Below are positions 1 to 64,000 of a DNA stretch of 64,000 nucleotides, one piece after another. Numbering within the stretch: position 1 is the first letter of the stretch; the number at the start of each line of letters is the position of its first letter. The notes below the pieces were generated by a model. It did not search any database, was not told the DNA's origin, and saw only the letters and a program-made list of their open reading frames with translations. The translations under genes were made by a program, and so were the position numbers. Location: positions 2,158,501-2,222,500 of the forward strand of contig NZ_JYNQ01000001.1 in NCBI RefSeq assembly GCF_000934685.1, written 5' to 3'. The stretch comes from Lacinutrix sp. Hel_I_90. GTDB lineage: Bacteria > Bacteroidota > Bacteroidia > Flavobacteriales > Flavobacteriaceae.

Positions 1-293
1 TCATCATTGTATTCGTCACCAAACTTAACTACTAAATCAAACTCATTTTCTAGAGGTTGATCATAAGGTTCATTAGTAACATCACAATTGACGTTAACGG
101 TTCCTGAAACTTCAAAATGCAGTTCTAAAAGTGTTGTCTTTTTTTCTAAAATTACATTCACTTTTAAATCACTTCTATTGAAGTCTTCATACTCAAAATA
201 TTCAAAGAACTTATTGTCAATATCGTAATCAAAATGATGTTTTCCTACTTTTAAACCTACAAATGGAATTGTAAACGCTTTCAATGGCTTCAT
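1..293 (-). CDS. DUF177 (YceD-like) protein, 3' part outside window
   Basis: The frame is open from an ATG at 293 to the window edge, giving about 97 residues that begin MKPLKAFTIPFVGLKVGKHH. This N-terminus and the acidic, beta-rich continuation resemble the DUF177/YceD family. In many bacteria that gene lies just upstream of rpmF and is linked to 23S rRNA accumulation or ribosome assembly. It lies 83 bases downstream of pdxA on the same strand, and pdxA-DUF177-rpmF is a common flavobacterial order, so rpmF is expected just outside the window. A GTG two codons upstream is an alternative start. The two-cysteine motif expected in the C-terminal half cannot be checked because the gene is truncated here. 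Confidence 0.75.
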   Translation of the reverse strand, partial: MKPLKAFTIPFVGLKVGKHHFDYDIDNKFFEYFEYEDFNRSDLKVNVILEKKTTLLELHFEVSGTVNVNCDVTNEPYDQPLENEFDLVVKFGDEYND

Positions 294-376
294 TTTCACA
301 TCTATTTTGAGCCTGCAAATATACAAATTTTTATTTATTCAACAGACTTATGAACAATTTTTTATATTCTCCTTTT

Positions 377-1444
377 TTAAGCTCTTTTTTGATCTTCAAA
401 TCGCTTTCTTTTTGATATTGCCAAAGGGTTTTTATGTAAGACCTCATACTCTCTTCTATTGTTGTATATACTAACGGCTGTAAAGAGTGCTTCTTTAAAA
501 GAACCCGTATCTGCCGTCCCTTTTCCTGCAATTTCATAAGCGGTTCCATGATCTGGAGAGGTTCTTATCTTATTTAATCCTGCCGTAAAATTAACACCCT
601 GACCAAAAGAGAGGGTCTTAAAAGGGATTAAACCTTGATCATGATAAGCGGCAATAATGGCATCAAAACTCTTATAATTATCAGAGCCAAAAAAACTGTC
701 TGCTGCATAAGGACCGAAAACCAATTTACCACTTTCTTTAATTTTTTGTAGTGTTGGACGCATGACCACATCGTCTTCATTTCCAATAACACCATTATCT
801 CCTGTATGTGGATTTATTCCTAAAACAGCGATGCGCGGTTTTCTAATTCTAAAATCCTTTTTAAGTGAATGATAAACTGTTTCAATTTTTTTAGTAATTA
901 GCTCTGGCGAAATATGACTTGAAATATCTTTTACTGGTACATGGTCTGTTAATAAGCCCACGCGCAAAGTATCGGTTACCATAAACATTAAACTATCGCC
1001 TTCTAACTCCTGATTTAAATAATCTGTATGGCCAGGGAATTTAAAGGTTTCAGACTGTATATTGCTTTTATTAATTGGGGCGGTTACCAAGACATCTATA
1101 TCGTCACCTTTTAATGCCTTTGTTGCTGCTTCCAAAGATTTAATGGCATAAGCTCCAATTTTAGGGTCTTCTTTTCCAAAACTTATATCTACATTTTCCT
1201 TCCAACAGTTAAAAACATTAACCTTGCCATGTATAATTTGATTGGCACTTTGAATGCTATTTAAATTAACCTCTAGATTGAAATGGTTTTTAACAAAAGT
1301 CATCGTTTTAATTGAGGCAAAGATAACGGGCGTAAAAAACTCTAACATTCTTGAATCTTCAAAAATTTTAAGTACGATTTCTGCGCCAACACCGTTTAAA
1401 TCCCCTATAGAAATACCTGCGATTATTTTTTCTTCTTTCTTCAT
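377..1444 (-). CDS. pdxA: 4-hydroxythreonine-4-phosphate dehydrogenase
   Basis: PdxA oxidises 4-phosphohydroxy-L-threonine with NAD in the DXP-dependent route to pyridoxal phosphate. The 355-residue protein has the family landmarks in order: N-terminal GISIGDLNGVGAEI, TAPINK near residue 118, FPGHTDYL, GLLTDHVP, GINPHTGDNG and AYHDQGLIPFK, ending with the SPDHGTAYEIAGKG block. The metal-binding histidines lie in the GHTDYL, DHVP and YHDQGL motifs. Length is normal for the family (about 330-360). It is divergent from ribE, and the 66-base gap between them carries a Bacteroidota-type -7 box for this gene. The ATG start is supported by the N-terminal match. Confidence 0.97.
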   Translation of the reverse strand: MKKEEKIIAGISIGDLNGVGAEIVLKIFEDSRMLEFFTPVIFASIKTMTFVKNHFNLEVNLNSIQSANQIIHGKVNVFNCWKENVDISFGKEDPKIGAYAIKSLEAATKALKGDDIDVLVTAPINKSNIQSETFKFPGHTDYLNQELEGDSLMFMVTDTLRVGLLTDHVPVKDISSHISPELITKKIETVYHSLKKDFRIRKPRIAVLGINPHTGDNGVIGNEDDVVMRPTLQKIKESGKLVFGPYAADSFFGSDNYKSFDAIIAAYHDQGLIPFKTLSFGQGVNFTAGLNKIRTSPDHGTAYEIAGKGTADTGSFKEALFTAVSIYNNRREYEVLHKNPLAISKRKRFEDQKRA

Positions 1445-1480
1445 TAATAATGATAACTATTGTTCGTAATTTTATAGTCA

Positions 1481-1488
1481 CAAATTTA
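1481..1488 (-). promoter_or_regulatory. TAnnTTTG -7 box for pdxA
   Basis: On the minus strand this reads TAAATTTG, matching the Bacteroidota -7 consensus. A start site about 7 bases downstream would give a leader of about 30 bases before the pdxA ATG. No clear -33 TTG is seen at normal spacing, so the call rests on the -7 match and position. Confidence 0.45.
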
Positions 1489-1510
1489 ACCAAATAATAC
1501 AGTTAAAAGT

Positions 1511-2101
1511 ATGTTTACCGGAATTATTGAAACGATAGGAACTGTAACTCAATTACAAAAAGAAGCCACTAACCTTCATATTTCTCTTAAAAGCACGATC
1601 ACTTCTGAATTAAAAATTGATCAAAGCGTTGCGCACAATGGGGTTTGTTTAACCGTTGTTAACATCAGTGGTGATGAATATACTGTAACGGCTATTCAAG
1701 AAACATTACAAAAAACGACCATTGGAAAACTTACTATTGGTGAACACGTAAACCTAGAACGCGCGATGAAGTTAGGAGACCGCCTGGATGGGCACTTAGT
1801 TCAAGGCCATGTGGATCAAACGGCGACCTGCACTAAAGCACAAGAAACCAAAGGAAGTTGGGCTTATACTTTTAAGTATGATTCTTCTTTAAATAATATT
1901 ACCATTGAAAAAGGCTCTATAACCGTTAATGGTGTGAGTCTAACTGTTGTTGATTCTAAAACAGATGAATTTAGTGTGGCTATAATTCCTTATACCTTTG
2001 AAAACACAAACTTTAATACGTTTCAAGTGGGCACAGAAGTAAACTTAGAATTTGATGTTATTGGTAAATACGTTTCCAGATTAAACGCATTAAATAATTA
2101 A
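1511..2101 (+). CDS. ribE: Riboflavin synthase (alpha chain)
   Basis: This enzyme dismutates two 6,7-dimethyl-8-ribityllumazines into riboflavin. The 196-residue protein starts with the hallmark MFTGIIE and contains two homologous barrel repeats. The first has NGVCLTVV and the GDRLDGHLVQGHVD block, and the second has NGVSLTVVD and an IIPYTFENT segment. Length is normal. No FMN riboswitch is visible in the short upstream gap shared with pdxA. Its last codon overlaps by four bases the end of the convergent PID-CTERM gene. Some genomes call this gene ribC. Confidence 0.97.
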   Translation: MFTGIIETIGTVTQLQKEATNLHISLKSTITSELKIDQSVAHNGVCLTVVNISGDEYTVTAIQETLQKTTIGKLTIGEHVNLERAMKLGDRLDGHLVQGHVDQTATCTKAQETKGSWAYTFKYDSSLNNITIEKGSITVNGVSLTVVDSKTDEFSVAIIPYTFENTNFNTFQVGTEVNLEFDVIGKYVSRLNALNN

Positions 2102-2307
2102 ATACTTTTTCTTTTTAGTTGATACATTTTATATATACCATAAAGAAAACCAGCCACCAATAATAAGTAAACACCATCATCTATTGGCACCAACTGTGGA
2201 GGTGAAGGTGGACGCTGCTGCAGCGGCTCCGGAGGCGATTGGGATGAGCACACAAAACTTATTAATATTAATAAGACTGAGGCGAATGTCTTTTTATATT
2301 TTATCAT
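2098..2307 (-). CDS. Small proline-rich PID-CTERM-type membrane protein
   Basis: This is a 70-residue protein starting at the ATG at 2307, which places a signal peptide (MIKYKKTFASVLLILISFVC) at the very N-terminus. A longer in-frame start 10 codons upstream would bury that signal. A short proline-rich linker (SPPEPLQQRPPSPPQ) follows, then PIDDGVYLLLVAGFLYGIYK and a basic tail. The PID motif, hydrophobic helix and Lys/Arg end match the PID-CTERM putative sorting tail seen in small Bacteroidota proteins. Function is unknown; such tails are thought to be sorting or processing signals. The gene converges on ribE with a four-base overlap. Confidence 0.7.
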   Translation of the reverse strand: MIKYKKTFASVLLILISFVCSSQSPPEPLQQRPPSPPQLVPIDDGVYLLLVAGFLYGIYKMYQLKRKSI

Positions 2308-2370
2308 AATCAGGCGTAAATGTATAAAAAAAAGCATTTAAACAAAACTTTTCAACACTTTATTCGTTGA

Positions 2371-2398
2371 AAAAACTCTACGAACGGTAGTTTTTTTC
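2371..2398. terminator. Weak hairpin with A and T flanks
   Basis: A CTAC/GTAG stem with a five-base loop sits between an A run and a T run in the gap downstream of the minus-strand regulator/kinase pair. It could terminate that operon in the minus direction. The stem is short and has a two-base internal mismatch, so confidence is low. Confidence 0.35.
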
Positions 2399-2593
2399 GA
2401 TAAACTACCCAATGATCACTAAAACCACCCGTTTCTGTTCACTCATATTCACTCAAAACAGATTATTAATTGTTATTTACTTTTTGATTATTAAATAACT
2501 CTAATCTTAAAATATTGAAATTCAACGGCACAGCTTTCTAAATTTACAATTTCTAGTTTTCGATTCTTAAGAGATTCAAAAATGCTTGTACTA

Positions 2594-3346
2594 TTAACGA
2601 TGCATTTGATCTAATATTTCAATAACATCGCTTTTCTTTCTAACAGATACCGGTACATTTTCGCCATTTTTTAACATTAAATAACCGCCATCTGTTTTTA
2701 TAAAAGCACTAATACACTGTAAATTGACCAAGTGACTTTGGTGTACACGCAAGAACTCATATGGTTGTAGCATATCGCTAAAGTATTTTAAGGTTTTAGT
2801 AACAAAAACCTTTTTACCATTTTGTAAATGGAAAATCGTGTTATTACTGTCTGACTCACAACGCACAATATCATCGAGGTTAACAATTATAATTTTATCA
2901 AGGGTATGTAACGATATTTTATCTGGCTTTTTTTCGGGCGCAGATAAGGTGTCTTTTAAAATATTCAAGCGCTCTTGCGAGGGTTGAATTTGTGCTTTGG
3001 CGCGTTTTATGGCTTGATCTAACTCTTCATGAGTATAGGGTTTTAAAACATAATCTATAGCGGCAAACTTAAACGCTTTAATCGCAAACTCATCACTCGC
3101 TGTAACAAAAATGATTTTCGCTTTTAAGTCTGGAAAAATCTCTAAAACATCAAAACCAGTACCATCTCCTAACATAATATCTAAAAACAAAATATCTGGC
3201 TGCTGTTTTCTTAAAGACTTGGCTGCTTCAACAACGCTTTGCGCCGTATCTATAATTTTAATCTCTGGATGTCTGACTTCTATATCTCTTTTTAAAAGCT
3301 GCATAGCATCTAATAAATCTTCTATAATAATGGCTGTAAGTGTCAT
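2594..3346 (-). CDS. LytTR-family response regulator
   Basis: This 250-residue two-component regulator has a receiver domain (residues about 1-120) with acidic pair E9/D10, phospho-acceptor D56 in LFLDIML, a T/S switch in FVTAS and K102 in LKPY. A LytTR DNA-binding domain fills the C-terminal half and includes VRCESDSNNT, TKTLKYF and FLRVHQSHLVN. The gene starts directly after the stop codon of the upstream sensor kinase, so the two are one operon and a cognate pair. LytTR regulators usually bind paired direct repeats. The target genes cannot be named from the window. Membership is clear; the physiological role is unknown. Confidence 0.93.
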   Translation of the reverse strand: MTLTAIIIEDLLDAMQLLKRDIEVRHPEIKIIDTAQSVVEAAKSLRKQQPDILFLDIMLGDGTGFDVLEIFPDLKAKIIFVTASDEFAIKAFKFAAIDYVLKPYTHEELDQAIKRAKAQIQPSQERLNILKDTLSAPEKKPDKISLHTLDKIIIVNLDDIVRCESDSNNTIFHLQNGKKVFVTKTLKYFSDMLQPYEFLRVHQSHLVNLQCISAFIKTDGGYLMLKNGENVPVSVRKKSDVIEILDQMHR

Positions 3347-6346
3347 TTAATAATCTGTTTCTAGTGGTATATTAAAGGTAATATTTGTACCCGAAATGAT
3401 ACCCTCTTGGTTTACAATTTCCTTAATTTTCAGTACATTTTTCCCAGAAAGGGACTCCAGGCGTTCTTCAGTCACAGTCAGCGCCATAGATTGATGATCG
3501 GTCTTTGGTTTGTTTTTTTGCGATTCATAAATACCAATACCATTGTCTGAAATAGAACAGTGCAGCTGGTTTTTAGTCGTATTGAAAACTATTTTAAGCA
3601 CTCCATCACGTTTTCCTTTTAAAATACCATGCCTGATTGCATTTTCTACAAAAGGCTGAATAAGCATGGGAGGCACAAGAATTTCTTCGGGATCTAAATC
3701 TGAATGCACTTTAATTTCATAATTAAAATCTTTAGCTGCCATAAGTTTTTCTACTTCAATATAATCCTGCAATGTTTTAATTTCCTGTGCTAAACTAATC
3801 GTGTCTTTTCTTGAATTCATTAAAGTGTTGCGTAACAAGGTCGCAAAACTATTAATGGTTGTATTCATCTTCTCAGGCTTTGTGGTGGCCATCGCTTTAA
3901 TACCATTGAGCACATTAAAAATGAAATGCGGATTCATTTGTAAGCGCAACGCCTTTTGTTCTAAAGTTAACAAGTGATTGGCGAGCTCTAATCGCTCAGT
4001 TTCGGCTGCATTCTCTTTTTTCACTCTTTTAATATAGCCTAAGGCTAAAATTGACAAAAGTGAAATTGTGGACAGAATTACCAACCATTGAAATCCTGCT
4101 TTTTTATACAACGGACTCTCTATATAAAATCCAAAACTAATCGGGTCGCTTTCTTCCCAACGGTAATTTCGTGACTGTACAAAAAATGTGTGTGCACCAA
4201 AAGCCAATCCGGAAAGGTTTTGAGTCGTATCTCCCGTCCAAGGACTCCATTCTGTATCGTTAAGTTTTGTACGGAATTGTATGTCGTTTGGGTGATCTAA
4301 ATCCACACTCGCATATTGAAAACTAACTTGCCGTTGGTTGGGGTTTAGCTGAAGTGTTTTGTTACTATTTGTCCATGTTTTTAAGTTAATGGAATCCACA
4401 CTTTTATAATCTATTTTAAGCTCTTGAAAAAAGAGGTTAGGCTTCCGGCTTTTTTGATTGCTTTCACTTGGCTGAAATTTTGTTAACCCATAAATAGTAC
4501 CAAACCACAGGTTTCCATTCGCGTCTTTTTCAACAGCGTTTAAGCAGGTTTCAATACCTAAAAAACCATCATTTCTACCAAAATGGAACACATCTAGAAT
4601 AGTATGCTCTTGATTTAGTAAAATTTTATCGACACCGCGCTCGCTTCCAGCCCATAAATTACCCTGGTTATCGAAAATAAGTTGATATATATTTTTTGAA
4701 CTCAGTGTTTTATCTCCCTTGAGTTTTTCAAAATTAGTATAGTCGTTTGTTTTATTAAACCAGATGCCTTGACCGGCAGTACCAATAAACAGCGTTTCAT
4801 TATTAAATACTAAAGAGTTTATAGTTGTTTGGTTATTTAAAACCGCTCCTAAGTGGTGCACCTTACTATTTTCTATATAACCTATTTGTCCGTTTTTTGT
4901 GGCATACCAAAGTTGATGGTCTCGCGCAATCATATCCTTTATATATAGGTCTTCTATACCCTCATTTATTCCAAATGTTTTTCTAATGACTAGGCTATCA
5001 TTTTCAGGATAGTAGTTAAACTTGATAATGCCACTAGAATAGGTCGCTGCGTAGATCGCCTGTTTATCCACTTGTATTTTACGAATCCAATCGTTAGGAA
5101 AACCAGTATCTGTATTGAGCAGATGGTTTTTAATGGTTTCTATTTTGAAGACCTCGGTAGAATCTGCAGACAAACTATCGCCCGTTTTCGTCTCTCGAAA
5201 TAATAAACCACGACCGTCTGATCCTGCCCAAATGTTTCCATTAGCATCGCTAGTGATGGTTTTTATTTTTACATCAGCAAAATGCTTGTATGGTTTAATA
5301 TGGTGAATGCCTGCTGAATCCATCCGGCTCAAACCGGCCTCCGAACTTGAGAAATAAAGACCGTCGTTGGCTTGATGTAGAGCATACACACGATTCCCTT
5401 TTAGACCTGAGTTAACCGAGTAATGTTTAAAATTATTTTGAAAATATTTATACAAGCCACCACCAGAAGTTGCAATCCAAATATTACCTTGTTTATCTAC
5501 AATAACCTTTCTAATGTGGGCCACATTCAAACCGTTTTTCGCATTTAAAAAGGCCTTCTCATTATTTGTTTTTGTATCAATAATTAAAATACCGTCGTTG
5601 TCTGTCGCTACCCAAAGTTCTGTTTCGTTTTGAATAGACAAACTATTAATGCGTAAGGGTTCCCGCAGTAAAATAGGATTTTCCAGATCTTCAAGGTCAA
5701 AAACAAAGGTGCCATCGTCAAAGGTTGACGCATAGATTTTATTTTGGTATGAAAGTGCCGCAGAGAAGTTATTAGACTCTAATTTTTTGAAGCTTTTCAT
5801 TGCGCTTTGTAAAGCTTTCAACTTATAAAACCCTTGGTTTGTAGCGATCCAGAAAAAATCATTTTTAAAAATAATCGCGTTAATTGAACTGGAGTCAATC
5901 TCTGGGTTTATAGTAACCTTAGTAAGTGTTTCTGCATTAGTAAGTTTATAAATGCCGCGTTTTGTAGCGAGATAAATGGTGTTGTTAAAATGATATATTT
6001 TATTCACCTGCGGCGCTTCACGATTTAAAAACGTCGCTTTAGTTTTAATAGACAACCCGTTTTTGGTTCCTATGTAAAGCTTTTCATTTAAAGCTAATAA
6101 TGCAAAAATATAATTAGATTGCAGACCGTCGCTTTCATTCCATACGTCAAAAGTACTGCCATTAAAACGACTCAATCCGCCACCCTGTGTGCCTAACCAC
6201 AAATACCCCCTCTCGTCTTGAATCACATCGTAAACCTGAGATTGTGGCAAACCATCTTCAATAGTATAGCCTCTTAGTTTTTTGTTTTGCGAAAAAACAG
6301 CACTAGTACTAATTAAAAGGATTAAAAATGTGAGCAGTCGTTTCAA
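3347..6346 (-). CDS. Periplasmic propeller sensor histidine kinase (LytS-type)
   Basis: This is a membrane sensor of about 1,000 residues. A signal peptide (MKRLLTFLILLISTSAVFSQ) is followed by many two-component propeller repeats with GYLWLGTQGGGL, GNIWIATSGGGLY and GNLWAGSERGVD signatures. A Y_Y_Y domain, one transmembrane helix, a His_kinase box (QMNPHFIFNVLNGIKA) and an HATPase with PPMLIQPFVENAIRHG and SDNGIGI follow. The open frame continues upstream to a TTG at 6373, but that codon lies inside a TAnnTTTG box. The TTG at 6346 gives a standard signal peptide and is preferred. Propeller sensors of this kind often respond to carbohydrates or other nutrients in Bacteroidota; the ligand here is unknown. 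It is operonic with the LytTR regulator. Confidence 0.9.
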   Translation of the reverse strand: MKRLLTFLILLISTSAVFSQNKKLRGYTIEDGLPQSQVYDVIQDERGYLWLGTQGGGLSRFNGSTFDVWNESDGLQSNYIFALLALNEKLYIGTKNGLSIKTKATFLNREAPQVNKIYHFNNTIYLATKRGIYKLTNAETLTKVTINPEIDSSSINAIIFKNDFFWIATNQGFYKLKALQSAMKSFKKLESNNFSAALSYQNKIYASTFDDGTFVFDLEDLENPILLREPLRINSLSIQNETELWVATDNDGILIIDTKTNNEKAFLNAKNGLNVAHIRKVIVDKQGNIWIATSGGGLYKYFQNNFKHYSVNSGLKGNRVYALHQANDGLYFSSSEAGLSRMDSAGIHHIKPYKHFADVKIKTITSDANGNIWAGSDGRGLLFRETKTGDSLSADSTEVFKIETIKNHLLNTDTGFPNDWIRKIQVDKQAIYAATYSSGIIKFNYYPENDSLVIRKTFGINEGIEDLYIKDMIARDHQLWYATKNGQIGYIENSKVHHLGAVLNNQTTINSLVFNNETLFIGTAGQGIWFNKTNDYTNFEKLKGDKTLSSKNIYQLIFDNQGNLWAGSERGVDKILLNQEHTILDVFHFGRNDGFLGIETCLNAVEKDANGNLWFGTIYGLTKFQPSESNQKSRKPNLFFQELKIDYKSVDSINLKTWTNSNKTLQLNPNQRQVSFQYASVDLDHPNDIQFRTKLNDTEWSPWTGDTTQNLSGLAFGAHTFFVQSRNYRWEESDPISFGFYIESPLYKKAGFQWLVILSTISLLSILALGYIKRVKKENAAETERLELANHLLTLEQKALRLQMNPHFIFNVLNGIKAMATTKPEKMNTTINSFATLLRNTLMNSRKDTISLAQEIKTLQDYIEVEKLMAAKDFNYEIKVHSDLDPEEILVPPMLIQPFVENAIRHGILKGKRDGVLKIVFNTTKNQLHCSISDNGIGIYESQKNKPKTDHQSMALTVTEERLESLSGKNVLKIKEIVNQEGIISGTNITFNIPLETDY

Positions 6347-6370
6347 ATGCAATGTATTATATAATAGAAA

Positions 6371-6388
6371 CAAATATAGGCAAACCTA
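6371..6388 (-). promoter_or_regulatory. Two overlapping TAnnTTTG boxes before the sensor kinase
   Basis: On the minus strand TAGGTTTG (6388-6381) is followed at once by TATATTTG (6378-6371). Both match the Bacteroidota -7 consensus. The proximal one would start transcription near 6364, 18 bases before the TTG start chosen for the kinase. This argues against the upstream TTG start at 6373. Confidence 0.5.
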
Positions 6389-6452
6389 TAGTATCCCGTT
6401 TTAATTTATTTTCACGCTTTAGCGTTTGTCCTATAGAAGGAGGTAAACGTTA

Positions 6453-6492
6453 AAAACACTACGAACTAATGAAAGCACGTAGTGTTTAGTTT
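6453..6492 (-). terminator. Intrinsic terminator after the SH3-like gene
   Basis: A perfect 10-base stem (AAACACTACG with its complement) has a 14-base loop and is followed in the minus direction by a T run. It lies 20-60 bases beyond the stop of the SH3-like gene and is well placed to end that transcript before the kinase promoter. Confidence 0.75.
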
Positions 6493-6517
6493 TTGATAAT
6501 TTAAATACTTTAACCCC

Positions 6518-7213
6518 CTAATTATCAAAAAGTGAACAAGAATCTGTTCCAGAAATAGCGTCAACCAGCGCCACTACTTCAGTCGTTTTTTTGAATGTAT
6601 TGTTTTTCCACACCACATAAAGTGCGTTTTCTATCGTGTCACAAGTTTCGCCGTCAATAAGACTTAAGCTTATAATATCGTCTACACCTTGCATCCCTTT
6701 ATTCCCTAAGTTTGTTACGTTTTCGTAGTTTAATGCTTGGGATGTAATGGTTAGTCTATCGATTTCCACACCGTTTTTCACCGCTCTTATCTGGTAGTTT
6801 TTTGTGGCGTCTGCATCGTCGCTTCCTTTTATTCCTTTTTCACCAAAGACAAACATAATGGCTGGGTCTGCAGTGCTGCTCATAGTTTTTTGCGAAATTA
6901 GTCCGCCCCAAATCCAACCTGTGTCTGGACCGACTGTTATTTTATAGAAGCTACTGGTTACCCCATTTAAAGTAATGGCGTTTTTACTTTTTTCTAACAA
7001 TCTTACTTTCATACCAATTGGTAAGGTTGTTATTTTCTGGCATTGCGTTGCTGGGCAATCTCTTAAAGCCACATCGTTGGCCAATAAATATTTTGAAGAT
7101 TTTGTTACTGTGGCATGTGCATAAGTGTCGAAAGTCACTTCTTTGTTTTGAGCAAATACGTTAGTGGCAATTAATACTACTACTGCGGCGATTGTGTTTC
7201 TTAGATTTTTCAT
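6518..7213 (-). CDS. Secreted SH3-like domain protein of unknown function
   Basis: This 231-residue protein has a signal peptide (MKNLRNTIAAVVVLIATNVFA). The next part (residues about 35-105) resembles a bacterial SH3 domain: ANDVALRDCPATQCQKITTL, then GMKVRLLEKS and GPDTGWIWGGLIS. The pattern of a variable start, a hydrophobic core strand and a closing GWIWG strand is typical of SH3b modules that bind peptide or wall. The C-terminal half has no family I recognise; it carries conserved-looking cysteines (ETCDTIEN, TDSCSLF). It is monocistronic, with its own -7 box and terminator. Exported location is well supported, function is not. Confidence 0.75.
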   Translation of the reverse strand: MKNLRNTIAAVVVLIATNVFAQNKEVTFDTYAHATVTKSSKYLLANDVALRDCPATQCQKITTLPIGMKVRLLEKSKNAITLNGVTSSFYKITVGPDTGWIWGGLISQKTMSSTADPAIMFVFGEKGIKGSDDADATKNYQIRAVKNGVEIDRLTITSQALNYENVTNLGNKGMQGVDDIISLSLIDGETCDTIENALYVVWKNNTFKKTTEVVALVDAISGTDSCSLFDN

Positions 7214-7251
7214 GATAATTTGTTTTAGAGTGTTATTGTTTGTTTACACTT

Positions 7252-7259
7252 CAAAGGTA
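7252..7259 (-). promoter_or_regulatory. TAnnTTTG -7 box for the SH3-like gene
   Basis: Reads TACCTTTG on the minus strand, giving a predicted start near 7245 and a leader of about 32 bases. No convincing -33 TTG is present. Confidence 0.45.
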
Positions 7260-7590
7260 TCATGAGGATCCCCTTTAATTTGGACGGTTTTAGTATTCGT
7301 AGCCGTTAAACTAGAATTCGTTATAAGCGCACAACCTTTACTCTAGAATGGAGATAAAATCGATTAAGACTCAAAAAAAAAAACAAACAACACAGAGCAC
7401 CCTTAATAAGCTATTAAAAAACACTAATTGCACTGTAAAATAAAATTCTTTTTTGTTAAAAATTTTAAATAAAACCAATGGTTAAGTTAAAATATTTCAT
7501 TTTAAATAATTTTAGGACCGTTATTTGTTCTAACTTAGGTACTGATTATCAAACCACTAGAATCCAATTAATCTCAAAAATCCATTACGT
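7260..7590. other. Intergenic region between divergent genes, no gene seen
   Basis: This 331-base AT-rich gap separates the divergent SH3-like and M28 genes. It contains an 11-A run near 7376 and several TTTAAA-rich patches. I find no conserved reading frame, RNA signature or strong promoter match for the M28 gene. Confidence 0.5.
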
Positions 7591-10161
7591 ATGAAATCCC
7601 TCCAATTAACAATGTTATCCATGCTATTCTTTTGTATGGCTTTGAATCCACAAATCTCAGAATCTCAAAACAGCCAGTCCCTAGAAAAGAAGGGTCTGTT
7701 TTATGCAACCATGCAGACACAAGATGCTAAAGAATTACAGATCAATCACCCAGAAGCTGTTCGAATAATTGAGTCATTAAATGGCTATAGTGCTGTAATG
7801 CTGACTGATGATGCTGCAGAAGAACTTCACCATAAAGTTTTAGTTCATGGTCCCGGTTTTATTTACGAAGCCTCTAAGGAAAATGCTATAGCGGCCATTT
7901 ACAAATCCAGTCTCATAGCGTCCCAGGCAACTACCAAACGGGCAAATTCTCTCTATAGCATTACCCAGCAACCATTGGTACTACAAAGTTTAGATTTAGT
8001 GAACAACCTAAACATTGCAAATCAAATACAAGAATTAGAAAGCTATGTGACCAGATACCACACGAAAAACAGTGCAGCACAAGCTGTTTTCGACTTAAAA
8101 ACGAAATGGGAAACGCTTGCTTCAGGAAGAACTGATGTTTCTGTTAGGATTGTAAACCACACAAGTACCAGTATGCCCTCGGTTGTGATGACCATTACAG
8201 GCTCAGAAAACCCAGATGAATTTGTAATTATTGGTGGTCATATAGACTCCACAAATAGTGCGAATAACAATGATGCTCCAGGAGCAGATGATAATGCATC
8301 AGGAATAGCAACCATTACCGAAGCCGCGAGGGTGTTGTTTGAAATGAATTTTAAACCAAAGCGCACTATAGAATTCATGGCTTTTGCCGCTGAGGAAGTA
8401 GGTTTAAGGGGCTCTAAAGAAATTGCCCAAGACTACAAGTCTAGGAACGTCAACGTGATTAGCTATATGCAATTAGACATGACCAACTATAAAGGTTCTG
8501 CTAACGACGTATACATATCAACAGATTCTTATAACGATGATAATTTGAATAATTTCTTAATCGAGCTTATGGATTTTTACAACGCCTCTGGAGTACACAA
8601 AATAACTTATGGCACTTCCATTTGTAACTACGGTTGTTCTGATCATTATAGTTGGGCACAACAAGGTTATGACGTTGCCTTTCCCTTTGAAGCTACTTTT
8701 AACCAAAGCAATCCTTACATCCATACTAGAAACGACACGTTTGACAGATCGCCAACCCCGAATGCGACACACGCAGCAAAATTTGCAAAACTAGCATTAG
8801 AGTACTTAATAGAAATCTCAAATGGCAGCAATACAGGCAACCCTAATGGTGAGGCATGTACTGAAACGATCGCAATCTATCCGTATCAGGAAAGTTTTGA
8901 GTCGTCGTTTGGAGCTTGGTCCCAAGGTACAGCTGATGATTTAGACTATTCTAGAAACTCAGGCGGGACACCTTCAAGTGGTACAGGTCCCACTAACGCT
9001 TCTAATGGTTCTTATTATATCTATGTTGAAGCTTCAGGCAGTGGCACCGGCTTTCCTAATAAGACAGCCACTTTAAACTCTCCTTGCTACAACCTCACCA
9101 CACTTGCAACTCCTGAATTAAGTTTTGACTACCACATGTCAGGAAGTGCTATTGCTTCGTTAAATGTTGACATTAGAACGAGTAATACTGGGACTTGGAA
9201 TGCTATATATAGCAAATCTGGAGACCAAGGTAGCAATTGGAAGACCGCTAACATCAATTTAAGTTCTTACGGCAACGAATCTGCTGTTCAATTCCGCGTT
9301 ACTATCTTGACGGGAAGCGGAAGTAGCGGCTGGCAAAGCGACATCGCTCTCGATGCGATCTCTATAAAAAATGCTACAACCACAAATCCAACTTGTGAAA
9401 CTCTTAATTTTAATAACTACACCATAAATTCTTTTTCTAATCAAGATACTGATGGCACATACAGTGTTGTTAACTCTGGCGCGACATTAATTCTAAATAA
9501 TAACACCTGGAAACACATCAATTTAAACTATATTGTTACTGCTCAAACGGTTATTGAATTTACATTCAGCAGTACTTCTGAAGGAGAAATTCATGGCGTA
9601 GGCTTTGAAAACGATAATACCCTGACCAGTAACCGGTATTTTAAAGTGTATGGCACCCAAAATTATGGCATAACGAACTACGATACTTATGCTGGAAGTA
9701 CAAAAACCTATACGATACCTGTTGGTAATTTTTATTCTGGTTCCATGGATCGATTGGTTTTTATTAACGATAATGACGGTGGCGCCGGCAACAACTCTAC
9801 CATAAGCCAAGTCAAAATTTATGAAGGCGCATGCGACACTTCTGTATCCCAAAAGATAACGTTTGCCATAACAATACCCAATTTAGGCAATGAACCAGAA
9901 GGTGTTTTACCTTATATACGCGTAAGCCCAAATCCTGTTACTAACATTTTTAATATTAATGTAACGCAAAAAACAACCAACCCCCTCACTGCCACTCTGT
10001 ACACTATTAATGGGCGAGCGGTTTTTAAAAAATCCTTATCCTATGGTGTGAATGCCTTTTCTTCTAAGAAATTACAACTTAGTGCAGGTCTCTATTTAAT
10101 AACTTTAGAAACTGAAGGGGAAGAAACGGTTACAAAAAAAATAGTTTTAGGTGAGATTTAA
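7591..10161 (+). CDS. Secreted M28 metallopeptidase with T9SS sorting tail
   Basis: This 856-residue protein has an N-terminal signal peptide (residues 1 to about 25), a propeptide-like region, and an M28 zinc aminopeptidase domain (about 190-410). Zinc ligands are recognisable: H217 in GGHIDSTN, D233 in PGADDNASG, the E268/E269 pair in FAAEEVGLRG, D296 in MQLDM and the histidine of CSDHYSW. A MAM-like jelly-roll follows (about 430-595, starting PYQESFESSFGAWSQ and ending DIALDAISIK), then another beta domain. The last 80 residues (VSPNPVTNIFNINV through a GLYLITLETEGEETV-like strand) are a type A Por secretion tail. It is therefore exported through T9SS, probably to degrade extracellular peptides. 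It is monocistronic. Confidence 0.93.
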   Translation: MKSLQLTMLSMLFFCMALNPQISESQNSQSLEKKGLFYATMQTQDAKELQINHPEAVRIIESLNGYSAVMLTDDAAEELHHKVLVHGPGFIYEASKENAIAAIYKSSLIASQATTKRANSLYSITQQPLVLQSLDLVNNLNIANQIQELESYVTRYHTKNSAAQAVFDLKTKWETLASGRTDVSVRIVNHTSTSMPSVVMTITGSENPDEFVIIGGHIDSTNSANNNDAPGADDNASGIATITEAARVLFEMNFKPKRTIEFMAFAAEEVGLRGSKEIAQDYKSRNVNVISYMQLDMTNYKGSANDVYISTDSYNDDNLNNFLIELMDFYNASGVHKITYGTSICNYGCSDHYSWAQQGYDVAFPFEATFNQSNPYIHTRNDTFDRSPTPNATHAAKFAKLALEYLIEISNGSNTGNPNGEACTETIAIYPYQESFESSFGAWSQGTADDLDYSRNSGGTPSSGTGPTNASNGSYYIYVEASGSGTGFPNKTATLNSPCYNLTTLATPELSFDYHMSGSAIASLNVDIRTSNTGTWNAIYSKSGDQGSNWKTANINLSSYGNESAVQFRVTILTGSGSSGWQSDIALDAISIKNATTTNPTCETLNFNNYTINSFSNQDTDGTYSVVNSGATLILNNNTWKHINLNYIVTAQTVIEFTFSSTSEGEIHGVGFENDNTLTSNRYFKVYGTQNYGITNYDTYAGSTKTYTIPVGNFYSGSMDRLVFINDNDGGAGNNSTISQVKIYEGACDTSVSQKITFAITIPNLGNEPEGVLPYIRVSPNPVTNIFNINVTQKTTNPLTATLYTINGRAVFKKSLSYGVNAFSSKKLQLSAGLYLITLETEGEETVTKKIVLGEI

Positions 10162-10296
10162 TTCTAAGACAGGAGCTTTCTAAAACTTGGTATAGATTCC
10201 TTTTGAAGCGTACGCCATAACTTTATACACGTATTCATTATATTTTATAACGAATCGTGGACCTGTGTACTATTATGAGACAATAAAACACCAAAC

Positions 10297-10324
10297 AAAA
10301 AACCCTTCTAAAAAGAAGGGTTTT
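10297..10324 (-). terminator. Intrinsic terminator of the tRNA with CAT anticodon
   Basis: An 11-base perfect stem (AAAACCCTTCT and its complement) with a four-base loop is followed by a T run in the minus direction, directly after the tRNA 3' end. It may also stop plus-strand readthrough from the M28 gene. Confidence 0.85.
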
Positions 10325-10329
10325 AAGTG

Positions 10330-10403
10330 TGGTCCCACTTGGGCTCGAACCAAGGACCACCTGATTATGAGTCAGGTGCTCTAACCAACTGAGCTATGGG
10401 ACC
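10330..10403 (-). tRNA. tRNA with CAT anticodon (tRNA-Met, possibly tRNA-Ile2)
   Basis: This 74-nt cloverleaf reads on the minus strand with 7-base acceptor stem GGTCCCA/TGGGACC, D-arm TAGCTCAGTTGGTTAGAGC, anticodon stem CCTGA/TCAGG around loop CTCATAA, and T-arm with GGTTCGAGCC. The anticodon is CAT. The gene does not encode 3' CCA, as is usual in this phylum. An elongator tRNA-Met and a lysidine-modified tRNA-Ile2 both have CAT anticodons and similar sequences. I cannot separate them without comparing all CAT tRNAs in the genome. Confidence 0.92.
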
Positions 10404-10414
10404 GAAATCGGCTG

Positions 10415-10422
10415 CAAATCTA
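10415..10422 (-). promoter_or_regulatory. TAnnTTTG -7 box for the CAT tRNA
   Basis: TAGATTTG on the minus strand lies 12 bases before the tRNA 5' end, so the primary transcript would begin within a few bases of the mature tRNA. Confidence 0.55.
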
Positions 10423-10450
10423 ATATTATTTTTAAAACTCTACAAGATTT

Positions 10451-10867
10451 TTATTCCTTTATATCATCTTTAATTTCTTGGCAAAGCTCGATTAACACCC
10501 CGTTAGCCGATTTTGGATGTAAAAAAGCCACTAACTTATTATCTGCGCCTTTTTTTGGTCTATCATTTAAAACGATAAACCCTTCGGCTTTTAGTCTTTT
10601 AATTTCGGCTTCAATATCATCCACATCAAAAGCAATGTGGTGAATGCCTTCCCCTTTTTTCTCTATAAATTTGGCTATTGGGCTGTCGTCTTTTGTCGCT
10701 TCCAATAGTTCTATTTTATTGTCTCCAACTTTAAAAAACGAGGTGTTTACACCTTCAGAGGCTACTTCCTCTATTTTATAATGTGGTGCTCCAAACAACT
10801 TGGCAAACAAATCGTTTGACTGCTCTAGACTTTTTACAGCAATGCCTATGTGCTCTATTTTATTCAT
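10451..10867 (-). CDS. mce: Methylmalonyl-CoA epimerase
   Basis: This 138-residue VOC-fold metalloenzyme interconverts (R)- and (S)-methylmalonyl-CoA, linking propionyl-CoA or succinyl-CoA metabolism to the mutase. Visible signatures are HIGIAV at the N-terminus (first metal histidine), EGIHHIAFDVDDIE in the middle, and GVLIELCQ near the end with the metal glutamate. The ATG at 10867 is taken as start; the codon before it is a TTG that would add one residue. Length is normal for the family. The mutase genes are not in the window. Confidence 0.93.
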   Translation of the reverse strand: MNKIEHIGIAVKSLEQSNDLFAKLFGAPHYKIEEVASEGVNTSFFKVGDNKIELLEATKDDSPIAKFIEKKGEGIHHIAFDVDDIEAEIKRLKAEGFIVLNDRPKKGADNKLVAFLHPKSANGVLIELCQEIKDDIKE

Positions 10868-11150
10868 CAAAAAACTGAGTTTTTTGTTTCCGTGAAAACG
10901 GAAACTAATTATTATTACTTCGTAACTTACTGTTCGCCTTTAAAAAGACACGCCTTTTACTTTCAAAAGTAATAAATACAGTTGGTAAATGGAAGTATAT
11001 TACTATAACGATGAACTATCGCGTTTAACGGGTTCCTTTTCCGTTCTATTTTCTTTTTCGTATATCCAATATCTAAGGGTATATAAATCCCTCACAGCGG
11101 CATATACGATACAAGAACTGTTGTTTTCTTTAGCACATTTCATAGTTAAA

Positions 11151-11181
11151 TTGGTATTAACTTTAAATAAGCGTATTTTTG
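11151..11181 (+). promoter_or_regulatory. Bacteroidota-type promoter for rbfA
   Basis: A -33 TTG (11151-11153) and a -7 box TATTTTTG (11174-11181) are separated by 20 bases, close to the Bacteroidota optimum. Transcription should begin near 11188, about 25 bases before the rbfA ATG. The rest of the 345-base gap (10868-11212) holds no recognisable gene. Confidence 0.65.
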
Positions 11182-11212
11182 CACTATATTCTTGCGAAAA
11201 CGCAACAAAAAA

Positions 11213-11614
11213 ATGAAAACAGAAGAAAGTCAAAGACAAAAAAAAATAGGATCGGTTTTACAACGTGATTTAGTAGACATCTTACAAACAGCTGCCACAC
11301 AAGGCGGTATGCGCGGTGTTATTATTTCGGTATCTAAAGTTTCAGTCACTGTAGATCTATCTGTAGCGAAAGTCTATTTGAGTATTTTTCCAAATGATAA
11401 AGCAAAGGAGTTAGTTGAAGGTATTAAGTCTAATCAGCCGTTTATTCGTCATGAACTGGCACAGCGTACTAGAAATCAGCTGCGCAGAATGCCACAGCTC
11501 TACTTTTTCGTAGACGACTCGCTGGAGCATATTGATAAAATTGAGCAGTCTTTAAAAGGAAAAGACAACCCTATAAAAGACCCAGACCTTTTAGATAAGC
11601 ACAAAAAATCTTAA
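11213..11614 (+). CDS. rbfA: Ribosome-binding factor A
   Basis: RbfA helps mature the 17S rRNA 5' end and the 30S subunit, binding near the decoding centre with a KH-like fold. The 133-residue protein begins MKTEESQRQKKIGSVLQRDL and carries the VSVTVDLSVAKVYLSIF strand and the late RMPQLYFFVDDSLEHIDKI segment typical of the family. The ATG at 11213 is preferred over an in-frame TTG seven codons upstream because it follows the promoter by a normal leader and matches family N-termini. It lies six bases before the next gene, so the two are probably co-transcribed. Confidence 0.95.
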   Translation: MKTEESQRQKKIGSVLQRDLVDILQTAATQGGMRGVIISVSKVSVTVDLSVAKVYLSIFPNDKAKELVEGIKSNQPFIRHELAQRTRNQLRRMPQLYFFVDDSLEHIDKIEQSLKGKDNPIKDPDLLDKHKKS

Positions 11615-11620
11615 CTTATT

Positions 11621-12826
11621 TTGAGTTTTCCTTATTACATTGCTAAACGCTATCTGCGCTCCAAAAGCAGTAATAATGCCATAAATTTCATCACGTATAT
11701 TGCCATTGGTGGCATCATTTTAGGTGCAGCCTCTCTTTTTATTGTGCTTTCTGGTTTTGCCGGTTTAAAGGATTTTACTCTAGAATTTACGAGTATTATA
11801 GATCCCGATTTAAAAGCCGAAACCACTATTGGGAAATCGTTTATTTTAACACCCGACATTGAAGAAAAACTGAGTACCGTTAATGGCATCGCTTCATATT
11901 CTAAAATCATTGAAGAACGGGTTATCGCTTCTTTTGATGGTAATAAACAAACCTGTTACATTAAAGGCGTTGATGAAAATTATAGCAAAGTAAATAAAGT
12001 AGATTCCATTATAGAATTGGGAAGTTGGTTAACTAAAAACACCTCTCAAGTCGTTGTGGGTTGGGGCGTTTCACGAAGTTTAAATATTGGTGTTTTAGAT
12101 TATGGTAAGCGCTTATCGCTATATGTGCCAAAAGCTGGCAAAGGACAAATAACGTCTGTACAGCAAGCGTTCACGCAAGTCGATGCTATTAATGTTGGTG
12201 TTTTTTCGGTTAATGAAAAGTTCGACGACACCTATATTTTCTCTTCTATTGGACTGGCTCAGGAATTGTTTAGCTTTCCTAAACATCAAATCTCAGCTAT
12301 TGAGTTTCGCTTAGCAGAAAATGCTGATGAAGTGTTAATAAAACAAGAGCTTCAAAGTATTCTTGGAGATAAGATACTGATTAAAAATAAAGAAGAACTC
12401 AACGCCTCCTTACACAAAATGCTAAATACCGAAAACCTGTTCGTTTATCTACTACTAACACTGGTGTCTATCATTTTAATATTTAATGTTATTGGCTCTT
12501 TAATCATGATGATTTTAGATAAAAAACAAACACTATCTACGCTATATAACATGGGTGCTACTTTAAAAGATATAAGAAAAATCTTCTTTTTACAAGGTAC
12601 CATAATGACCACTGTAGGCACAGTAATTGGGCTTTTTATAGGGTATTTAGTTGTGATTATTCAACAGACTTTTTCTTTAGTGATGATCACACCGACTCTC
12701 GCGTATCCCGTCTCTGTTCATGCCCAAAACTTCGTTATTGTATTTTTAACAATTACGATTTTAGGCATTATTGCTTCGAAAATTGCGTCTGTTCGTATTA
12801 CGAAAGCCATGGTGAAAATAAAATAA
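11621..12826 (+). CDS. LolC/LolE-like FtsX-family ABC permease
   Basis: This 401-residue membrane protein has one transmembrane helix at the N-terminus (after YYIAKRYLRSKSSNNAINFI), a large periplasmic MacB-like domain, and three C-terminal helices forming an FtsX domain with the IIGSLIMMILDKKQTL-type loop (residues about 270-400). The topology matches LolC/E permeases, which extract lipoproteins from the inner membrane with LolD. The start is a TTG six bases after the rbfA stop; rbfA followed by this permease is a common flavobacterial order. The ATPase subunit is not adjacent. The lipoprotein-release role is inferred from the family. Confidence 0.85.
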   Translation: MSFPYYIAKRYLRSKSSNNAINFITYIAIGGIILGAASLFIVLSGFAGLKDFTLEFTSIIDPDLKAETTIGKSFILTPDIEEKLSTVNGIASYSKIIEERVIASFDGNKQTCYIKGVDENYSKVNKVDSIIELGSWLTKNTSQVVVGWGVSRSLNIGVLDYGKRLSLYVPKAGKGQITSVQQAFTQVDAINVGVFSVNEKFDDTYIFSSIGLAQELFSFPKHQISAIEFRLAENADEVLIKQELQSILGDKILIKNKEELNASLHKMLNTENLFVYLLLTLVSIILIFNVIGSLIMMILDKKQTLSTLYNMGATLKDIRKIFFLQGTIMTTVGTVIGLFIGYLVVIIQQTFSLVMITPTLAYPVSVHAQNFVIVFLTITILGIIASKIASVRITKAMVKIK

Positions 12827-12830
12827 TTTA

Positions 12831-13826
12831 CTATTCTGTAAACTGATAATCACTAAATAATGCTTCAACCTCATCAAAGGCTGCAAACACATCTTTTGAA
12901 GCATCGCTAGTAACCATTTTCATGCGGTGTTCTTTAAAATGTGGAATGCCTTTAAAATAGTTGGTGTAGTGTCTTCTAGTTTCAAAAACACCAAGGGTTT
13001 CACCTTTCCAATCAATTGCCATTTGTAAATGTCTACGAGCAGCATCAACACGCTCTGCTAGAGAAATTGGCGCTAAGTGCGCACCTGTTTCAAAAAAGTG
13101 TTTTACTTGTTTAAAAAACCAAGGATTACCAATAGTCGCACGGCCAATCATACAACCGTCCAAGCCGTAAACATCTCGCATTTCCATAGCCCGCTCAGGC
13201 GTCGTGACATCGCCATTTCCAAAAACAGGAATATGCATTCTTGGGTTGTTTTTCACCTCAGCAATAGGTTTCCAATCAGCTTCTCCTTTATACATTTGTG
13301 CTCTGGTTCTCCCGTGAATAGCAATGGCCTTACACCCTACATCCTGAAGTCTTTCCGCCACTTCAAGAATGCGTATAGAATCGTGATCCCAGCCTAATCT
13401 CGTTTTTACAGTAATAGGAATATTGGTGCGTTTTACCATTTCAGCAGTCAGTTGTTCCATGAGACACACATCTTTTAAAATACCTGCACCTGCGCCTTTA
13501 CTCACCACTTTTTTTACCGGACAACCAAAATTAATATCAATAATATCTGGTTTTGATGCCGAAACGATATCAATGGTTTCTAACATACTTTCCATATTGG
13601 CACCAAAAATTTGAATGCCAACAGGACGTTCTTTTTCATAAATGTCTAACTTCATAACGCTTTTAGCTGCGTTACGAATGAGGCCTTCGCTAGACACAAA
13701 CTCTGTATACACAACATCTGCGCCTTGTTCTTTGCACAAGGCGCGAAACGGCGGATCACTAACATCTTCCATTGGTGCTAAAAGCAAAGGGAAATCCGGA
13801 AGTTCTATGTTGTCTATTTTTACCAA
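12831..13826 (-). CDS. dusB: tRNA-dihydrouridine synthase
   Basis: This 331-residue FMN enzyme reduces uridines in the tRNA D-loop. Motifs in order are LLAPMEDVSDPPFR (FMN loop), NFGCPVKKVVSKGAGAG with the catalytic cysteine, ITVKTRLGWD, AIHGRTRAQMYKGEADW, FGNGDVTTPE and DGCMIGRATIGNPWFF. Length and motif order fit the DusB/Dus subfamily. The start is a TTG; no in-frame ATG precedes the LLAPMEDV block. It converges on the permease gene with a four-base gap. Confidence 0.95.
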   Translation of the reverse strand: MVKIDNIELPDFPLLLAPMEDVSDPPFRALCKEQGADVVYTEFVSSEGLIRNAAKSVMKLDIYEKERPVGIQIFGANMESMLETIDIVSASKPDIIDINFGCPVKKVVSKGAGAGILKDVCLMEQLTAEMVKRTNIPITVKTRLGWDHDSIRILEVAERLQDVGCKAIAIHGRTRAQMYKGEADWKPIAEVKNNPRMHIPVFGNGDVTTPERAMEMRDVYGLDGCMIGRATIGNPWFFKQVKHFFETGAHLAPISLAERVDAARRHLQMAIDWKGETLGVFETRRHYTNYFKGIPHFKEHRMKMVTSDASKDVFAAFDEVEALFSDYQFTE

Positions 13827-13843
13827 AGTGTTTGATTTTTATG

Positions 13844-13851
13844 CAAAATTA
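13844..13851 (-). promoter_or_regulatory. TAnnTTTG -7 box for dus
   Basis: TAATTTTG on the minus strand, about 18 bases before the dus TTG start. It implies a short leader and supports that start. Confidence 0.5.
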
Positions 13852-13919
13852 GTGCTTTTTAGGTAAACCTACTATTCGCTAGATAATTATTGTATTTTTA
13901 AACCTCAAAACGCAACTCA

Positions 13920-14663
13920 TTGACTATTCCTTTCGAACCCACACTTTTAGGTTACCACATAAATAGCCATCTCATTTTAGAGTATCTCGCGTTCTTTGTG
14001 GCCTTTCGTTACTACCTGTTTTTAAGAAAGCAGTCTTACGATACTATTTCTGGAAGCAATAGACTCTCTATAATTTTAGGTGCGGCCATTGGCGCTTTAC
14101 TGGGATCGCGACTCATTGGGCTATTAGAAAACCCGCTTGTGGCATGGTCTCAGGAAAATCTTATCACTCTTTTAAACACTAAGACCATTATGGGTGGATT
14201 GTTTGGCGGATTGCTAGGTGTAGAACTCGCAAAAAAGCGTATTGGCGAAACGGAGTCCTCGGGCGATTTGTTTGTATTTCCCATTATTCTGGGAATTTTT
14301 ATAGGTCGTATGGGTTGCTTTTTATCGGGAATCAACGAATTTACTTACGGCAAAGAAACAACCTCTGTTCTTGGAATGGATTTGGGCGATGGACTATTAA
14401 GACACCCCACGGCATTATATGAACTAGTATTTCTTGTTGTTTTATTTTTCAGTTTAAAACGACTGCAAAGTACTTCAACTTTAAACAATGGCGAGGTGTT
14501 TAAATGGTTTATGGTTTTATATTTCACATTTCGCTTCTGTATTGAATTTTTAAAACCGAATGTGTTTTATATTATAGGTTTGAGCACGATTCAAATTTTA
14601 TGTGTAATTTGTTGGTTATACTATTCTCGATTTATACTTCAAAAACTAAATTATGCCAGTTAG
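13920..14663 (+). CDS. Divergent Lgt-like (prolipoprotein diacylglyceryl transferase family) protein
   Basis: This 247-residue polytopic membrane protein is related to Lgt, which moves diacylglyceryl from phosphatidylglycerol to the lipobox cysteine. Family marks are a glycine-rich GGLFGGLLG block (92-100), IGRMGCFLSG (R130 kept), RHPTALYE (161-168), and a helix with R205 and E209 (FRFCIEF). The histidine that canonical Lgt carries before the second glycine pair (HGG) is phenylalanine here, and the asparagine of GRxGNF is C133. It is thus probably a paralogue with altered chemistry. It overlaps the next gene by 11 bases. The start is a TTG. Family is fairly sure, activity is not. Confidence 0.8.
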   Translation: MTIPFEPTLLGYHINSHLILEYLAFFVAFRYYLFLRKQSYDTISGSNRLSIILGAAIGALLGSRLIGLLENPLVAWSQENLITLLNTKTIMGGLFGGLLGVELAKKRIGETESSGDLFVFPIILGIFIGRMGCFLSGINEFTYGKETTSVLGMDLGDGLLRHPTALYELVFLVVLFFSLKRLQSTSTLNNGEVFKWFMVLYFTFRFCIEFLKPNVFYIIGLSTIQILCVICWLYYSRFILQKLNYAS

Positions 14664-16047
14664 AAACTATACGTACTACGATTTTACCTTAAGCCTTTGT
14701 CCAGAATGTTTGCGTCGTATAGATGCTAAAATCGTATTTGAAGATGGCAATGTTTACATGTTAAAACGCTGTAAAGAACACGGGAGTTCTAAGGTGTTGA
14801 TTGCCGATGATATTGAATACTACAAAAATATAAGAAACTACAATAAACCTAGCGAAACGCCTTATACTTTTAATACTAAAACAGACTATGGGTGTCCTTA
14901 CGATTGCGGGTTGTGTCCAGACCACGAACAACACAGTTGCTTAACAGTTGTTGAAGTGACCGATCGTTGTAATTTAACCTGCCCAACGTGTTATGCCGGT
15001 TCATCACCAACGTATGGGAGACATCGTACTTTAGATGAAGTCAAAGCGATGTTAGATACGATTGTTCGCAATGAAAAAGAGCCAGATGTGGTACAAATTT
15101 CTGGAGGAGAACCTACCATTCATCCACAGTTTTGGGAGATTATGGATTATGCAAAATCATTACCCATCCGGCATTTAATGCTGAATACCAATGGTATAAA
15201 AATTGCTAAAGATCTCGCTTTCGCAGAACGACTAAAAACCTATGCTCCAGATTTTGAAGTGTATTTACAATTTGATTCTTTCGAAAATAGCGTGCTTCGT
15301 GAATTACGTGGTGCCGATTTGAATGACGTAAGAACCCAAGCCATTGCAAATTTGAATACCGTGAACCTCTCAACGACCTTGGTCGTAACGCTTCAAAAGG
15401 GATTGAATGACCATGAAATTGGAAAAATTATCGATTACGCGCTACTGCAAAAATGTGTTCGTGGCGTAACACTTCAACCTACACAAATTGCCGGACGCTT
15501 AGAGCATTTTAATCCTGAGACCGATCGCATGACACTCACAGAGGTTCGTAGAAAAATCATTGAGCAAACCACTATATTTAATAGTGATGATCTTATTCCT
15601 GTACCATGTAATCCAGATGCTTTGGTTATGGGTTACGCGCTTAAATTAGGCGAAGCGGTGTTTCCGTTAACCCGTTATATCAATCCTGCAGATTTATTAG
15701 ACAATAGTAAAAACACTATTATTTACGAGCAAGATGAACAGCTTCAAGATAAAATGATTGCATTGTTTAGCACCGCGAATTCCGTAGAAGTTGCAGAAGA
15801 AAATTTGAAATCTATTATGTGTTGTTTACCCAATATTGATGCGCCAAACTTAGGCTATGATAATTTATTTCGGGTCATCATTATGCAATTTATTGACGCT
15901 TATAATTTTGATGTACGCGCGATTAAAAAATCCTGTGTTCATATTGTAAACAAAGACAATAAAATCATTCCTTTTGAAACCATGAATTTGTTTTATCGTG
16001 ATGATAAAAAAGAGCACTTAGAACGCCTTAGAAACGAAATGATATGA
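14653..16047 (+). CDS. Tes/MJ0619-like multi-cluster radical SAM protein
   Basis: This 464-residue radical SAM enzyme has four cysteine regions: an N-terminal CPEC plus KRCKEHG pair (C16, C19, C40), a second cluster motif around C81, C85, C88 and C96, the radical SAM CNLTCPTC (C106, C110, C113), and C-terminal CC at 390-391 with C428 in SCVHIV. SAM-binding GGEPT is at 151-155. This layout, including the FIDAYNFDV...CVH tail, matches the MJ0619/tetraether synthase (Tes) group, which act on methyl or methylene carbons of unactivated substrates including lipid chains. It overlaps the Lgt-like gene by 11 bases and the next gene by four, implying coupled translation. Substrate unknown; a lipid is inferred. 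Confidence 0.83.
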   Translation: MPVRNYTYYDFTLSLCPECLRRIDAKIVFEDGNVYMLKRCKEHGSSKVLIADDIEYYKNIRNYNKPSETPYTFNTKTDYGCPYDCGLCPDHEQHSCLTVVEVTDRCNLTCPTCYAGSSPTYGRHRTLDEVKAMLDTIVRNEKEPDVVQISGGEPTIHPQFWEIMDYAKSLPIRHLMLNTNGIKIAKDLAFAERLKTYAPDFEVYLQFDSFENSVLRELRGADLNDVRTQAIANLNTVNLSTTLVVTLQKGLNDHEIGKIIDYALLQKCVRGVTLQPTQIAGRLEHFNPETDRMTLTEVRRKIIEQTTIFNSDDLIPVPCNPDALVMGYALKLGEAVFPLTRYINPADLLDNSKNTIIYEQDEQLQDKMIALFSTANSVEVAEENLKSIMCCLPNIDAPNLGYDNLFRVIIMQFIDAYNFDVRAIKKSCVHIVNKDNKIIPFETMNLFYRDDKKEHLERLRNEMI

Positions 16048-16250
16048 AGTATTTACTATTAGAAGTCGGGAATCTTAATGGCTTGGTATTTTTGCTTATC
16101 GCCATCATGCTTGGTCCAGCCATTGTATTAGCAATCATTGGTTTTGCTGTGAAAAATAAAAACAAAAAAGCAGCCAAAATTTTATTTATTCTAGCTGCCG
16201 TATATGTTATTGTTAGTTTGGGGGTTTGTGGGGCGCTTCTTACTGGTTAA
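16044..16250 (+). CDS. Small two-helix membrane protein coupled to the radical SAM gene
   Basis: This 68-residue protein has two predicted transmembrane helices (about residues 13-36 and 45-66) joined by a short basic loop (KNKNKKAAK). Its start codon overlaps the radical SAM stop as ATGA, so it is the third gene of the coupled cassette. I recognise no family. Its end overlaps by 11 bases the end of the opposite-strand DUF4345 gene. It may be a membrane partner of the two enzymes upstream, which is inference from gene order only. Confidence 0.65.
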   Translation: MKYLLLEVGNLNGLVFLLIAIMLGPAIVLAIIGFAVKNKNKKAAKILFILAAVYVIVSLGVCGALLTG

Positions 16251-16626
16251 ATCGCTTTAAAACCCAAAGCCCATAACAACCCAGAAACAATTCTGCAACG
16301 GTTCCAAAAACGTATGCTGAAGTGGGCATGCCATCTACAATAAAGCTTAGCAGTCTTCCAAAACCCAAGCCTAGCATAAAAATGAGATTGGTAATTATTG
16401 CTGTTTTAAAATATCGTATTTTAAAGAGGCCCAAAATCCATAACGCTGAAAACCCCAAATACAATCCCATAATGGCTTTGTGAAAATTATGCTCGTCGGT
16501 GGTTTCTAAAAGCATATCGAAACTTAATTCTGGTTTAAAACCGTAAACAAAGGCTACAGGAATAACAATACACACCGAAATAATGAGGTGGATTTTATTA
16601 ATGAAGTCGTCCTTAGTTTTAATCAT
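16240..16626 (-). CDS. DUF4345-family membrane protein
   Basis: This 128-residue protein has four predicted helices. The sequence LGFGRLLSFIVDGMPTSAYV and the closing ELFLGCYGLWVL resemble the DUF4345 family, small inner-membrane proteins of unknown role. It is convergent with the Lgt/radical SAM cassette, overlapping it by 11 bases, and so is not part of that operon. The ATG start directly precedes a charged N-terminus (MIKTKDDF). Confidence 0.75.
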   Translation of the reverse strand: MIKTKDDFINKIHLIISVCIVIPVAFVYGFKPELSFDMLLETTDEHNFHKAIMGLYLGFSALWILGLFKIRYFKTAIITNLIFMLGLGFGRLLSFIVDGMPTSAYVFGTVAELFLGCYGLWVLKRFNQ

Positions 16627-16698
16627 AATTCTACTTCTCGATATGATTTCTTATGGTTTAGAAATGACCAAAATTCAACATGTTTTTAATTACTTCTT

Positions 16699-17922
16699 TT
16701 AAAATGTTACCGCAACCACAACCAATTCACCCCCTCTTTTCACAGTTACATCGGTTGTATCGCCTTTTTTATAGTTTGATAAGGCTTTCATATAACTCAT
16801 CATATCTGAGATGTCATAAGCTCCCATTTTTACTACAATATCACCTTTTTGAATCCCTGCGTTTGTTGCTGGAGTATCGGCCCTTGTACCATCTATTCGC
16901 ATACCGATACCATCAAATAAATAATCTGGCGTAACACCCAGACCCACCTCAAATTTTGGCACGGCATCGCTTTCATTCTTTGTAGCTCTAAAAGGTAATT
17001 TGCCGTTATTGTCTAAATCTGTAATGATTTCATAAATATAGTTTGAAATCTTTTGCATGCCTTCGTAATTGAGTTTTTCAAAATCGTCACTTGGCTTGTG
17101 ATAATCTTCATGCTGTCCGGTAAAAAAATGGAGTACAGGAATGTCAGCGTTATAAAAAGAGGTATGATCACTCGGTCCAACACCGGATTCTTTTTCTATT
17201 AATTTAAAATTAGAGTTATTCGCTTTTACTGTTTGTTTTAAAATAGGAGACGTTCCAACACCATAAACAGCTAAAGTACTATCCGTTTTTAAGCGACCAA
17301 CCATATCCATGTTAATCATGTAGTTTGCTTTTTGAGTAGCAATCGTTGGGTTTTTTACAAAATAATTTGAGCCCAATAATCCCATCTCTTCTCCAGAAAA
17401 AGTGATGAATACATAATTGTTGTTTGTGTTTTTAGTTTTTAGCTTTTCGGCTAAATTTAAAAGAACCGCAACACCGCTTGCATTATCATCTGCTCCATTA
17501 TGAATCGCCGTTTCACCTCTATGTAATGAGCCCTCTGCACCTAAACCTAAGTGGTCGTAATGCGCCCCGATAATGATTGTGTTTTCTGCTTTATTATCTA
17601 TATACCCAATTACATTAGTTCCTGTAATGGTACTATCGCCGTCCTTTACTGTGTAATTCACGTCTTGGTGCGGATCTGTTTTTGGTCGAAAAGAAAAAGG
17701 TTGAAAATAGTTTTTTGTTCCTTTGGCTTGCAGGCCTATATTTTGAAAACGCTCAGCAATATATTCTGCTGCCTTTTGCTCGCCATTACTTCCGGTTTGC
17801 CGCCCTTCTAAAGCATCAGATGACAAAAAAGTGACATCTTCTTTAATGGTGATTGTTTGTGTTTTTTCTTGTTGGCACGCCATCAATAGCAGTAGAAAAA
17901 TGATTGTAATTTCTTTTTTCAT
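16699..17922 (-). CDS. M28 metallopeptidase lipoprotein with C-terminal PDZ domain
   Basis: This 407-residue lipoprotein has the signal MKKEITIIFLLLLMAC, with lipobox LMAC and the cysteine at 16. The M28 domain carries GAHYDHLGLG, NGADDNASGVAVLL, FSGEEMGLLGS, NMDMVGRL and GPSDHTSFY, giving all the expected zinc ligands. A PDZ domain occupies roughly residues 320-407 (GIGMRIDGTRADTPATNAG, KGDIVVKMG). Proteins of this type are periplasmic or surface aminopeptidases. It is divergent from the TolB-like lipoprotein gene, with a 55-base gap holding a CAAAATTA motif that is a -7 box (TAATTTTG) on the minus strand. Confidence 0.92.
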   Translation of the reverse strand: MKKEITIIFLLLLMACQQEKTQTITIKEDVTFLSSDALEGRQTGSNGEQKAAEYIAERFQNIGLQAKGTKNYFQPFSFRPKTDPHQDVNYTVKDGDSTITGTNVIGYIDNKAENTIIIGAHYDHLGLGAEGSLHRGETAIHNGADDNASGVAVLLNLAEKLKTKNTNNNYVFITFSGEEMGLLGSNYFVKNPTIATQKANYMINMDMVGRLKTDSTLAVYGVGTSPILKQTVKANNSNFKLIEKESGVGPSDHTSFYNADIPVLHFFTGQHEDYHKPSDDFEKLNYEGMQKISNYIYEIITDLDNNGKLPFRATKNESDAVPKFEVGLGVTPDYLFDGIGMRIDGTRADTPATNAGIQKGDIVVKMGAYDISDMMSYMKALSNYKKGDTTDVTVKRGGELVVVAVTF

Positions 17923-17944
17923 TGTTATAAGTATTAGTTTTGTT

Positions 17945-17952
17945 CAAAATTA
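17945..17952 (-). promoter_or_regulatory. TAnnTTTG -7 box for the M28-PDZ lipoprotein
   Basis: TAATTTTG on the minus strand, 23 bases before the ATG. No -33 TTG stands at the proper distance. Confidence 0.45.
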
Positions 17953-17977
17953 GACAATAATCCCCACTTTATCCATC

Positions 17978-19078
17978 ATGAAAATCACTTACTTACTCTT
18001 CTTTTTTCTGCTTTTATGTTCATGTAAAAATGAAGACAAAGCAAAAAACACGCCTTTAAAAACTGAAGTTTCAAAAACGAAAAACCCGTTAATCTATCCA
18101 GACGAAGTTCATTTTAAAGACTTACGTCAAGTCACTTTTGGTGGTGATAATGCAGAAGCATATTGGAGTTTTGATGATAAACAGTTGGTGTTTCAGTCTA
18201 ATTATGAAAAGTGGAACGTCTCTTGTGACCAAATGTTTTTAATGAATGCTAATGCTACTTTTGATAGTGTGCCGCCCCCAATGGTGAGCACTGGAAAAGG
18301 CCGTGCGACTTGCTCCTATTTCCTGCCAGACAATAAACATATTGTCTATGCATCCACTCATTTGAGCGATGAAGTATGTCCAGAGACACCTTTACGTAAA
18401 AACGGAAAATACATTTGGCCCGTCTATGATACCTTCGATATTTTTGTTGCAGACTTACAAGGTAACATCGTAAAGCAATTAACTCATGAAAAAGGGTATG
18501 ATGCTGAGCCAACGGTCTCTCCTAAAGGTGACAAAATTGTATTTACCTCAACAAGAAGTGGCGATTTAGAATTATATACCATGAATTTAGACGGTAGTGA
18601 GGTTAAGCAAATTACAGACGAATTAGGCTACGATGGCGGTGCCTTTTTCTCACCCGATGGGACTAAAATTATCTTCCGATCGTCGCGACCAAAAACCGAA
18701 AAAGAAATTAAAGAGTATAAAGCGTTATTGGCTGAAGGCTTGGTTGAACCTACAGACATGGAACTATATATCTGTAATGCAGATGGTAGTGAGCTACGCC
18801 AATTAACCGACTTAGGAAACGCTAATTGGAGTCCGTTTTTTCACCCAAGTGGTAAGAAAATATTGTTTTCATCAAACTTTGAAGCAGAGCGTGGTTTCCC
18901 CTTTAATTTATACTTGATTGATTTAGATGGAAAAAATTTAGAACGCGTAACTCACAGTGAAACTTTTGATGCCTTTCCTGTGTTTTCAAACGATGGTAAA
19001 AAACTGGCCTTTTCTTCAAATAGAAATAATGGCGGCGGCCGAGATACCAACTTATTTATTGCTGAATGGCAGGATTAA
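17978..19078 (+). CDS. TolB-like beta-propeller lipoprotein
   Basis: This 366-residue protein has a lipoprotein signal (MKITYLLFFFLLLCSC, lipobox LCSC). It contains WD40-like PD40 repeats with the pattern VSPKGDKIVFTSTRSGDLEL, FSPDGTKIIFRSSRP, FHPSGKKILFSSNF and FSNDGKKLAFSSNR, each followed by a DG..LRQLT-type strand. These build a six-bladed propeller like the TolB C-terminal domain. TolB-like lipoproteins are usually protein-interaction modules or parts of peptidases; no catalytic domain is attached here. It is divergent from an M28 peptidase gene, which may hint at a shared role. Confidence 0.88.
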   Translation: MKITYLLFFFLLLCSCKNEDKAKNTPLKTEVSKTKNPLIYPDEVHFKDLRQVTFGGDNAEAYWSFDDKQLVFQSNYEKWNVSCDQMFLMNANATFDSVPPPMVSTGKGRATCSYFLPDNKHIVYASTHLSDEVCPETPLRKNGKYIWPVYDTFDIFVADLQGNIVKQLTHEKGYDAEPTVSPKGDKIVFTSTRSGDLELYTMNLDGSEVKQITDELGYDGGAFFSPDGTKIIFRSSRPKTEKEIKEYKALLAEGLVEPTDMELYICNADGSELRQLTDLGNANWSPFFHPSGKKILFSSNFEAERGFPFNLYLIDLDGKNLERVTHSETFDAFPVFSNDGKKLAFSSNRNNGGGRDTNLFIAEWQD

Positions 19079-19103
19079 CGGTTTTTTTGAAGGTAGAGCG
19101 TGT

Positions 19104-21503
19104 TTACTTCTCTAAACGCTCACGCTCAGCCCGTGACTTCGTTTGTTCATTAGTTTTTAAGGTCGTGTTGCCAAATTTATAACTAAATCCTAATTTTATG
19201 TAGCGATTGTCCAAATTTGTAAAACGAGCATTATCTTGATTCCCGTTTTTGTAACTCACATTAAAATCTTGTGTATTAAATAAATCTGCAATGGCTAAAG
19301 ATAACGTTGCTCGGTCGTTAAACAACTGTTTTTTTATTGAAACATTGGTTAACAATCTAGGATCAACTATTTGCAATTCTTGGGTGTTTTTCCCAATATG
19401 GATAATGGTCATGTTTAAAGACAAACTCTTATTTTTTAAAAAGGAGAAGTCGTTACTACAAATGAAGTAATTGCTCCATATTCTTTGTCTTGAAATGACA
19501 TTATTTATTAATGATTCTTCCTTTATTTTCCTAAGTGAGTTACCTACATATAGAAACCATCTATCACTTAAACTTTTATAAAACTCAACATCCAAACCAA
19601 AATCTATTCTTTTATCAAGATTAGTCGAGGTAAATGTTAAAATAGAATTGTCATTATTTTGAATGGGTATTTCTGAAATTGTATTAACAGTATCTACATA
19701 AAACACTTCAATTGTTAAAAAATCATATAAACTTGAACCTAATAAATATTTACTGGTAAAAGAAGGCAGCAAGGTTGGGTTACCTGTAACTATCGTGTTA
19801 TCATTTAAAAAAAACTTAAACGGATTCAATGATTGATAATTTGGTCTTGAAATACTGCGTTTGTAATTCGTATAAATAGTAGCCTTTTCAGTAACTTCCA
19901 AGCTAAGATTTACTGTTGGAAACAGTTTAAAATAATCTTGATTATTTCTTTCGTTATCGGCAATCGAAAGCCCTTTTATTTGTGTGTTTTCAGCTCTTAA
20001 ACCCCCTGAAAAACTCCATTTTTGCCAGCTTTTATTATAACTTAAATAAGCAGCAAAAACAGACTCTTCATAATCATAACCATTTGAATTCGCAGTATTG
20101 AGTGTAGACTCGCCTGTGCTTTGGTCAATGTCAAATTGTACAATGTCACTTACTGTTTCAATGTTCGATGATTTAAGCCCTGAAGTAAACTCAGCACTGT
20201 CACTTAAAGGTAAAACATAATCTACTTGTGTGGTGAAAATTTGAGTGTCTTGGTTGCTCAAGGTATTAAATGCGGTGCTAAAATCATAGGTGTTATCTGG
20301 AAGAAAATAATTGCTATTAACCCGTTGATTTCTTCTATAATCATAATCGGTTACATGTGCATTAAACGTTAGCTTTGCTTTCTTTTTGAAGAGATGCACA
20401 AAATCTAAATCGAAACCTAAATTATATTTATCATCCTCAGAATGATTAAAAACATTAAAACTATAAAGTCTTGTGTTTTCTGCATCTGAAATAATCGTTT
20501 TTCCATTGATAAAATAATCGAAAAACGGAAGTAATAATGCATTGGTTGCAAAACTTAAGGTGTTTTTATCATCAAGAAAATAATCAAAATTTAAATTAAC
20601 GTTATGCGTTTTTGAGTAGGTATTTCGATTAGTATTGGTTAGCCATTTTTCATCAATACTACCAGCATCAAAATAGTTAATACGTTCATCACTATCTCTG
20701 TTGATTTTATTTTGCGAGTAACTATAGTTTAAATTAACATTGATTTTGTTTGTTTTATAAAACTGATTGAGTCCTGCATTATATCTCGGGAAGACGCCTT
20801 GTGTGTAATTAGAAAAAATAGTGCCGCGATACCCTGTAATTAAGTTTCTAGTCATCACGATGTTTAAGACAGCGCCACTTTCTGCATCATATTTTGCTGG
20901 CGGATTAGTAATCACCTCTACTTTTTTAATGGTATTTGCTGGTGAGTTCTCCAGCAGTTGGGTAATCTCACTTGCCGAGAGATTCACTTTCCGATCATTA
21001 ATATAAACCGTTGGTGTACTATTTTTAACCGTTATGGCATTATCTAAAATTAAAACACCTGGTGCACTCCGTAAAACTTCTAGCAAGTTACCTTCGCTTA
21101 ATGCGGTATTTTCAACATTAAAAATTAACCTATCGGATTCTTTTATTAGCGTTGGTTTTGTTGAAGTGATGTTCACTTCCTTTAAAGCTTCAGCACCTTC
21201 CTTAAGTATAATGGTGCCAAAATTCTTGTTGGCAGAAAGCTTAAAATTCTCTAAAACTTCGTTGTAACCAACAAAAGTGATTTTTAAGGTATAGGTATTT
21301 GCGGAGAGGTTTTTCAACAAAAAAGCGCCTGATTCATTAGAGCTAATACCCGTTATAATCGTTTCGTTTTCTGCTAAAAGTAAAACAGAAGCGAAAGCTA
21401 TAGGGGCATTGTTTTCATCAACCAAAGTCCCTGAAACAGTAAATTCTTGTGCAAGAATTTCCGAAGCAAAAAGAAAAATAAATATGTATAGTATGTATCG
21501 CAA
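19104..21503 (-). CDS. Outer-membrane beta-barrel receptor (TonB-dependent receptor-like)
   Basis: This 799-residue outer-membrane protein has a signal peptide (MRYILYIFIFLFASEILAQ), then a carboxypeptidase-regulatory-like domain (about 20-105: FTVSGTLVDENNAPIAFASV). A plug-like region follows (LLEVLRSAPGVLILDNA, VYINDRKVNLSASEI, VEVITNPPAKYDAESGAV), then a long C-terminal barrel of the OMP_b-brl_3 type ending SYKFGNTTLKTNEQ. There is no neighbouring SusD gene, so it is not a classic polysaccharide locus pair. Substrate unknown; members are often linked to metal, siderophore or peptide uptake. It is monocistronic and divergent from lepA. Confidence 0.88.
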   Translation of the reverse strand: MRYILYIFIFLFASEILAQEFTVSGTLVDENNAPIAFASVLLLAENETIITGISSNESGAFLLKNLSANTYTLKITFVGYNEVLENFKLSANKNFGTIILKEGAEALKEVNITSTKPTLIKESDRLIFNVENTALSEGNLLEVLRSAPGVLILDNAITVKNSTPTVYINDRKVNLSASEITQLLENSPANTIKKVEVITNPPAKYDAESGAVLNIVMTRNLITGYRGTIFSNYTQGVFPRYNAGLNQFYKTNKINVNLNYSYSQNKINRDSDERINYFDAGSIDEKWLTNTNRNTYSKTHNVNLNFDYFLDDKNTLSFATNALLLPFFDYFINGKTIISDAENTRLYSFNVFNHSEDDKYNLGFDLDFVHLFKKKAKLTFNAHVTDYDYRRNQRVNSNYFLPDNTYDFSTAFNTLSNQDTQIFTTQVDYVLPLSDSAEFTSGLKSSNIETVSDIVQFDIDQSTGESTLNTANSNGYDYEESVFAAYLSYNKSWQKWSFSGGLRAENTQIKGLSIADNERNNQDYFKLFPTVNLSLEVTEKATIYTNYKRSISRPNYQSLNPFKFFLNDNTIVTGNPTLLPSFTSKYLLGSSLYDFLTIEVFYVDTVNTISEIPIQNNDNSILTFTSTNLDKRIDFGLDVEFYKSLSDRWFLYVGNSLRKIKEESLINNVISRQRIWSNYFICSNDFSFLKNKSLSLNMTIIHIGKNTQELQIVDPRLLTNVSIKKQLFNDRATLSLAIADLFNTQDFNVSYKNGNQDNARFTNLDNRYIKLGFSYKFGNTTLKTNEQTKSRAERERLEK

Positions 21504-21623
21504 TAAAGGGATTAATTTAACAGCAAGATACCAATTGTTTTTTACTTTTTGGTAAGGTTAAAACCGTAATTTTAAAGCCCGTTCTATTCCCAATAAAAAA
21601 GGAAAAATCGCCAATAAATGCAT

Positions 21624-21631
21624 TATATTTG
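21624..21631 (+). promoter_or_regulatory. TAnnTTTG -7 box for lepA
   Basis: TATATTTG sits 39 bases before the lepA ATG and would start transcription near 21638. No good -33 TTG is seen upstream. Confidence 0.55.
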
Positions 21632-21670
21632 CACACTCTTTATTTTTAATTTCTAGAGAAAGATACGATT

Positions 21671-23467
21671 ATGAAGCACATTAGAAATTTTTGCATTATT
21701 GCACATATTGATCACGGTAAAAGCACACTGGCCGATCGTTTACTCGATGCTACTGGTTCTGTGACGGCTCGTGAGCAGCAAAATCAGTTATTAGATAGTA
21801 TGGATTTAGAGCGTGAGCGTGGTATTACCATTAAGTCGCACGCCATACAAATGGATTATACTTATGAAGGTGAAAAGTACACTTTAAACTTAATAGACAC
21901 CCCTGGACACGTAGATTTCTCTTACGAGGTTTCACGTTCTATTGCTGCTTGTGAAGGCGCCTTATTAATTGTTGATGCCGCGCAAAGTATTCAAGCACAA
22001 ACGATTTCAAATTTATATTTAGCACTGGAAAATGATTTAGAAATTATTCCCGTTTTAAATAAAGTCGATCTACCAAGTGCAAACCCTGAAGAAGTTACAG
22101 ACGATATTGTCGAGCTTTTAGGCTGCGACCCAAGTGAGGTCATTCATGCTAGTGGAAAAACAGGTTTTGGTGTAGAAAATATTCTAAAAGCTATTATAGA
22201 ACGTATTCCAGCGCCTAAGGGCGATCCAGATGCACCACTTCAAGCGTTAATTTTTGACTCGGTTTACAATACGTTTAGAGGTATTGAAACCTATTTTAGA
22301 GTTTTTAACGGTGAAATTAAAAAAGGACAAAAAATTAAATTTGTCGCTACAGAAAAAGAATACTACGCAGATGAAGTTGGTACCTTAAAGCTAACACAAG
22401 TTGCAAAACAGAGTGTAAAAACGGGAGATGTTGGGTATTTAATCACTGGTATTAAAACCGCTAAAGAGGTTAAAGTTGGAGATACCATTACCGATTTTGC
22501 AAACCCAACAACTAATATCGTACAAGGTTTTGAAGATGTAAAACCTATGGTTTTTGCGGGTATATACCCCGTAGACACAGAAGATTATGAGGAGCTTAGA
22601 AATTCGATGGAGAAGCTGCAATTAAACGATGCCTCCTTAGTCTTTCAGCCTGAAAGCTCTGCGGCTTTGGGCTTTGGCTTTCGTTGTGGCTTCTTAGGCA
22701 TGCTGCATATGGAAATTATTCAAGAGCGTTTAGAGCGTGAGTTTGATATGACGGTAATAACAACAGTTCCCAACGTGTCCTATTTCGCGTATACTAATAA
22801 AGCACCAGAAGTACCCTTTGTGGTTAATAACCCGAGTGATTTGCCAGAACCGACAACCATTAATCGTGTTGAAGAACCCTTTATTAAGGCAACCATTATT
22901 ACTAAAGCCGACTTTGTTGGTAACGTAATGTCTTTATGTATTGAAAAACGTGGGATGATTACCAATCAAACCTATTTAACATCTGAACGTGTTGAGCTTA
23001 CTTTCGATATGCCTCTAGCTGAAATTGTTTTCGATTTTTACGACCGTTTAAAAACGGTTTCTAAAGGGTATGCCTCTTTCGATTATTCGCCAATTGGTAT
23101 GCGTACCTCAAAATTAGTGCGTTTAGATATCTTATTAAATGCACAACCTGTTGATGCCCTTTCGGCATTAATTCATGCAGATAATGCACAGCACATTGGT
23201 AAAAAAATGTGCGAAAAATTAAAAGAATTAATCCCTCGTCAGCAGTTCGATATTCCTATTCAAGCGGCTGTTGGCGCTAAAATTATTTCTCGTGAAACAA
23301 TTAAAGCCTTACGTAAAGATGTAACCGCAAAATGTTACGGTGGCGATATTTCGCGTAAACGTAAACTTTTGGAAAAGCAGAAAAAAGGTAAAAAACGTAT
23401 GCGTCAAGTAGGTAATGTAGAAATCCCTCAGCAAGCGTTTATGGCTGTTTTAAAGTTGAATGATTAA
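21671..23467 (+). CDS. lepA: Elongation factor 4 (LepA)
   Basis: EF-4 is a ribosome-associated translational GTPase that acts on stalled or misregistered ribosomes. The 598-residue protein has G1 AHIDHGKST, the switch region [14 protein letters not shown]3 DTPGHVDF, G4 NKVDLP and G5 ASGKTGFG. Domains II and III follow, then the LepA-specific EF-G IV/V-like C-terminus ending in a basic [17 protein letters not shown] stretch. Length is exactly as expected (about 600). The start [16 protein letters not shown] matches the family. Confidence 0.98.
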
Positions 23468-23636
23468 CCTGAAAAGAGTTCTCAATATTTAGGAAATTTC
23501 CAACATTAGATTAGGCCAAAAAAATTGAAACTTGGCTTAAAAAAATGCTATTGAAACGATTCTTTCCGATAAGGTTCCTGCAGTAGATACCCCCTTTTCG
23601 GGGAACACGGTGTTGCATGAGTTTGAAAATTGCTAC

Positions 23637-23648
23637 GAAAACGTTTTC
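23637..23648 (+). promoter_or_regulatory. LacI-family-type operator palindrome upstream of glgA
   Basis: GAAAACGTTTTC is a perfect 12-base palindrome centred on CG, the usual shape of LacI/MalR/CcpA-family operators. It lies about 90 bases before glgA in a 268-base gap. A weak -7-like TAGCTTTA follows at 23705-23712. A short hairpin, CCCC-TTTT-CGGGG, lies near 23590-23603. No LacI-type regulator gene is in the window. The site is seen directly; the binding protein is inferred. Confidence 0.45.
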
Positions 23649-23735
23649 ATTCATAAAAAGCCCACAATATTTAACAAACATTCTTTTTTTTAAGTTTATA
23701 TCATTAGCTTTATAGGACGCTTTTAAACTTTCTTA

Positions 23736-25136
23736 ATGACCATTATTCATCTTAGTGCAGAATGTTATCCAGTTGCCAAAGTTGGTGGCTTAGCAGATGT
23801 TGTTGGTGCACTACCCAAATATCAAAATGACTTAGGCAACACGGCCTCTGTTATTATGCCTTTTTACAATAATAAATTTACCCAATCTCATACCTTTTCC
23901 TCCGTTTTTAATGCTGAACTAAATTTAGCTGGAAAAAAAATACCTTTTGAAGTTTTAACTTTGGTTGAAAACACTTTAGGTTTCGCTATTTTTTTTATAC
24001 ACATAGAACCACTACTTTATAAAGACTATGTATACTCCAATACAGATACTGAACGGTTTTTAGCCTTTCAAATTGCGGCTTTAGATTGGCTGAAATCCCA
24101 AGATAATAAGCCAGATATTATACATTGTCACGATCACCATACGGGTTTAATCCCGTTTATGCTTCAGGAATCTTTTGAGTATAAGTCACTAAATAACATC
24201 CCTGTGGTTTTTACCATTCATAATGCACAATATCAAGGGTGGTTTTCTCATGATTTGGTACACTTAATTCCAAAATTTAATTTCGATCATGTGGGTTTAA
24301 TCGACTGGAATCACCAAATTAACCCCTTAGCGGCAGCAATAAAATGCGCTTGGCAGGTGACCACCGTTTCTCCAAGTTACATGGAAGAGTTAAAAGAAAA
24401 AGCCAACGGTTTAGAATGGCTTTTAGCACATGAACATGAAAAATGTGTTGGTATTTTAAATGGCATTGATACTGCTGTATGGAACCCAGAAACGGATGAA
24501 TTTATTATTAAAAATTATAACAGCACGTCGGTTAGCGCTGGAAAAAAAGCGAATAAAAAATGGCTATGTGATACATTCGATTTAGATGATAAAAAACCGC
24601 TATTTGTCTTTATAGGTAGACTAGTTGGTGAAAAAGGCGCCGATTTATTTCCTGAGATTTTTAGTGAGGTCCTAAAAAATAACGCGATTTCAATTTTACT
24701 ATTAGGTTCTGGAGAAACAGAAACAGAACAGGCACTAAAAGACTTATCTGCAGACTATAAAAATTACAACCATTTTATTGGTTACGACGAGAAACTCTCA
24801 CATATCCTTTACGCTGGAGCCGATTTTTTAATCATGCCATCGCGTGTAGAGCCTTGTGGCCTCAATCAATTGTATGCTTTACGCTATGGCACAGTTGCCA
24901 TTGTAAACAATATTGGAGGTTTAAAAGATACCATTACAGATCTCTCTAATGATGGTTTTGGAATTATTATCCCTTCAGCTACAATAGAAGCTACGGTTAC
25001 AGGTATTTTAAGAGCAAAAACATTTTACACAAAAAAAGAAGCCTTTAAAACAACACAAAAACACATCATGGCTATTAATCACTCTTGGCTACAATCGGCT
25101 AAAACATATCAGGAACTTTATAAAAACATCAGCTAG
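23736..25136 (+). CDS. glgA: Glycogen synthase (ADP-glucose type, GT5)
   Basis: GlgA extends alpha-1,4-glucan from ADP-glucose. The 466-residue protein has the N-terminal KVGGLADVVGALP substrate loop (close to residue 12), the GT5 synthase block with HCHDHHTGLIPF and FTIHNAQYQGWF, and the GT1-type C-terminal domain with FIGRLVGEKGADLF and the catalytic PSRVEPCGLNQLYALRYG segment. Length is normal. It is the first gene of glgA-glgC-glgB, with only one base before glgC. The upstream palindrome suggests control by a LacI-type regulator. Confidence 0.96.
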   Translation: MTIIHLSAECYPVAKVGGLADVVGALPKYQNDLGNTASVIMPFYNNKFTQSHTFSSVFNAELNLAGKKIPFEVLTLVENTLGFAIFFIHIEPLLYKDYVYSNTDTERFLAFQIAALDWLKSQDNKPDIIHCHDHHTGLIPFMLQESFEYKSLNNIPVVFTIHNAQYQGWFSHDLVHLIPKFNFDHVGLIDWNHQINPLAAAIKCAWQVTTVSPSYMEELKEKANGLEWLLAHEHEKCVGILNGIDTAVWNPETDEFIIKNYNSTSVSAGKKANKKWLCDTFDLDDKKPLFVFIGRLVGEKGADLFPEIFSEVLKNNAISILLLGSGETETEQALKDLSADYKNYNHFIGYDEKLSHILYAGADFLIMPSRVEPCGLNQLYALRYGTVAIVNNIGGLKDTITDLSNDGFGIIIPSATIEATVTGILRAKTFYTKKEAFKTTQKHIMAINHSWLQSAKTYQELYKNIS

Positions 25137-25137
25137 A

Positions 25138-26403
25138 ATGATAAACAACAAGGTCATTTCAATTATTTTAGGAGGCGGACAAGGTTCGCGTTTGTATCCG
25201 CTAACCGAAGCACGCTCAAAACCAGCTGTCCCCATTGCTGGAAAATACCGTTTGGTAGATATCCCAATTTCCAACTGTATAAATTCAGACATTAAACGCA
25301 TGTTTGTGTTAACGCAATTCAATTCGGCATCCTTAAACAGACACATTTCAAACACCTACCATTTTAGTTTTTTTAGCTCTGGCTTTGTAGATGTTTTAGC
25401 CGCAGAGCAAACACCAGAAAACAAAACCTGGTTTCAAGGTACCGCTGATGCTGTGAGACAGAGCATGCACCATTTTAAAAGGCATGATTATGAATATGCG
25501 CTCATTCTATCGGGTGATCAATTGTACAACATGGATTTTAATGATATGCTCGATAAGCATATAGCGAGCAACGCCGCTATTTCTATAGCGACTTTACCAG
25601 TAAAAGAAAAAGAGGCGACCTCCTTTGGTATTTTAAAAACCAATACTGAAAACGTGATTACGTCTTTTATTGAAAAGCCTGCCAAAGCCCTTTTGCCAGA
25701 TTGGACCTCTGAGGTTAGTCATGAAATGAAAGCCCAAGACCGTAATCATTTAGCTTCGATGGGTATTTATATTTTCAATAAAACCCTTTTAGAAGAGCTT
25801 ATGGCCAATCCGAATACTATCGATTTTGGAAAAGAAATCATTCCGCAATCCATACATAAACACAAAGTATTAAGTTATCAATTTGAGGGCTATTGGACCG
25901 ATATTGGAAATATAGATTCATTCTTTGAGGCTAATATTGGTTTAACAGATGACATCCCAAAATTTGACCTTTACGATATAAAAAATCGTATTTATACAAG
26001 AGCCAGGATATTGCCCACTTCAAAAATATCTGGAACCAAGTTAACTAAAACGGTCATTGCTGAAGGGTGTATTATAAGCGCAGAAAGCATAGAACGCTCC
26101 GTTATAGGTATCCGCTCCAGAATTGGAGACGACAGTATTATTAGCCATGTCTATACTATGGGAAGCGACCATTACCAGAGTCTTGAAGATCTGTCTGATG
26201 ACACTAAAGTGCTAATAGGTATTGGAAAACGCTGTAAAATTAGCCATGCTATTTTAGACAAAAATTGCAGTATTGGTAACGATGTTGAAATTAAAGGCGG
26301 TAAACACCTTGAAGATACTGAAACCGATAATTATTTAATAAAAGACGGTATTGTAGTGATCAAAAAAGGCGCCATAATCCCTGCTGGGTTTAAAATAGTT
26401 TAA
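25138..26403 (+). CDS. glgC: Glucose-1-phosphate adenylyltransferase (ADP-glucose pyrophosphorylase)
   Basis: GlgC makes ADP-glucose from glucose-1-phosphate and ATP, the committed step of glycogen synthesis. The 421-residue protein has the nucleotidyltransferase start ILGGGQGSRLYPLTEARSKP, then VDIPISNCINS, the catalytic ILSGDQLYNMDF, FIEKP and EGYWTDIGNIDSFFEAN. A left-handed beta-helix C-terminus carries hexapeptide repeats. The start lies one base after the glgA stop, and its own stop overlaps the glgB ATG by one base, so the three genes are tightly coupled. Confidence 0.97.
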   Translation: MINNKVISIILGGGQGSRLYPLTEARSKPAVPIAGKYRLVDIPISNCINSDIKRMFVLTQFNSASLNRHISNTYHFSFFSSGFVDVLAAEQTPENKTWFQGTADAVRQSMHHFKRHDYEYALILSGDQLYNMDFNDMLDKHIASNAAISIATLPVKEKEATSFGILKTNTENVITSFIEKPAKALLPDWTSEVSHEMKAQDRNHLASMGIYIFNKTLLEELMANPNTIDFGKEIIPQSIHKHKVLSYQFEGYWTDIGNIDSFFEANIGLTDDIPKFDLYDIKNRIYTRARILPTSKISGTKLTKTVIAEGCIISAESIERSVIGIRSRIGDDSIISHVYTMGSDHYQSLEDLSDDTKVLIGIGKRCKISHAILDKNCSIGNDVEIKGGKHLEDTETDNYLIKDGIVVIKKGAIIPAGFKIV

Positions 26404-28310
26404 TGAACAAAACGAAAGTATATAGTCTTTTTACAGCGTTGGATATTACGCTTTTCAAATCTGGAAAGCATTATAATTTATACGAAAAATTTGGAGCACA
26501 TCTTGTAACGCACGACGCTGAAGAAGGTGTTTATTTTGCTGTTTGGGCACCTTCTGCAAAAACGGTTTCTGTTATTGGTGATTTTAATTTGTGGGATGAC
26601 GCGCAGCATGTTTTAAATGTGCGCTGGGATGCCTCAGGCATCTGGGAAGGCTTTATTCCTGAGGCCAAAAAAGGCATGCGCTATAAGTACAAAATTGTAT
26701 CAAATAACGCTGGTGTTGTAACCGAAAAAATAGATCCGTATGCACTGTATTTTGAAAAATCACCAAATACAGCCGCGATAATCTGGGACATTTCAGACTA
26801 TCAATGGAAAGACAAACAGTGGCTTGGCTACCGGAAAGATAAAAACGCCCTTGACAAGCCATATTCTGTCTATGAAATTCATTTAGATTCTTGGCGTAAA
26901 AATGAGGATGGAAAAAGCCTCACTTATAATACGTTTGCCAAACAATTAGTAGACTATGTAAAAGAAATGAATTTTACGCATGTAGAATTTATGCCTATTA
27001 TGGAATATCCTTACAATCCCTCTTGGGGATACCAATTGGTAGGCTACTTTGCACCAACGTCTCGCTTTGGAAATCCACAAGAGTTTATGCAACTTATCGA
27101 TGCTTTTCATCAAAATGATATTGGTGTGATTTTAGATTGGGTGCCTTCTCATTTTCCATCTGATGCGCACGGTTTAGGCTTTTTTGATGGCACCCATTTA
27201 TATGAACATCCAGATACAAAAAAAGGCTATCACCCCGATTGGAAAAGCCTTATTTTTAATTATGAACGTAATGAAGTCCGTTCCTTTTTAATAAGTAACG
27301 CACTGTTTTGGCTAGAATATTATCATATTGATGGTTTACGCGTAGACGCTGTAGCTTCTATGATTTATTTAGATTATTCAAGAGAACATGGCGAATGGGA
27401 TCCCAATGAATTTGGGGGGAACGAAAATTTGGCTGCTGTTTCCTTTTTAAAAGAATTTAACGAAGCTGTTTATAGTCGTTATGACGACGTTCAAACCATT
27501 GCGGAAGAATCTACAGCATTTCCTGCAGTGACAAAACCAGTAAGTGCAGGCGGTTTAGGTTTTGGCATGAAATGGATGATGGGCTGGATGCATGATACAC
27601 TCCACTATTTTGCTCGAGATCCCATTTACAGACAACACCATCAAAATGAAATTACGTTTAGCTTAGCCTATGCATTTACTGAAAATTTTATGCTCCCTTT
27701 GTCGCATGACGAAGTGGTTTATGGTAAGCATTCAATCTTAGGAAGACTGCCCGGAGATGAGTGGCAACGTTTTGCAAACTTAAGATTGCTTTACACCTAT
27801 ATGTTTACACATCCTGGTACAAAATTGCTCTTTATGGGTAATGAATTTGGGCAGTATGAGGAATGGAATTTTCAAAAGAGTTTAGACTGGAATTTATTGG
27901 AGTATTTACCACATATTGGGATAAAAAACCATGTGAAAGCGCTCAATGCTTTTTATAAAAGCAACCCAGCACTTTATGAAAAAGGATTTAGTGTAGACGG
28001 TTTTGAATGGATAAACCACGACGATGCTCAAAACAGTGTGATTTCATATATTAGAAAAGGGCATGACCCAGAAAACGATATCATTGTGGTCTGTAATTTC
28101 ACACCAAATACCTATAAAAAATATAAAATAGGCGTATTAAAAAAAGGAAGTCTTATCGAGGTTTTTAATAGTGATGCTGAAGGGTTTGGTGGGAGCAATA
28201 CCTTAAATACGAAACCCATTAAAACAACAAAATTAAGCTGGAATAACCTGCCGTTTTCTGCCGAAATTATGGTTCCGCCACTTGCAGCAACCCTATTCAA
28301 GTATGAATAA
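26403..28310 (+). CDS. glgB: 1,4-alpha-glucan branching enzyme (GH13)
   Basis: GlgB introduces alpha-1,6 branches into glycogen. The 635-residue protein has a CBM48 domain (about 30-125: VYFAVWAPSAKTVSVIGDFN), followed by the GH13 barrel. Conserved regions include DWVPSHFPSD, GLRVDAVASM (nucleophile aspartate), a QTIAEEST acid/base glutamate segment and LPLSHDEVVYGK, and the protein ends with an all-beta domain. Length is typical of the shorter GlgB type lacking the N1 domain. The ATG overlaps the glgC stop by one base. Confidence 0.96.
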   Translation: MNKTKVYSLFTALDITLFKSGKHYNLYEKFGAHLVTHDAEEGVYFAVWAPSAKTVSVIGDFNLWDDAQHVLNVRWDASGIWEGFIPEAKKGMRYKYKIVSNNAGVVTEKIDPYALYFEKSPNTAAIIWDISDYQWKDKQWLGYRKDKNALDKPYSVYEIHLDSWRKNEDGKSLTYNTFAKQLVDYVKEMNFTHVEFMPIMEYPYNPSWGYQLVGYFAPTSRFGNPQEFMQLIDAFHQNDIGVILDWVPSHFPSDAHGLGFFDGTHLYEHPDTKKGYHPDWKSLIFNYERNEVRSFLISNALFWLEYYHIDGLRVDAVASMIYLDYSREHGEWDPNEFGGNENLAAVSFLKEFNEAVYSRYDDVQTIAEESTAFPAVTKPVSAGGLGFGMKWMMGWMHDTLHYFARDPIYRQHHQNEITFSLAYAFTENFMLPLSHDEVVYGKHSILGRLPGDEWQRFANLRLLYTYMFTHPGTKLLFMGNEFGQYEEWNFQKSLDWNLLEYLPHIGIKNHVKALNAFYKSNPALYEKGFSVDGFEWINHDDAQNSVISYIRKGHDPENDIIVVCNFTPNTYKKYKIGVLKKGSLIEVFNSDAEGFGGSNTLNTKPIKTTKLSWNNLPFSAEIMVPPLAATLFKYE

Positions 28311-28427
28311 TATAAATTTTTATCTCATCAAAATTCATTTTTACATAATAAATCGCACCTATTTTTAAAGAATTAAAACCTGTTATACTCTTGTAAATCA
28401 TTAGGTTTACAATTAAAACTTTCGAAA

Positions 28428-30827
28428 ATGATTACAAATACAGAGCTTGAAAAAAAAGGCAATCAGTTTCCTTCAAAAGTAATTTCTTATTCAAAAAATA
28501 TTGATGTACTCCACTTTAAAACAGAAAACAATGTAGCACTTCAAATTACGGTAATTCGCGATAGTGTTTTACGTTTTAGATATTCAACAGATTTAAGTTT
28601 TGAAAAAGATTTTTCTTATGCCATAACGCGCTATGGAGGTCGGGGGTACAATCATCTGGAAATTACTGAAGACGAAAAACAGTATACCGTCACCACTCAG
28701 AAATTAATTTGTAAAGTGAATAAGTCTGATTTAAAAATTACACTTTACGATGCTAAAGATAACAGTTTAATTAATCAAGACGAGTTAGGTTTTCACTGGG
28801 AAGAAAGTTATGAATTTGGAGGTGCCGTCGTAAAAATGAGTAAAACTGCTCAAGATGGTGAGAGTTATTATGGATTAGGTGATAAGCCTGAGCACTTAAA
28901 CTTAAAAGGAAAGCGCTTTCAAAATTGGGTAACCGATTCTTATGCTTATGGTAAGCAAACAGACCCTATTTATAAGGCCATCCCTTTCTTTACAGGGTTA
29001 CATCATGGCAAATCTTATGGTGTTTTCTTTGATAATACCTTTCATTCCTATTTTGATTTTGCACACGAACGTAAAAATGTAACCAGTTTTTGGGCGCAAG
29101 GTGGCGAAATGAATTACTACTTTATTTATGGTCCAGAAATGACAGATGTTGTTGAAAGCTATACCGATTTAACAGGAAAACCGCATCAATTACCAGCGCT
29201 TTGGGCCTTGGGCTACCACCAGTGTAAATGGAGTTATTATCCAGAATCTAAAGTAAAAGAGGTTGCTAATAAATTTAGAGAACTAAAAATCCCTTGTGAT
29301 GCTATTTATTTAGATATCGACTATATGGACGGTTTTAGGTGCTTTACTTGGAATAAAGAGTATTTTCCAGATCCAAAACGTATGGTTCAGGAGTTGTTAG
29401 CGGATGGTTTTAAAACCATAGTCATTATTGATCCAGGGATTAAAATTGATTTAAATTACAGTGTCTTTAAAGAAGGTTTAGACAATGACTATTTCTGTAA
29501 GCGTGCTGATGGTCCATATATGAAGGGCAAAGTGTGGCCTGGAGACTGTTATTTTCCTGATTTTACAAAACCAGAAGTACGGGATTGGTGGTCTGGATTG
29601 TTCAAAGAATTAATTGAAGATATTGGTGTAAAAGGGGTATGGAATGATATGAATGAACCTGCGGTCATGGAAGTCCCTAATAAAACATTTCCAAACGACG
29701 TAAGGCACGATTACGATGGCAACCCATGTAGCCATAGAAAAGCACATAACATTTATGGGATGCAAATGGTTCGTGCTACCTATCATGGCTTAAAAAAATA
29801 CTCGTATCCAAAACGTCCCTTTGCCATAACGCGTGCCGCTTATTCTGGTACACAACGTTATACTTCTTCTTGGACTGGTGACAATATAGCCACCTGGGAG
29901 CACTTATGGATTGCAAATGTGCAAGCACAGCGTATGGCCTTGTCCGGCTTTTCGTTTATTGGAAGTGATATTGGCGGTTTTGCAGAGCAACCCAATGGGG
30001 AGCTTTACGCGCGCTGGATTCAACTAGGTGTGTTTCATCCTTTTTGTCGTACACACTCTTCGGGAGATCATGGCGAACAAGAACCTTGGATGTTTGGTGA
30101 TGAGATTACAAACGTGGTAAGAAAATTTATAGAATTGCGTTACCAATTATTACCCTATTTATACACCTCGTTCTGGCATTATTTGAATCAAGGCACGCCC
30201 ATGCTAAAATCACTGGTGCTTTACGATCAGCATGACATACAAACCCACTATAGAACAGACGAGTTTATCTTTGGTAAACAAATACTTGTGTGCCCTATTT
30301 TGGAATCAAATTCTCTAGGTAGACGACTCTATGTCCCAAAGGGAATTTGGTACGATTACTGGAAAAATGAATCTTTTGAAGGCGGAAAAGAAGTTTGGGT
30401 GGATGCAAGATTAGACAGCATGCCTATTTTTGTAAAAGCTGGTGCTATCATTCCTAAGTACCCTATTCAACAGTATGTTGGCGAGCTTGAGGTAGACCAG
30501 GTGACTTTAGATGTTTATTATAAAAAGGGGAAAGAAAATTCAGACTTGTATGATGATGCCCACGATGGTTACGATTATACAAAAGGACGCTATAGCTTAC
30601 GTACTTTTAAATTAACAGGAAAATCTAAGGAGTTAATTATTCAGCAACATAAATCTGGATCCTATGTTTCGCCTTATAAAACCTTTAAATTAAATTTAAT
30701 TGGATTGCCTTTTGAAATTAAAAAGATTGAAATTGACAACGTTGAGGTGCTCTACAAAGACATTAAGTTCACAAAAGATAATGCAATGATTATTGATAAA
30801 CGTTTTACTGAACTACATATTATGTAA
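28428..30827 (+). CDS. GH31 alpha-glucosidase
   Basis: This 799-residue glycoside hydrolase of family 31 is most likely an alpha-glucosidase acting on malto-oligosaccharides. It has an N-terminal galactose-mutarotase-like beta domain with YYGLGDKPEHLNLKG and a catalytic barrel with DAIYLDIDYMDGFRCFTW and VWNDMNEPAVM (nucleophile D407). IGSDIGGF and HPFCRTHSSG follow, then beta domains including DDAHDGYDYTKGRY. There is no signal peptide, so it is probably cytoplasmic, consistent with a role next to glycogen genes. It follows glgB by 117 bases and may share the operon or have its own promoter. A bidirectional terminator ends it. Confidence 0.93.
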   Translation: MITNTELEKKGNQFPSKVISYSKNIDVLHFKTENNVALQITVIRDSVLRFRYSTDLSFEKDFSYAITRYGGRGYNHLEITEDEKQYTVTTQKLICKVNKSDLKITLYDAKDNSLINQDELGFHWEESYEFGGAVVKMSKTAQDGESYYGLGDKPEHLNLKGKRFQNWVTDSYAYGKQTDPIYKAIPFFTGLHHGKSYGVFFDNTFHSYFDFAHERKNVTSFWAQGGEMNYYFIYGPEMTDVVESYTDLTGKPHQLPALWALGYHQCKWSYYPESKVKEVANKFRELKIPCDAIYLDIDYMDGFRCFTWNKEYFPDPKRMVQELLADGFKTIVIIDPGIKIDLNYSVFKEGLDNDYFCKRADGPYMKGKVWPGDCYFPDFTKPEVRDWWSGLFKELIEDIGVKGVWNDMNEPAVMEVPNKTFPNDVRHDYDGNPCSHRKAHNIYGMQMVRATYHGLKKYSYPKRPFAITRAAYSGTQRYTSSWTGDNIATWEHLWIANVQAQRMALSGFSFIGSDIGGFAEQPNGELYARWIQLGVFHPFCRTHSSGDHGEQEPWMFGDEITNVVRKFIELRYQLLPYLYTSFWHYLNQGTPMLKSLVLYDQHDIQTHYRTDEFIFGKQILVCPILESNSLGRRLYVPKGIWYDYWKNESFEGGKEVWVDARLDSMPIFVKAGAIIPKYPIQQYVGELEVDQVTLDVYYKKGKENSDLYDDAHDGYDYTKGRYSLRTFKLTGKSKELIIQQHKSGSYVSPYKTFKLNLIGLPFEIKKIEIDNVEVLYKDIKFTKDNAMIIDKRFTELHIM

Positions 30828-30838
30828 TTAAAAAATTG

Positions 30839-30879
30839 GTTGAAACCGTTTGATTAACATTAAACGGTTTCAACTTTTT
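30839..30879. terminator. Strong bidirectional terminator overlapping the antiporter gene end
   Basis: A perfect 13-base stem (GTTGAAACCGTTT and its complement at 30862-30874) with a 10-base loop is followed by TTTTT in the plus direction. The minus direction has an A/T-rich tail as well. The right arm covers the last codons of the minus-strand antiporter gene, so the coding end doubles as half a terminator for the convergent GH31 gene. Confidence 0.85.
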
Positions 30880-32704
30880 CTACATCTAATGGCTTACCCA
30901 AATAAACTAAGTGATACCCTTCTTTAATATCTTCAACCTGAGTATTGTAAGAAGAAATAATTAAAATCTCTCCTTCTGTATTTTTTAAAAATAAAGGTAT
31001 AATATCCTTATCGGCATTTGTTGTTTTTATCAAATCATCATAGTGCGATTTATCTTTAAGTTCGATTTCCTGAATGCTTGGGTATTTTCGTGTCACATTC
31101 ATTAAGGTTGTAAAATCATCGGTATGGGAAAACAGCCCTTCTTTCGGGTTGTTTTGTTCATCACGCATTTCATCTACACTAACCAATCTAAAGGAGCCAT
31201 TTTCTCCAAATTGCTTACCAAATTTATTAATCGCATATTTATTAATATCGTTACTTCCTGTTAAAGCCATTAAATAACCAACATCATTTAATTCAATATT
31301 ATCCATCAAAGTATCAGAATAAATATTCGTGGTAAGCGCTTCAAGACCTAGCTCTTTCGCTTTGGCGATATTACTTGGGTTACTATCAATTAAGACAACG
31401 TGTCTTCCGTTAGTTTCTAAATAATGTCCAATTAATCGCGAAACTTTAGAAGCACCTACAATTAGGATGCCATTAGATTTGGTTAAAAACACACCAACTA
31501 ATTTAGCGAATAATCGTGCTGTAGTTGCATTTAGTAAAACTGTTCCCAGCACAATCATAAAGACCAAAGGGGTGATATACTCTGCGCCCGGCACACCTTC
31601 TCTTGCTAATTTTAACCCAAAAAGAGAAGCAATACCCGCTGCAACAATACCTCTTGGTCCCACCCAACTTATAAAGAGTTTTTCGTTGAGTTTTAAAGCG
31701 GAGCCATGCGTGCTTAAAAAGACACCCAAAGGCCTTATTAAAAAAACAATAACGGCAAATAAAACGACTGTTTTCCAATTGTAAATAAGATACAGCTCTT
31801 CCATATTAATATTGGCCGCCAACAATATAAAAAGAATAGAAATAAGGAGTACGCTTAATGATTCCTTAAAGTAAAGTAGGTCTTTTAAATATGGCGATTT
31901 CGAATTACCCAAAACCATACCCATTACAACAACAGCCAGTAATCCAGATTCATGTGCAAATGCGTCTGATAAAACAAAAACACCTAAAACAGATGCTAAA
32001 GTAAAGACATTCATTAAATAATGTGGTACTAATTTTCTGTTCAATATTATATTTAGTGCATGCGCAAAAGTAAAGCCAAAAGTAGCGCCAAATAATATGA
32101 TTTTACTAAATTCAATCAAAGCTGTTTTCGTAAACTCTCCACCAGCATCGACACTTATAAACTCAAAAACTAAGACCGCAACTAATGCGCCGATGGGATC
32201 AATTAGAATCCCTTCCCATTTTAATACAGCAGACACATTTTTTGTTAATGGAATATTTCTTAAAATAGGCGTAATAACGGTTGGTCCTGTAACAATAATT
32301 AATGCTGAGAATAAAAATGAAATCTTCCAACTTAAGTTAAAGGTAAAATGAGCCGTAACCGCAGCTGCAAAAAAAGTAATCAGTGAGCCAACAGAAATTA
32401 ATTTTGTAATTACTGGACCAAGATTTTTAATTTCTCCCATTCTTAGAGTCAAACCACCCTCAAAAAGAATAATACTAATCGCTAGCGACACAAAATAAAA
32501 CAAACTTTCACCGGGGAATAAACCTTCCTCCCCGTTCCAGATTGGTTCTATCCACTTAGTACCATCTTCACTTAAAAATTCAGCAGCAATCGGGCCAACT
32601 AATAGTCCAATTAAAATTAACGGTAAAATGGCAGGGATTTTAAGTTTCCAAGCGACCCACTGTGCCAAGATTCCTAAAATGATAATGCCTCCTAACTCTA
32701 ACAT
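30860..32704 (-). CDS. CPA1-type cation:proton antiporter with RCK/TrkA domain
   Basis: This 614-residue protein has about 12 N-terminal transmembrane helices of the Na+/H+ exchanger fold (LILIGLLVGPIAAEFL; FEGGLTLRMGEIKN; VTGPTVITPILRNIPL; SWVGPRGIVAAGIASLFG). A TrkA-N nucleotide-binding domain follows (NGILIVGASKVSRLIGHYLE and VVLIDSNPSNIAKA), then a TrkA-C-like tail. NhaP2/KefC-like proteins with this layout exchange Na+ or K+ for protons and are gated by NAD(H) or other ligands. It is divergent from the USP-SulP pair, so the three may serve ion or pH homeostasis. Ion specificity cannot be read from sequence. Confidence 0.9.
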   Translation of the reverse strand: MLELGGIIILGILAQWVAWKLKIPAILPLILIGLLVGPIAAEFLSEDGTKWIEPIWNGEEGLFPGESLFYFVSLAISIILFEGGLTLRMGEIKNLGPVITKLISVGSLITFFAAAVTAHFTFNLSWKISFLFSALIIVTGPTVITPILRNIPLTKNVSAVLKWEGILIDPIGALVAVLVFEFISVDAGGEFTKTALIEFSKIILFGATFGFTFAHALNIILNRKLVPHYLMNVFTLASVLGVFVLSDAFAHESGLLAVVVMGMVLGNSKSPYLKDLLYFKESLSVLLISILFILLAANINMEELYLIYNWKTVVLFAVIVFLIRPLGVFLSTHGSALKLNEKLFISWVGPRGIVAAGIASLFGLKLAREGVPGAEYITPLVFMIVLGTVLLNATTARLFAKLVGVFLTKSNGILIVGASKVSRLIGHYLETNGRHVVLIDSNPSNIAKAKELGLEALTTNIYSDTLMDNIELNDVGYLMALTGSNDINKYAINKFGKQFGENGSFRLVSVDEMRDEQNNPKEGLFSHTDDFTTLMNVTRKYPSIQEIELKDKSHYDDLIKTTNADKDIIPLFLKNTEGEILIISSYNTQVEDIKEGYHLVYLGKPLDVEKVETV

Positions 32705-32745
32705 AAGTTTGTTTTTTTCGTGAAATTAACATTTATAATGGTAAT

Positions 32746-32753
32746 CAAAAGTA
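32746..32753 (-). promoter_or_regulatory. TAnnTTTG -7 box for the antiporter
   Basis: TACTTTTG on the minus strand gives a start near 32739 and a 35-base leader. On the plus strand a near-match TATCTTTC (32829-32836) could serve the divergent universal stress gene. Confidence 0.4.
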
Positions 32754-32861
32754 ATATTAAGCAAAAATTAGGATAAGATATCTTAAAAGCGCCTGTGTTT
32801 CAGCGTTTTTTAAAACTGAAAAAAATGTTATCTTTCAATTTTTTAGAAAAACAACAAAATA

Positions 32862-33710
32862 GTGTCTTTAAAACCATTTAAAAGTATAGGAATAGGTGTC
32901 GCTTTTTCACCAAATTTAAAACCGAATTTATATGAAGCTGCTAGACTGTCTTTATATCTAGATGCTAAATTGGTACTTATTCATGTTGGAGCGGAATCTG
33001 AAGACAAAATAAAGACACTAAAAATTATTTTAAATACGTTTAAAAAAGATAATCTTGACTATGAAGTTGTTTTCAAGACAGGGAATCCGGTTGATGTTAT
33101 TTTAAGTGCTTCAATAGAAAAAAACATAGATCTATTAGTTATTGGTGCAGCAAAACGTGAAAAATTCCTAACCTATTATGTGGGGTCTATTGCTCGTAAA
33201 ATAACAAGACAGGCAACCTGTTCATTGCTGCTATTAATCAATCCATCAGTAGACCGTATACCTTGCAAACACATTGTGGTTAACGGATTGAAAGACCCAA
33301 AAACCGAAAGAACCATAGCTACTGCTTTTTACATTGCTTCAAAACTAAAGTCTGAAAAGCTTACCATAGTTGAAGAAATTAATCAAAACGAAATCGCAGT
33401 AAAAGTTGAAGATGATAAATCTTTACGAAAAGCAACCATTTTAAAAGAACGTTTACGTAATCGTGAGCGTTCCAGAATCAATCATATTATAGAAGATATT
33501 CCAAAGGAATATACCGAAAATATAGCAATTAAATCGCAACCTATTTTTGGAACACAAGGCTATTCTATTGGTCATTACGCACAAATTAAGCGCGCCGATT
33601 TATTAATAATGAATGCCCCAACAAAAATGACCTTTTGGGACCGATTATTTCCACATGATATAGAGCATATCTTAACCGAGCTACCAACCGATGTTTTAAT
33701 TATTCAATGA
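32862..33710 (+). CDS. Tandem universal stress protein (UspA domains)
   Basis: This 282-residue protein has one clear UspA domain (residues about 1-145) with DLLVIGAAKREKF and the ATP-loop-like VGSIARKITRQATCSLLLL. A second, more divergent one ends ADLLIMNAPTKM and DVLIIQ. The start is a GTG, since no ATG fits the family N-terminus (SLKPFKSIGIGVAFS). Its stop overlaps the SulP start as ATGA, so the two are translated together. USP domains next to transporters often act as ATP- or stress-responsive regulators. That role is inferred here. Confidence 0.87.
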   Translation: MSLKPFKSIGIGVAFSPNLKPNLYEAARLSLYLDAKLVLIHVGAESEDKIKTLKIILNTFKKDNLDYEVVFKTGNPVDVILSASIEKNIDLLVIGAAKREKFLTYYVGSIARKITRQATCSLLLLINPSVDRIPCKHIVVNGLKDPKTERTIATAFYIASKLKSEKLTIVEEINQNEIAVKVEDDKSLRKATILKERLRNRERSRINHIIEDIPKEYTENIAIKSQPIFGTQGYSIGHYAQIKRADLLIMNAPTKMTFWDRLFPHDIEHILTELPTDVLIIQ

Positions 33711-35893
33711 GTCCAAAAAAGAATAACATAAAAGCATTTTTTACAATGCTGCCTAGAAATATTTTTTCTGGTTTCGTTGTAAGTCTTATCGCTCTACCCC
33801 TAGGTTTAGGCTTAGCAATGGCTAGTGATGCGCCTCCAATTTCTGGAGTAATCGCAGCCGTAGTTGGAGGTGTGGTAGTCTCTATTTTAGGTGGAAGTCA
33901 CGTTACTATCTCTGGACCAGGAAACGGATTGGTTGGTGTACTTTTAGTAGCCATCGCCACTTTAGGCTTAGAAAGTGCTTTCGCCGCCATCATTTGTTCT
34001 GGAATACTGCTTTTAATATTAGGCTTTTTACGTTTAGGAACCTTAGCCAATTTCTTTCCGTCAAGTGCCATACAAGGGATGTTAGCCGCCATTGGTCTTA
34101 TCATTTTAGGGAAACAATTTCACATCATGTTAGCGCATAGAATAAAACGTGAGAATACCATAGATTATCTTTTCGAGATTCCCTTTACTATAAACGACGC
34201 CATCCATTACAACAAAACAGCACTAATTTATGCCGCATTAGCTGGTGTTATCAGTTTTCTAATTATGAGTTTTTACTCTAAAATTAGAAACAAGTATTTG
34301 CAGTTAATTCCTGCGCCAATGTGGATTGTTTTACTCTCTATTGGTTTTAGTTATTATTTTCAGTTTATAGTGCATGAAAACAACCCTATTGACAGAGCAT
34401 ATATGATTTCTGGAATCCCTGAATTTTCAGAAATTATATTACAAATACCAGCGGTAGACTTTAGTAAAGTCGGCACTTTACCCTTTTGGATAAGCGTTTT
34501 AGCGCTCACCTTGATAGCAAGTATCGAATCGCTTTTAAGTATAAAAGCCGTCGATAAATTAGATCCTGAAAAACGACGTAGTAATGTTAACAGAGATCTA
34601 AAAGCCCTTGGTTTAGCAACTGTTGGGAGTGGTTTTTTGGGGGGTTTAAACGTAGTAACGGTTATTGCCCGAAGTTCTGTAAATGTTAATAACGGGGGTA
34701 GCAATCGTTCTTCTAACTTTTTTCATGCGGCATTTTTAGTGATTTTCATCGTTCTATTTAGCACGCAATTAACGCGTATTCCATTACCAGCTTTAATGGC
34801 TATTTTGGTATATACGGGTTACAAACTCGCCTCCCCAGAGAACATAAAAAAGATTTTTAAAGTAGGTAGGGAACAACTCATTATCTTTTTTGTTACCCTT
34901 ATTGTTACCCTTAAAATTGGTTTAATATCTGGTATTACATCGGGTGTTTTAGTCACTTTTATCATTCATGTTTTTATCAATAAAAGTGTTGCGCTTTTTG
35001 CTAGAAACCTATTAAAGCCAAATGTTTTAATGTTTCAGGAAGACGGCAATTATTATGTAAGTGTTAAACACTTTTGTAGTTTTTTAAACTTTTTTAAACT
35101 AAAAGAAAAATTAGATGCTGTTCCTGAAACGGAAGATCTTATTGTTGATTTTTCACTCTGTCCGTTTGTAGATCACACCGTTATGGAAAACCTGAATAAT
35201 TATCAAGAATTATTTAGTAAACGCGGCGGTCATTTTGAAGTGTTAGGTCTCGATTTGCACGACACAGACTCTAAACACCCTTTTGCACTTAGGCGTTTAT
35301 TACCGGTGCCAAATGTGATTAAAAAGAGCTTAACACGAAGACAAACCACTATTGAAGAGTTTGCAGAAGATTATGCTATAAATTACGACGCTATAAAAAA
35401 GAGAGAGACCCGTTTTCTGGATGATTTTTTATTTTTCAGAACTAAGAAAATAAATTATATCTACAATCAACTCACCAGTGAAAATGGAGCGCTAAACACC
35501 TTTGATATTGAGTTTTCTGAAGGCGAATTTATAGCCAAAGAAGAAATTCGCTCGACCATGCTTCATATTAAACTTAATAAAGATATTCCTGAGTTTACAT
35601 TAGATCGTGAAGGCTTTTTAGAAAAAGTCTATGCTTTTGCCGGCTTTAAAGATATTCCTATTGAAAATCATAGCGATTTCTCAAGACGCTTCTATTTGTT
35701 AGGTGAAGACACTCAGGCGATTCAAACTTTTTTTACAGATGAAATCACCCACTTCTTTGAAAGCAATCCTTACTATCATGTAGAATCTAATGGGAACGAT
35801 TTACTTATTTTTGGTCGCGAACGATTAGCTAGTATTAAAGAAATAAAAGCGCTTTATGATTTTGGGAAACGTTTAAAAGCTATTGTTTCTTAA
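33707..35893 (+). CDS. SulP-family anion transporter with STAS-like and extra C-terminal domain
   Basis: This 728-residue protein has a SulP membrane part (about residues 15-430) with FVVSLIALPLGLGLAMAS, GSHVTISGPGNGL, the long amphipathic IESLLSIKAVDKLDPEKR region and LGGLNVVTVIARSSVNVNNG. A STAS-like region (about 435-540: YYVSVKHFCSF, VDFSLCPFVDHT) follows. Beyond it is a basic linker and a further domain of about 180 residues that I do not recognise (540-728). SulP proteins move sulfate, bicarbonate, dicarboxylates or other anions; many bacterial USP-linked SulPs are suspected bicarbonate carriers. It is coupled by a four-base overlap to the USP gene. Confidence 0.9.
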   Translation: MSPKKNNIKAFFTMLPRNIFSGFVVSLIALPLGLGLAMASDAPPISGVIAAVVGGVVVSILGGSHVTISGPGNGLVGVLLVAIATLGLESAFAAIICSGILLLILGFLRLGTLANFFPSSAIQGMLAAIGLIILGKQFHIMLAHRIKRENTIDYLFEIPFTINDAIHYNKTALIYAALAGVISFLIMSFYSKIRNKYLQLIPAPMWIVLLSIGFSYYFQFIVHENNPIDRAYMISGIPEFSEIILQIPAVDFSKVGTLPFWISVLALTLIASIESLLSIKAVDKLDPEKRRSNVNRDLKALGLATVGSGFLGGLNVVTVIARSSVNVNNGGSNRSSNFFHAAFLVIFIVLFSTQLTRIPLPALMAILVYTGYKLASPENIKKIFKVGREQLIIFFVTLIVTLKIGLISGITSGVLVTFIIHVFINKSVALFARNLLKPNVLMFQEDGNYYVSVKHFCSFLNFFKLKEKLDAVPETEDLIVDFSLCPFVDHTVMENLNNYQELFSKRGGHFEVLGLDLHDTDSKHPFALRRLLPVPNVIKKSLTRRQTTIEEFAEDYAINYDAIKKRETRFLDDFLFFRTKKINYIYNQLTSENGALNTFDIEFSEGEFIAKEEIRSTMLHIKLNKDIPEFTLDREGFLEKVYAFAGFKDIPIENHSDFSRRFYLLGEDTQAIQTFFTDEITHFFESNPYYHVESNGNDLLIFGRERLASIKEIKALYDFGKRLKAIVS

Positions 35894-35944
35894 GAAAAAC
35901 ATAATATTCATTAACTTTTCTTTCCTTTTTCATAATTTGCAAGA

Positions 35945-36808
35945 ATGAATTTATATCCAATTAACGCAGGTAATTTTAAACTTGATGGTGGTGCTATGTT
36001 TGGCGTAGTCCCAAAATCGCTATGGTCACGCACAAATCCCGCAGATAGTAATAACATGATTGATATTGCGGCACGCTGCCTATTAATTGAAGAGGGTAAT
36101 CGGTTAATTTTAATCGATACAGGAATGGGAGATAAGCAAAGCGATAAGTTTTATGGATATTACCACCTTTGGGGAGACGATACTATAGATAAATCCTTAG
36201 CAAAATACGGGTTTAACCGTGATGATATTACCGATGTTTTTATGACGCATTTACATTTTGATCATTGTGGCGGGAGCATTCAATATAACAAAGACAAAAC
36301 GCTTTTAGAACCTGCTTTTAAAAACGCAGCCTTTTGGAGCAATGAGAAACACTGGGAATGGGCAACACAGCCTAACCGAAGAGAAGCAGCGTCTTTTTTA
36401 AAAGAAAATATTTTACCAATGGAAGAGAGCGGGCATTTAAAATTTACTGCGCTTCCTGAACAAGACCTTTTAAAAAATTCGGCATTAGGATTTGATATTT
36501 TTTTCGCTAATGGTCATACTGATAAACAAATGATACCTATGATTCGTTATCAGGACAAAACCATTTGTTTTATGGCCGATCTGTTACCAACGGTTGGACA
36601 TTTACCAATCCCGTTTGTTATGGGCTATGATACGAGACCATTGTTGACTTTAGATGAAAAAGAAAAATTTCTCAATTTAGCTGCGGATAATAATTATTAC
36701 TTATTTTTGGAACACGATGCACACAACGAACTCATTACGTTGCAACATACAGATAAGGGTGTGCGTTTAAACGAGTCTCACACTTGCAAAGACCTATTTA
36801 ATTTATAA
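35945..36808 (+). CDS. Metallo-beta-lactamase-fold hydrolase
   Basis: This 287-residue MBL-fold enzyme has the metal motif HLHFDHCGG (about residue 100), DTGMGDK before it, FANGHTDKQMIPM with the third-metal histidine, FMADLLPTVGHL with the bridging aspartate, and a late EHDAHNEL histidine. Layout is that of the lactonase/AttM-like group, which includes N-acyl homoserine lactonases and unrelated hydrolases. The exact substrate is not predictable. It is cytoplasmic, as no signal is present. It lies 20 bases before the subtilase gene on the same strand. Confidence 0.9.
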   Translation: MNLYPINAGNFKLDGGAMFGVVPKSLWSRTNPADSNNMIDIAARCLLIEEGNRLILIDTGMGDKQSDKFYGYYHLWGDDTIDKSLAKYGFNRDDITDVFMTHLHFDHCGGSIQYNKDKTLLEPAFKNAAFWSNEKHWEWATQPNRREAASFLKENILPMEESGHLKFTALPEQDLLKNSALGFDIFFANGHTDKQMIPMIRYQDKTICFMADLLPTVGHLPIPFVMGYDTRPLLTLDEKEKFLNLAADNNYYLFLEHDAHNELITLQHTDKGVRLNESHTCKDLFNL

Positions 36809-36828
36809 AACAACTAAACACTTAAACA

Positions 36829-38442
36829 ATGAAATTCATTAATAGAACACTTTTACTCTCCCTATTTTCAGCAGCTATTTTATCAAGTTGTGGTGGTGGG
36901 GCTCCAATATTATCAACACCAATTGAAAATATTGACACAACACCTATCAAAGAACAAGCCTTAACCACTGCCGAAAAACAAAACTGGGGACACTTAGATT
37001 TGGTAAAAGATACGGTTCCTGGCATGAGTGTTGACAAGGCTTACAACGAAATTATAAAAGGTAAGAAGGGACAAACAATTATTGTTGCTGTTATCGATTC
37101 TGGAATTGATATTACTCATGAAGATCTGGATGGCGTACTTTGGACCAATAAAAAAGAAATCGCTGGTAATGGAAAAGATGATGACGGTAATGGTTATGTA
37201 GATGACATCCACGGTTGGAACTTTCTAGGTACTGGCTACGATGAGCAATTAGAATTTGTAAGATTAATAGCAAGTGGAGATACAAGTGCGCCAAGATACG
37301 CTGAAGCAAAAGCGAAATATGACGCCGATTACGCGCAGGCCTTAGCTGGAAAACAGCAGATGGATCAAATAAATTTAACTGTAGGTAACGCTCACAAAAC
37401 ATTAACAGCTCACTTTAAAAAAGAAGATTACACCGCAAAAGAAGTAGCCGCAATTACTAATCCTAACGATGAACTAAAGGCCGCTATTGATACAGCAAAC
37501 AGCATGTACGAAAGAGGTGCGCCTTCTTTACCAGAAGTGCTTAAACAAGTAAAAGGTGGGGTTGAATATTATACAGATCAAGTTAACTATAATTTGAATA
37601 AAGACTTTAAAGGAAGAAAAACAGAAGATAATCCTAATGATTTTAACGATAAACCAGGGTATGGAAACGGAAACGTTTTACCGGTAAAAAAATCTGAAGC
37701 CCATGGTACGCACGTTGCTGGTATTATTGCGGCAGAACGCAATAATGGAAAAGGAGCAAATGGCGTTGCTAACAATGTTGAAATTATGAGTATTCGTGCT
37801 GTTCCAAATGGTGATGAGTATGATAAAGATGTAGCAAAAGCGATTCGCTATGCTGTTGATAATGGTGCAAAAGTAATTAATGGTAGTTTTGGAAAAAGTT
37901 TTTCTCCACATGCGGATTGGGTAAGAGATGCTATTAAGTACGCGAGTGATAAGGGTGTTATTTTTGTTCATGCTGCAGGAAATGATGGTAAAGATGTCGA
38001 TAAAACACCAAATTTTCCAGATGATAATGTGAATGGTGTAGAGGTGAGTAACACTTATATTCGTGTTGGGGCTTTAGCGCCTAGCTATGGCACCAATATG
38101 GTTGCTGATTTTTCTAACTACGGAAAGAAAAACGTAGATGTTTTTGCGCCTGGTGCTCAAATATATTCTACTACACCAGAAAATGAGTATAGCACTTTTG
38201 GAGGGACATCTATGGCTTCACCTGCAGTTGCTGGTGTTGCTGCTTTAGTGTGGTCTCAATATCCTAAATTAACTGCTGCTCAGGTTAAGCAAATTATTTT
38301 AGATTCTGGTTTGGCGGTAACAACTAAGGTCGTTGTTGGTGGTGATCCTAACGATATACAAGCCTTTGGAAACTTGACAAAATCGGCTAAAATGGTAAAT
38401 GCATACAATGCATTGGTTATGGCTGCGCAATTATCTAAATAA
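36829..38442 (+). CDS. S8 subtilase lipoprotein with long insertion
   Basis: This 537-residue lipoprotein (signal MKFINRTLLLSLFSAAILSSC, lipobox LSSC) carries a complete subtilisin triad: D90 in VAVIDSGIDITHEDL, H292 in AHGTHVAGI and S461 in GGTSMASPAVAG. A DDDGNGYVDD calcium-like loop lies near 117-126. Aspartate and histidine are 202 residues apart instead of about 30. The extra part is charged and helical (about 135-275). Such insertions are seen in Bacteroidota surface subtilases. It is likely an outer-membrane or periplasmic protease. A rho-independent terminator follows. Confidence 0.93.
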   Translation: MKFINRTLLLSLFSAAILSSCGGGAPILSTPIENIDTTPIKEQALTTAEKQNWGHLDLVKDTVPGMSVDKAYNEIIKGKKGQTIIVAVIDSGIDITHEDLDGVLWTNKKEIAGNGKDDDGNGYVDDIHGWNFLGTGYDEQLEFVRLIASGDTSAPRYAEAKAKYDADYAQALAGKQQMDQINLTVGNAHKTLTAHFKKEDYTAKEVAAITNPNDELKAAIDTANSMYERGAPSLPEVLKQVKGGVEYYTDQVNYNLNKDFKGRKTEDNPNDFNDKPGYGNGNVLPVKKSEAHGTHVAGIIAAERNNGKGANGVANNVEIMSIRAVPNGDEYDKDVAKAIRYAVDNGAKVINGSFGKSFSPHADWVRDAIKYASDKGVIFVHAAGNDGKDVDKTPNFPDDNVNGVEVSNTYIRVGALAPSYGTNMVADFSNYGKKNVDVFAPGAQIYSTTPENEYSTFGGTSMASPAVAGVAALVWSQYPKLTAAQVKQIILDSGLAVTTKVVVGGDPNDIQAFGNLTKSAKMVNAYNALVMAAQLSK

Positions 38443-38447
38443 TTAAT

Positions 38448-38498
38448 AAACCGCTTAATCTATTACCCGCTTGGCTAACGATTAGGCGGTTTCTTTTT
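38448..38498 (+). terminator. Intrinsic terminator after the subtilase gene
   Basis: A 13-base stem with a single G-T wobble (AAACCGC..AATC pairing with GATT..GCGGTTT) is followed by CTTTTT. It lies 6-56 bases after the S8 stop and ends just before the M1 peptidase gene. Confidence 0.85.
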
Positions 38499-38511
38499 AA
38501 ACTAAATTCAA

Positions 38512-40332
38512 ATGAAAAAGATTTTTTTCTTCGGTGTTACTGTTTCACTTTTTTTATCCTCTTGTGGCTCCACCAAAAGTATTTCTAACAGTTCAACCAC
38601 GTCTCAAGGTAGCCCGACAGCTGTAACAGCTGCTTCTGCTAAATCAACGTATTGGCAACAGCATGTTGACTATAAAATGGATATTGATATGGATGTGAAT
38701 AACTACCAATATCAAGGCAAACAGGTATTAGTGTACACCAATAACTCTCCTGATGTTTTAGACAAAGTATTCTATCACTTATACTTTAATGCGTTTCAAC
38801 CTGGTAGCGAAATGGATATTCGTTCTCAAACCATTGCTGATCCAGATGCTAGAGTTGGCAGTAGAATAGGACGTTTAAAACCAAACGAAATTGGCTACAT
38901 CAATGTAACCGCTTTAAAGCAAAATGGGAAAGGTGTAAAATACGAAACCGTTGGTACTGTTTTAGAAGTACAATTAAACAAGGTTATCCAACCTGGTGAA
39001 AGTGTTACTTTCGACATGGCTTTTGATGCACAGGTACCAGCACAAATTCGTCGTTCGGGTAGAAATAACGAGGAGGGCGTTGCCCTATCAATGACACAAT
39101 GGTATCCTAAATTAGCGGAGTACGATTTTGAAGGCTGGCATGCCGATCCCTATATTGGAAGAGAATTTCATGGGGTTTGGGGAGATTTTGACCTAAACTT
39201 AACAATTGACAAGGATTACGTTGTTGGCGGTACTGGGTATCTTCAAAAGGAAACTATAAGCGGCGACAAAAAAACCTTGCATATAACAGCACCTAACGTA
39301 CATGATTTTACTTGGGCCGCAGATCCTGAATACATTCACGATACCATGCAAGTACCAAATGGGCCAATGCTTCATTTCTATTATAAAAAGACACTCCCTG
39401 CTGAAAACCTTCAGTTTTGGAAAGACCTACAGCCTAAAACGGTGGAAATGATGCAGTATTTCAGTGAAAATATTGGCAAATATCCTTACGAACAATACTC
39501 TGTTATTCAAGGGGGTGATGGCGGTATGGAGTATGCGATGTGTACTTTAATTACAGGAAAACGGAAGTTTGGTAGTCTTATGGGTGTAACCGCTCACGAA
39601 TTAGCGCATACCTGGTTTCAGTTTTTATTAGCAACTAATGAAGGCAAGCACGAATGGATGGACGAGGGTTTTACTAGCTATATTAGTGATTATGCAATGG
39701 ATTACATTACAAAAAAGAATGCCGATAATCCAGCAGAAGGTGGTTATAAAGGCTACTACTATTTAGTAAATTCTGGTAAAGAAAAACCACAAACCACACA
39801 TGCCGATCGCTTTGAAACAAACATGGCTTATGGTATTGCGGCATATAACAAAGGAGAAGTCTTTTTGTCACAATTAGGGTATGTAATAGGTCAAGATAAT
39901 TTAAAGAAAACCCTGAAGCAATATTTTAAGGATTGGGCATTTAAACATCCCACACCAAACGCTTTTATTCGTGTGGCAGAAAAAGTATCTGGATTAGAAC
40001 TGGATTGGTACTTAATGGACTGGACGATGACTACAAACACTATAGACTACGGCGTAAAAAATATTGATGGTAATACCGTGACTTTAGAGCGTATTGGTTT
40101 AATGCCAATGCCTTTAGATATTACAGTAACCTATACAGATGGTTCAACCGAAAGTATTTATATACCGTTGCAGATGATGCGTGGTGAAAAGCCAACGACT
40201 GCGACTATTAAACCAGATTGGGCTTGGGCATACCCAAGCTATACTTTTGAAACTAAAAAGGCAGTAAAAAGTGTTGAAATTGACCCTAAAGGTTTAATGG
40301 CAGACGTGAATAAAGAAAACAATAAAATGTAA
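38512..40332 (+). CDS. M1-family metallopeptidase lipoprotein
   Basis: This 606-residue gluzincin aminopeptidase has a lipoprotein signal ending FLSSC. The active site is complete: HELAH at residues 362-366 with the third zinc ligand E385 in WMDEGFTSY. The M1 exopeptidase signature is represented by GGMEYAMCTLI (GGMEN variant, about 345). The N-terminal beta-saddle (YQGKQVLVYTNNSPDVLDKV) and the catalytic domain are typical. It is probably anchored in the envelope to trim peptides. It stands between two good terminators and so is monocistronic. Confidence 0.93.
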   Translation: MKKIFFFGVTVSLFLSSCGSTKSISNSSTTSQGSPTAVTAASAKSTYWQQHVDYKMDIDMDVNNYQYQGKQVLVYTNNSPDVLDKVFYHLYFNAFQPGSEMDIRSQTIADPDARVGSRIGRLKPNEIGYINVTALKQNGKGVKYETVGTVLEVQLNKVIQPGESVTFDMAFDAQVPAQIRRSGRNNEEGVALSMTQWYPKLAEYDFEGWHADPYIGREFHGVWGDFDLNLTIDKDYVVGGTGYLQKETISGDKKTLHITAPNVHDFTWAADPEYIHDTMQVPNGPMLHFYYKKTLPAENLQFWKDLQPKTVEMMQYFSENIGKYPYEQYSVIQGGDGGMEYAMCTLITGKRKFGSLMGVTAHELAHTWFQFLLATNEGKHEWMDEGFTSYISDYAMDYITKKNADNPAEGGYKGYYYLVNSGKEKPQTTHADRFETNMAYGIAAYNKGEVFLSQLGYVIGQDNLKKTLKQYFKDWAFKHPTPNAFIRVAEKVSGLELDWYLMDWTMTTNTIDYGVKNIDGNTVTLERIGLMPMPLDITVTYTDGSTESIYIPLQMMRGEKPTTATIKPDWAWAYPSYTFETKKAVKSVEIDPKGLMADVNKENNKM

Positions 40333-40352
40333 CGCTTTACATTTGTTAACAG

Positions 40353-40385
40353 AAAAAACCTCATCGATTGATGAGGTTTTTTTAT
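40353..40385 (+). terminator. Intrinsic terminator after the M1 peptidase gene
   Basis: CCTCATC-gatt-GATGAGG stem flanked by A and T runs (seven T). It is a canonical rho-independent terminator and symmetrical enough to work in both directions. Confidence 0.93.
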
Positions 40386-40576
40386 TTATATAATATCAGT
40401 AGCATACATTATTTTAGAAAAAAGAACTCAAAGGTATTAAGACTAAAAACAAATTGCAAACCGCCTACTCATTGAAAAAATAAATAATTTAATGCTTTGC
40501 TATGTGGGTTTTCAAACAACAAAACCCTGTTTTTATTATGAGATTCATACAACTGATTAAATTAGCGATAACTTTG

Positions 40577-40584
40577 TATATTTG
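40577..40584 (+). promoter_or_regulatory. TAnnTTTG -7 box upstream of the broken frame and rnpA
   Basis: TATATTTG is followed by a 430-base leader that contains the broken reading frame and then rnpA. It probably drives the rnpA-ctpA transcript. No clear -33 TTG is seen. Confidence 0.5.
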
Positions 40585-40713
40585 CGTCTTATTTGCCGTG
40601 TAAGCCTAAGAGGTTTACTGAAAAAATTTATATCAAAGACTTATTATTGCTATTGATAAAAAAACAGAACCAATAGTGACCACTTTAGTTTAAATAATAA
40701 TTGGGCCTTTTAA

Positions 40714-41019
40714 AAACGAATTGGTGTTACGAGAAAAACTATAGATAATATTATTAACGGGAGGCTTCAAAAAAAATGGTCTTCGAAAAAAAAATCGACT
40801 ACAAAGTGTTTTCTGCTAATATTAATCGTGCTATTTATTTTTAAAACGTACTATTATATTAAGAAAAAACCTTTTAACGCTATGAAATTTTGCTGCGTTT
40901 CTCTCTAAACCAATGGTGGAAAATACAGCCGTTTACATGAATTACAAAATCAGCGACTAGAGCTTAAAGCCTCTGTAAATACCAAAAAAATAAAAATGAC
41001 ATTGGTTCGACTAACATGA
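40714..41019 (+). pseudogene. Broken membrane-protein reading frame upstream of rnpA
   Basis: One frame runs from 40714 to a TGA at 41017-41019 and is broken only by a TAA at 40906-40908. That final TGA overlaps the rnpA ATG as ATGA, the classic arrangement of coupled genes. The frame encodes a helix-turn-helix-like start (GVTRKTIDNIINGR), a lysine-rich stretch, a transmembrane segment (CFLLILIVLFIFKTYYYI), and after the stop a hydrophilic end (SRLHELQNQRLELKASVNT). No ATG starts it, and earlier stops exist upstream (40711, 40657). I infer a decayed gene. I do not recognise the family. It accounts for part of the 680-base gap 40333-41015, where nothing else is seen. Confidence 0.4.
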
Positions 41020-41390
41020 AATTTACCTACAACAAAAACGAAAAACTTAAAAGCCAAAAAGCTATTGCGCATTTATTTCTTGAAGGCCAAAGTGTTTCGG
41101 CATACCCTTTGCGGTTAGTTTACCACATAAATGGAGATAAAACGAAGGTTGGTGTTTCTGTGAGCAAGCGTAATTTTAAAAGAGCTGTAGACCGTATAAG
41201 AATAAAACGTTTACTTCGAGAAGCCTACCGGCTCAATAAAAACCTGTTAATAGACAACAACAGTGCGCCTTACTCGTTTATGATTTTATATAATAGTAAA
41301 GAAATGCCCGATTTTGCGTTGGTTGATACTAAAATGAAAAGCATATTCCTTAAATTTAAAGACAAAACTTCCAAAAACCTGAAGTCATGA
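41016..41390 (+). CDS. rnpA: Ribonuclease P protein component
   Basis: RnpA binds the RNase P RNA and helps it cut tRNA 5' leaders. The 124-residue protein has the family core VGVSVSKRNFKRAVDRIRIK followed by RLLREAYRLNK, the basic RNR motif helix. Length is normal. Its start overlaps the end of the broken frame, and its stop overlaps the ctpA ATG by four bases. rpmH and dnaA are not adjacent, as is common in Bacteroidota. Confidence 0.95.
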   Translation: MKFTYNKNEKLKSQKAIAHLFLEGQSVSAYPLRLVYHINGDKTKVGVSVSKRNFKRAVDRIRIKRLLREAYRLNKNLLIDNNSAPYSFMILYNSKEMPDFALVDTKMKSIFLKFKDKTSKNLKS

Positions 41391-43030
41391 AAAATATACT
41401 CAAACGAAAAGTACTCATTCCAATAGTTGCTCTGGTTATTTTATTAACGGGTTCTGCTTTTCAAAAATACAATAACGATTTCTTCGAAATTGCGAAGCAA
41501 ATAGAAATATTTACTACGCTTTTTAAAGAATTGAATATGAATTATGTAGATGAAACAAATCCTGCAGATTTAATGGATACTGCCATTAAAAACATGTTGA
41601 ATGAGTTAGATCCTTACACAACATTCTATAATGAGCAAGATGTTGAAGCGGCTAGAATAAAACAAACAGGAGATTATACTGGAGTTGGTGCAAGTATTAA
41701 AACATTAAAAGACAAATTATTAGTTATTGAGCCTTATAAGGGCTATCCAGCAGACAAAGCGGGCTTAAAAGCGGGTGATGAAATCATTAATGTAGATGGC
41801 CACAGTGTTGAAGGCTACGAAGGGGATGCAGGAAACCTGCTTAAAGGCACTCCAAACTCAACTGTTGTATTAGTTTATGTAAGACAAGGTAAAACTTATA
41901 AAGCTGAAGTAAAACGTTCTGAAATTGCGATAGATGCTGTTCCTCATTTTTCTATGGTTAATGCTACTACAGGTTATATCGTTTTAAAGAAATTTAATGA
42001 AAAGGCCTCACAACAAACCGAATATGCACTTAGAGATTTAAAAGCACAAGGCGCAAAATCTATTATTTTAGACTTACGTAGTAACCCTGGTGGCCTATTG
42101 CGCGAAGCAGTGAGTATTGTGAATTTATTTGTGCCAAAAGGACAATTAGTTGTCACTACAAAGTCTAAGGTTAAAAAATACAATCGTACGTATTATACAA
42201 AAAGCGATCCTATAGACACTGAAATTCCTGTGGTGGTTTTAATAAATGGGCAAAGCGCATCAGCTAGTGAAATTGTTTCAGGAACGCTTCAGGATTTAGA
42301 TCGCGCTGTAATTGTTGGCGCAAGGAGTTTTGGAAAAGGTTTAGTACAGCGCCCTAAAGAATTAACTTATGGTACGCAGTTAAAAGTAACCATTTCTCGC
42401 TACTATACACCTTCTGGTCGTTGTATTCAAGCTTTAGATTATTGGAATAAAGATGAAAAAGGAAATGCGGTTAGAGTTAAACAAAAAGATTATAACGTTT
42501 TTAAAACCAAAAAAGGAAGAAAGGTTTATGATGGCGGTGGTGTGTTTCCTGACGAAGCTTTAGACTATTCTAAAAACTCTGCTATTACCAAAGCGATTTT
42601 AAGTAATCAAAGTATCTTTGATTACGCTACTAAGTACTATTACAATCATGAAATTGATGATATTAATGAATTTAAATTATCTGATTCAGATTTCCGAAGT
42701 TTTAAAAGCTTTTTGAAATCATCTCATTTTTCTTTTGAAACAGACACTGAAATGGCTCTTTACAAAGCCTTTGAGGTTGCAAAATCTGAAAACCTAGATA
42801 ATGATATTCGACGCGACTTTAATTCGTTGCTTCAGAATTTAAGTGATTCTAAATTAAAAGCGGTAGATGATAATAAATCGCAATTAATGAGCTTATTAAG
42901 CGACGAGATCATTAAGCGCTATGTTTACAGAGAGGGCTTATATGATTATTATAAAGTGCATAATGCTGAAATAAAAAAAGCGACTGAAATTTTAGAGGAC
43001 CCTTCAAAATACAACAGTTATTTAAAGTAA
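41387..43030 (+). CDS. ctpA: S41-family C-terminal processing peptidase
   Basis: This 547-residue periplasmic or membrane-anchored serine protease has an N-terminal hydrophobic anchor (KVLIPIVALVILLTGSAF), then a PDZ domain (about 90-185: GVGASIKTLKDKLLVIEPYK, AGLKAGDEIINVDG). The S41 domain has LRSNPGGLL, the catalytic serine in GQSASASEIVSG and the general-base lysine in FGKGLVQ. A helical C-terminal part follows. The family processes C-termini of envelope proteins. Overlap with rnpA suggests co-expression; this pairing is common in Flavobacteriaceae. Confidence 0.94.
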   Translation: MKNILKRKVLIPIVALVILLTGSAFQKYNNDFFEIAKQIEIFTTLFKELNMNYVDETNPADLMDTAIKNMLNELDPYTTFYNEQDVEAARIKQTGDYTGVGASIKTLKDKLLVIEPYKGYPADKAGLKAGDEIINVDGHSVEGYEGDAGNLLKGTPNSTVVLVYVRQGKTYKAEVKRSEIAIDAVPHFSMVNATTGYIVLKKFNEKASQQTEYALRDLKAQGAKSIILDLRSNPGGLLREAVSIVNLFVPKGQLVVTTKSKVKKYNRTYYTKSDPIDTEIPVVVLINGQSASASEIVSGTLQDLDRAVIVGARSFGKGLVQRPKELTYGTQLKVTISRYYTPSGRCIQALDYWNKDEKGNAVRVKQKDYNVFKTKKGRKVYDGGGVFPDEALDYSKNSAITKAILSNQSIFDYATKYYYNHEIDDINEFKLSDSDFRSFKSFLKSSHFSFETDTEMALYKAFEVAKSENLDNDIRRDFNSLLQNLSDSKLKAVDDNKSQLMSLLSDEIIKRYVYREGLYDYYKVHNAEIKKATEILEDPSKYNSYLK

Positions 43031-43084
43031 ACAAAAAGATATAAAGCAGTTAAAATTGATATATGACTTAGATTTTAACTTTAT

Positions 43085-43942
43085 ATGAAACAACTTATAG
43101 TAGCGTACCTATTCCTGGTTTCTTCCTTTGCCTTTTCGCAAAAAGAAGTCACTCACGATGTCTATTTTGGCACCGATAAGTATGTTGTGCCTTTAACTGA
43201 AGAAAACCGCTTACTCCTCTTTATTTCTTCATTAGACACCATTACCATAGAAAAAGTTTCTATCTATGGGTTTACAGACGATAGCGGAAGCAGTAAATAT
43301 AATTTAGAGCTTTCACAAAATCGAGCTAATACTATTAAAGACCTGCTTTCGGGATATGGTATTGATCCAAATTTAATTACTAATGTCAATGGAAAAGGAG
43401 AAATACTACTTAAAATTTTAAACAAAGATGAAGTACATCAAATTCGTGGTCTCAACCGCAAGGTAGAAGTTATTGTCTCGCCTAAAAAACCGATTTTAAA
43501 AGCCTCAGAAGGCACTAAAACAGAAGCGGCACCTATTGAAAAAACAATAGAGGATATCAAAAACGGAACACTTGTAAAAGGAGATAAAATACGTTTAGAT
43601 AAGATTTATTTTAAAACCAGTTATAGTTATGTTACTTCAGAATCTAAGAAAACTTTAGAATCACTTGCCAAGGTTTTAGTTGAAAAGAAGAAGATCTACT
43701 TCACTATTCAGGGTCATGTATGTTGTACACAAAACAGCCGTGATGCAGTAGATAAAAAAACAAAAAAAAGAAACTTATCTGTTGCTAGAGCAAAATACAT
43801 TTATGATTATTTAGCTAAAAAAGGCGTCGATAAAAAACGTATGAAGTACATTGGTTTACGACGTAAATTTCCACTTGGTGGCGAAGCTAAATATGATAGG
43901 CGCGTTGAAATTTTAGTGACCTATGTCGGTAAAGCAAATTAA
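43085..43942 (+). CDS. Secreted protein with two tandem OmpA-like domains
   Basis: This 285-residue protein has a signal peptide (MKQLIVAYLFLVSSFAFSQ) and two OmpA C-terminal-like domains with no beta-barrel before them. The first (about 24-140) has DVYFGTDKYVVPL, IYGFTDDSGSSKYNLELSQN and RANTIKDLL. The second (about 180-283) has KIYFKTSYSYVTSESKKTLE, IQGHVCCTQNSRD and RRVEILVTYV. OmpA domains bind peptidoglycan. The second carries a Cys-Cys pair where standard domains have a GHTD/GHAD motif. It is a paralogue of the next gene. A 9-base inverted repeat (43048-43056 and 43072-43080) lies just upstream. Confidence 0.85.
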   Translation: MKQLIVAYLFLVSSFAFSQKEVTHDVYFGTDKYVVPLTEENRLLLFISSLDTITIEKVSIYGFTDDSGSSKYNLELSQNRANTIKDLLSGYGIDPNLITNVNGKGEILLKILNKDEVHQIRGLNRKVEVIVSPKKPILKASEGTKTEAAPIEKTIEDIKNGTLVKGDKIRLDKIYFKTSYSYVTSESKKTLESLAKVLVEKKKIYFTIQGHVCCTQNSRDAVDKKTKKRNLSVARAKYIYDYLAKKGVDKKRMKYIGLRRKFPLGGEAKYDRRVEILVTYVGKAN

Positions 43943-43962
43943 AACAGCCCTTTAAAATACTC

Positions 43963-43994
43963 AAAAAGCGATCTGAATTTGATCGCTTTTTTTT
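43963..43994 (+). terminator. Intrinsic terminator after the first OmpA-like gene
   Basis: AAAAAGCGATC and its complement around a seven-base loop, followed by eight T. Canonical. Confidence 0.92.
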
Positions 43995-44149
43995 GTCTCA
44001 TTTTTAAACTATCCATGAAACGCACACAAAACCAGCTGATTAGCACTCCTTTTTATCGGAAAAAGAATGCTTTTCAACAGAACTTATGCATTTAAACCAA
44101 ATAAATATGAAATTGGTCTAAAATTTTTCGGAAGAAGCTAATCTAGTTC

Positions 44150-44157
44150 TATGTTTG
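44150..44157 (+). promoter_or_regulatory. TAnnTTTG -7 box for the second OmpA-like gene
   Basis: TATGTTTG covers the first in-frame ATG (44151), so translation should begin at the ATG at 44181, about 17 bases after the predicted start of transcription. Confidence 0.5.
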
Positions 44158-44180
44158 GTATAACCTATAAATCTATTAAA

Positions 44181-45026
44181 ATGAAAAGTTTAACCTACAT
44201 ACTCGCTGTTATCTTCACATTAAATTTTGCGTTTGCAGTAGATTACTCAAATAACGAGACGTTAAAGAGAGAGACTACTGTTGTTAGTCATGATGTTTTT
44301 TTTGATACCGATGTGGCTGAAGTGTCTAACGAGGAATTTTCAAAATTAGTAACTTTTATTAAAGCTACAGAAACAATAGATATTGAAAGAATAACTATTG
44401 TTGGGTATTGTGACGATAGAGGAAGTACTACATATAACAAAGCATTATCCAATAAAAGAGCAAAAACGATTAGAGATATTATAGCAAACTACAGAAACGG
44501 TTTAGATAAGCCAGAAGTTGTAACTGTTAATGGCAAAGGAGAAGTAGCTTTATCGACTTCAGAATCGGCATTATTTAATGAGTTAAGAAGTTTAAATAGG
44601 AGAGTAACTATTATTGTGGCTCCAAAAAAATTCATAGCTGGTTCTTTTTATGGTGAAGATTTAAGAAAAGGTGATGTTATCAACTTGAAAAACTTAAACT
44701 TTAAAAAAGGCTTACGTTACTTAACTCCAGAATCTACAGAATCATTAAAAGAATTGGCAGATTACTTGGTTAGACGTACAGATATTTTTTTCACAATCAA
44801 CGGTCACGTTTGTTGTACAATCAACGGAAAAGATTCGAGAGATAGAGAAACAGGTAACGTTAACTTAAGCGTTGTAAGAGCAAAATTTGTTCGCGATTAT
44901 CTTGTAAAAGCTGGTGTAGATGCAAATCGAGTAAAATATCAAGGTTTGGCAGGACAATATAACTTAGGTGAAGGTGATAGTAAGGACAGAAGAGTAGAGT
45001 TAGAAGTAAGATATATTTCTAAGTAA
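44181..45026 (+). CDS. Secreted protein with two tandem OmpA-like domains (paralogue)
   Basis: This 281-residue protein starts at the ATG at 44181, giving signal peptide MKSLTYILAVIFTLNFAFA. An ATG 10 codons upstream lies in a -7 box and would spoil the signal. Like its upstream neighbour it has two OmpA-like domains: DVFFDTDVAEVSNEEFSKLV with IVGYCDDRGSTTYNKALSNK, then LNFKKGLRYLTPESTESLKE with INGHVCCTINGKDSRD and DRRVELEVRYIS. The CC pair in the second domain is shared. The two genes look like a tandem duplication with separate promoters and terminators. They may link the outer membrane to peptidoglycan, but no anchor is visible. Confidence 0.85.
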   Translation: MKSLTYILAVIFTLNFAFAVDYSNNETLKRETTVVSHDVFFDTDVAEVSNEEFSKLVTFIKATETIDIERITIVGYCDDRGSTTYNKALSNKRAKTIRDIIANYRNGLDKPEVVTVNGKGEVALSTSESALFNELRSLNRRVTIIVAPKKFIAGSFYGEDLRKGDVINLKNLNFKKGLRYLTPESTESLKELADYLVRRTDIFFTINGHVCCTINGKDSRDRETGNVNLSVVRAKFVRDYLVKAGVDANRVKYQGLAGQYNLGEGDSKDRRVELEVRYISK

Positions 45027-45056
45027 TTTATTTTTAGTAGGGTTTATTACTTATAC

Positions 45057-45085
45057 AGCCAGCGCATTGCGCTGGCTTTTTTTTT
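45057..45085 (+). terminator. Intrinsic terminator after the second OmpA-like gene
   Basis: AGCCAGCGC-att-GCGCTGGCT stem followed by nine T. It is GC-rich for this genome and strong. Its end touches the stop of the convergent GNAT gene. Confidence 0.93.
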
Positions 45086-45530
45086 ATGGTTTATAAAGCA
45101 TCCCAACGTGTGGTATCCCATCTTCTAAATAGGCTTCTCCTATTTCTTCGAAGCCTAACGTGTTATAAAAATGTTTTAAATAACACTGTGCAGATATTTT
45201 AATTTCCGAAACCTTAAATTGTTTTTTTATAGCTTCAATAGACGCTTCCATAATAACGTAACCGTATTTATGTGCTCTTTCTTTTTTAGCCACGACTACC
45301 CTACCAATACTAGCTTCTTCAAAATAATCACCAGGTTTAAATAGTCTCGTGTAGGCAACAATTTTATCGTTTTTAAAACCAATAACATGTAATGCTTTCT
45401 CGTCCTTTCCATCCAGGTCTTGATAAACACAATCTTGCTCTACAACAAAGACTTCACTGCGTAATTTAAGTAAAGCGTAAAGTTCTTGAATGTTTAACTG
45501 TTGAAAGGTTTTAGTGGTAATTTCTAACAT
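45084..45530 (-). CDS. GNAT-family acetyltransferase (ElaA-like)
   Basis: This 148-residue GNAT protein has LYALLKLRSEVFVVEQDCVY near the N-terminus, GRVVVAKKERAHKYGYVIM (acetyl-CoA pyrophosphate loop) in the middle, and QCYLKHFYNTLGFEEIGEAY followed by EDGIPHVGM at the end. These features match the ElaA subgroup. The substrate is unknown. It lies 126 bases downstream of the CDF gene on the same strand and may belong to the rpiB-CDF operon or be separate. Confidence 0.9.
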   Translation of the reverse strand: MLEITTKTFQQLNIQELYALLKLRSEVFVVEQDCVYQDLDGKDEKALHVIGFKNDKIVAYTRLFKPGDYFEEASIGRVVVAKKERAHKYGYVIMEASIEAIKKQFKVSEIKISAQCYLKHFYNTLGFEEIGEAYLEDGIPHVGMLYKP

Positions 45531-45656
45531 ATGCTTGTTTTTACTTCGTTCATGTGTTTTTTCATAGAAAACAGATCAAGAACATTTTATTTAATGACTT
45601 CGCTATACAAAATTCTTACTAAGATTTTAATGCGAAGTGCTGTGTATTCAATAACA

Positions 45657-46574
45657 TCAATCTTGCACAATCAAATCTTTAACATCATCTTTTCCATATT
45701 CTGGTTGAATATTAACATGGTTGATTTCAAATTTATCAAATAACAGAGCTTCAACTTTATGGAGAATTTTATCAAACTCAGACAAACTAATGTCATTTTC
45801 AAAATCGATATGCGCTTCAAAATGAACTTCATCTTCGTTTAATTGCCACACGTGAATGTGATGTACATTTTTTATCTCTTTAAACCCGTTAATTTCCTTT
45901 ACTATTGCATCTATAGGAATATCTTCTGGTGTAAACAGCATCAATACTTTAGTCGATGCTTTTAGTAAGTCATACCCCATATAAACAAGATATAAAGCGA
46001 TGGCTAAAGTAAGTGCACTATCGACCCAAAAAATGCGATAGAATTTCATTAATAATCCGCCAACTAAAACAGCAACACTAGCCATCATGTCGGTTATTAA
46101 ATGCAGGTAGGCACTGCGCAGATTCATATTAGAATTGCTGTCTTTTTTAAGTAATAATACACTAAAACCGTTGCCTAAAATAGCAATTATAGACAACCAA
46201 ATAACTAAATCAGTTTCAATCTCCTGCGGATTTTTAAAACGCTCAATAGCTTCCTTTATTAATAAAACAGCAACTATTATTAGGGTTGAAGCATTTATAA
46301 AGGCAGCTAATATTTCAGCCCGTTTATAACCAAAGGTTTTATTTAAAGAGGCCTTTTGTTTAGATAAATAATTAGCAACATAACTTATGATTAATGAAAT
46401 AACATCACTAAAGTTATGCAAAGCATCGCTTAATAAAGCTAAACTTCCTGAAAGTAATCCACCAACAACTTGAGCAACTGTGATTACAATATTTAAAAGA
46501 ATAGAAATAAAAAGATGACGTCCCTTTAAGTCGCTATGATCTTGCCTGTGATTATGAGAATGCCTGCGACCCAT
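45657..46574 (-). CDS. Cation diffusion facilitator (CzcD/ZitB-like metal exporter)
   Basis: This 305-residue zinc or other divalent-metal/proton antiporter has a histidine-rich N-terminus (MGRRHSHNHRQDHSDLKGRH), six transmembrane helices with metal-site motifs SDALHNFSDV in helix 2 and HLITDMMAS in helix 5, and a C-terminal cytoplasmic ferredoxin-like domain (HIHVWQLNEDEVHFEAHIDF). Length fits the family. It starts one base after the rpiB stop, so the two are co-transcribed. No metal regulator is adjacent. Confidence 0.94.
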   Translation of the reverse strand: MGRRHSHNHRQDHSDLKGRHLFISILLNIVITVAQVVGGLLSGSLALLSDALHNFSDVISLIISYVANYLSKQKASLNKTFGYKRAEILAAFINASTLIIVAVLLIKEAIERFKNPQEIETDLVIWLSIIAILGNGFSVLLLKKDSNSNMNLRSAYLHLITDMMASVAVLVGGLLMKFYRIFWVDSALTLAIALYLVYMGYDLLKASTKVLMLFTPEDIPIDAIVKEINGFKEIKNVHHIHVWQLNEDEVHFEAHIDFENDISLSEFDKILHKVEALLFDKFEINHVNIQPEYGKDDVKDLIVQD

Positions 46575-47009
46575 TTAACACGATAAAGGAATTTTATCCA
46601 CGCGATCTTGGTGTCTTCCACCTTCAAATTTTGTTTCTAAAAAAATGTCCACCATAGCAATAGCTTGTTGCAATGCCGTATAACGTGCTGGAATACAAAT
46701 AATATTAGCGTTATTATGTTGTCTTGTTAACTCAGTAATCTCTTTAGTCCAGCAAATACCAGCACGCACTTTTTGATGTTTGTTTGCGGTCATGGCTACA
46801 CCATTTGCGCTTCCACAAATTAAAATACCAAAAGTTGCTTTACCGTTTTCAACATCTGTTGCTACGGGGTGCACAAAATCTGGATAATCTACACTATCCG
46901 TAGCATTTGTTCCATAATTATTAACCGTGTAGCCTTTTGCCTCTAAATGCTTTAAGATGGCAAATTTATAGTCTGTGCCTGCGTGATCGTTTCCTATTGA
47001 AAGAGTCAT
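46575..47009 (-). CDS. rpiB: Ribose-5-phosphate isomerase B
   Basis: RpiB interconverts ribose-5-phosphate and ribulose-5-phosphate. The 144-residue protein has the LacAB/RpiB fold motifs: IGNDHAGTDYKFAIL at the start, DYPDFVHPVA, ILICGSANGVAMTANK with the catalytic cysteine, and NIICIPARYT. Length is normal. It is the first gene of a minus-strand unit with the CDF exporter and stands beside a long AT-rich gap before rnr. Confidence 0.95.
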   Translation of the reverse strand: MTLSIGNDHAGTDYKFAILKHLEAKGYTVNNYGTNATDSVDYPDFVHPVATDVENGKATFGILICGSANGVAMTANKHQKVRAGICWTKEITELTRQHNNANIICIPARYTALQQAIAMVDIFLETKFEGGRHQDRVDKIPLSC

Positions 47010-47641
47010 AATTAGTTTTGTTTTTTATTTCCGTTAAAACGAAAATGTAGTTGTGTGTGTATTAAAATGTAAAGTTAATAATTGCTTGCAACTATTAATA
47101 AGTAATAACAGCGAACTTATTCAAAATTTATAATTTTATAAATTCAAATTAAAACAGTGTTTAAAGCAGTTGTTAATAAGACCCTTTTTAATAATGACTA
47201 CTTGTTAATATCTAATCATAGTTTTTTAAAACTTTTATTAGGTTTATCCGGTTAATTTTCCAAACCAAAATTGAATGTGAACTACCAAAAAAGTTAACCT
47301 TTTTCTTTGGGTGATTTATAAAACAAAAAAGAACAGATACCAACATAAAAAAAGAGAATAGTTATTAAAGAAAGACAGTGAACTTGAGTTATAAACAGTT
47401 GTTAATAGTGAAAGTAAACCTTATTAAAATGAGTGCTTTAACACCTGTATAACCTGTTAATAGAAAGAGACAAGTCATTTACACAACAGAACCTGTAAAA
47501 AGTTATACCGCTATTCACAACCCATCATCATCACCATTTTTTTTTAAATTTTAAAAGAAAAATAATAGTATATACTATAAATGTTTATAAGTGTTTTCGT
47601 TAAGTTAAACTTAAAGAAACAATGATTTAATATTAAAAACG
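47010..47641. repeat. AT-rich gene-free region with DnaA-box-like repeats
   Basis: No gene is seen in the gap between divergent rpiB and rnr (47010-47749). It holds four TGTTAATA repeats at 47171, 47203, 47400 and 47455, plus TTATAAACA (47389-47397), TGTATAACC (47446-47454) and CTATTCACA (47511-47519). All are variants of, or close to, the DnaA box TTATNCACA in one orientation or the other. AT-only stretches lie near 47120-47155. This could be a replication origin or a regulatory array. The repeats are seen directly; the function is inferred. Confidence 0.4.
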
Positions 47642-47649
47642 TAGCTTTG
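47642..47649 (+). promoter_or_regulatory. TAnnTTTG -7 box for rnr
   Basis: TAGCTTTG gives a start near 47656 and a leader of about 94 bases, which contains a small CCCGA/TCGGG hairpin at 47706-47719. Confidence 0.45.
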
Positions 47650-47749
47650 TAAAAAGGTTATAGGCAACCTTCTCCATGCCTTACCCTTAAAATAATAAGA
47701 TTTACCCCGATACTTCGGGATTATAAGATCGATATAGATTACAAATTCA

Positions 47750-49948
47750 ATGACAAATAAGAAACACAGGAAACCTTCACATAATAAGATTTCTAACCTA
47801 ACCAATACAATCTTAAGTATTTTAAAAAAAGAGAGAAATTCAACTTTTAACTACAAACAAATCGCTGCAAAACTAGGGGTTAACGATGCTAATAGTCGCA
47901 ATCAAATTATAAAAAAACTGGCCGAGCTTAAAGCGAAGAAAGAGATTGAAGAAATAGAACGTGGCAAGTTTAAAATTATTAATAACACCGAATACCATAC
48001 AGGTATCTTTGATGCTGCACAACGTGGCAACGGCTATGTTATTTGTGATGATTTTGAAGATGATATTTACATCGCTTCAAACAATGTTAATAAAGCATTA
48101 AATGGTGATGAAGTAGAATTGTATGTTTATAAACGTAGAAAACGTGGTAAATTAGAAGGTGAAATTACCAATATTATAAAACGGGCAAAGACGGATTATG
48201 TTGGAATTATTCAACTACACAAAGGTAAAAACTTTGCTTTTGTGGTGGTTGATGGCAACAAAATGAAGACTGACATTTTTGTACCAATTAATAAAACAAT
48301 GGGGGCTGAAGATGGGGATAAAGTCCTAGTTACTATGGAAGAATGGCCGGAGAAAGCTGATTCTCCTAACGGAAAAGTGATTAAAGTTTTAGGAAAAGCA
48401 GGAGAACACAACACCGAAATTCACGCGATTTTGGCAGATTATGGGTTACCGTATGAGTTCACAAAAGAGGTTGAAGAGTATGCAAATAGTATTGATTTAG
48501 ATATTAAAGCTGAAGAAATAGCTAAACGTCGTGACATGCGTAAAGATTTAACCTTTACTATAGATCCAAAAGATGCCAAAGATTTTGATGATGCCTTATC
48601 CTTTACCGTTTTAGATAATGGTAATTTCGAAATAGGAATTCATATTGCAGACGTTTCTCATTATTTACAAGAAGGTACTGTTTTAGATGATGAAGCATAT
48701 GAGCGTGCTACTTCTGTTTATTTAGTAGATCGTGTGGTACCTATGTTACCAGAAATACTTTCAAATGGGGCTTGTTCCTTACGACCCCATGAGGAGAAAT
48801 ATACGTTTTCAGCAGTATTTGAATTGAATAATAAAGCTGAACTTAAAAACCAGTGGTTTGGTAGAACGGTGACCTATTCTGATGCCCGTTTTGCTTATGA
48901 AGAAGCACAGGCTATTATAGAATCTAAAACAAACCTAATTCCTGCTGAAGTTTCTTTAACAGGTAAAGCATATAAAACAGATCAAGCGATTGCTGATGCT
49001 GTATTAAAAATGGATGATCTGGCAAAAATAATGCGTGGTAAACGTATGCGAGAGGGTGCTATTTCTTTTGATAAGGTAGAAGTAAAATTTGATTTAGATC
49101 AAGAGTCAAACCCAGTGGGTGTATTCTTTAAAACGAGTAAAGATGCTAATAAACTCATTGAAGAATTTATGCTGCTAGCAAACCGAAAGGTTTCAGAGTT
49201 CGTTGGGAAACAAAAACCCGAAAAAACATTTGTTTATAGAGTGCATGATGAGCCAGATGAAAGTAAATTAATGGCGTTGCAAGGGGTTGTGGCTAAATTT
49301 GGACACAAACTAAACTTTAATAGTAAAGCAGGTATTGCCTCCTCATTAAATAAATTATTAAGTGATGTTCAAGGTAAAAAAGAACAAAATTTAGTCGATA
49401 CTTTAGCTATTAGAACCATGTCTAAAGCAGAATATACCACAAACAATATTGGGCATTACGGTTTAGCTTTTGAGTATTACAGTCATTTTACTTCACCAAT
49501 TCGTCGTTATCCAGATGTAATGGCACATCGTTTATTACAACGGTATTTAGATGGCGAAAAATCGGCTAATGCAGAAGTTTACGAAGAGAAATGTAAGCAT
49601 TCTAGTAATATGGAATACTTAGCCACAAAAGCGGAAAGAGATTCTATTAAATACATGCAAATTCGTTTTATGCAAGATCATTTAGATGAACCATTCAGAG
49701 GGGTTATATCCGGTGTGACTGATTGGGGAATTTATGTAGAAATTATTGATAATAAATGTGAAGGTATGGTGAGAACCCGCGATATTAAAGGAGATTACTA
49801 TGAGTTTGATGAAAGCCAATTTGCATTAATTGGTCGTGATACAAAAACCATGTACCAATTAGGTGATGAGATTATCGTGAAAGTAAAACAAGCCGATTTA
49901 ATAAAACGTCACTTAGATTTTGAATTAATAGGTAAAGCTGAAGATTAA
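47750..49948 (+). CDS. rnr: Ribonuclease R
   Basis: RNase R is a 3'-5' exoribonuclease that degrades structured RNA. The 732-residue protein has an N-terminal winged-helix region (NYKQIAAKLGVNDANSRNQI), cold-shock OB domains, and the RNB catalytic core with DPKDAKDFDDALSF (magnesium-binding aspartates), IGIHIADVSHYL, RVVPMLPEILSNGACSLRP and YSHFTSPIRRYPDVMAHRLL. A C-terminal S1 domain (FRGVISGVTDWGIYVEI) ends it. Length is slightly shorter than in enterobacteria because the basic tail is missing. It follows the long AT-rich gap. Confidence 0.97.
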   Translation: MTNKKHRKPSHNKISNLTNTILSILKKERNSTFNYKQIAAKLGVNDANSRNQIIKKLAELKAKKEIEEIERGKFKIINNTEYHTGIFDAAQRGNGYVICDDFEDDIYIASNNVNKALNGDEVELYVYKRRKRGKLEGEITNIIKRAKTDYVGIIQLHKGKNFAFVVVDGNKMKTDIFVPINKTMGAEDGDKVLVTMEEWPEKADSPNGKVIKVLGKAGEHNTEIHAILADYGLPYEFTKEVEEYANSIDLDIKAEEIAKRRDMRKDLTFTIDPKDAKDFDDALSFTVLDNGNFEIGIHIADVSHYLQEGTVLDDEAYERATSVYLVDRVVPMLPEILSNGACSLRPHEEKYTFSAVFELNNKAELKNQWFGRTVTYSDARFAYEEAQAIIESKTNLIPAEVSLTGKAYKTDQAIADAVLKMDDLAKIMRGKRMREGAISFDKVEVKFDLDQESNPVGVFFKTSKDANKLIEEFMLLANRKVSEFVGKQKPEKTFVYRVHDEPDESKLMALQGVVAKFGHKLNFNSKAGIASSLNKLLSDVQGKKEQNLVDTLAIRTMSKAEYTTNNIGHYGLAFEYYSHFTSPIRRYPDVMAHRLLQRYLDGEKSANAEVYEEKCKHSSNMEYLATKAERDSIKYMQIRFMQDHLDEPFRGVISGVTDWGIYVEIIDNKCEGMVRTRDIKGDYYEFDESQFALIGRDTKTMYQLGDEIIVKVKQADLIKRHLDFELIGKAED

Positions 49949-49995
49949 TATGGTAACATTTATGCAACATTAGCAACCAATAGTAAATAAGAATC

Positions 49996-50304
49996 ATGGT
50001 TTTAACAACAACAAATTCAATAGAAGGCTTTAAAATTTTAGAATATAAGGGCATCGTAACTGGCGTAAGTGTAAATGCGAAGAAGGCATCTTTTTCTTTT
50101 AAAATGGATAAGTATTACGCTTCTGTTGAAGCGACTATGAACGATGCTAAAGAAGAGGCTTTTCAGAGACTAACAGATAATGCTAAGAAACTAGATGCAA
50201 ATGCAGTGGTTGGTATTAAATTAGATTTAGAAACCAATCCTAACTTGGCAATGACAATGGTTTCGGTGACTGGAACGGCTGTTCATGTCGTTCCAAATAA
50301 ATAA
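49996..50304 (+). CDS. YbjQ-family (heavy-metal-binding domain) protein
   Basis: This 102-residue protein of the YbjQ/UPF0145 family has the conserved pattern LTTTNSIEGFKILEYKGIVT, EEAFQRLTDNAKKLDANAVV and GIKLDLE, ending VTGTAVHV. The family forms pentamers; the metal-binding name comes from fold comparison and no metal ligands stand out here. It sits 47 bases after rnr on the same strand and may be read from the same transcript. Confidence 0.9.
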   Translation: MVLTTTNSIEGFKILEYKGIVTGVSVNAKKASFSFKMDKYYASVEATMNDAKEEAFQRLTDNAKKLDANAVVGIKLDLETNPNLAMTMVSVTGTAVHVVPNK

Positions 50305-50369
50305 TTTATTTTAAACTGTAACACTCTAAAAAATAACGCCTCTTTATTAGGAACATAACTCTTAAAATA

Positions 50370-51050
50370 ATGAAATATTTATTATCAGCACTTTTTTTGT
50401 GTGGGACATTGCTTAGCTTTTCTCAAAATCCTATTGATATAAAAGTTGAAGATTTTACAACGGTAAAAGTCTTCGATTTAATTCACATCAGTTTAGTTAA
50501 ATCAAGTGAAAACAAAGTCATTATCACTGGTCAGGACGCAGAAGATGTAGAAGTACTCTCTAAAAACGGAACATTAAAAGTTAGAATGAAATGGGAGCGT
50601 GGCTTTGATGGGACTAAAACATTTGTCGCTGTACACTATAAAAATATTGAAGTAATTGATGGTAATGAAGGTTCTAAAATCTTTTCAAATGAACTTATTG
50701 AACAAGATAAAATAGAATTAAGAGCGCAGGAAGGTGCTATTTTAAAAATAGGATTAGATGTTAAAGAATTAATAGTAAGAGCGGTTTCTGGAGGCGTTGT
50801 AGAACCAAAAGGTAAGGCTGAAATGCAGGACATTACTTTAAATACTGGTGGTATTTTTGAAGGTCGGGATTTTGATACGAAAACAACCTATGTTAAGGTA
50901 AGAGCTGCGGGTGTAGCCGAAATAAAAGCCAGTGATTTAGTAGATGTGAAAATAACAGCTGGGGGCGATGTTTATATCTACGGGAATCCTAAAAAGGTAA
51001 ACAAAAAGCAAACCTTTGGTGGTAGAATTGAAATACGTGACAATAGATAA
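50370..51050 (+). CDS. Secreted GIN-domain (DUF2807) protein
   Basis: This 226-residue protein has signal peptide MKYLLSALFLCGTLLSFSQ and a GIN (DUF2807) beta-helix. It shows the typical VFDLIHISLVKSSENKVIIT start, the IEVIDGNEGSKIFSNELIEQ strand series and the IKASDLVDVKITAGGDVYIY then GNPKKVNKK close. GIN proteins are widespread in Bacteroidota envelopes, and their role is unknown. A strong terminator follows 20 bases after the stop. Confidence 0.9.
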   Translation: MKYLLSALFLCGTLLSFSQNPIDIKVEDFTTVKVFDLIHISLVKSSENKVIITGQDAEDVEVLSKNGTLKVRMKWERGFDGTKTFVAVHYKNIEVIDGNEGSKIFSNELIEQDKIELRAQEGAILKIGLDVKELIVRAVSGGVVEPKGKAEMQDITLNTGGIFEGRDFDTKTTYVKVRAAGVAEIKASDLVDVKITAGGDVYIYGNPKKVNKKQTFGGRIEIRDNR

Positions 51051-51071
51051 ATAAAGATTTTATAAAGCAGT

Positions 51072-51105
51072 AAAAAGCTTCAATATTTAATTTGAAGCTT
51101 TTTTT
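51072..51105 (+). terminator. Intrinsic terminator after the GIN-domain gene
   Basis: AAAGCTTCAA and its complement around a short A/T loop, ending in seven T. Confidence 0.92.
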
Positions 51106-51203
51106 ATATCTTATTCTTAGTGGATGCCGAATGTAGTCAATGGTAATAAAACTTTAATAACATCAATTATTTTCTTTACTTTGTAGGAAATACTTACTTT
51201 CTT

Positions 51204-51887
51204 ATGATCGAAGATATCCAGGCAGCAATCCCACTAGGCTTTTTCTTAGCCTTTATGATTGGTCCTGTTTTCTTTGTTTTACTAGAAACCAGTGTTATAA
51301 AAGGCTTTCGTGCAGCTGTTGCTTTTGATTTAGGTGTTATTGTTGCTGATGCTTTATTTATTGCAGTGGCCTATTTCTCAAGCTTTCAACTCCTAGAAAA
51401 CCTAAGTAATCAACCCGGTTTATATGTGTTTGGGGGTACTATTTTAGCTGTTTACGGACTAATAATCTATTTTAAAAGGTCAAAAAAAGATTTGGAAACT
51501 ACCGTTGATATTATCGTACCTAAAACAAATTACATTAGATTATTTATTAAAGGATTCTTTTTAAACTTCATAAATATAGGGGTTCTCGTGTTTTGGTTGG
51601 GTGTTATTATCGTTGTGAGTCCAAATTTAGATAATGATACGAATCGATTTCTTACTTTTTTCGGCGCCATGCTTGGTGCTTATTTTATTACAGATTTAGT
51701 AAAAATAGTATTAGCAAAACAGTTAAAAAACAAACTTACGGGTGCTATAATTATTAAAATAAAACGGTTACTAGGTCTTATTTTAGTGGTCTGTGGTACT
51801 ATTTTAATTGTTAAAGGATTTTTACCTAAAGATCAATTTAACCCTAAAGATATTATTGAAGATATTGAACATCAAAGAAACGAATAG
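51204..51887 (+). CDS. LysE-family exporter
   Basis: This 227-residue membrane protein has six predicted helices. The N-terminus AAIPLGFFLAFMIGPVFFVLLE and the internal FFLNFINIGVLVFWLGVIIVV match the LysE/RhtB superfamily of amino-acid exporters. Substrate is not predictable. The gene has a separate transcription unit after a terminator; a near-match -7 box lies about 30 bases upstream (7 of 8 positions). Confidence 0.9.
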   Translation: MIEDIQAAIPLGFFLAFMIGPVFFVLLETSVIKGFRAAVAFDLGVIVADALFIAVAYFSSFQLLENLSNQPGLYVFGGTILAVYGLIIYFKRSKKDLETTVDIIVPKTNYIRLFIKGFFLNFINIGVLVFWLGVIIVVSPNLDNDTNRFLTFFGAMLGAYFITDLVKIVLAKQLKNKLTGAIIIKIKRLLGLILVVCGTILIVKGFLPKDQFNPKDIIEDIEHQRNE

Positions 51888-52184
51888 TTTTGGAGCGGCT
51901 TAAATTTAAATAGCAGAGCCGTGGTATTAGAATGTTGCAAAAATGAGTCCTTTTTAAAGTTAAATTTATAATCAATAGCCACTATTTATAACCATGATAT
52001 AACCTTATATGGTAGTCTATCCAGTTAATTTCAAAAACGAATATGTTATTTGACTTTGTTTTTAAGTAACTTTTTGATGACTTGTTAATGTCCTTAAATT
52101 TTTGGAAAATTGTTTTAGTTGCTGCGGTGGTTTTCTTATAACATTAGAAATAAAAAAACTCCAATTTACGTTAAAGGTTTCTTT

Positions 52185-52231
52185 AGGTGTCGAACCACCC
52201 TAAATATCGTGATAACCGCTGTAGTTGGTGT
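52185..52231 (-). pseudogene. Decayed tRNA-Cys 3'-half copy 1
   Basis: Two blocks identical to the 3' half of the intact tRNA-Cys are present: 9 bases of acceptor end (52185-52193) and an 18-base T-arm/variable/anticodon-stem block (52214-52231). They are separated by 20 bases instead of nine. The 5' half is gone. A weak hairpin-like A-rich run precedes it on the plus strand, where the intact gene has its terminator. Confidence 0.65.
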
Positions 52232-52301
52232 ATAAGCTTTAAATTATTTTTTTTAAAAATAAACATAAAAAAAGAGCTACAGAATTGTAACTCTTTTCGC
52301 G

Positions 52302-52337
52302 AAGTGTCGAATTTTATATTTCGAACCGTTGTAGTTG
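52302..52337 (-). pseudogene. Decayed tRNA-Cys 3'-half copy 2
   Basis: An 8-base acceptor end (52303-52310) and an 18-base block with one mismatch (52320-52337) match the intact tRNA-Cys 3' half. A terminator-like hairpin (AAAGAG..CTCTTT, 52271-52296) sits beyond it, in the same relative place as the terminator of the intact gene. The 5' half is not recognisable. It lies about 117 bases from copy 1 and 109 from the intact gene. Confidence 0.65.
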
Positions 52338-52375
52338 AAAATATTTACCCTTAAATTTTTATAAAAATTAATAAC

Positions 52376-52406
52376 AAAAAAACCTCCAAGAAAATCTTAG
52401 AGGTTT
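52376..52406 (-). terminator. Intrinsic terminator of tRNA-Cys
   Basis: AACCTC-c-AAGA stem with its complement around an AAA loop, followed in the minus direction by seven T. It starts five bases beyond the tRNA 3' end. Confidence 0.9.
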
Positions 52407-52410
52407 GTTG

Positions 52411-52481
52411 AGGTGTCGAGCGGATTCGAACCGCTGTAGTTGGTGTTGCAGACCAAAGCCTAGCCACTCGGCCACGACACC
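52411..52481 (-). tRNA. tRNA-Cys (GCA)
   Basis: This 71-nt cloverleaf has acceptor stem GGTGTCG/CGACACC, D-arm GCCGAGTGGCTAGGC, anticodon stem TTGGT/ACCAA around loop CTGCAAC (anticodon GCA), and T-arm GCGGTTCGAATCCGC. CCA is not encoded. It carries a -7 box upstream and a terminator downstream and is the only intact copy in a tandem set of three. Confidence 0.96.
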
Positions 52482-52528
52482 CTTTAGTTCCTACAAAAGT
52501 AGGAATCTCATTAATTAGAACGAGAAGA

Positions 52529-52536
52529 CAAATATA
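52529..52536 (-). promoter_or_regulatory. TAnnTTTG -7 box for tRNA-Cys
   Basis: TATATTTG on the minus strand puts the start near 52522, leaving a 40-base leader that includes a TCCTAC/GTAGGA hairpin (52488-52503). Confidence 0.55.
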
Positions 52537-52556
52537 AAAACTTTTCCCTTTTTACA

Positions 52557-52928
52557 CTATTTACTGCCTACTTTTCTTTTTTCCGTTATTTCTATCGTAA
52601 CCATTTCAACATCACCACCTATAGGAGGATTGATTTTACTTACAGCAATAGTCGCAATAGTAACTAGGGTATCTTCGGCAAAAATTCTATCTAAAATACG
52701 CTTAGCAACATGCTCTAAAAGCGCACTAGGTTTTGCCATTTCTTCAACAACAACTTTATTTAAAAAAACATAATCTACAGTATCTTGTAGTTTATCGCTT
52801 GATGCGCTTTTTTGTAAATCAGCTTTAACTTTTAAATCCACACGATAATCACTACCAATCGCTGTTTCTTCTCTTAAGCAGCCATGATGCGCATAAACGC
52901 GAATATTTTCAACTTTTATAATTCCCAT
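52557..52928 (-). CDS. folB: Dihydroneopterin aldolase
   Basis: FolB cleaves 7,8-dihydroneopterin in folate synthesis. The 123-residue protein has the family pattern VENIRVYAHHGCLREETAIG at the start, VDYVFLNKVV (catalytic tyrosine region), LLEHVAKRILD with the pterin-binding glutamate, and the VSKINPPIGGDVEMVTIEI end with the catalytic lysine. Length is normal. It has its own -7 box. Other folate genes are not nearby. Confidence 0.95.
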   Translation of the reverse strand: MGIIKVENIRVYAHHGCLREETAIGSDYRVDLKVKADLQKSASSDKLQDTVDYVFLNKVVVEEMAKPSALLEHVAKRILDRIFAEDTLVTIATIAVSKINPPIGGDVEMVTIEITEKRKVGSK

Positions 52929-52946
52929 AGTTATTTATTATGGCAC

Positions 52947-52954
52947 CAAAGATA
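52947..52954 (-). promoter_or_regulatory. TAnnTTTG -7 box for folB
   Basis: TATCTTTG on the minus strand, 18 bases before the folB ATG. The predicted leader is about 12 bases. Confidence 0.5.
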
Positions 52955-53300
52955 ACTACAAACCAGTTACCTTTTGTTAAAAAAACAAACCGTTCGTTTT
53001 CTTTTCTATAAGGTATAATACTAAAGCAGGACTCAAAAATTTTTACTTTAGAATTAAGATTAATAGACTCTTAACCCTTTACTAAAAGGGTATTTGCTTT
53101 TATAAATTTAGATGGCTTCAGGAATTAATATTTTTAAAGAATGTTCTTGCCTGTATTCCTGGTTTCAATAGTTTATTTAAAAAGTATCAGTTTTCATCGT
53201 TGCCTCATTTAGTTGAATTATACTTAAAATGAATGGTTTTTTCACTAATTTTACAGCGTATTATAAATTGATTTAATAGCAGTAATCAATAGTAGTTTTT
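52955..53300. other. Intergenic region before glnS, no gene seen
   Basis: This 346-base AT-rich gap contains a hairpin ACCCTTT-acta-AAAGGGT (53074-53091) and a short inverted repeat ATTGATT/AATCAAT just before glnS. No T-box, riboswitch or reading frame is recognisable. A near-match -7 box, TAATTTTA, lies close to 53250. Confidence 0.4.
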
Positions 53301-55295
53301 ATGTCTGAAGAAAAAAAAGCGCTCAATTTTTTAGAGCATATTATAGAAGAAGATTTAGCAAATGGAACCTCTAAGAACGACCTTCGTTTTCGTTTTCCAC
53401 CTGAGCCAAATGGATATTTACACATTGGTCATACCAAAGCCATAGGTATTAGTTTTGGTTTAGGCGAGAAATACAATGCGCCGGTAAACCTTCGTTTTGA
53501 TGATACCAATCCGGCAAAAGAAGAACAGGAATATGTAGATGCCATTAAAAAAGATGTGTCTTGGTTAGGTTATCAGTGGGCTGAAGAATGTTATTCTTCA
53601 GATTATTTTCAGCAACTTTACGACTGGGCCGTTGAACTTATTAATGATGGGAAGGCCTACGTCGATTCGCAATCTAGCGAAGCTATGGCAGAGCAAAAGG
53701 GAACACCTACACAACCCGGTGTAGATGGACCGTATAGAAATAGGTCAGTTAAAGAAAATCTTGACTTATTCGAGGGTATGAAAGCTGGAAAATTTAATGA
53801 AGGGGAACACATCTTACGTGCTAAAATAGATATGCAGCACCCTAACATGTTAATGCGGGATCCTTTAATTTATCGTATTTTAAAAAAGCATCACCACCGC
53901 ACAGGAAACGACTGGTGTATTTACCCAATGTACGATTGGACACATGGAGAAAGTGATTACATTGAACAAATTTCACACTCCTTATGTTCGCTTGAATTTA
54001 AGCCGCATAGAGAGCTTTACGATTGGTTTTTGGACCAAGTGGTAGATAAAGATAAATTACGTCCTAAACAACGTGAATTTGCACGTTTAAACTTAAGTTA
54101 CACTATTATGAGTAAGCGTAAGCTACTTAAATTAGTTGAAGAAGGGATTGTAAAAGGGTGGGATGATCCAAGAATGCCAACTATTTCTGCTTTACGTCGT
54201 CGGGGGTATACGCCAAATGCGATTCGAAAATTTGTAGAAACTGTAGGTGTTGCCAAACGCGAAAACGTCATTGATGTGTCTCTTTTAGAATTTTGTATTC
54301 GAGAGGATTTAAATAAAATTGCACCACGTGTTATGGCGGTTTTAGACCCTGTAAAGTTGGTTATTACTAACTATCCAGAAGATAAAGTAGAATGGTTAGA
54401 AGCAGAAAACAACCCTGAGGATGAAACTGCTGGTTTTAGAAAAGTACCATTTTCACGTGAATTATATATTGAAAAAGAAGATTTTAAAGAAGAAGCTGGA
54501 AGTAAATTCTTTAGATTAAAATTAGGTGGAGAAGTCCGATTAAAAAACGCTTACATTATCAAAGCAGAAGCTGTTGTGAAAGATGGGAATGGAAGTATTA
54601 CTGAGATTCACTGTACTTATTCTGAAGATACCGAGAAAAAAGTAAAAGGAACACTACATTGGGTTTCTATAAATCACGCGGTTAAGGCCGAGGTTAGAGA
54701 ATATGATCGCTTGTTTTTAGATGAAGCACCAGACAGTCACGGTGATAAAGATTTTATGGAGTTCATAAACCCGAATTCACTTAAAATTATAGAAGCTTTT
54801 GTTGAGCCAAGTTTATTAACTGCTGAAGTGGGTGAACAGTTTCAGTTTCAACGTTTAGGGTATTTTAATGTAGATGAAGATGCTTTAGAAAACAAATTAG
54901 TTTTTAATAAAACGGTGGGATTACGAGATTCTTGGACGAAACAGGCACCAAAGTCACCACAGAATAATCAGCCAAAACAACCGCAACAAAATAACCGTCC
55001 AGCGATTGAACAAATAAAATCATACGGTAAGAAGTATGATAGAATGACTGATGAGCAGCAAGCAAAAGCGAAATCCGAAATTCAGGAACTGGCTAAAAAC
55101 GTAAGCTATGATGAGTTAGAACCTTTGTTTGGAACGGCTCTAAAAAAAGCAGGAACGCGCATTATCACAATGATTACATTAGGTGTTTTATTAGAGAATG
55201 GTTTAGAGAAGAATGAGGCGATAAACGCTTTTGTTTCTAAAGCATTAGAGGATAAAAATGAGTTATTAGTTGCTGAAGCTAAAAGGATAGCATAA
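53301..55295 (+). CDS. glnS: Glutaminyl-tRNA synthetase with C-terminal extension
   Basis: This 664-residue class I synthetase charges tRNA-Gln. It shows the HIGH region PPEPNGYLHIGHTKAI, the GlnRS-type FDDTNPAKEEQEYVDAI, MYDWTHGESDYIE and the KMSKS loop TIMSKRKLLKLV. The two anticodon-binding beta-barrels follow. E. coli GlnRS has about 554 residues; here a Gln/Pro/Asn linker (about 555-570) leads to a helical domain of about 90 residues (YDRMTDEQQAKAKSEIQELA, ITMITLGVLLENG). Such tails may help tRNA binding. The start follows an AT-rich gap, and family N-termini agree with it. Confidence 0.95.
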   Translation: MSEEKKALNFLEHIIEEDLANGTSKNDLRFRFPPEPNGYLHIGHTKAIGISFGLGEKYNAPVNLRFDDTNPAKEEQEYVDAIKKDVSWLGYQWAEECYSSDYFQQLYDWAVELINDGKAYVDSQSSEAMAEQKGTPTQPGVDGPYRNRSVKENLDLFEGMKAGKFNEGEHILRAKIDMQHPNMLMRDPLIYRILKKHHHRTGNDWCIYPMYDWTHGESDYIEQISHSLCSLEFKPHRELYDWFLDQVVDKDKLRPKQREFARLNLSYTIMSKRKLLKLVEEGIVKGWDDPRMPTISALRRRGYTPNAIRKFVETVGVAKRENVIDVSLLEFCIREDLNKIAPRVMAVLDPVKLVITNYPEDKVEWLEAENNPEDETAGFRKVPFSRELYIEKEDFKEEAGSKFFRLKLGGEVRLKNAYIIKAEAVVKDGNGSITEIHCTYSEDTEKKVKGTLHWVSINHAVKAEVREYDRLFLDEAPDSHGDKDFMEFINPNSLKIIEAFVEPSLLTAEVGEQFQFQRLGYFNVDEDALENKLVFNKTVGLRDSWTKQAPKSPQNNQPKQPQQNNRPAIEQIKSYGKKYDRMTDEQQAKAKSEIQELAKNVSYDELEPLFGTALKKAGTRIITMITLGVLLENGLEKNEAINAFVSKALEDKNELLVAEAKRIA

Positions 55296-55415
55296 CTATT
55301 TTTTTGAGGTTAAGTCCAATAAGAATGGCAATAGGAGTGGTGTAAATAGAAGGATTATAAAAAGAGAGAATATTTTTTTGTACATTTAAACTACTAATTT
55401 ATAAACCAAAATATT

Positions 55416-55901
55416 ATGGCAGACTTTAATTATATGGCAATTCTTGTTGCCGCAATTGTACCTTTTATTATTGGCTTTGCTTGGTATAATCCAAAACTAT
55501 TTGGAACCACTTGGATGCGAGAAGCTGAAATGACTGAAGAAAAAATGAAGTCGGGAAACATGGCTGTTATTTTTATAGTCACGTTAATCTTGTCTTTTAT
55601 ACTGGCCTTCTTTGTTCAAACATTAACCATTCATCAAATGAGTGCTGCTAGCTTAATGGGTGGAGATCCGGAACTGGCTAAACCTTCCTACGAAGCCTTT
55701 ATGAATGATTATAAAGACGCTTTTAGAACCTTTAAACATGGTGCACTTCACGGAGTATTAGCAGGGCTATTTCTGTTTTTTCCAGTGATAGCTATAAATG
55801 GCCTTTTTGAACGTAAAAGTTGGAAATATATTCTAATTAATTCAGGGTACTGGATTGTGTCTTTGGCAGTAATGGGCGCTATTGTTTGCGGTTGGAGGTA
55901 A
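55416..55901 (+). CDS. DUF1761-family membrane protein
   Basis: This 161-residue protein has four predicted helices. It shows the DUF1761 pattern: an N-terminal AAIVPFIIGFAWYNPKLFGT with W and YNP, an internal FKHGALHGVLAGLFLFFPV and a C-terminal NSGYWIVSLAVMGAIVCGWR. Function is unknown. A terminator begins 23 bases after the stop. Confidence 0.88.
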   Translation: MADFNYMAILVAAIVPFIIGFAWYNPKLFGTTWMREAEMTEEKMKSGNMAVIFIVTLILSFILAFFVQTLTIHQMSAASLMGGDPELAKPSYEAFMNDYKDAFRTFKHGALHGVLAGLFLFFPVIAINGLFERKSWKYILINSGYWIVSLAVMGAIVCGWR

Positions 55902-55923
55902 TGATAAAATAAAGTATATTTAC

Positions 55924-55960
55924 AAAGACTGCAAGCTTTAGGTTTACAGTCTTTTTTTTT
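55924..55960 (+). terminator. Intrinsic terminator after the DUF1761 gene
   Basis: AAAGACTG and CAGTCTTT pair across a 15-base loop and are followed by a T run that ends directly at the GTG start of the next gene. Confidence 0.8.
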
Positions 55961-57124
55961 GTGCCTTTGATACACTATAAATTATATGATACCGTAAACA
56001 ATCTTCCAGATTCCTGGGACAGATTACAAGCTCACGACCTTTTTTTAAAAACAAATTTTCTTAAAGGTTTAGAGTATTCCTGTCCTGATAATATTACGCC
56101 TTTTTATGTTGGGATATTTAAAGCAGAAGCCCTTGTTGGTATTGCGATCATTCAACGCGTAGAAATGTATTTTGATGATATTTTTAGAGATACTTCTGAT
56201 AAGTATTTGTACCGAAAAGCAAAGCAAATTGTGGCTAAAATTGTTAGGGGAAACGCCTTGATTATTGGTAATTTAATGCATACAGGGCAGCATGGTTTAT
56301 ATTGTAACACCCAGGTTATCACTTTTGAAACCTATCTTAATACATTAGACAGTGCCATTTGTAAAATAAAAGCTGAGATTAAAGATAAACAGGGTAAAAA
56401 AATAAGGATTATAGCTTTTAAGGATTATTTTGAAGATGATGTGATGCATCAAAATCGGGCCTTTTTTAAAAAGCATAACATGTATAAAGTAGAAATGCAA
56501 CCTAATATGATTTTTGAGCTTCCTGAATCTTGGAATAGTGTAGATGATTATACTTCAAGTCTTAAAAAGAAATATAGAGATCGCTATAAAACAGCTCGAA
56601 AAAAAGGATTAAACATTATTAAAAAAGAATTAACACTGGCTGAAATAAAAAGCAAGGAAACAGAATTATTTCAACTTTATAAAACCGTCTCAGATAATGC
56701 AGGGGTCAATTCTTTTGTATTATGTGACCATCATTTTAGTCGATTAAAGCAAGAATTAGAAAACCAGTTTAAAATATTCGCTTATTTTTTAGAGGACATA
56801 CTCGTTGGTTTTTATACCCTCATTTTAAATAATAATAGATTAGAGACTTACTTTTTAGGCTATAATAAAGCATTACAATATAAACACCAATTGTATTTAA
56901 ACATGCTTTACGATATGGCTTCGTTTGCTATAGAAAATAAATACAGTGCCATAATATATGCAAGAACCGCAATGGAAATTAAAAGTTCTGTGGGTGCCAA
57001 ACCGAGAACCATGTACATTTACATGAAACACACAAATAATTTGGTTGCAAATACACTATTGAAGTTTATTGTGAAATACCTAAATCCGATAACCGTTTGG
57101 CAAGAACGGCATCCCTTTAATTAA
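55961..57124 (+). CDS. FemAB-like GNAT-fold acyltransferase
   Basis: This 387-residue protein has a C-terminal GNAT/FemAB-like domain: SLKKKYRDRYKTARKKGLNI, LFQLYKTVSDNAGVNSFVLC, DILVGFYTLILNNNRLETYF and a late IYARTAMEIKSSVGAKPRTM. The N-terminal half is less conserved (LFLKTNFLKGLEYSCPDN). Relatives include peptidoglycan interpeptide ligases and other aminoacyl transferases, but the substrate here is unknown. The GTG at 55961 abuts the upstream terminator T run. A TTG two codons later is an alternative start, and no in-frame ATG fits. Confidence 0.8.
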   Translation: MPLIHYKLYDTVNNLPDSWDRLQAHDLFLKTNFLKGLEYSCPDNITPFYVGIFKAEALVGIAIIQRVEMYFDDIFRDTSDKYLYRKAKQIVAKIVRGNALIIGNLMHTGQHGLYCNTQVITFETYLNTLDSAICKIKAEIKDKQGKKIRIIAFKDYFEDDVMHQNRAFFKKHNMYKVEMQPNMIFELPESWNSVDDYTSSLKKKYRDRYKTARKKGLNIIKKELTLAEIKSKETELFQLYKTVSDNAGVNSFVLCDHHFSRLKQELENQFKIFAYFLEDILVGFYTLILNNNRLETYFLGYNKALQYKHQLYLNMLYDMASFAIENKYSAIIYARTAMEIKSSVGAKPRTMYIYMKHTNNLVANTLLKFIVKYLNPITVWQERHPFN

Positions 57125-57146
57125 ATTTAGTAAAAGATTAGCATTA

Positions 57147-57154
57147 TATTTTTG
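57147..57154 (+). promoter_or_regulatory. TAnnTTTG -7 box for the small acidic gene
   Basis: TATTTTTG lies 51 bases before the ATG at 57206. No -33 TTG is at the right distance. Confidence 0.45.
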
Positions 57155-57205
57155 AGGTTCTTTTTAAGTTTAAATATCTTTAGTTAAATTTAAATAGGTG
57201 AAATC

Positions 57206-57418
57206 ATGAAAAAAGAACAACAAGATATTCTCACGGAAATTTCTACCCTAAGCAGAACGATAGAAGAAAACTACCCAGAACTACAAAAATACCTACAAGA
57301 AACTCGCGAAACGCTTCCCCAGGGATCTGTAGAAGAAGGCATAGATATAGAGTCTTTAAAAGACCATAGAGATAGTTTGAAGTCGCTTATCGAAAAATAT
57401 AAAGAGAAGATTAAATAG
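57206..57418 (+). CDS. Small helical protein of unknown function
   Basis: This 70-residue protein is charged and predicted to be all-helical (MKKEQQDILTEISTLSRTIE, DIESLKDHRDSLKSLIEKYK). It has no signal, no transmembrane helix and no cysteine. It is real by its own -7 box and strong terminator, ATG start and helical coding pattern. I do not recognise a family. It may be a small coiled-coil or adaptor protein. Confidence 0.65.
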   Translation: MKKEQQDILTEISTLSRTIEENYPELQKYLQETRETLPQGSVEEGIDIESLKDHRDSLKSLIEKYKEKIK

Positions 57419-57434
57419 AGAAACACCAGTGTAT

Positions 57435-57471
57435 AAAAAAACCTCAAGGATTGTACTTGAGGTTTTTTTTT
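57435..57471. terminator. Bidirectional terminator between convergent genes
   Basis: ACCTCAAG-gattgta-CTTGAGGT flanked by A and T runs (nine T on the plus side). It serves the small plus-strand gene and probably the minus-strand SPFH gene. Confidence 0.92.
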
Positions 57472-57487
57472 ATATTTGGTGTTACAA

Positions 57488-58408
57488 TTACTCTTTTTTC
57501 TTTTTTTCAGCATTTTTCATAGCCTCACCAATTTGGTTACTTGCCGTAAAACTTGCGACCATGTCATTTAACATCTGACTTCCTGCTTGTGGCGAATTAG
57601 GCATTAAAATTAAATTACTATTGGTATGTTGTCCAATCGCTTGTAATGTATCATAATGTTGTGTTACTACGATTAAAGCAGATGCTTCTTGACTGTTAAT
57701 ACCCACTTTATTTAAAACCTCTACAGACTCCTCTAGTCCTCGTGCAATTTCACGCCTTTGATCAGCAATTCCTTGACCTTGTAAACGTTTACTTTCTGCT
57801 TCAGCTTTTGCTTTTTCTACAATTAAAATACGTTGTGCATCACCCTCATATTGTGCCGCAGTTTTTTCGCGATCGGCAGCATTAATTCGGTTCATTGCTT
57901 CTTTAACTTGAGCGTCAGGATCTATGTCTGTAACTAGGGTTTTGATAATATCGTAACCGTAATCTAACATGGCTTCGTTAAGTTCAGATTTCACTGCAAT
58001 GGCAATATCGTCTTTCTTTAAAAAAACATCATCTAAAATCATTTTTGGTACTTCGGCGCGCACAACATCAAAAACATAACTTGTAATTTGATCATGTGGA
58101 TAATCTAACTTATAAAAAGCATCTTCAACCTTATCTCTTATTACTTTATATTGGACAGAAACTTTTAAGCGTACAAACACATCATCTTTAGTCTTTGTTT
58201 CAATAATCACATCTAATTGCTGAATTTTTAAGCTCAAACGACCAGCAATTTTATCAACTAAAGGGATTTTAAACTGTAATCCAGATTGACGGATAGCTTG
58301 AAATTTACCAAAGCGTTCAACAATGGCCGCGGTTTGTTGTTTTACGGTAAAGAAAGCGGAGAGTAAAATGATTAATCCAAGAAAGACAATAGGTATTAAA
58401 TAAAGCAT
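57488..58408 (-). CDS. SPFH/band 7 (stomatin-like) membrane protein
   Basis: This 306-residue protein has an N-terminal hydrophobic helix (YLIPIVFLGLIILLSAFFTV), followed by the band 7 domain (about 25-190: IVERFGKFQAIRQSGLQFKI, VQYKVIRDKVEDAFYKLDYP, DVVRAEVPKMILDD). A long helical region rich in Ala/Glu comes next (DREKTAAQYEGDAQRILIVE), then an end ITSxxx-like tail. SPFH proteins form large membrane-associated oligomers that scaffold proteases or lipids. It lacks an adjacent NfeD gene. It is monocistronic and divergent from the outer-membrane protein gene. Confidence 0.93.
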   Translation of the reverse strand: MLYLIPIVFLGLIILLSAFFTVKQQTAAIVERFGKFQAIRQSGLQFKIPLVDKIAGRLSLKIQQLDVIIETKTKDDVFVRLKVSVQYKVIRDKVEDAFYKLDYPHDQITSYVFDVVRAEVPKMILDDVFLKKDDIAIAVKSELNEAMLDYGYDIIKTLVTDIDPDAQVKEAMNRINAADREKTAAQYEGDAQRILIVEKAKAEAESKRLQGQGIADQRREIARGLEESVEVLNKVGINSQEASALIVVTQHYDTLQAIGQHTNSNLILMPNSPQAGSQMLNDMVASFTASNQIGEAMKNAEKKKKE

Positions 58409-58504
58409 AAGTTTTAAAATTAGTGGGTTAGTAATTAGTTAGTGCTAAATAGTATGTAAACAGTATTATTATAATTGTTATGTGAGTGATTAAAACAATA
58501 TAAG

Positions 58505-58534
58505 TTTGTTAATCACGAAATTAGGTTATATTTA
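58505..58534 (+). promoter_or_regulatory. Candidate promoter for the outer-membrane protein gene
   Basis: TTTG (58505-58508), 18-base spacer, TATATTTA (58527-58534, one mismatch to TAnnTTTG). The predicted start lies near 58541 and the leader is about 16 bases. Confidence 0.5.
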
Positions 58535-58556
58535 TGCATAAAGCGCTTAAGTTATT

Positions 58557-59243
58557 ATGAAAAGCACAGTATTTATTTTATTAGTAGCTATAGCTACCTG
58601 TTTTGTTACAAAAAGTGTTGCACAAAGTAACAAATTTGTCATTAAAAACGGTTTTGCTATAGGTGGAGGGATCACACAGTTTGATATTATTACTGATAAC
58701 TTCGAAACCACAAAAGGTGAGGGTTGGATTGTTGGTATGAGTGCAACGGTGATGCCACCATACAAAGCATATGGTGTAAGTTATGGGATGCAACTTTCTG
58801 AAAATACTATTGGAATCTCGGGGTATACCTCTTTAACAGACTTAAGCCCAAGAGTATTAGAATATAAAATATTTACGGCACAAGTCGCTTTTTTATGTCA
58901 TGTAAAATTAATTAGTGATTTTGTGACTTTTGATGTTGGCCCAATGCTACAATATAATAGTGACTTAGAATTAAAAGAGGATGCTCAGGAATCGTATTTA
59001 ATTAAAAGTTATAATAACTTAACAGCGAACGACATTACAGAAATTTCTAATGTTAACTTTAATGGAGCAGTAGGTTTTACGGTGGGACTTAGTCATTTTA
59101 AAGTTAAAGCACAATATATATATGGTGTAACCAATATGTTAAACAAGCTAAATTCTAATAACGATTTAGATTTAAGCGGGAATGATAGAAAGTTTAAAGG
59201 TAATCAATCGATGTTGGCTTTTACAGCTATGATTACGTTTTAG
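58557..59243 (+). CDS. Outer-membrane beta-barrel protein
   Basis: This 228-residue protein has signal peptide MKSTVFILLVAIATCFVTKSVAQ. The rest alternates hydrophobic and polar residues in short strands with glycine turns (FAIGGGITQFDII, GWIVGMSATVMPPYKAYGVS, VTFDVGPMLQYN) and ends with an aromatic MLAFTAMITF, as in small outer-membrane barrels. No specific family can be named. It lies 74 bases before a T9SS protease gene on the same strand. Confidence 0.7.
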   Translation: MKSTVFILLVAIATCFVTKSVAQSNKFVIKNGFAIGGGITQFDIITDNFETTKGEGWIVGMSATVMPPYKAYGVSYGMQLSENTIGISGYTSLTDLSPRVLEYKIFTAQVAFLCHVKLISDFVTFDVGPMLQYNSDLELKEDAQESYLIKSYNNLTANDITEISNVNFNGAVGFTVGLSHFKVKAQYIYGVTNMLNKLNSNNDLDLSGNDRKFKGNQSMLAFTAMITF

Positions 59244-59317
59244 TAAATAGAATATTAAAGAGCTGACTTTATATCTTATTTACTTATATCACAAGAATTA
59301 ATTAAAATTATACAGCA

Positions 59318-61129
59318 ATGAAACAAAAATTACGCTTTATAGTCATTGCAATAGTAAGCAGCATAACGCTTTTATCTGCACAAAGTAAGAAACAAATTAC
59401 TGCTCGAAATTGGCTCGAAAACAATAAGGTAAAGCTTGAAGTGAAACCGAATCACAGCTTTGATATGTTATTTAGTAAAGCAAGTTTGGCTGGAGAAACT
59501 TTTCGTTTTTACCAAATGCTAAATGGGGTTCAGGTGTATGATGCTGAAGTCACTGTACATGTTTCTAATAGCGATAAAGTGACATATCACTTAAGTAGTT
59601 ATGATAAAACAGTTTTAGATATTAATACTGTTCCAAGTATTTCTGAAGACGAAGCAATGCAATTAGCATTACATAATTTAGTTGTTAAGGCATCAGATGT
59701 TATTCAACAGGAAAACCAACTTTTTGTTTACAACAAATTAAAAGAAACCAAATTAGGATACCGAATTTATGTGTTGTCATATGAAAAAACGGGAGCATGG
59801 GAAGTAATTGTTGATGCACATACAGGAGCTATATTAAGCGCTAAAGATGTAGCAATTTATTATCATAAAGATAAAAATAAGAAGAAACGAAACACTCCTG
59901 TGTCAAGGGTTACAGGCACAGCACTAGTTTTTGAGACAGATCCTTTAACGGCAACTCAAAATTCTTATGGCGGACAATATGTGGACGGTAATGATGCTAC
60001 AAACGCTAGTTTAGATGCGGCTAGAACTGCGGTAACACTATTGGATATAGAACTTTCTGCTGGCCAATACAGACTGAGAGGGCCATATACTGAAATAGCA
60101 GAATTAGATGCACCTAATAAAGGCTTATTTATTCAATCAACAAATAATTTTGAATTTAACAGGCAACAAGATGGCTTTGAAGCAGTGAACACCTATTATC
60201 ATACAGATAAAAGTATGCGCTACATTAATATTGACTTAGGAATTAATCTTGCCCCTTCGCAAAATGGTGGAGTTATTCGTTTTGATCCTCATGGAGCTAA
60301 TGGAGCCGATAATTCATTTTATTCTGGTGGGACCTTAGTGTTTGGAGAAGGTTGTGTTGATGATGCAGAAGACGCCGATGTTATTTTACATGAATTAGGA
60401 CACGGTTTACACGATTGGATGACTAATGGAGGACTTTCTCAAGTGGATGGTTTAAGTGAAGGTTCTGGTGATTATTGGGCAAATTCGTACAAAAGAAGTT
60501 TGGGGTTATGGTCTATTAGTGATCCAGCTAAAAATTGGGTTTTTGGATGGGACGGACACAATGTCTGTTGGAATGGGAGATCTACTGTTTATGGTGCACA
60601 ATATCCTGGTGGTTTAACTGGCTCGATTCATTCAGACGGACAAATGTGGGCGACGACACTAATGGAAATATGGGAGGATATAGGTCGTGAAAAAACAGAT
60701 AAAGCCTTTTTGTTAGGTTTAGGAATGACTAACAGTAGTACGAACCAACAAAATGCTGCAATTGCCGTAAGACAAGCCGCAATAGATATGGGAACAGCAC
60801 AAGGTTTCACCTGTGAAGATATTCAGGCAATGACCACTAGATTTACAGCACAAGGTTATAGCTTACCATCATATACTTGTAATTTGAGCGTAGATGAATT
60901 TGAAACGACTTCAATTTCAATTTTTCCAAACCCTACAAACGGAAGGCTTACTTTTATGAATATTACGCAAGAGTATGATGTTACTATTTTTAACATGTTA
61001 GGTCAAAAAGTGAAAGAAGAAAAAGTAAATGTTTCAGAAAACACCTTAGATGTTTCAAGCTTAGCAACAGGTACTTATTTTATTAAATTTAATGGCGTAG
61101 AGACGATACTGAAGTTTGTAAAAGAATAA
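59318..61129 (+). CDS. Secreted gluzincin metallopeptidase (M36/M4-like) with T9SS sorting tail
   Basis: This 603-residue protein has a signal peptide (about 1-21), an FTP/PepSY-type inhibitory propeptide (about 22-180: FRFYQMLNGVQVYDAEVTV, WEVIVDAHTGAILSAKDV) and a catalytic domain with HELGH at 358-362 and third ligand E381 in LSEGSGDYW. This is the M36/M4 gluzincin pattern with a shorter domain than fungalysin. The last 75 residues (FPNPTNGRLTFMNI, TYFIKFNGVETI) are a type A Por/T9SS tail. It should be secreted and self-activated by cutting off the propeptide. A palindromic repeat follows. Confidence 0.9.
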   Translation: MKQKLRFIVIAIVSSITLLSAQSKKQITARNWLENNKVKLEVKPNHSFDMLFSKASLAGETFRFYQMLNGVQVYDAEVTVHVSNSDKVTYHLSSYDKTVLDINTVPSISEDEAMQLALHNLVVKASDVIQQENQLFVYNKLKETKLGYRIYVLSYEKTGAWEVIVDAHTGAILSAKDVAIYYHKDKNKKKRNTPVSRVTGTALVFETDPLTATQNSYGGQYVDGNDATNASLDAARTAVTLLDIELSAGQYRLRGPYTEIAELDAPNKGLFIQSTNNFEFNRQQDGFEAVNTYYHTDKSMRYINIDLGINLAPSQNGGVIRFDPHGANGADNSFYSGGTLVFGEGCVDDAEDADVILHELGHGLHDWMTNGGLSQVDGLSEGSGDYWANSYKRSLGLWSISDPAKNWVFGWDGHNVCWNGRSTVYGAQYPGGLTGSIHSDGQMWATTLMEIWEDIGREKTDKAFLLGLGMTNSSTNQQNAAIAVRQAAIDMGTAQGFTCEDIQAMTTRFTAQGYSLPSYTCNLSVDEFETTSISIFPNPTNGRLTFMNITQEYDVTIFNMLGQKVKEEKVNVSENTLDVSSLATGTYFIKFNGVETILKFVKE

Positions 61130-61156
61130 TTTTAATGTAATGCCCTTTAAAATAAA

Positions 61157-61295
61157 AAAAGAGGTTGTCTAAAAAGACGAGTTCATTGTCATATTGAGCC
61201 TGTCGAAATATTTTAACCTACTGGTAATCAATATTAGTTTCGACAAGGGCAACCTGACAAAGTAAATTTAAAAGTCTTTTTAGACAGCCTCTTTT
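61157..61295. repeat. 139-base imperfect palindromic intergenic repeat
   Basis: Terminal 22-base arms (61157-61178 and 61274-61295) are inverted with one T/C difference. Inside, TGTCGAAA (61201-61208) and TTTCGACA (61238-61245) form a nested inverted pair, as do TTGTCA and TGACAA. The GAGCCTGTCGAAA core resembles dispersed palindromic repeats seen in flavobacterial genomes. It may be a MITE/REP-like element and probably also terminates both convergent genes (the T9SS peptidase and gltX). No coding frame is present. Confidence 0.75.
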
Positions 61296-61338
61296 CTATT
61301 TAAATATTTTCTAAGTAAGAGGTTTACTGATAAGCAGA

Positions 61339-62847
61339 CTAAAGTGTTGCTATAACTTTTTCGATACGGCTAATCGTTTCGCTTTTGCCTATCATAAACA
61401 TAATATCAAAAACATCAGGACCTTTTAAATCACCAACTAATGCTATTCGCAGCGGCATCATTACTTTGCCAAAGCCAATGTCATTTCCTGTAATCCATCC
61501 TTTGATCTCTTTTTGAAGGGTTTCTATTTCAAAAGCATCAATTTTAGAAATGATGGCTACTAATTCTGTCATCAAACCTTTTGTATCGTCTTTAAATGCT
61601 TTTTTTGACGCTTTTGCCTCAAAGTTTTCTGGTGCTTTAAAGAAGAAGCTACTTAACTCCCAAAAGTCGCTTATAAACGTAGCGCGTTCTTTTATTAAGC
61701 CTATTACTAATGCAATATAATTAACATCAATAGTTTTTAGTTCTGAATGCTGTTTCTGAAATGCTTCAGCTAAAACCGCATTATCCTGCTCCTGCATATA
61801 ATGATGATTAAACCACTTAATTTTATCTGGATCAAAACGAGCGCCCGCTTTATTCACACGTTCTAATTCAAAAGCATGCGTTAATTGCTCTAAGTCAAAA
61901 AGCTCTTGTTCTGTACCAGGGTTCCAGCCTAAAAAGGCGAGAAAATTAATAACGGCATCAGCGAAATAACCTTCTTCTTTATAACCTTTAGAGGCGTCAC
62001 CTTCTTCAGGGTGCCATTCTAGAGGAAATACCGGGAAGCCTAATTTATCCCCATCTCGCTTACTTAGCTTTCCTTTACCTGTAGGTTTTAAAATTAGAGG
62101 TAAATGTGCAAACTGTGGGGCTTGCCAACCAAAAGCAGTATATAATTGCATATGTAACGCTAAGCTTGGCAACCATTCTTCACCGCGGATAACGTGAGAG
62201 ATTTCCATTAAATGATCGTCTACAATATTTGCAAGGTGATAGGTTGGCATTCCATCACTTTTAAACAAGACTTTATCATCTAAAACATTCGTATCTATTT
62301 TTATATCACCGCGAATAATATCTTTTAAATGAAGGGTTTCATCTTGAGGTGATTTAAAACGAATCACATAATCATCCCCTGCCTCTAATTTTGCATTGAC
62401 TTCTTCTGAAGTGAGTGATAATGAGTTATTTAACTTTAAGCGGTTATGCCAATTATAGATAAAGGTTTTCCCTTTCGCTTCGTGATCTGCTCTATGGTAA
62501 TCAAGCCCTTCAGTAGTATCAAAGGCGTAATAAGCATTGCCACTAATGATTAATGCATCGGCGTATTGCTTGTATAAATGCTTTCGCTCACTTTGTCTAT
62601 AAGGTCCAAATTTTTCGTTTTTACCTGGTCCTTCATCGAATGGGATATTACACCAGTTTAAAGCGTTTACAATATAGTTTTCTGCGCTTTCAACATAGCG
62701 GGTTTGATCGGTATCTTCTATTCTTAGAATAAAAGTTCCCTGATGTTTTTTAGCAAATAAGTAATTGAAAAGGGCTGTTCTGACGCCTCCAATATGTAAA
62801 GGCCCAGTTGGACTTGGTGCAAAGCGCACACGAACGTTTTTAGACAT
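61339..62847 (-). CDS. gltX: Glutamyl-tRNA synthetase
   Basis: This 502-residue class I synthetase charges tRNA-Glu. Motifs are PSPTGPLHIGGVRTALFNYL (HIGH region), LRIEDTDQTR, WCNIPFDEGPG, VIRGEEWLPS and the KMSKS loop GKLSKRDGDKLG, followed by the helical anticodon-binding domain. Length fits bacterial GltX. Since glnS is also present, this GltX need not charge tRNA-Gln. The ATG start matches the MSKNVRVRFAPSPTG N-terminus. Confidence 0.97.
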   Translation of the reverse strand: MSKNVRVRFAPSPTGPLHIGGVRTALFNYLFAKKHQGTFILRIEDTDQTRYVESAENYIVNALNWCNIPFDEGPGKNEKFGPYRQSERKHLYKQYADALIISGNAYYAFDTTEGLDYHRADHEAKGKTFIYNWHNRLKLNNSLSLTSEEVNAKLEAGDDYVIRFKSPQDETLHLKDIIRGDIKIDTNVLDDKVLFKSDGMPTYHLANIVDDHLMEISHVIRGEEWLPSLALHMQLYTAFGWQAPQFAHLPLILKPTGKGKLSKRDGDKLGFPVFPLEWHPEEGDASKGYKEEGYFADAVINFLAFLGWNPGTEQELFDLEQLTHAFELERVNKAGARFDPDKIKWFNHHYMQEQDNAVLAEAFQKQHSELKTIDVNYIALVIGLIKERATFISDFWELSSFFFKAPENFEAKASKKAFKDDTKGLMTELVAIISKIDAFEIETLQKEIKGWITGNDIGFGKVMMPLRIALVGDLKGPDVFDIMFMIGKSETISRIEKVIATL

Positions 62848-62862
62848 GTTTTAATTTTAATC

Positions 62863-62898
62863 AACAACTGTCACACGAAGCGCAGCCGAAGCGTTGTT
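62863..62898. repeat. Small palindromic repeat remnant
   Basis: AACAAC and GTTGTT flank a core with a CGAAGCG direct repeat and a TGTCACACGAAGCGCAGC block. The core resembles another dispersed flavobacterial palindrome (TGTCAxxxxGAGCGCAGTCGAA-like) in degenerate form. It lies just upstream of gltX on the promoter side. Confidence 0.4.
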
Positions 62899-62988
62899 TT
62901 ATAACCACAAAGATAGAGTGATAAGTCTAAAGATGAAAGAGAGCGTGTACAAGATTTATAAAATCACGTGCAATTATTTATAGCGGGT

Positions 62989-64000
62989 CTATCCTGCAAC
63001 CATTTGGCGCGGCACGCGTTTATTCATAATTTTAAACCATAAAGGAGGGATTAAAGCTAATACCATAGAGGTTGGATAACCATAAGGCATTTGCGGACTC
63101 TCATCGTGGCAATCTAAAATTTGATACTTTTTAGATGATTTATAGTGGTGATCGCTATGTCTTGTTAGTTCATAAAGCACAATTCGTCCAACAACATGGT
63201 TAGAATTCCACGAGTGCATTTCGCGAACACGTTCGTAGCGGCCTGATTTTGTTTTATGCCTTAATAAACCGTAATGTTCGATGTAATTAACAGTTTCTAA
63301 CATAATAAAACCGCCAATTCCTGATAGCACAGCAAAAATGAGCCCTATTTTACCAAAGAAAGTAAAAATAACAGCCAAATAACTTAATTGAAGAACAGTA
63401 TACCAAAGCATATCGTTTTTTACAGAAAGGAAGGATTGATTGTTGTTTTTAAGCCGCTGCTTTTGAATGGTCCACGCGTTAAAATATTGTCTCACTGTAG
63501 AGGTTAACCAAAAAGAATACACACTTTGATTGTAGCGTGCTGTTGCAGGATCTTCAGGTGTTGCAGCGTGTAAATGATGGCCGAAATTATGCTCAATATA
63601 AAAGTGCATGTAAAATGAAGGGAGAAGCAAAGCTTTGCCAATAAAACGTTCGTTTGTAGCTTGTCTATGTCCTAATTCGTGAGCAACATTAATGCCATTT
63701 GTGCCTAGAACAATACCCAAGGAAATAATCAACCCAATAAATTCGTAGGTTGCTAAAGCATCATTTGAAACGATGGTTAAGCCATAGATAATTAAAGCCA
63801 TAACCACTGGTAAATTGAGATATAGCAGCCAATCGAAGACTTTTCTTTTTAGACTGGATGCCACTTCATCTTCTGTTAAATTTTTAGTTTGTATTGGTAG
63901 TAGCAATTCTAAAACCGGAATGATTCCAAAGGCGTAAATAGGCGTTAAAAAAGTATATATTCCTTGAAAATATAAGCCAATTAAAGCCACTAGAGGTATC
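62989..64000 (-). CDS. alkB: AlkB-type integral-membrane alkane hydroxylase, N-terminus outside window
   Basis: This di-iron membrane hydroxylase has all histidine boxes: HELGHRQ, HNFGHHLHAATPEDPAT and HSDHHYKSS. The NYIEHYGLLR motif separates AlkB from other fatty-acid-desaturase-family enzymes. At least four transmembrane helices are visible. The frame stays open through the window end (codons IPLV before the GTG at 63990), so the true start lies outside. AlkB oxidises n-alkanes or other alkyl chains to terminal alcohols with rubredoxin. No rubredoxin gene is in view. Substrate is inferred from family. Confidence 0.88.
   Translation of the reverse strand, partial: IPLVALIGLYFQGIYTFLTPIYAFGIIPVLELLLPIQTKNLTEDEVASSLKRKVFDWLLYLNLPVVMALIIYGLTIVSNDALATYEFIGLIISLGIVLGTNGINVAHELGHRQATNERFIGKALLLPSFYMHFYIEHNFGHHLHAATPEDPATARYNQSVYSFWLTSTVRQYFNAWTIQKQRLKNNNQSFLSVKNDMLWYTVLQLSYLAVIFTFFGKIGLIFAVLSGIGGFIMLETVNYIEHYGLLRHKTKSGRYERVREMHSWNSNHVVGRIVLYELTRHSDHHYKSSKKYQILDCHDESPQMPYGYPTSMVLALIPPLWFKIMNKRVPRQMVAG

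Follow-up and report, generated by a model that had tools for sequence, protein, structure and literature searches.

Within a 64,000-nucleotide window, the whole stretch of DNA analyzed here, from the 3.82-Mb, two-contig genome of Lacinutrix sp. Hel_I_90, three overlapping genes form a real and conserved cassette that encodes a divergent Lgt-family protein (LgtL), a radical SAM enzyme of the Tes/TrsS type (rSAM) and a small membrane protein. To judge from its sequence, the third gene probably encodes a lipid acceptor, a point absent from the earlier note on this DNA. We propose, as an evenly balanced call, that the cassette is a system dedicated to protein lipidation and equipped with an acceptor of its own, in which LgtL would lipidate the cysteine of the small protein and rSAM would modify the lipid; the acceptor step is given more weight than the radical step.

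Organization of the cassette

The open reading frames (Table 1) and their overlaps of 11 bases between lgtL and the rSAM gene and of 4 bases between the rSAM gene and the third gene are those described in the earlier note. Its reading of the first two products as Lgt-like and Tes/MJ0619-like was likewise upheld by the PF01790, Radical_SAM, HMPTM (MJ0619) and TrsS/Tes profiles.

Table 1. Features of the cassette, numbered from the first nucleotide of the window
Feature	Position	Strand	Remark
LgtL, divergent Lgt-family integral membrane enzyme, 247 aa	13920..14663	+	TTG start
Radical SAM enzyme (rSAM), Tes/TrsS-type, 464 aa	14653..16047	+	
Third gene, small two-helix membrane protein, 68 aa	16044..16250	+	Proposed lipid acceptor
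Codon of LgtL C133 (place of E. coli Lgt N146)	14316..14318	+	Cys in 96/96 LgtL rows
Codon of C62 in the small protein (SLGVC-GALLTG)	16227..16229	+	Proposed lipidated cysteine

LgtL is a divergent member of the Lgt family

LgtL scored 89.5-90.1 bits against PF01790 (LGT), whose gathering cut-off is 24.9, and stayed below the cut-off of the NCBIfam lgt equivalog TIGR00544 (41.4 versus 118.9 bits). The source genome contains two LGT-family genes, LgtL and a canonical gene located at C1:1382937 that scores 187.4 bits. Of the 60 genomes searched, the source genome included, 15 had a strong rSAM match, and all of these carried an LGT gene of at least 177 bits elsewhere. Hence LgtL is neither the only Lgt of its genome nor the housekeeping one, as the earlier note had surmised.

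The residues of LgtL were compared with those of E. coli Lgt, whose numbering is used. The available parts of PMC4728403 propose that catalysis relies on the pair R143 and R239 and that the lipobox peptide is bound by the HGGL motif, which includes H103, and they describe Y26 as a contact to the donor; the accessible text of PMC13251419 describes Y26, H103 and N146 as essential in E. coli Lgt and H103 and N146 as variable in nature. The equivalents of R143, R239, Y235, E202, G142, G145 and G154 were kept in all 96 LgtL rows, a count that leaves out three split ORFs (L048, L071 and L072), and the catalytic arginines correspond to R130 (R143) and R205 (R239) in the window protein. The place of N146 was occupied by Cys in every one of these rows, that of Y26 by His in 93, and that of H103 by Met in 81 and by Val in 11, the window protein having H17, M91 and C133 at the Y26, H103 and N146 places. 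The canonical Lgt of the source genome retains Y26, H103, R143, N146, G154 and R239. The alignment to E. coli Lgt therefore supports the family arginines and the FRFCIEF helix noted earlier, whose R205 aligns with R239, and the replacement of the GRxGN asparagine by C133. It corrects the supposed phenylalanine for the histidine before GG, since the residue at the H103 place is M91 (MGGL) and the phenylalanine precedes a second GG at 96-97. Compared with the literature roles, LgtL has kept the catalytic residues and changed the donor and acceptor contacts, which would imply a new donor and a new acceptor. Because the essential H103, N146 and Y26 are changed, LgtL might not transfer diacylglyceryl.

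A cysteine at the N146 place also occurred in 4 of 19 rows labeled canonical (L160, L164, L167 and L169), and it is therefore not diagnostic of LgtL alone. In a tree of 48 rows, consisting of 29 LgtL rows, three of them actinobacterial, and 19 that we had labeled canonical, a 100/100 branch separated the LgtL rows from 17 of the 19 canonical-labeled rows, which argues that LgtL is not a recent duplicate. The other two, the long-branched LGT paralogues L160 and L164, fell on the LgtL side in an unresolved fork, so that the tree does not establish strict monophyly of LgtL. Structure prediction, run with 41 of 76 picked LgtL rows plus the window protein, gave a model with a pLDDT of 89.1 for which 5azb was the only structure match standing out, and the predicted fold of LgtL is thus that of Lgt, as expected from the earlier reading.

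The radical SAM enzyme belongs to the Tes/TrsS group

The rSAM gene has no internal stop codon, and its product scored 85.2 bits against Radical_SAM and 72.3 bits against the N-terminal zinc ribbon of HMPTM (MJ0619), and matched PDB 7tol/7tom at 1.8e-69. Its best NCBIfam profile was that of the TrsS radical SAM (seleno)protein family (NF045646), at 328.5 bits yet below the cut-off of 490, followed by Tes at 289.8 bits, below the cut-off of 450. The rubredoxin motif C16x2C19x20C40x2H43 is spaced identically to that of Tes (C9x2C12x20C33x2H36), the three-Cys-plus-His site is formed by C81/C85/C88/H91 (C73/C77/C80 plus His in Tes), and the radical SAM motif CX3CX2C lies at C106x3C110x2C113. The metal-binding motifs of Tes are thus present in rSAM, which also has C319, M411 and C428.

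The model of rSAM, predicted with 32 of 43 picked rSAM rows plus the window protein, had a pLDDT of 78.5, with low confidence at residues 368-396, and matched 7tol over the full length (E 1.5e-35, TM 0.77, 499 columns). Taken together, the profiles and the predicted fold place rSAM in the Tes/TrsS group rather than far from Tes/MJ0619. Met439 and Tyr459 are completely conserved in archaeal Tes, according to the portions of PMC9433317 at hand; as mapped by hand from the alignments, they align with M411 and I431 of rSAM, respectively. The replacement of Tyr459 by Ile is weak evidence against likeness to Tes, because the Y459F and Y459L Tes enzymes are active. Among the related rSAMs, the [Fe4S4]N cysteines were absent in those of L129 and M. 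branderi, C81 was replaced by W in that of L038, and the Met439 equivalent was not kept in those of L127, L128 and L129, a variation that we count against the proposed system. The same portions of PMC9433317 report that two lipids are bound by Tes, that the enzyme makes C-C bonds, a lipid bearing sulfur being the likely intermediate, and that its tunnel takes lipid tails. Because Tes joins lipid tails via this likely intermediate, lipid-tail chemistry is plausible for rSAM.

The small membrane protein carries a conserved C-terminal cysteine

The cysteine of the small protein is residue 62 of 68 and follows the second helix, which is not the N-terminal arrangement of a lipobox. The C62 column was Cys in 111 of 114 aligned rows, with Gly kept two positions before it in 110 of 113, and the cysteine lay within the last 20 residues in 111 of 113 copies and in at least one copy at each of 80 loci. 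The two copies without a C-terminal cysteine (L103 and L087) belong to loci that have further copies, the number per locus ranging from one to four. The residue before the cysteine was I or V in 86 of 114 flavobacterial small proteins, the equivalent residue of a lipobox being usually G, A or S, a difference that speaks against the proposed lipidation. According to the charge rule, the net charge before the helix exceeded that after the cysteine in 111 of 112 copies, a distribution that would place the cysteine outside.

Distant loci contained 12 families of small proteins that were picked by their position, either beside the two enzymes or in the gap separating them (the hydrophilic L153c being left out), and that had no mutual BLASTP similarity at E<=1e-3. 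All 12 end in a hydrophobic helix and a cysteine located 1-14 residues from the C-terminus (e.g. IGAGAC, LLFGAC, LIFGSC, LSGGMC and SGGLC), and they may share a remote ancestry. In an alignment of 17 diverse small proteins the cysteine was the only invariant column. As a background, a cysteine was present in the last 20 residues in 3 of 11 other C-terminal-helix families of the loci, too few for a firm rate, and the cysteine of the small protein could be conserved for another reason. One of those three families (L075, 4582-4917) lies directly after a cassette and is perhaps itself an acceptor.

The cassette is conserved across Bacteroidota

In the 60-genome search, LgtL adjoined rSAM in all 14 loci of relatives, 12 of which contained a small protein detectable by BLAST and two of which (L044 and L045) had a divergent small protein encoded in between. 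LgtL was split in L034 and several genes were frame-broken in L046 (the G008 locus), and these loci were left out of row set A2, L046 also being left out of A1. Across 296 Bacteroidota genomes, LgtL at 130 bits or more and rSAM at 368 bits or more, limits that were set after the scores were seen, occurred together in 24 genomes, LgtL alone in one and rSAM alone in none (Fisher 2e-34). Matches to LgtL at E 1e-5 were found in 250 of the 296 genomes, their low scores being mostly typical of canonical Lgts. The pairing of the two genes in the earlier note is thus conserved, both in the 14 loci and in the 24 genomes, 22 of which have LgtL and rSAM at most about 1.1 kb apart on one contig.

In the remaining two of the 24 genomes (G092 and G328), LgtL and rSAM lie inside separate contigs; in G328 the small protein stays with rSAM (L133), and L134 is the part of the cassette that holds LgtL. 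The genome with LgtL and without rSAM is G075, and no small protein was found in G092 (L131/L132) or G075 (L140), though both keep LgtL. Below the 368-bit limit, the rSAM match of G153 has an adjacent distant LgtL of 62 bits, and that of G124, which scores 493.8 against the Tes profile (cut-off 450), has no LgtL nearby. One further locus (L130) is without LgtL and without the small protein. In G268, rSAM runs into the contig end, and contig C147 of the same genome carries the end of an rSAM gene, after which come three small proteins with IGLGICG, IGAGICG and IGAGICG; one search match there contains TGA.

A scan of named genomes, which covered the best 80 of at least 579 rSAM relatives and leans to close kin of the window, yielded loci mostly from Flavobacteriaceae and also from Saprospiraceae, Lewinella and Fulvivirga. 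All 80 loci contained an LgtL match, split in three, and a small-protein homologue. LgtL overlapped rSAM in 61 loci and was separated from it by at most 500 nt in 15 and by more in 4, and the nearest small-protein copy started at most 30 nt from the rSAM end in 75. Clustering of the ORFs revealed 46 distinct pairs of nearest outer neighbors and no other gene common to these 80 loci. This conserved linkage across 46 neighbor settings indicates that the cassette holds together while its surroundings change. LgtL and rSAM distances were correlated over 92 loci (r 0.924, a value reached in 0 of 500 permutations), a coefficient that shared species history alone would also raise. The loci behind these conservation statistics were selected by similarity.

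Related gene sets outside Bacteroidota

A search of a plasmid collection with rSAM retrieved ten records, seven of which were examined, the haloarchaeal H4, H6 and H10 being the other three. In Actinomycetota, on plasmids of M. branderi and M. avium and in Nonomuraea, rSAM has as neighbors a gene of the Lgt family and membrane proteins that carry a C-terminal cysteine. The M. branderi order is LGT, two membrane proteins (ILSGGLC-TGLNP and IITVGVC-TGLNP) and rSAM, and those of Nonomuraea and the M. avium plasmid are alike; these actinobacterial rSAMs are 27-28% identical to that of the window. The Nonomuraea record, of 11.85 Mb, is filed as a plasmid. LgtL and a small protein were also present on a Bacteroidota plasmid, that of Persicobacter (L148). 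In M. vanbaalenii and two haloarchaeal records, a methyltransferase gene directly follows rSAM and the stretch contains no annotated Lgt gene. Relatives of rSAM thus also occur without LgtL and beside a methyltransferase, which we count against a dedicated lipidation system.

Proposed mechanism and alternative explanations

In the proposed system, the small protein would insert so that its lysine-rich loop faces the cytoplasm and its cysteine lies at the periplasmic face, like a lipoprotein signal helix. A phospholipid would then supply a diacylglyceryl-type lipid, which LgtL would transfer to the cysteine thiol. The alteration of Y26, which contacts the donor, and of H103, which is proposed to contact the peptide, would fit a changed donor and acceptor. 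The cysteine as the acceptor of LgtL is the simplest reading, given the Lgt-type enzyme encoded next door and a signal-helix geometry, with a positively charged loop, a hydrophobic helix, small residues and an outward cysteine, that appears moved to the C-terminus of the hairpin. Cleavage by signal peptidase II would not follow, because in the window protein V precedes the cysteine and only six residues come after it. Before or after the transfer, rSAM would act on the lipid tail, for example by linking an unactivated carbon through a C-C or C-S bond; natural candidates would be the iso-branched tails that are common in these bacteria. Insertion and transfer by LgtL are better supported than the other steps, and the step attributed to rSAM is inferred solely from its predicted fold and from the chemistry of Tes. 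We would go further only tentatively, with somewhat less than even confidence, and suggest that the cassette represents a new class of protein lipidation in at least two phyla, defined by a dedicated Lgt-type transferase, a radical-SAM-tailored lipid, a C-terminal cysteine on the outer side and an uncleaved membrane-embedded lipopeptide.

Since C133 is a cysteine in all 96 LgtL rows and the small-protein cysteine is almost as constant, the small protein might instead be a partner or redox switch. Its cysteine would then occupy the LgtL cavity, perhaps disulfide-bonded to C133, and control or position LgtL, which would lipidate something else. N146 is replaced by Cys in other divergent Lgts as well, and an internal disulfide is suggested for Leptospira Lgt in the available part of a 2026 mBio paper (PMC13251419). 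We consider this unlikely, because the one to four copies per locus and the fast-changing sequence around a fixed cysteine look substrate-like, and the loci share no other gene. It is also improbable that LgtL simply serves as a second Lgt, acting on some of the ordinary lipoproteins, with rSAM altering their lipid or general membrane lipids. Such a role would agree with the family, the fold and the kept catalytic arginines, and has a parallel, in the same part of PMC13251419, in MSMEG_5408, a second Lgt that carries Y26H and N146C and is presumed to have low activity; it leaves unexplained, however, the cysteine-bearing third gene in all of the best 80 loci and in Actinomycetota, and the 100/100 branch argues against a recent duplicate.

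RiPP gene sets commonly combine a radical SAM enzyme with a tiny conserved protein, and the small protein might accordingly be a precursor whose cysteine rSAM cross-links or oxidizes before LgtL lipidates the product. Lipidated RiPPs have been reported (PMC12636315, in the text available), but the cysteine is predicted to lie outside and rSAM is of a cytosolic protein type, rSAM matches Tes, whose tunnel takes lipid tails, over its full length, and among the 17 diverse small proteins no column except the cysteine is invariant, all of which makes this course quite improbable. We regard as very unlikely that the cassette makes a free membrane lipid, such as a tail-linked iso-fatty-acid lipid, with LgtL transferring lipid heads and the small protein serving only as a scaffold: a scaffold need not keep a C-terminal cysteine in dissimilar sequences, and the window rSAM scores under the Tes cut-off, even though bacterial Tes homologues have been proposed to join iso-branched tails (Zeng et al., PMC8941075, available part).

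Comparison with known systems

The enzymes of the cassette come from known families, and it is their combination and the predicted C-terminal acceptor that appear new. The pairing of an Lgt-family protein with a Tes/TrsS-type radical SAM enzyme was not found in the open-access literature among the matches listed, nor in the available parts of PMC7641849 and PMC8939145. Lgt enzymes are known for lipidating the cysteine of an N-terminal lipobox. With the Lgt of E. coli (phosphatidylglycerol:prolipoprotein diacylglyceryl transferase, PDB 5azb), LgtL shares the PF01790 family, the fold and the seven kept residues listed above, and it differs in the N146 to C, H103 to M/V and Y26 to H replacements, in being a second gene besides the canonical lgt, and in its proposed acceptor, the C-terminal cysteine of a membrane hairpin. 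The window rSAM shares with Tes (GDGT-MAS; MJ0619, PDB 7tol) the full-length fold, the three metal motifs and the Met439 equivalent; in contrast to Tes, it scores under the Tes profile cut-off, has Ile for Tyr459 and is encoded with LgtL and the small protein. No methyltransferase gene lies beside it, unlike in the M. vanbaalenii relative and the two haloarchaeal ones, a difference that also sets it apart from TrsS.

If the proposed system is correct, bacterial protein lipidation would be extended by a dedicated Lgt branch with a C-terminal acceptor, and some second, active-site-altered Lgts would be offered a role. Tes relatives that occur in bacteria not known for biphytanyl chains (PMC9433317, available portions) would likewise gain a substrate context. 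A further parallel is that of the DAG-RiPPs (DybA), described in the accessible part of PMC12636315, where, as proposed here, a small peptide is lipidated on a cysteine and has a metalloenzyme partner. In the DAG-RiPPs, the lipobox is N-terminal and served by the housekeeping pathway, and the enzyme that modifies the peptide is a multinuclear iron enzyme, whereas the cassette has a dedicated Lgt-like enzyme from a separate branch, a radical SAM enzyme and a C-terminal cysteine.

Relatives of the cassette genes in other settings

In one genome of the Bacteroidota survey (G124), a radical SAM protein scored 493.8 with the NCBIfam Tes profile, which is above the cut-off of 450, and because this cut-off is exceeded, a true Tes-type enzyme may be present in that genome. 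The TrsS/Tes-like radical SAM enzymes of L147, L149 and L152 (one locus in M. vanbaalenii, the other two on haloarchaeal plasmids) belong to the same enzyme group, but they have a different partner, a methyltransferase encoded directly 3' of each.

G075 carries an LgtL match of 278 bits (locus L140), and a search of that genome revealed neither a radical SAM match at E<=1e-40 nor a recognisable acceptor. Two further LGT-family paralogues, L160 and L164, have Cys at the place of N146 and very long branches. At four loci (L034, L048, L071 and L072) LgtL is in pieces, separated by kilobases in L071, and the radical SAM ORF is intact; these split genes possibly reflect decay or assembly errors.

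Additional genes were found in distant cassettes (see table), and that of L128 also contains a DUF4395 gene ahead of LgtL. The actinobacterial acceptor candidates of L150 and L151 share a tail like TGxNPxxY, and the Nonomuraea candidate has a very long proline-rich N-terminal region within a protein of 368 aa.

Coordinates of cassette-related genes at the loci of relatives
Locus	Positions	Strand	Feature	Remark
L130	5864-7321	+	radical SAM protein, G124 (Bacteroidota-phylum genome)	NCBIfam Tes profile 493.8
L127	5883-6497	+	ICMT-family (isoprenylcysteine carboxyl methyltransferase-like) gene	3' of radical SAM gene, distant cassette
L128	4784-5377	+	ICMT-family (isoprenylcysteine carboxyl methyltransferase-like) gene	3' of radical SAM gene, distant cassette
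L150	5134-5589		actinobacterial acceptor candidate	proline-rich N-terminal region ahead of helices
L151	4129-5235		actinobacterial acceptor candidate	proline-rich N-terminal region ahead of helices
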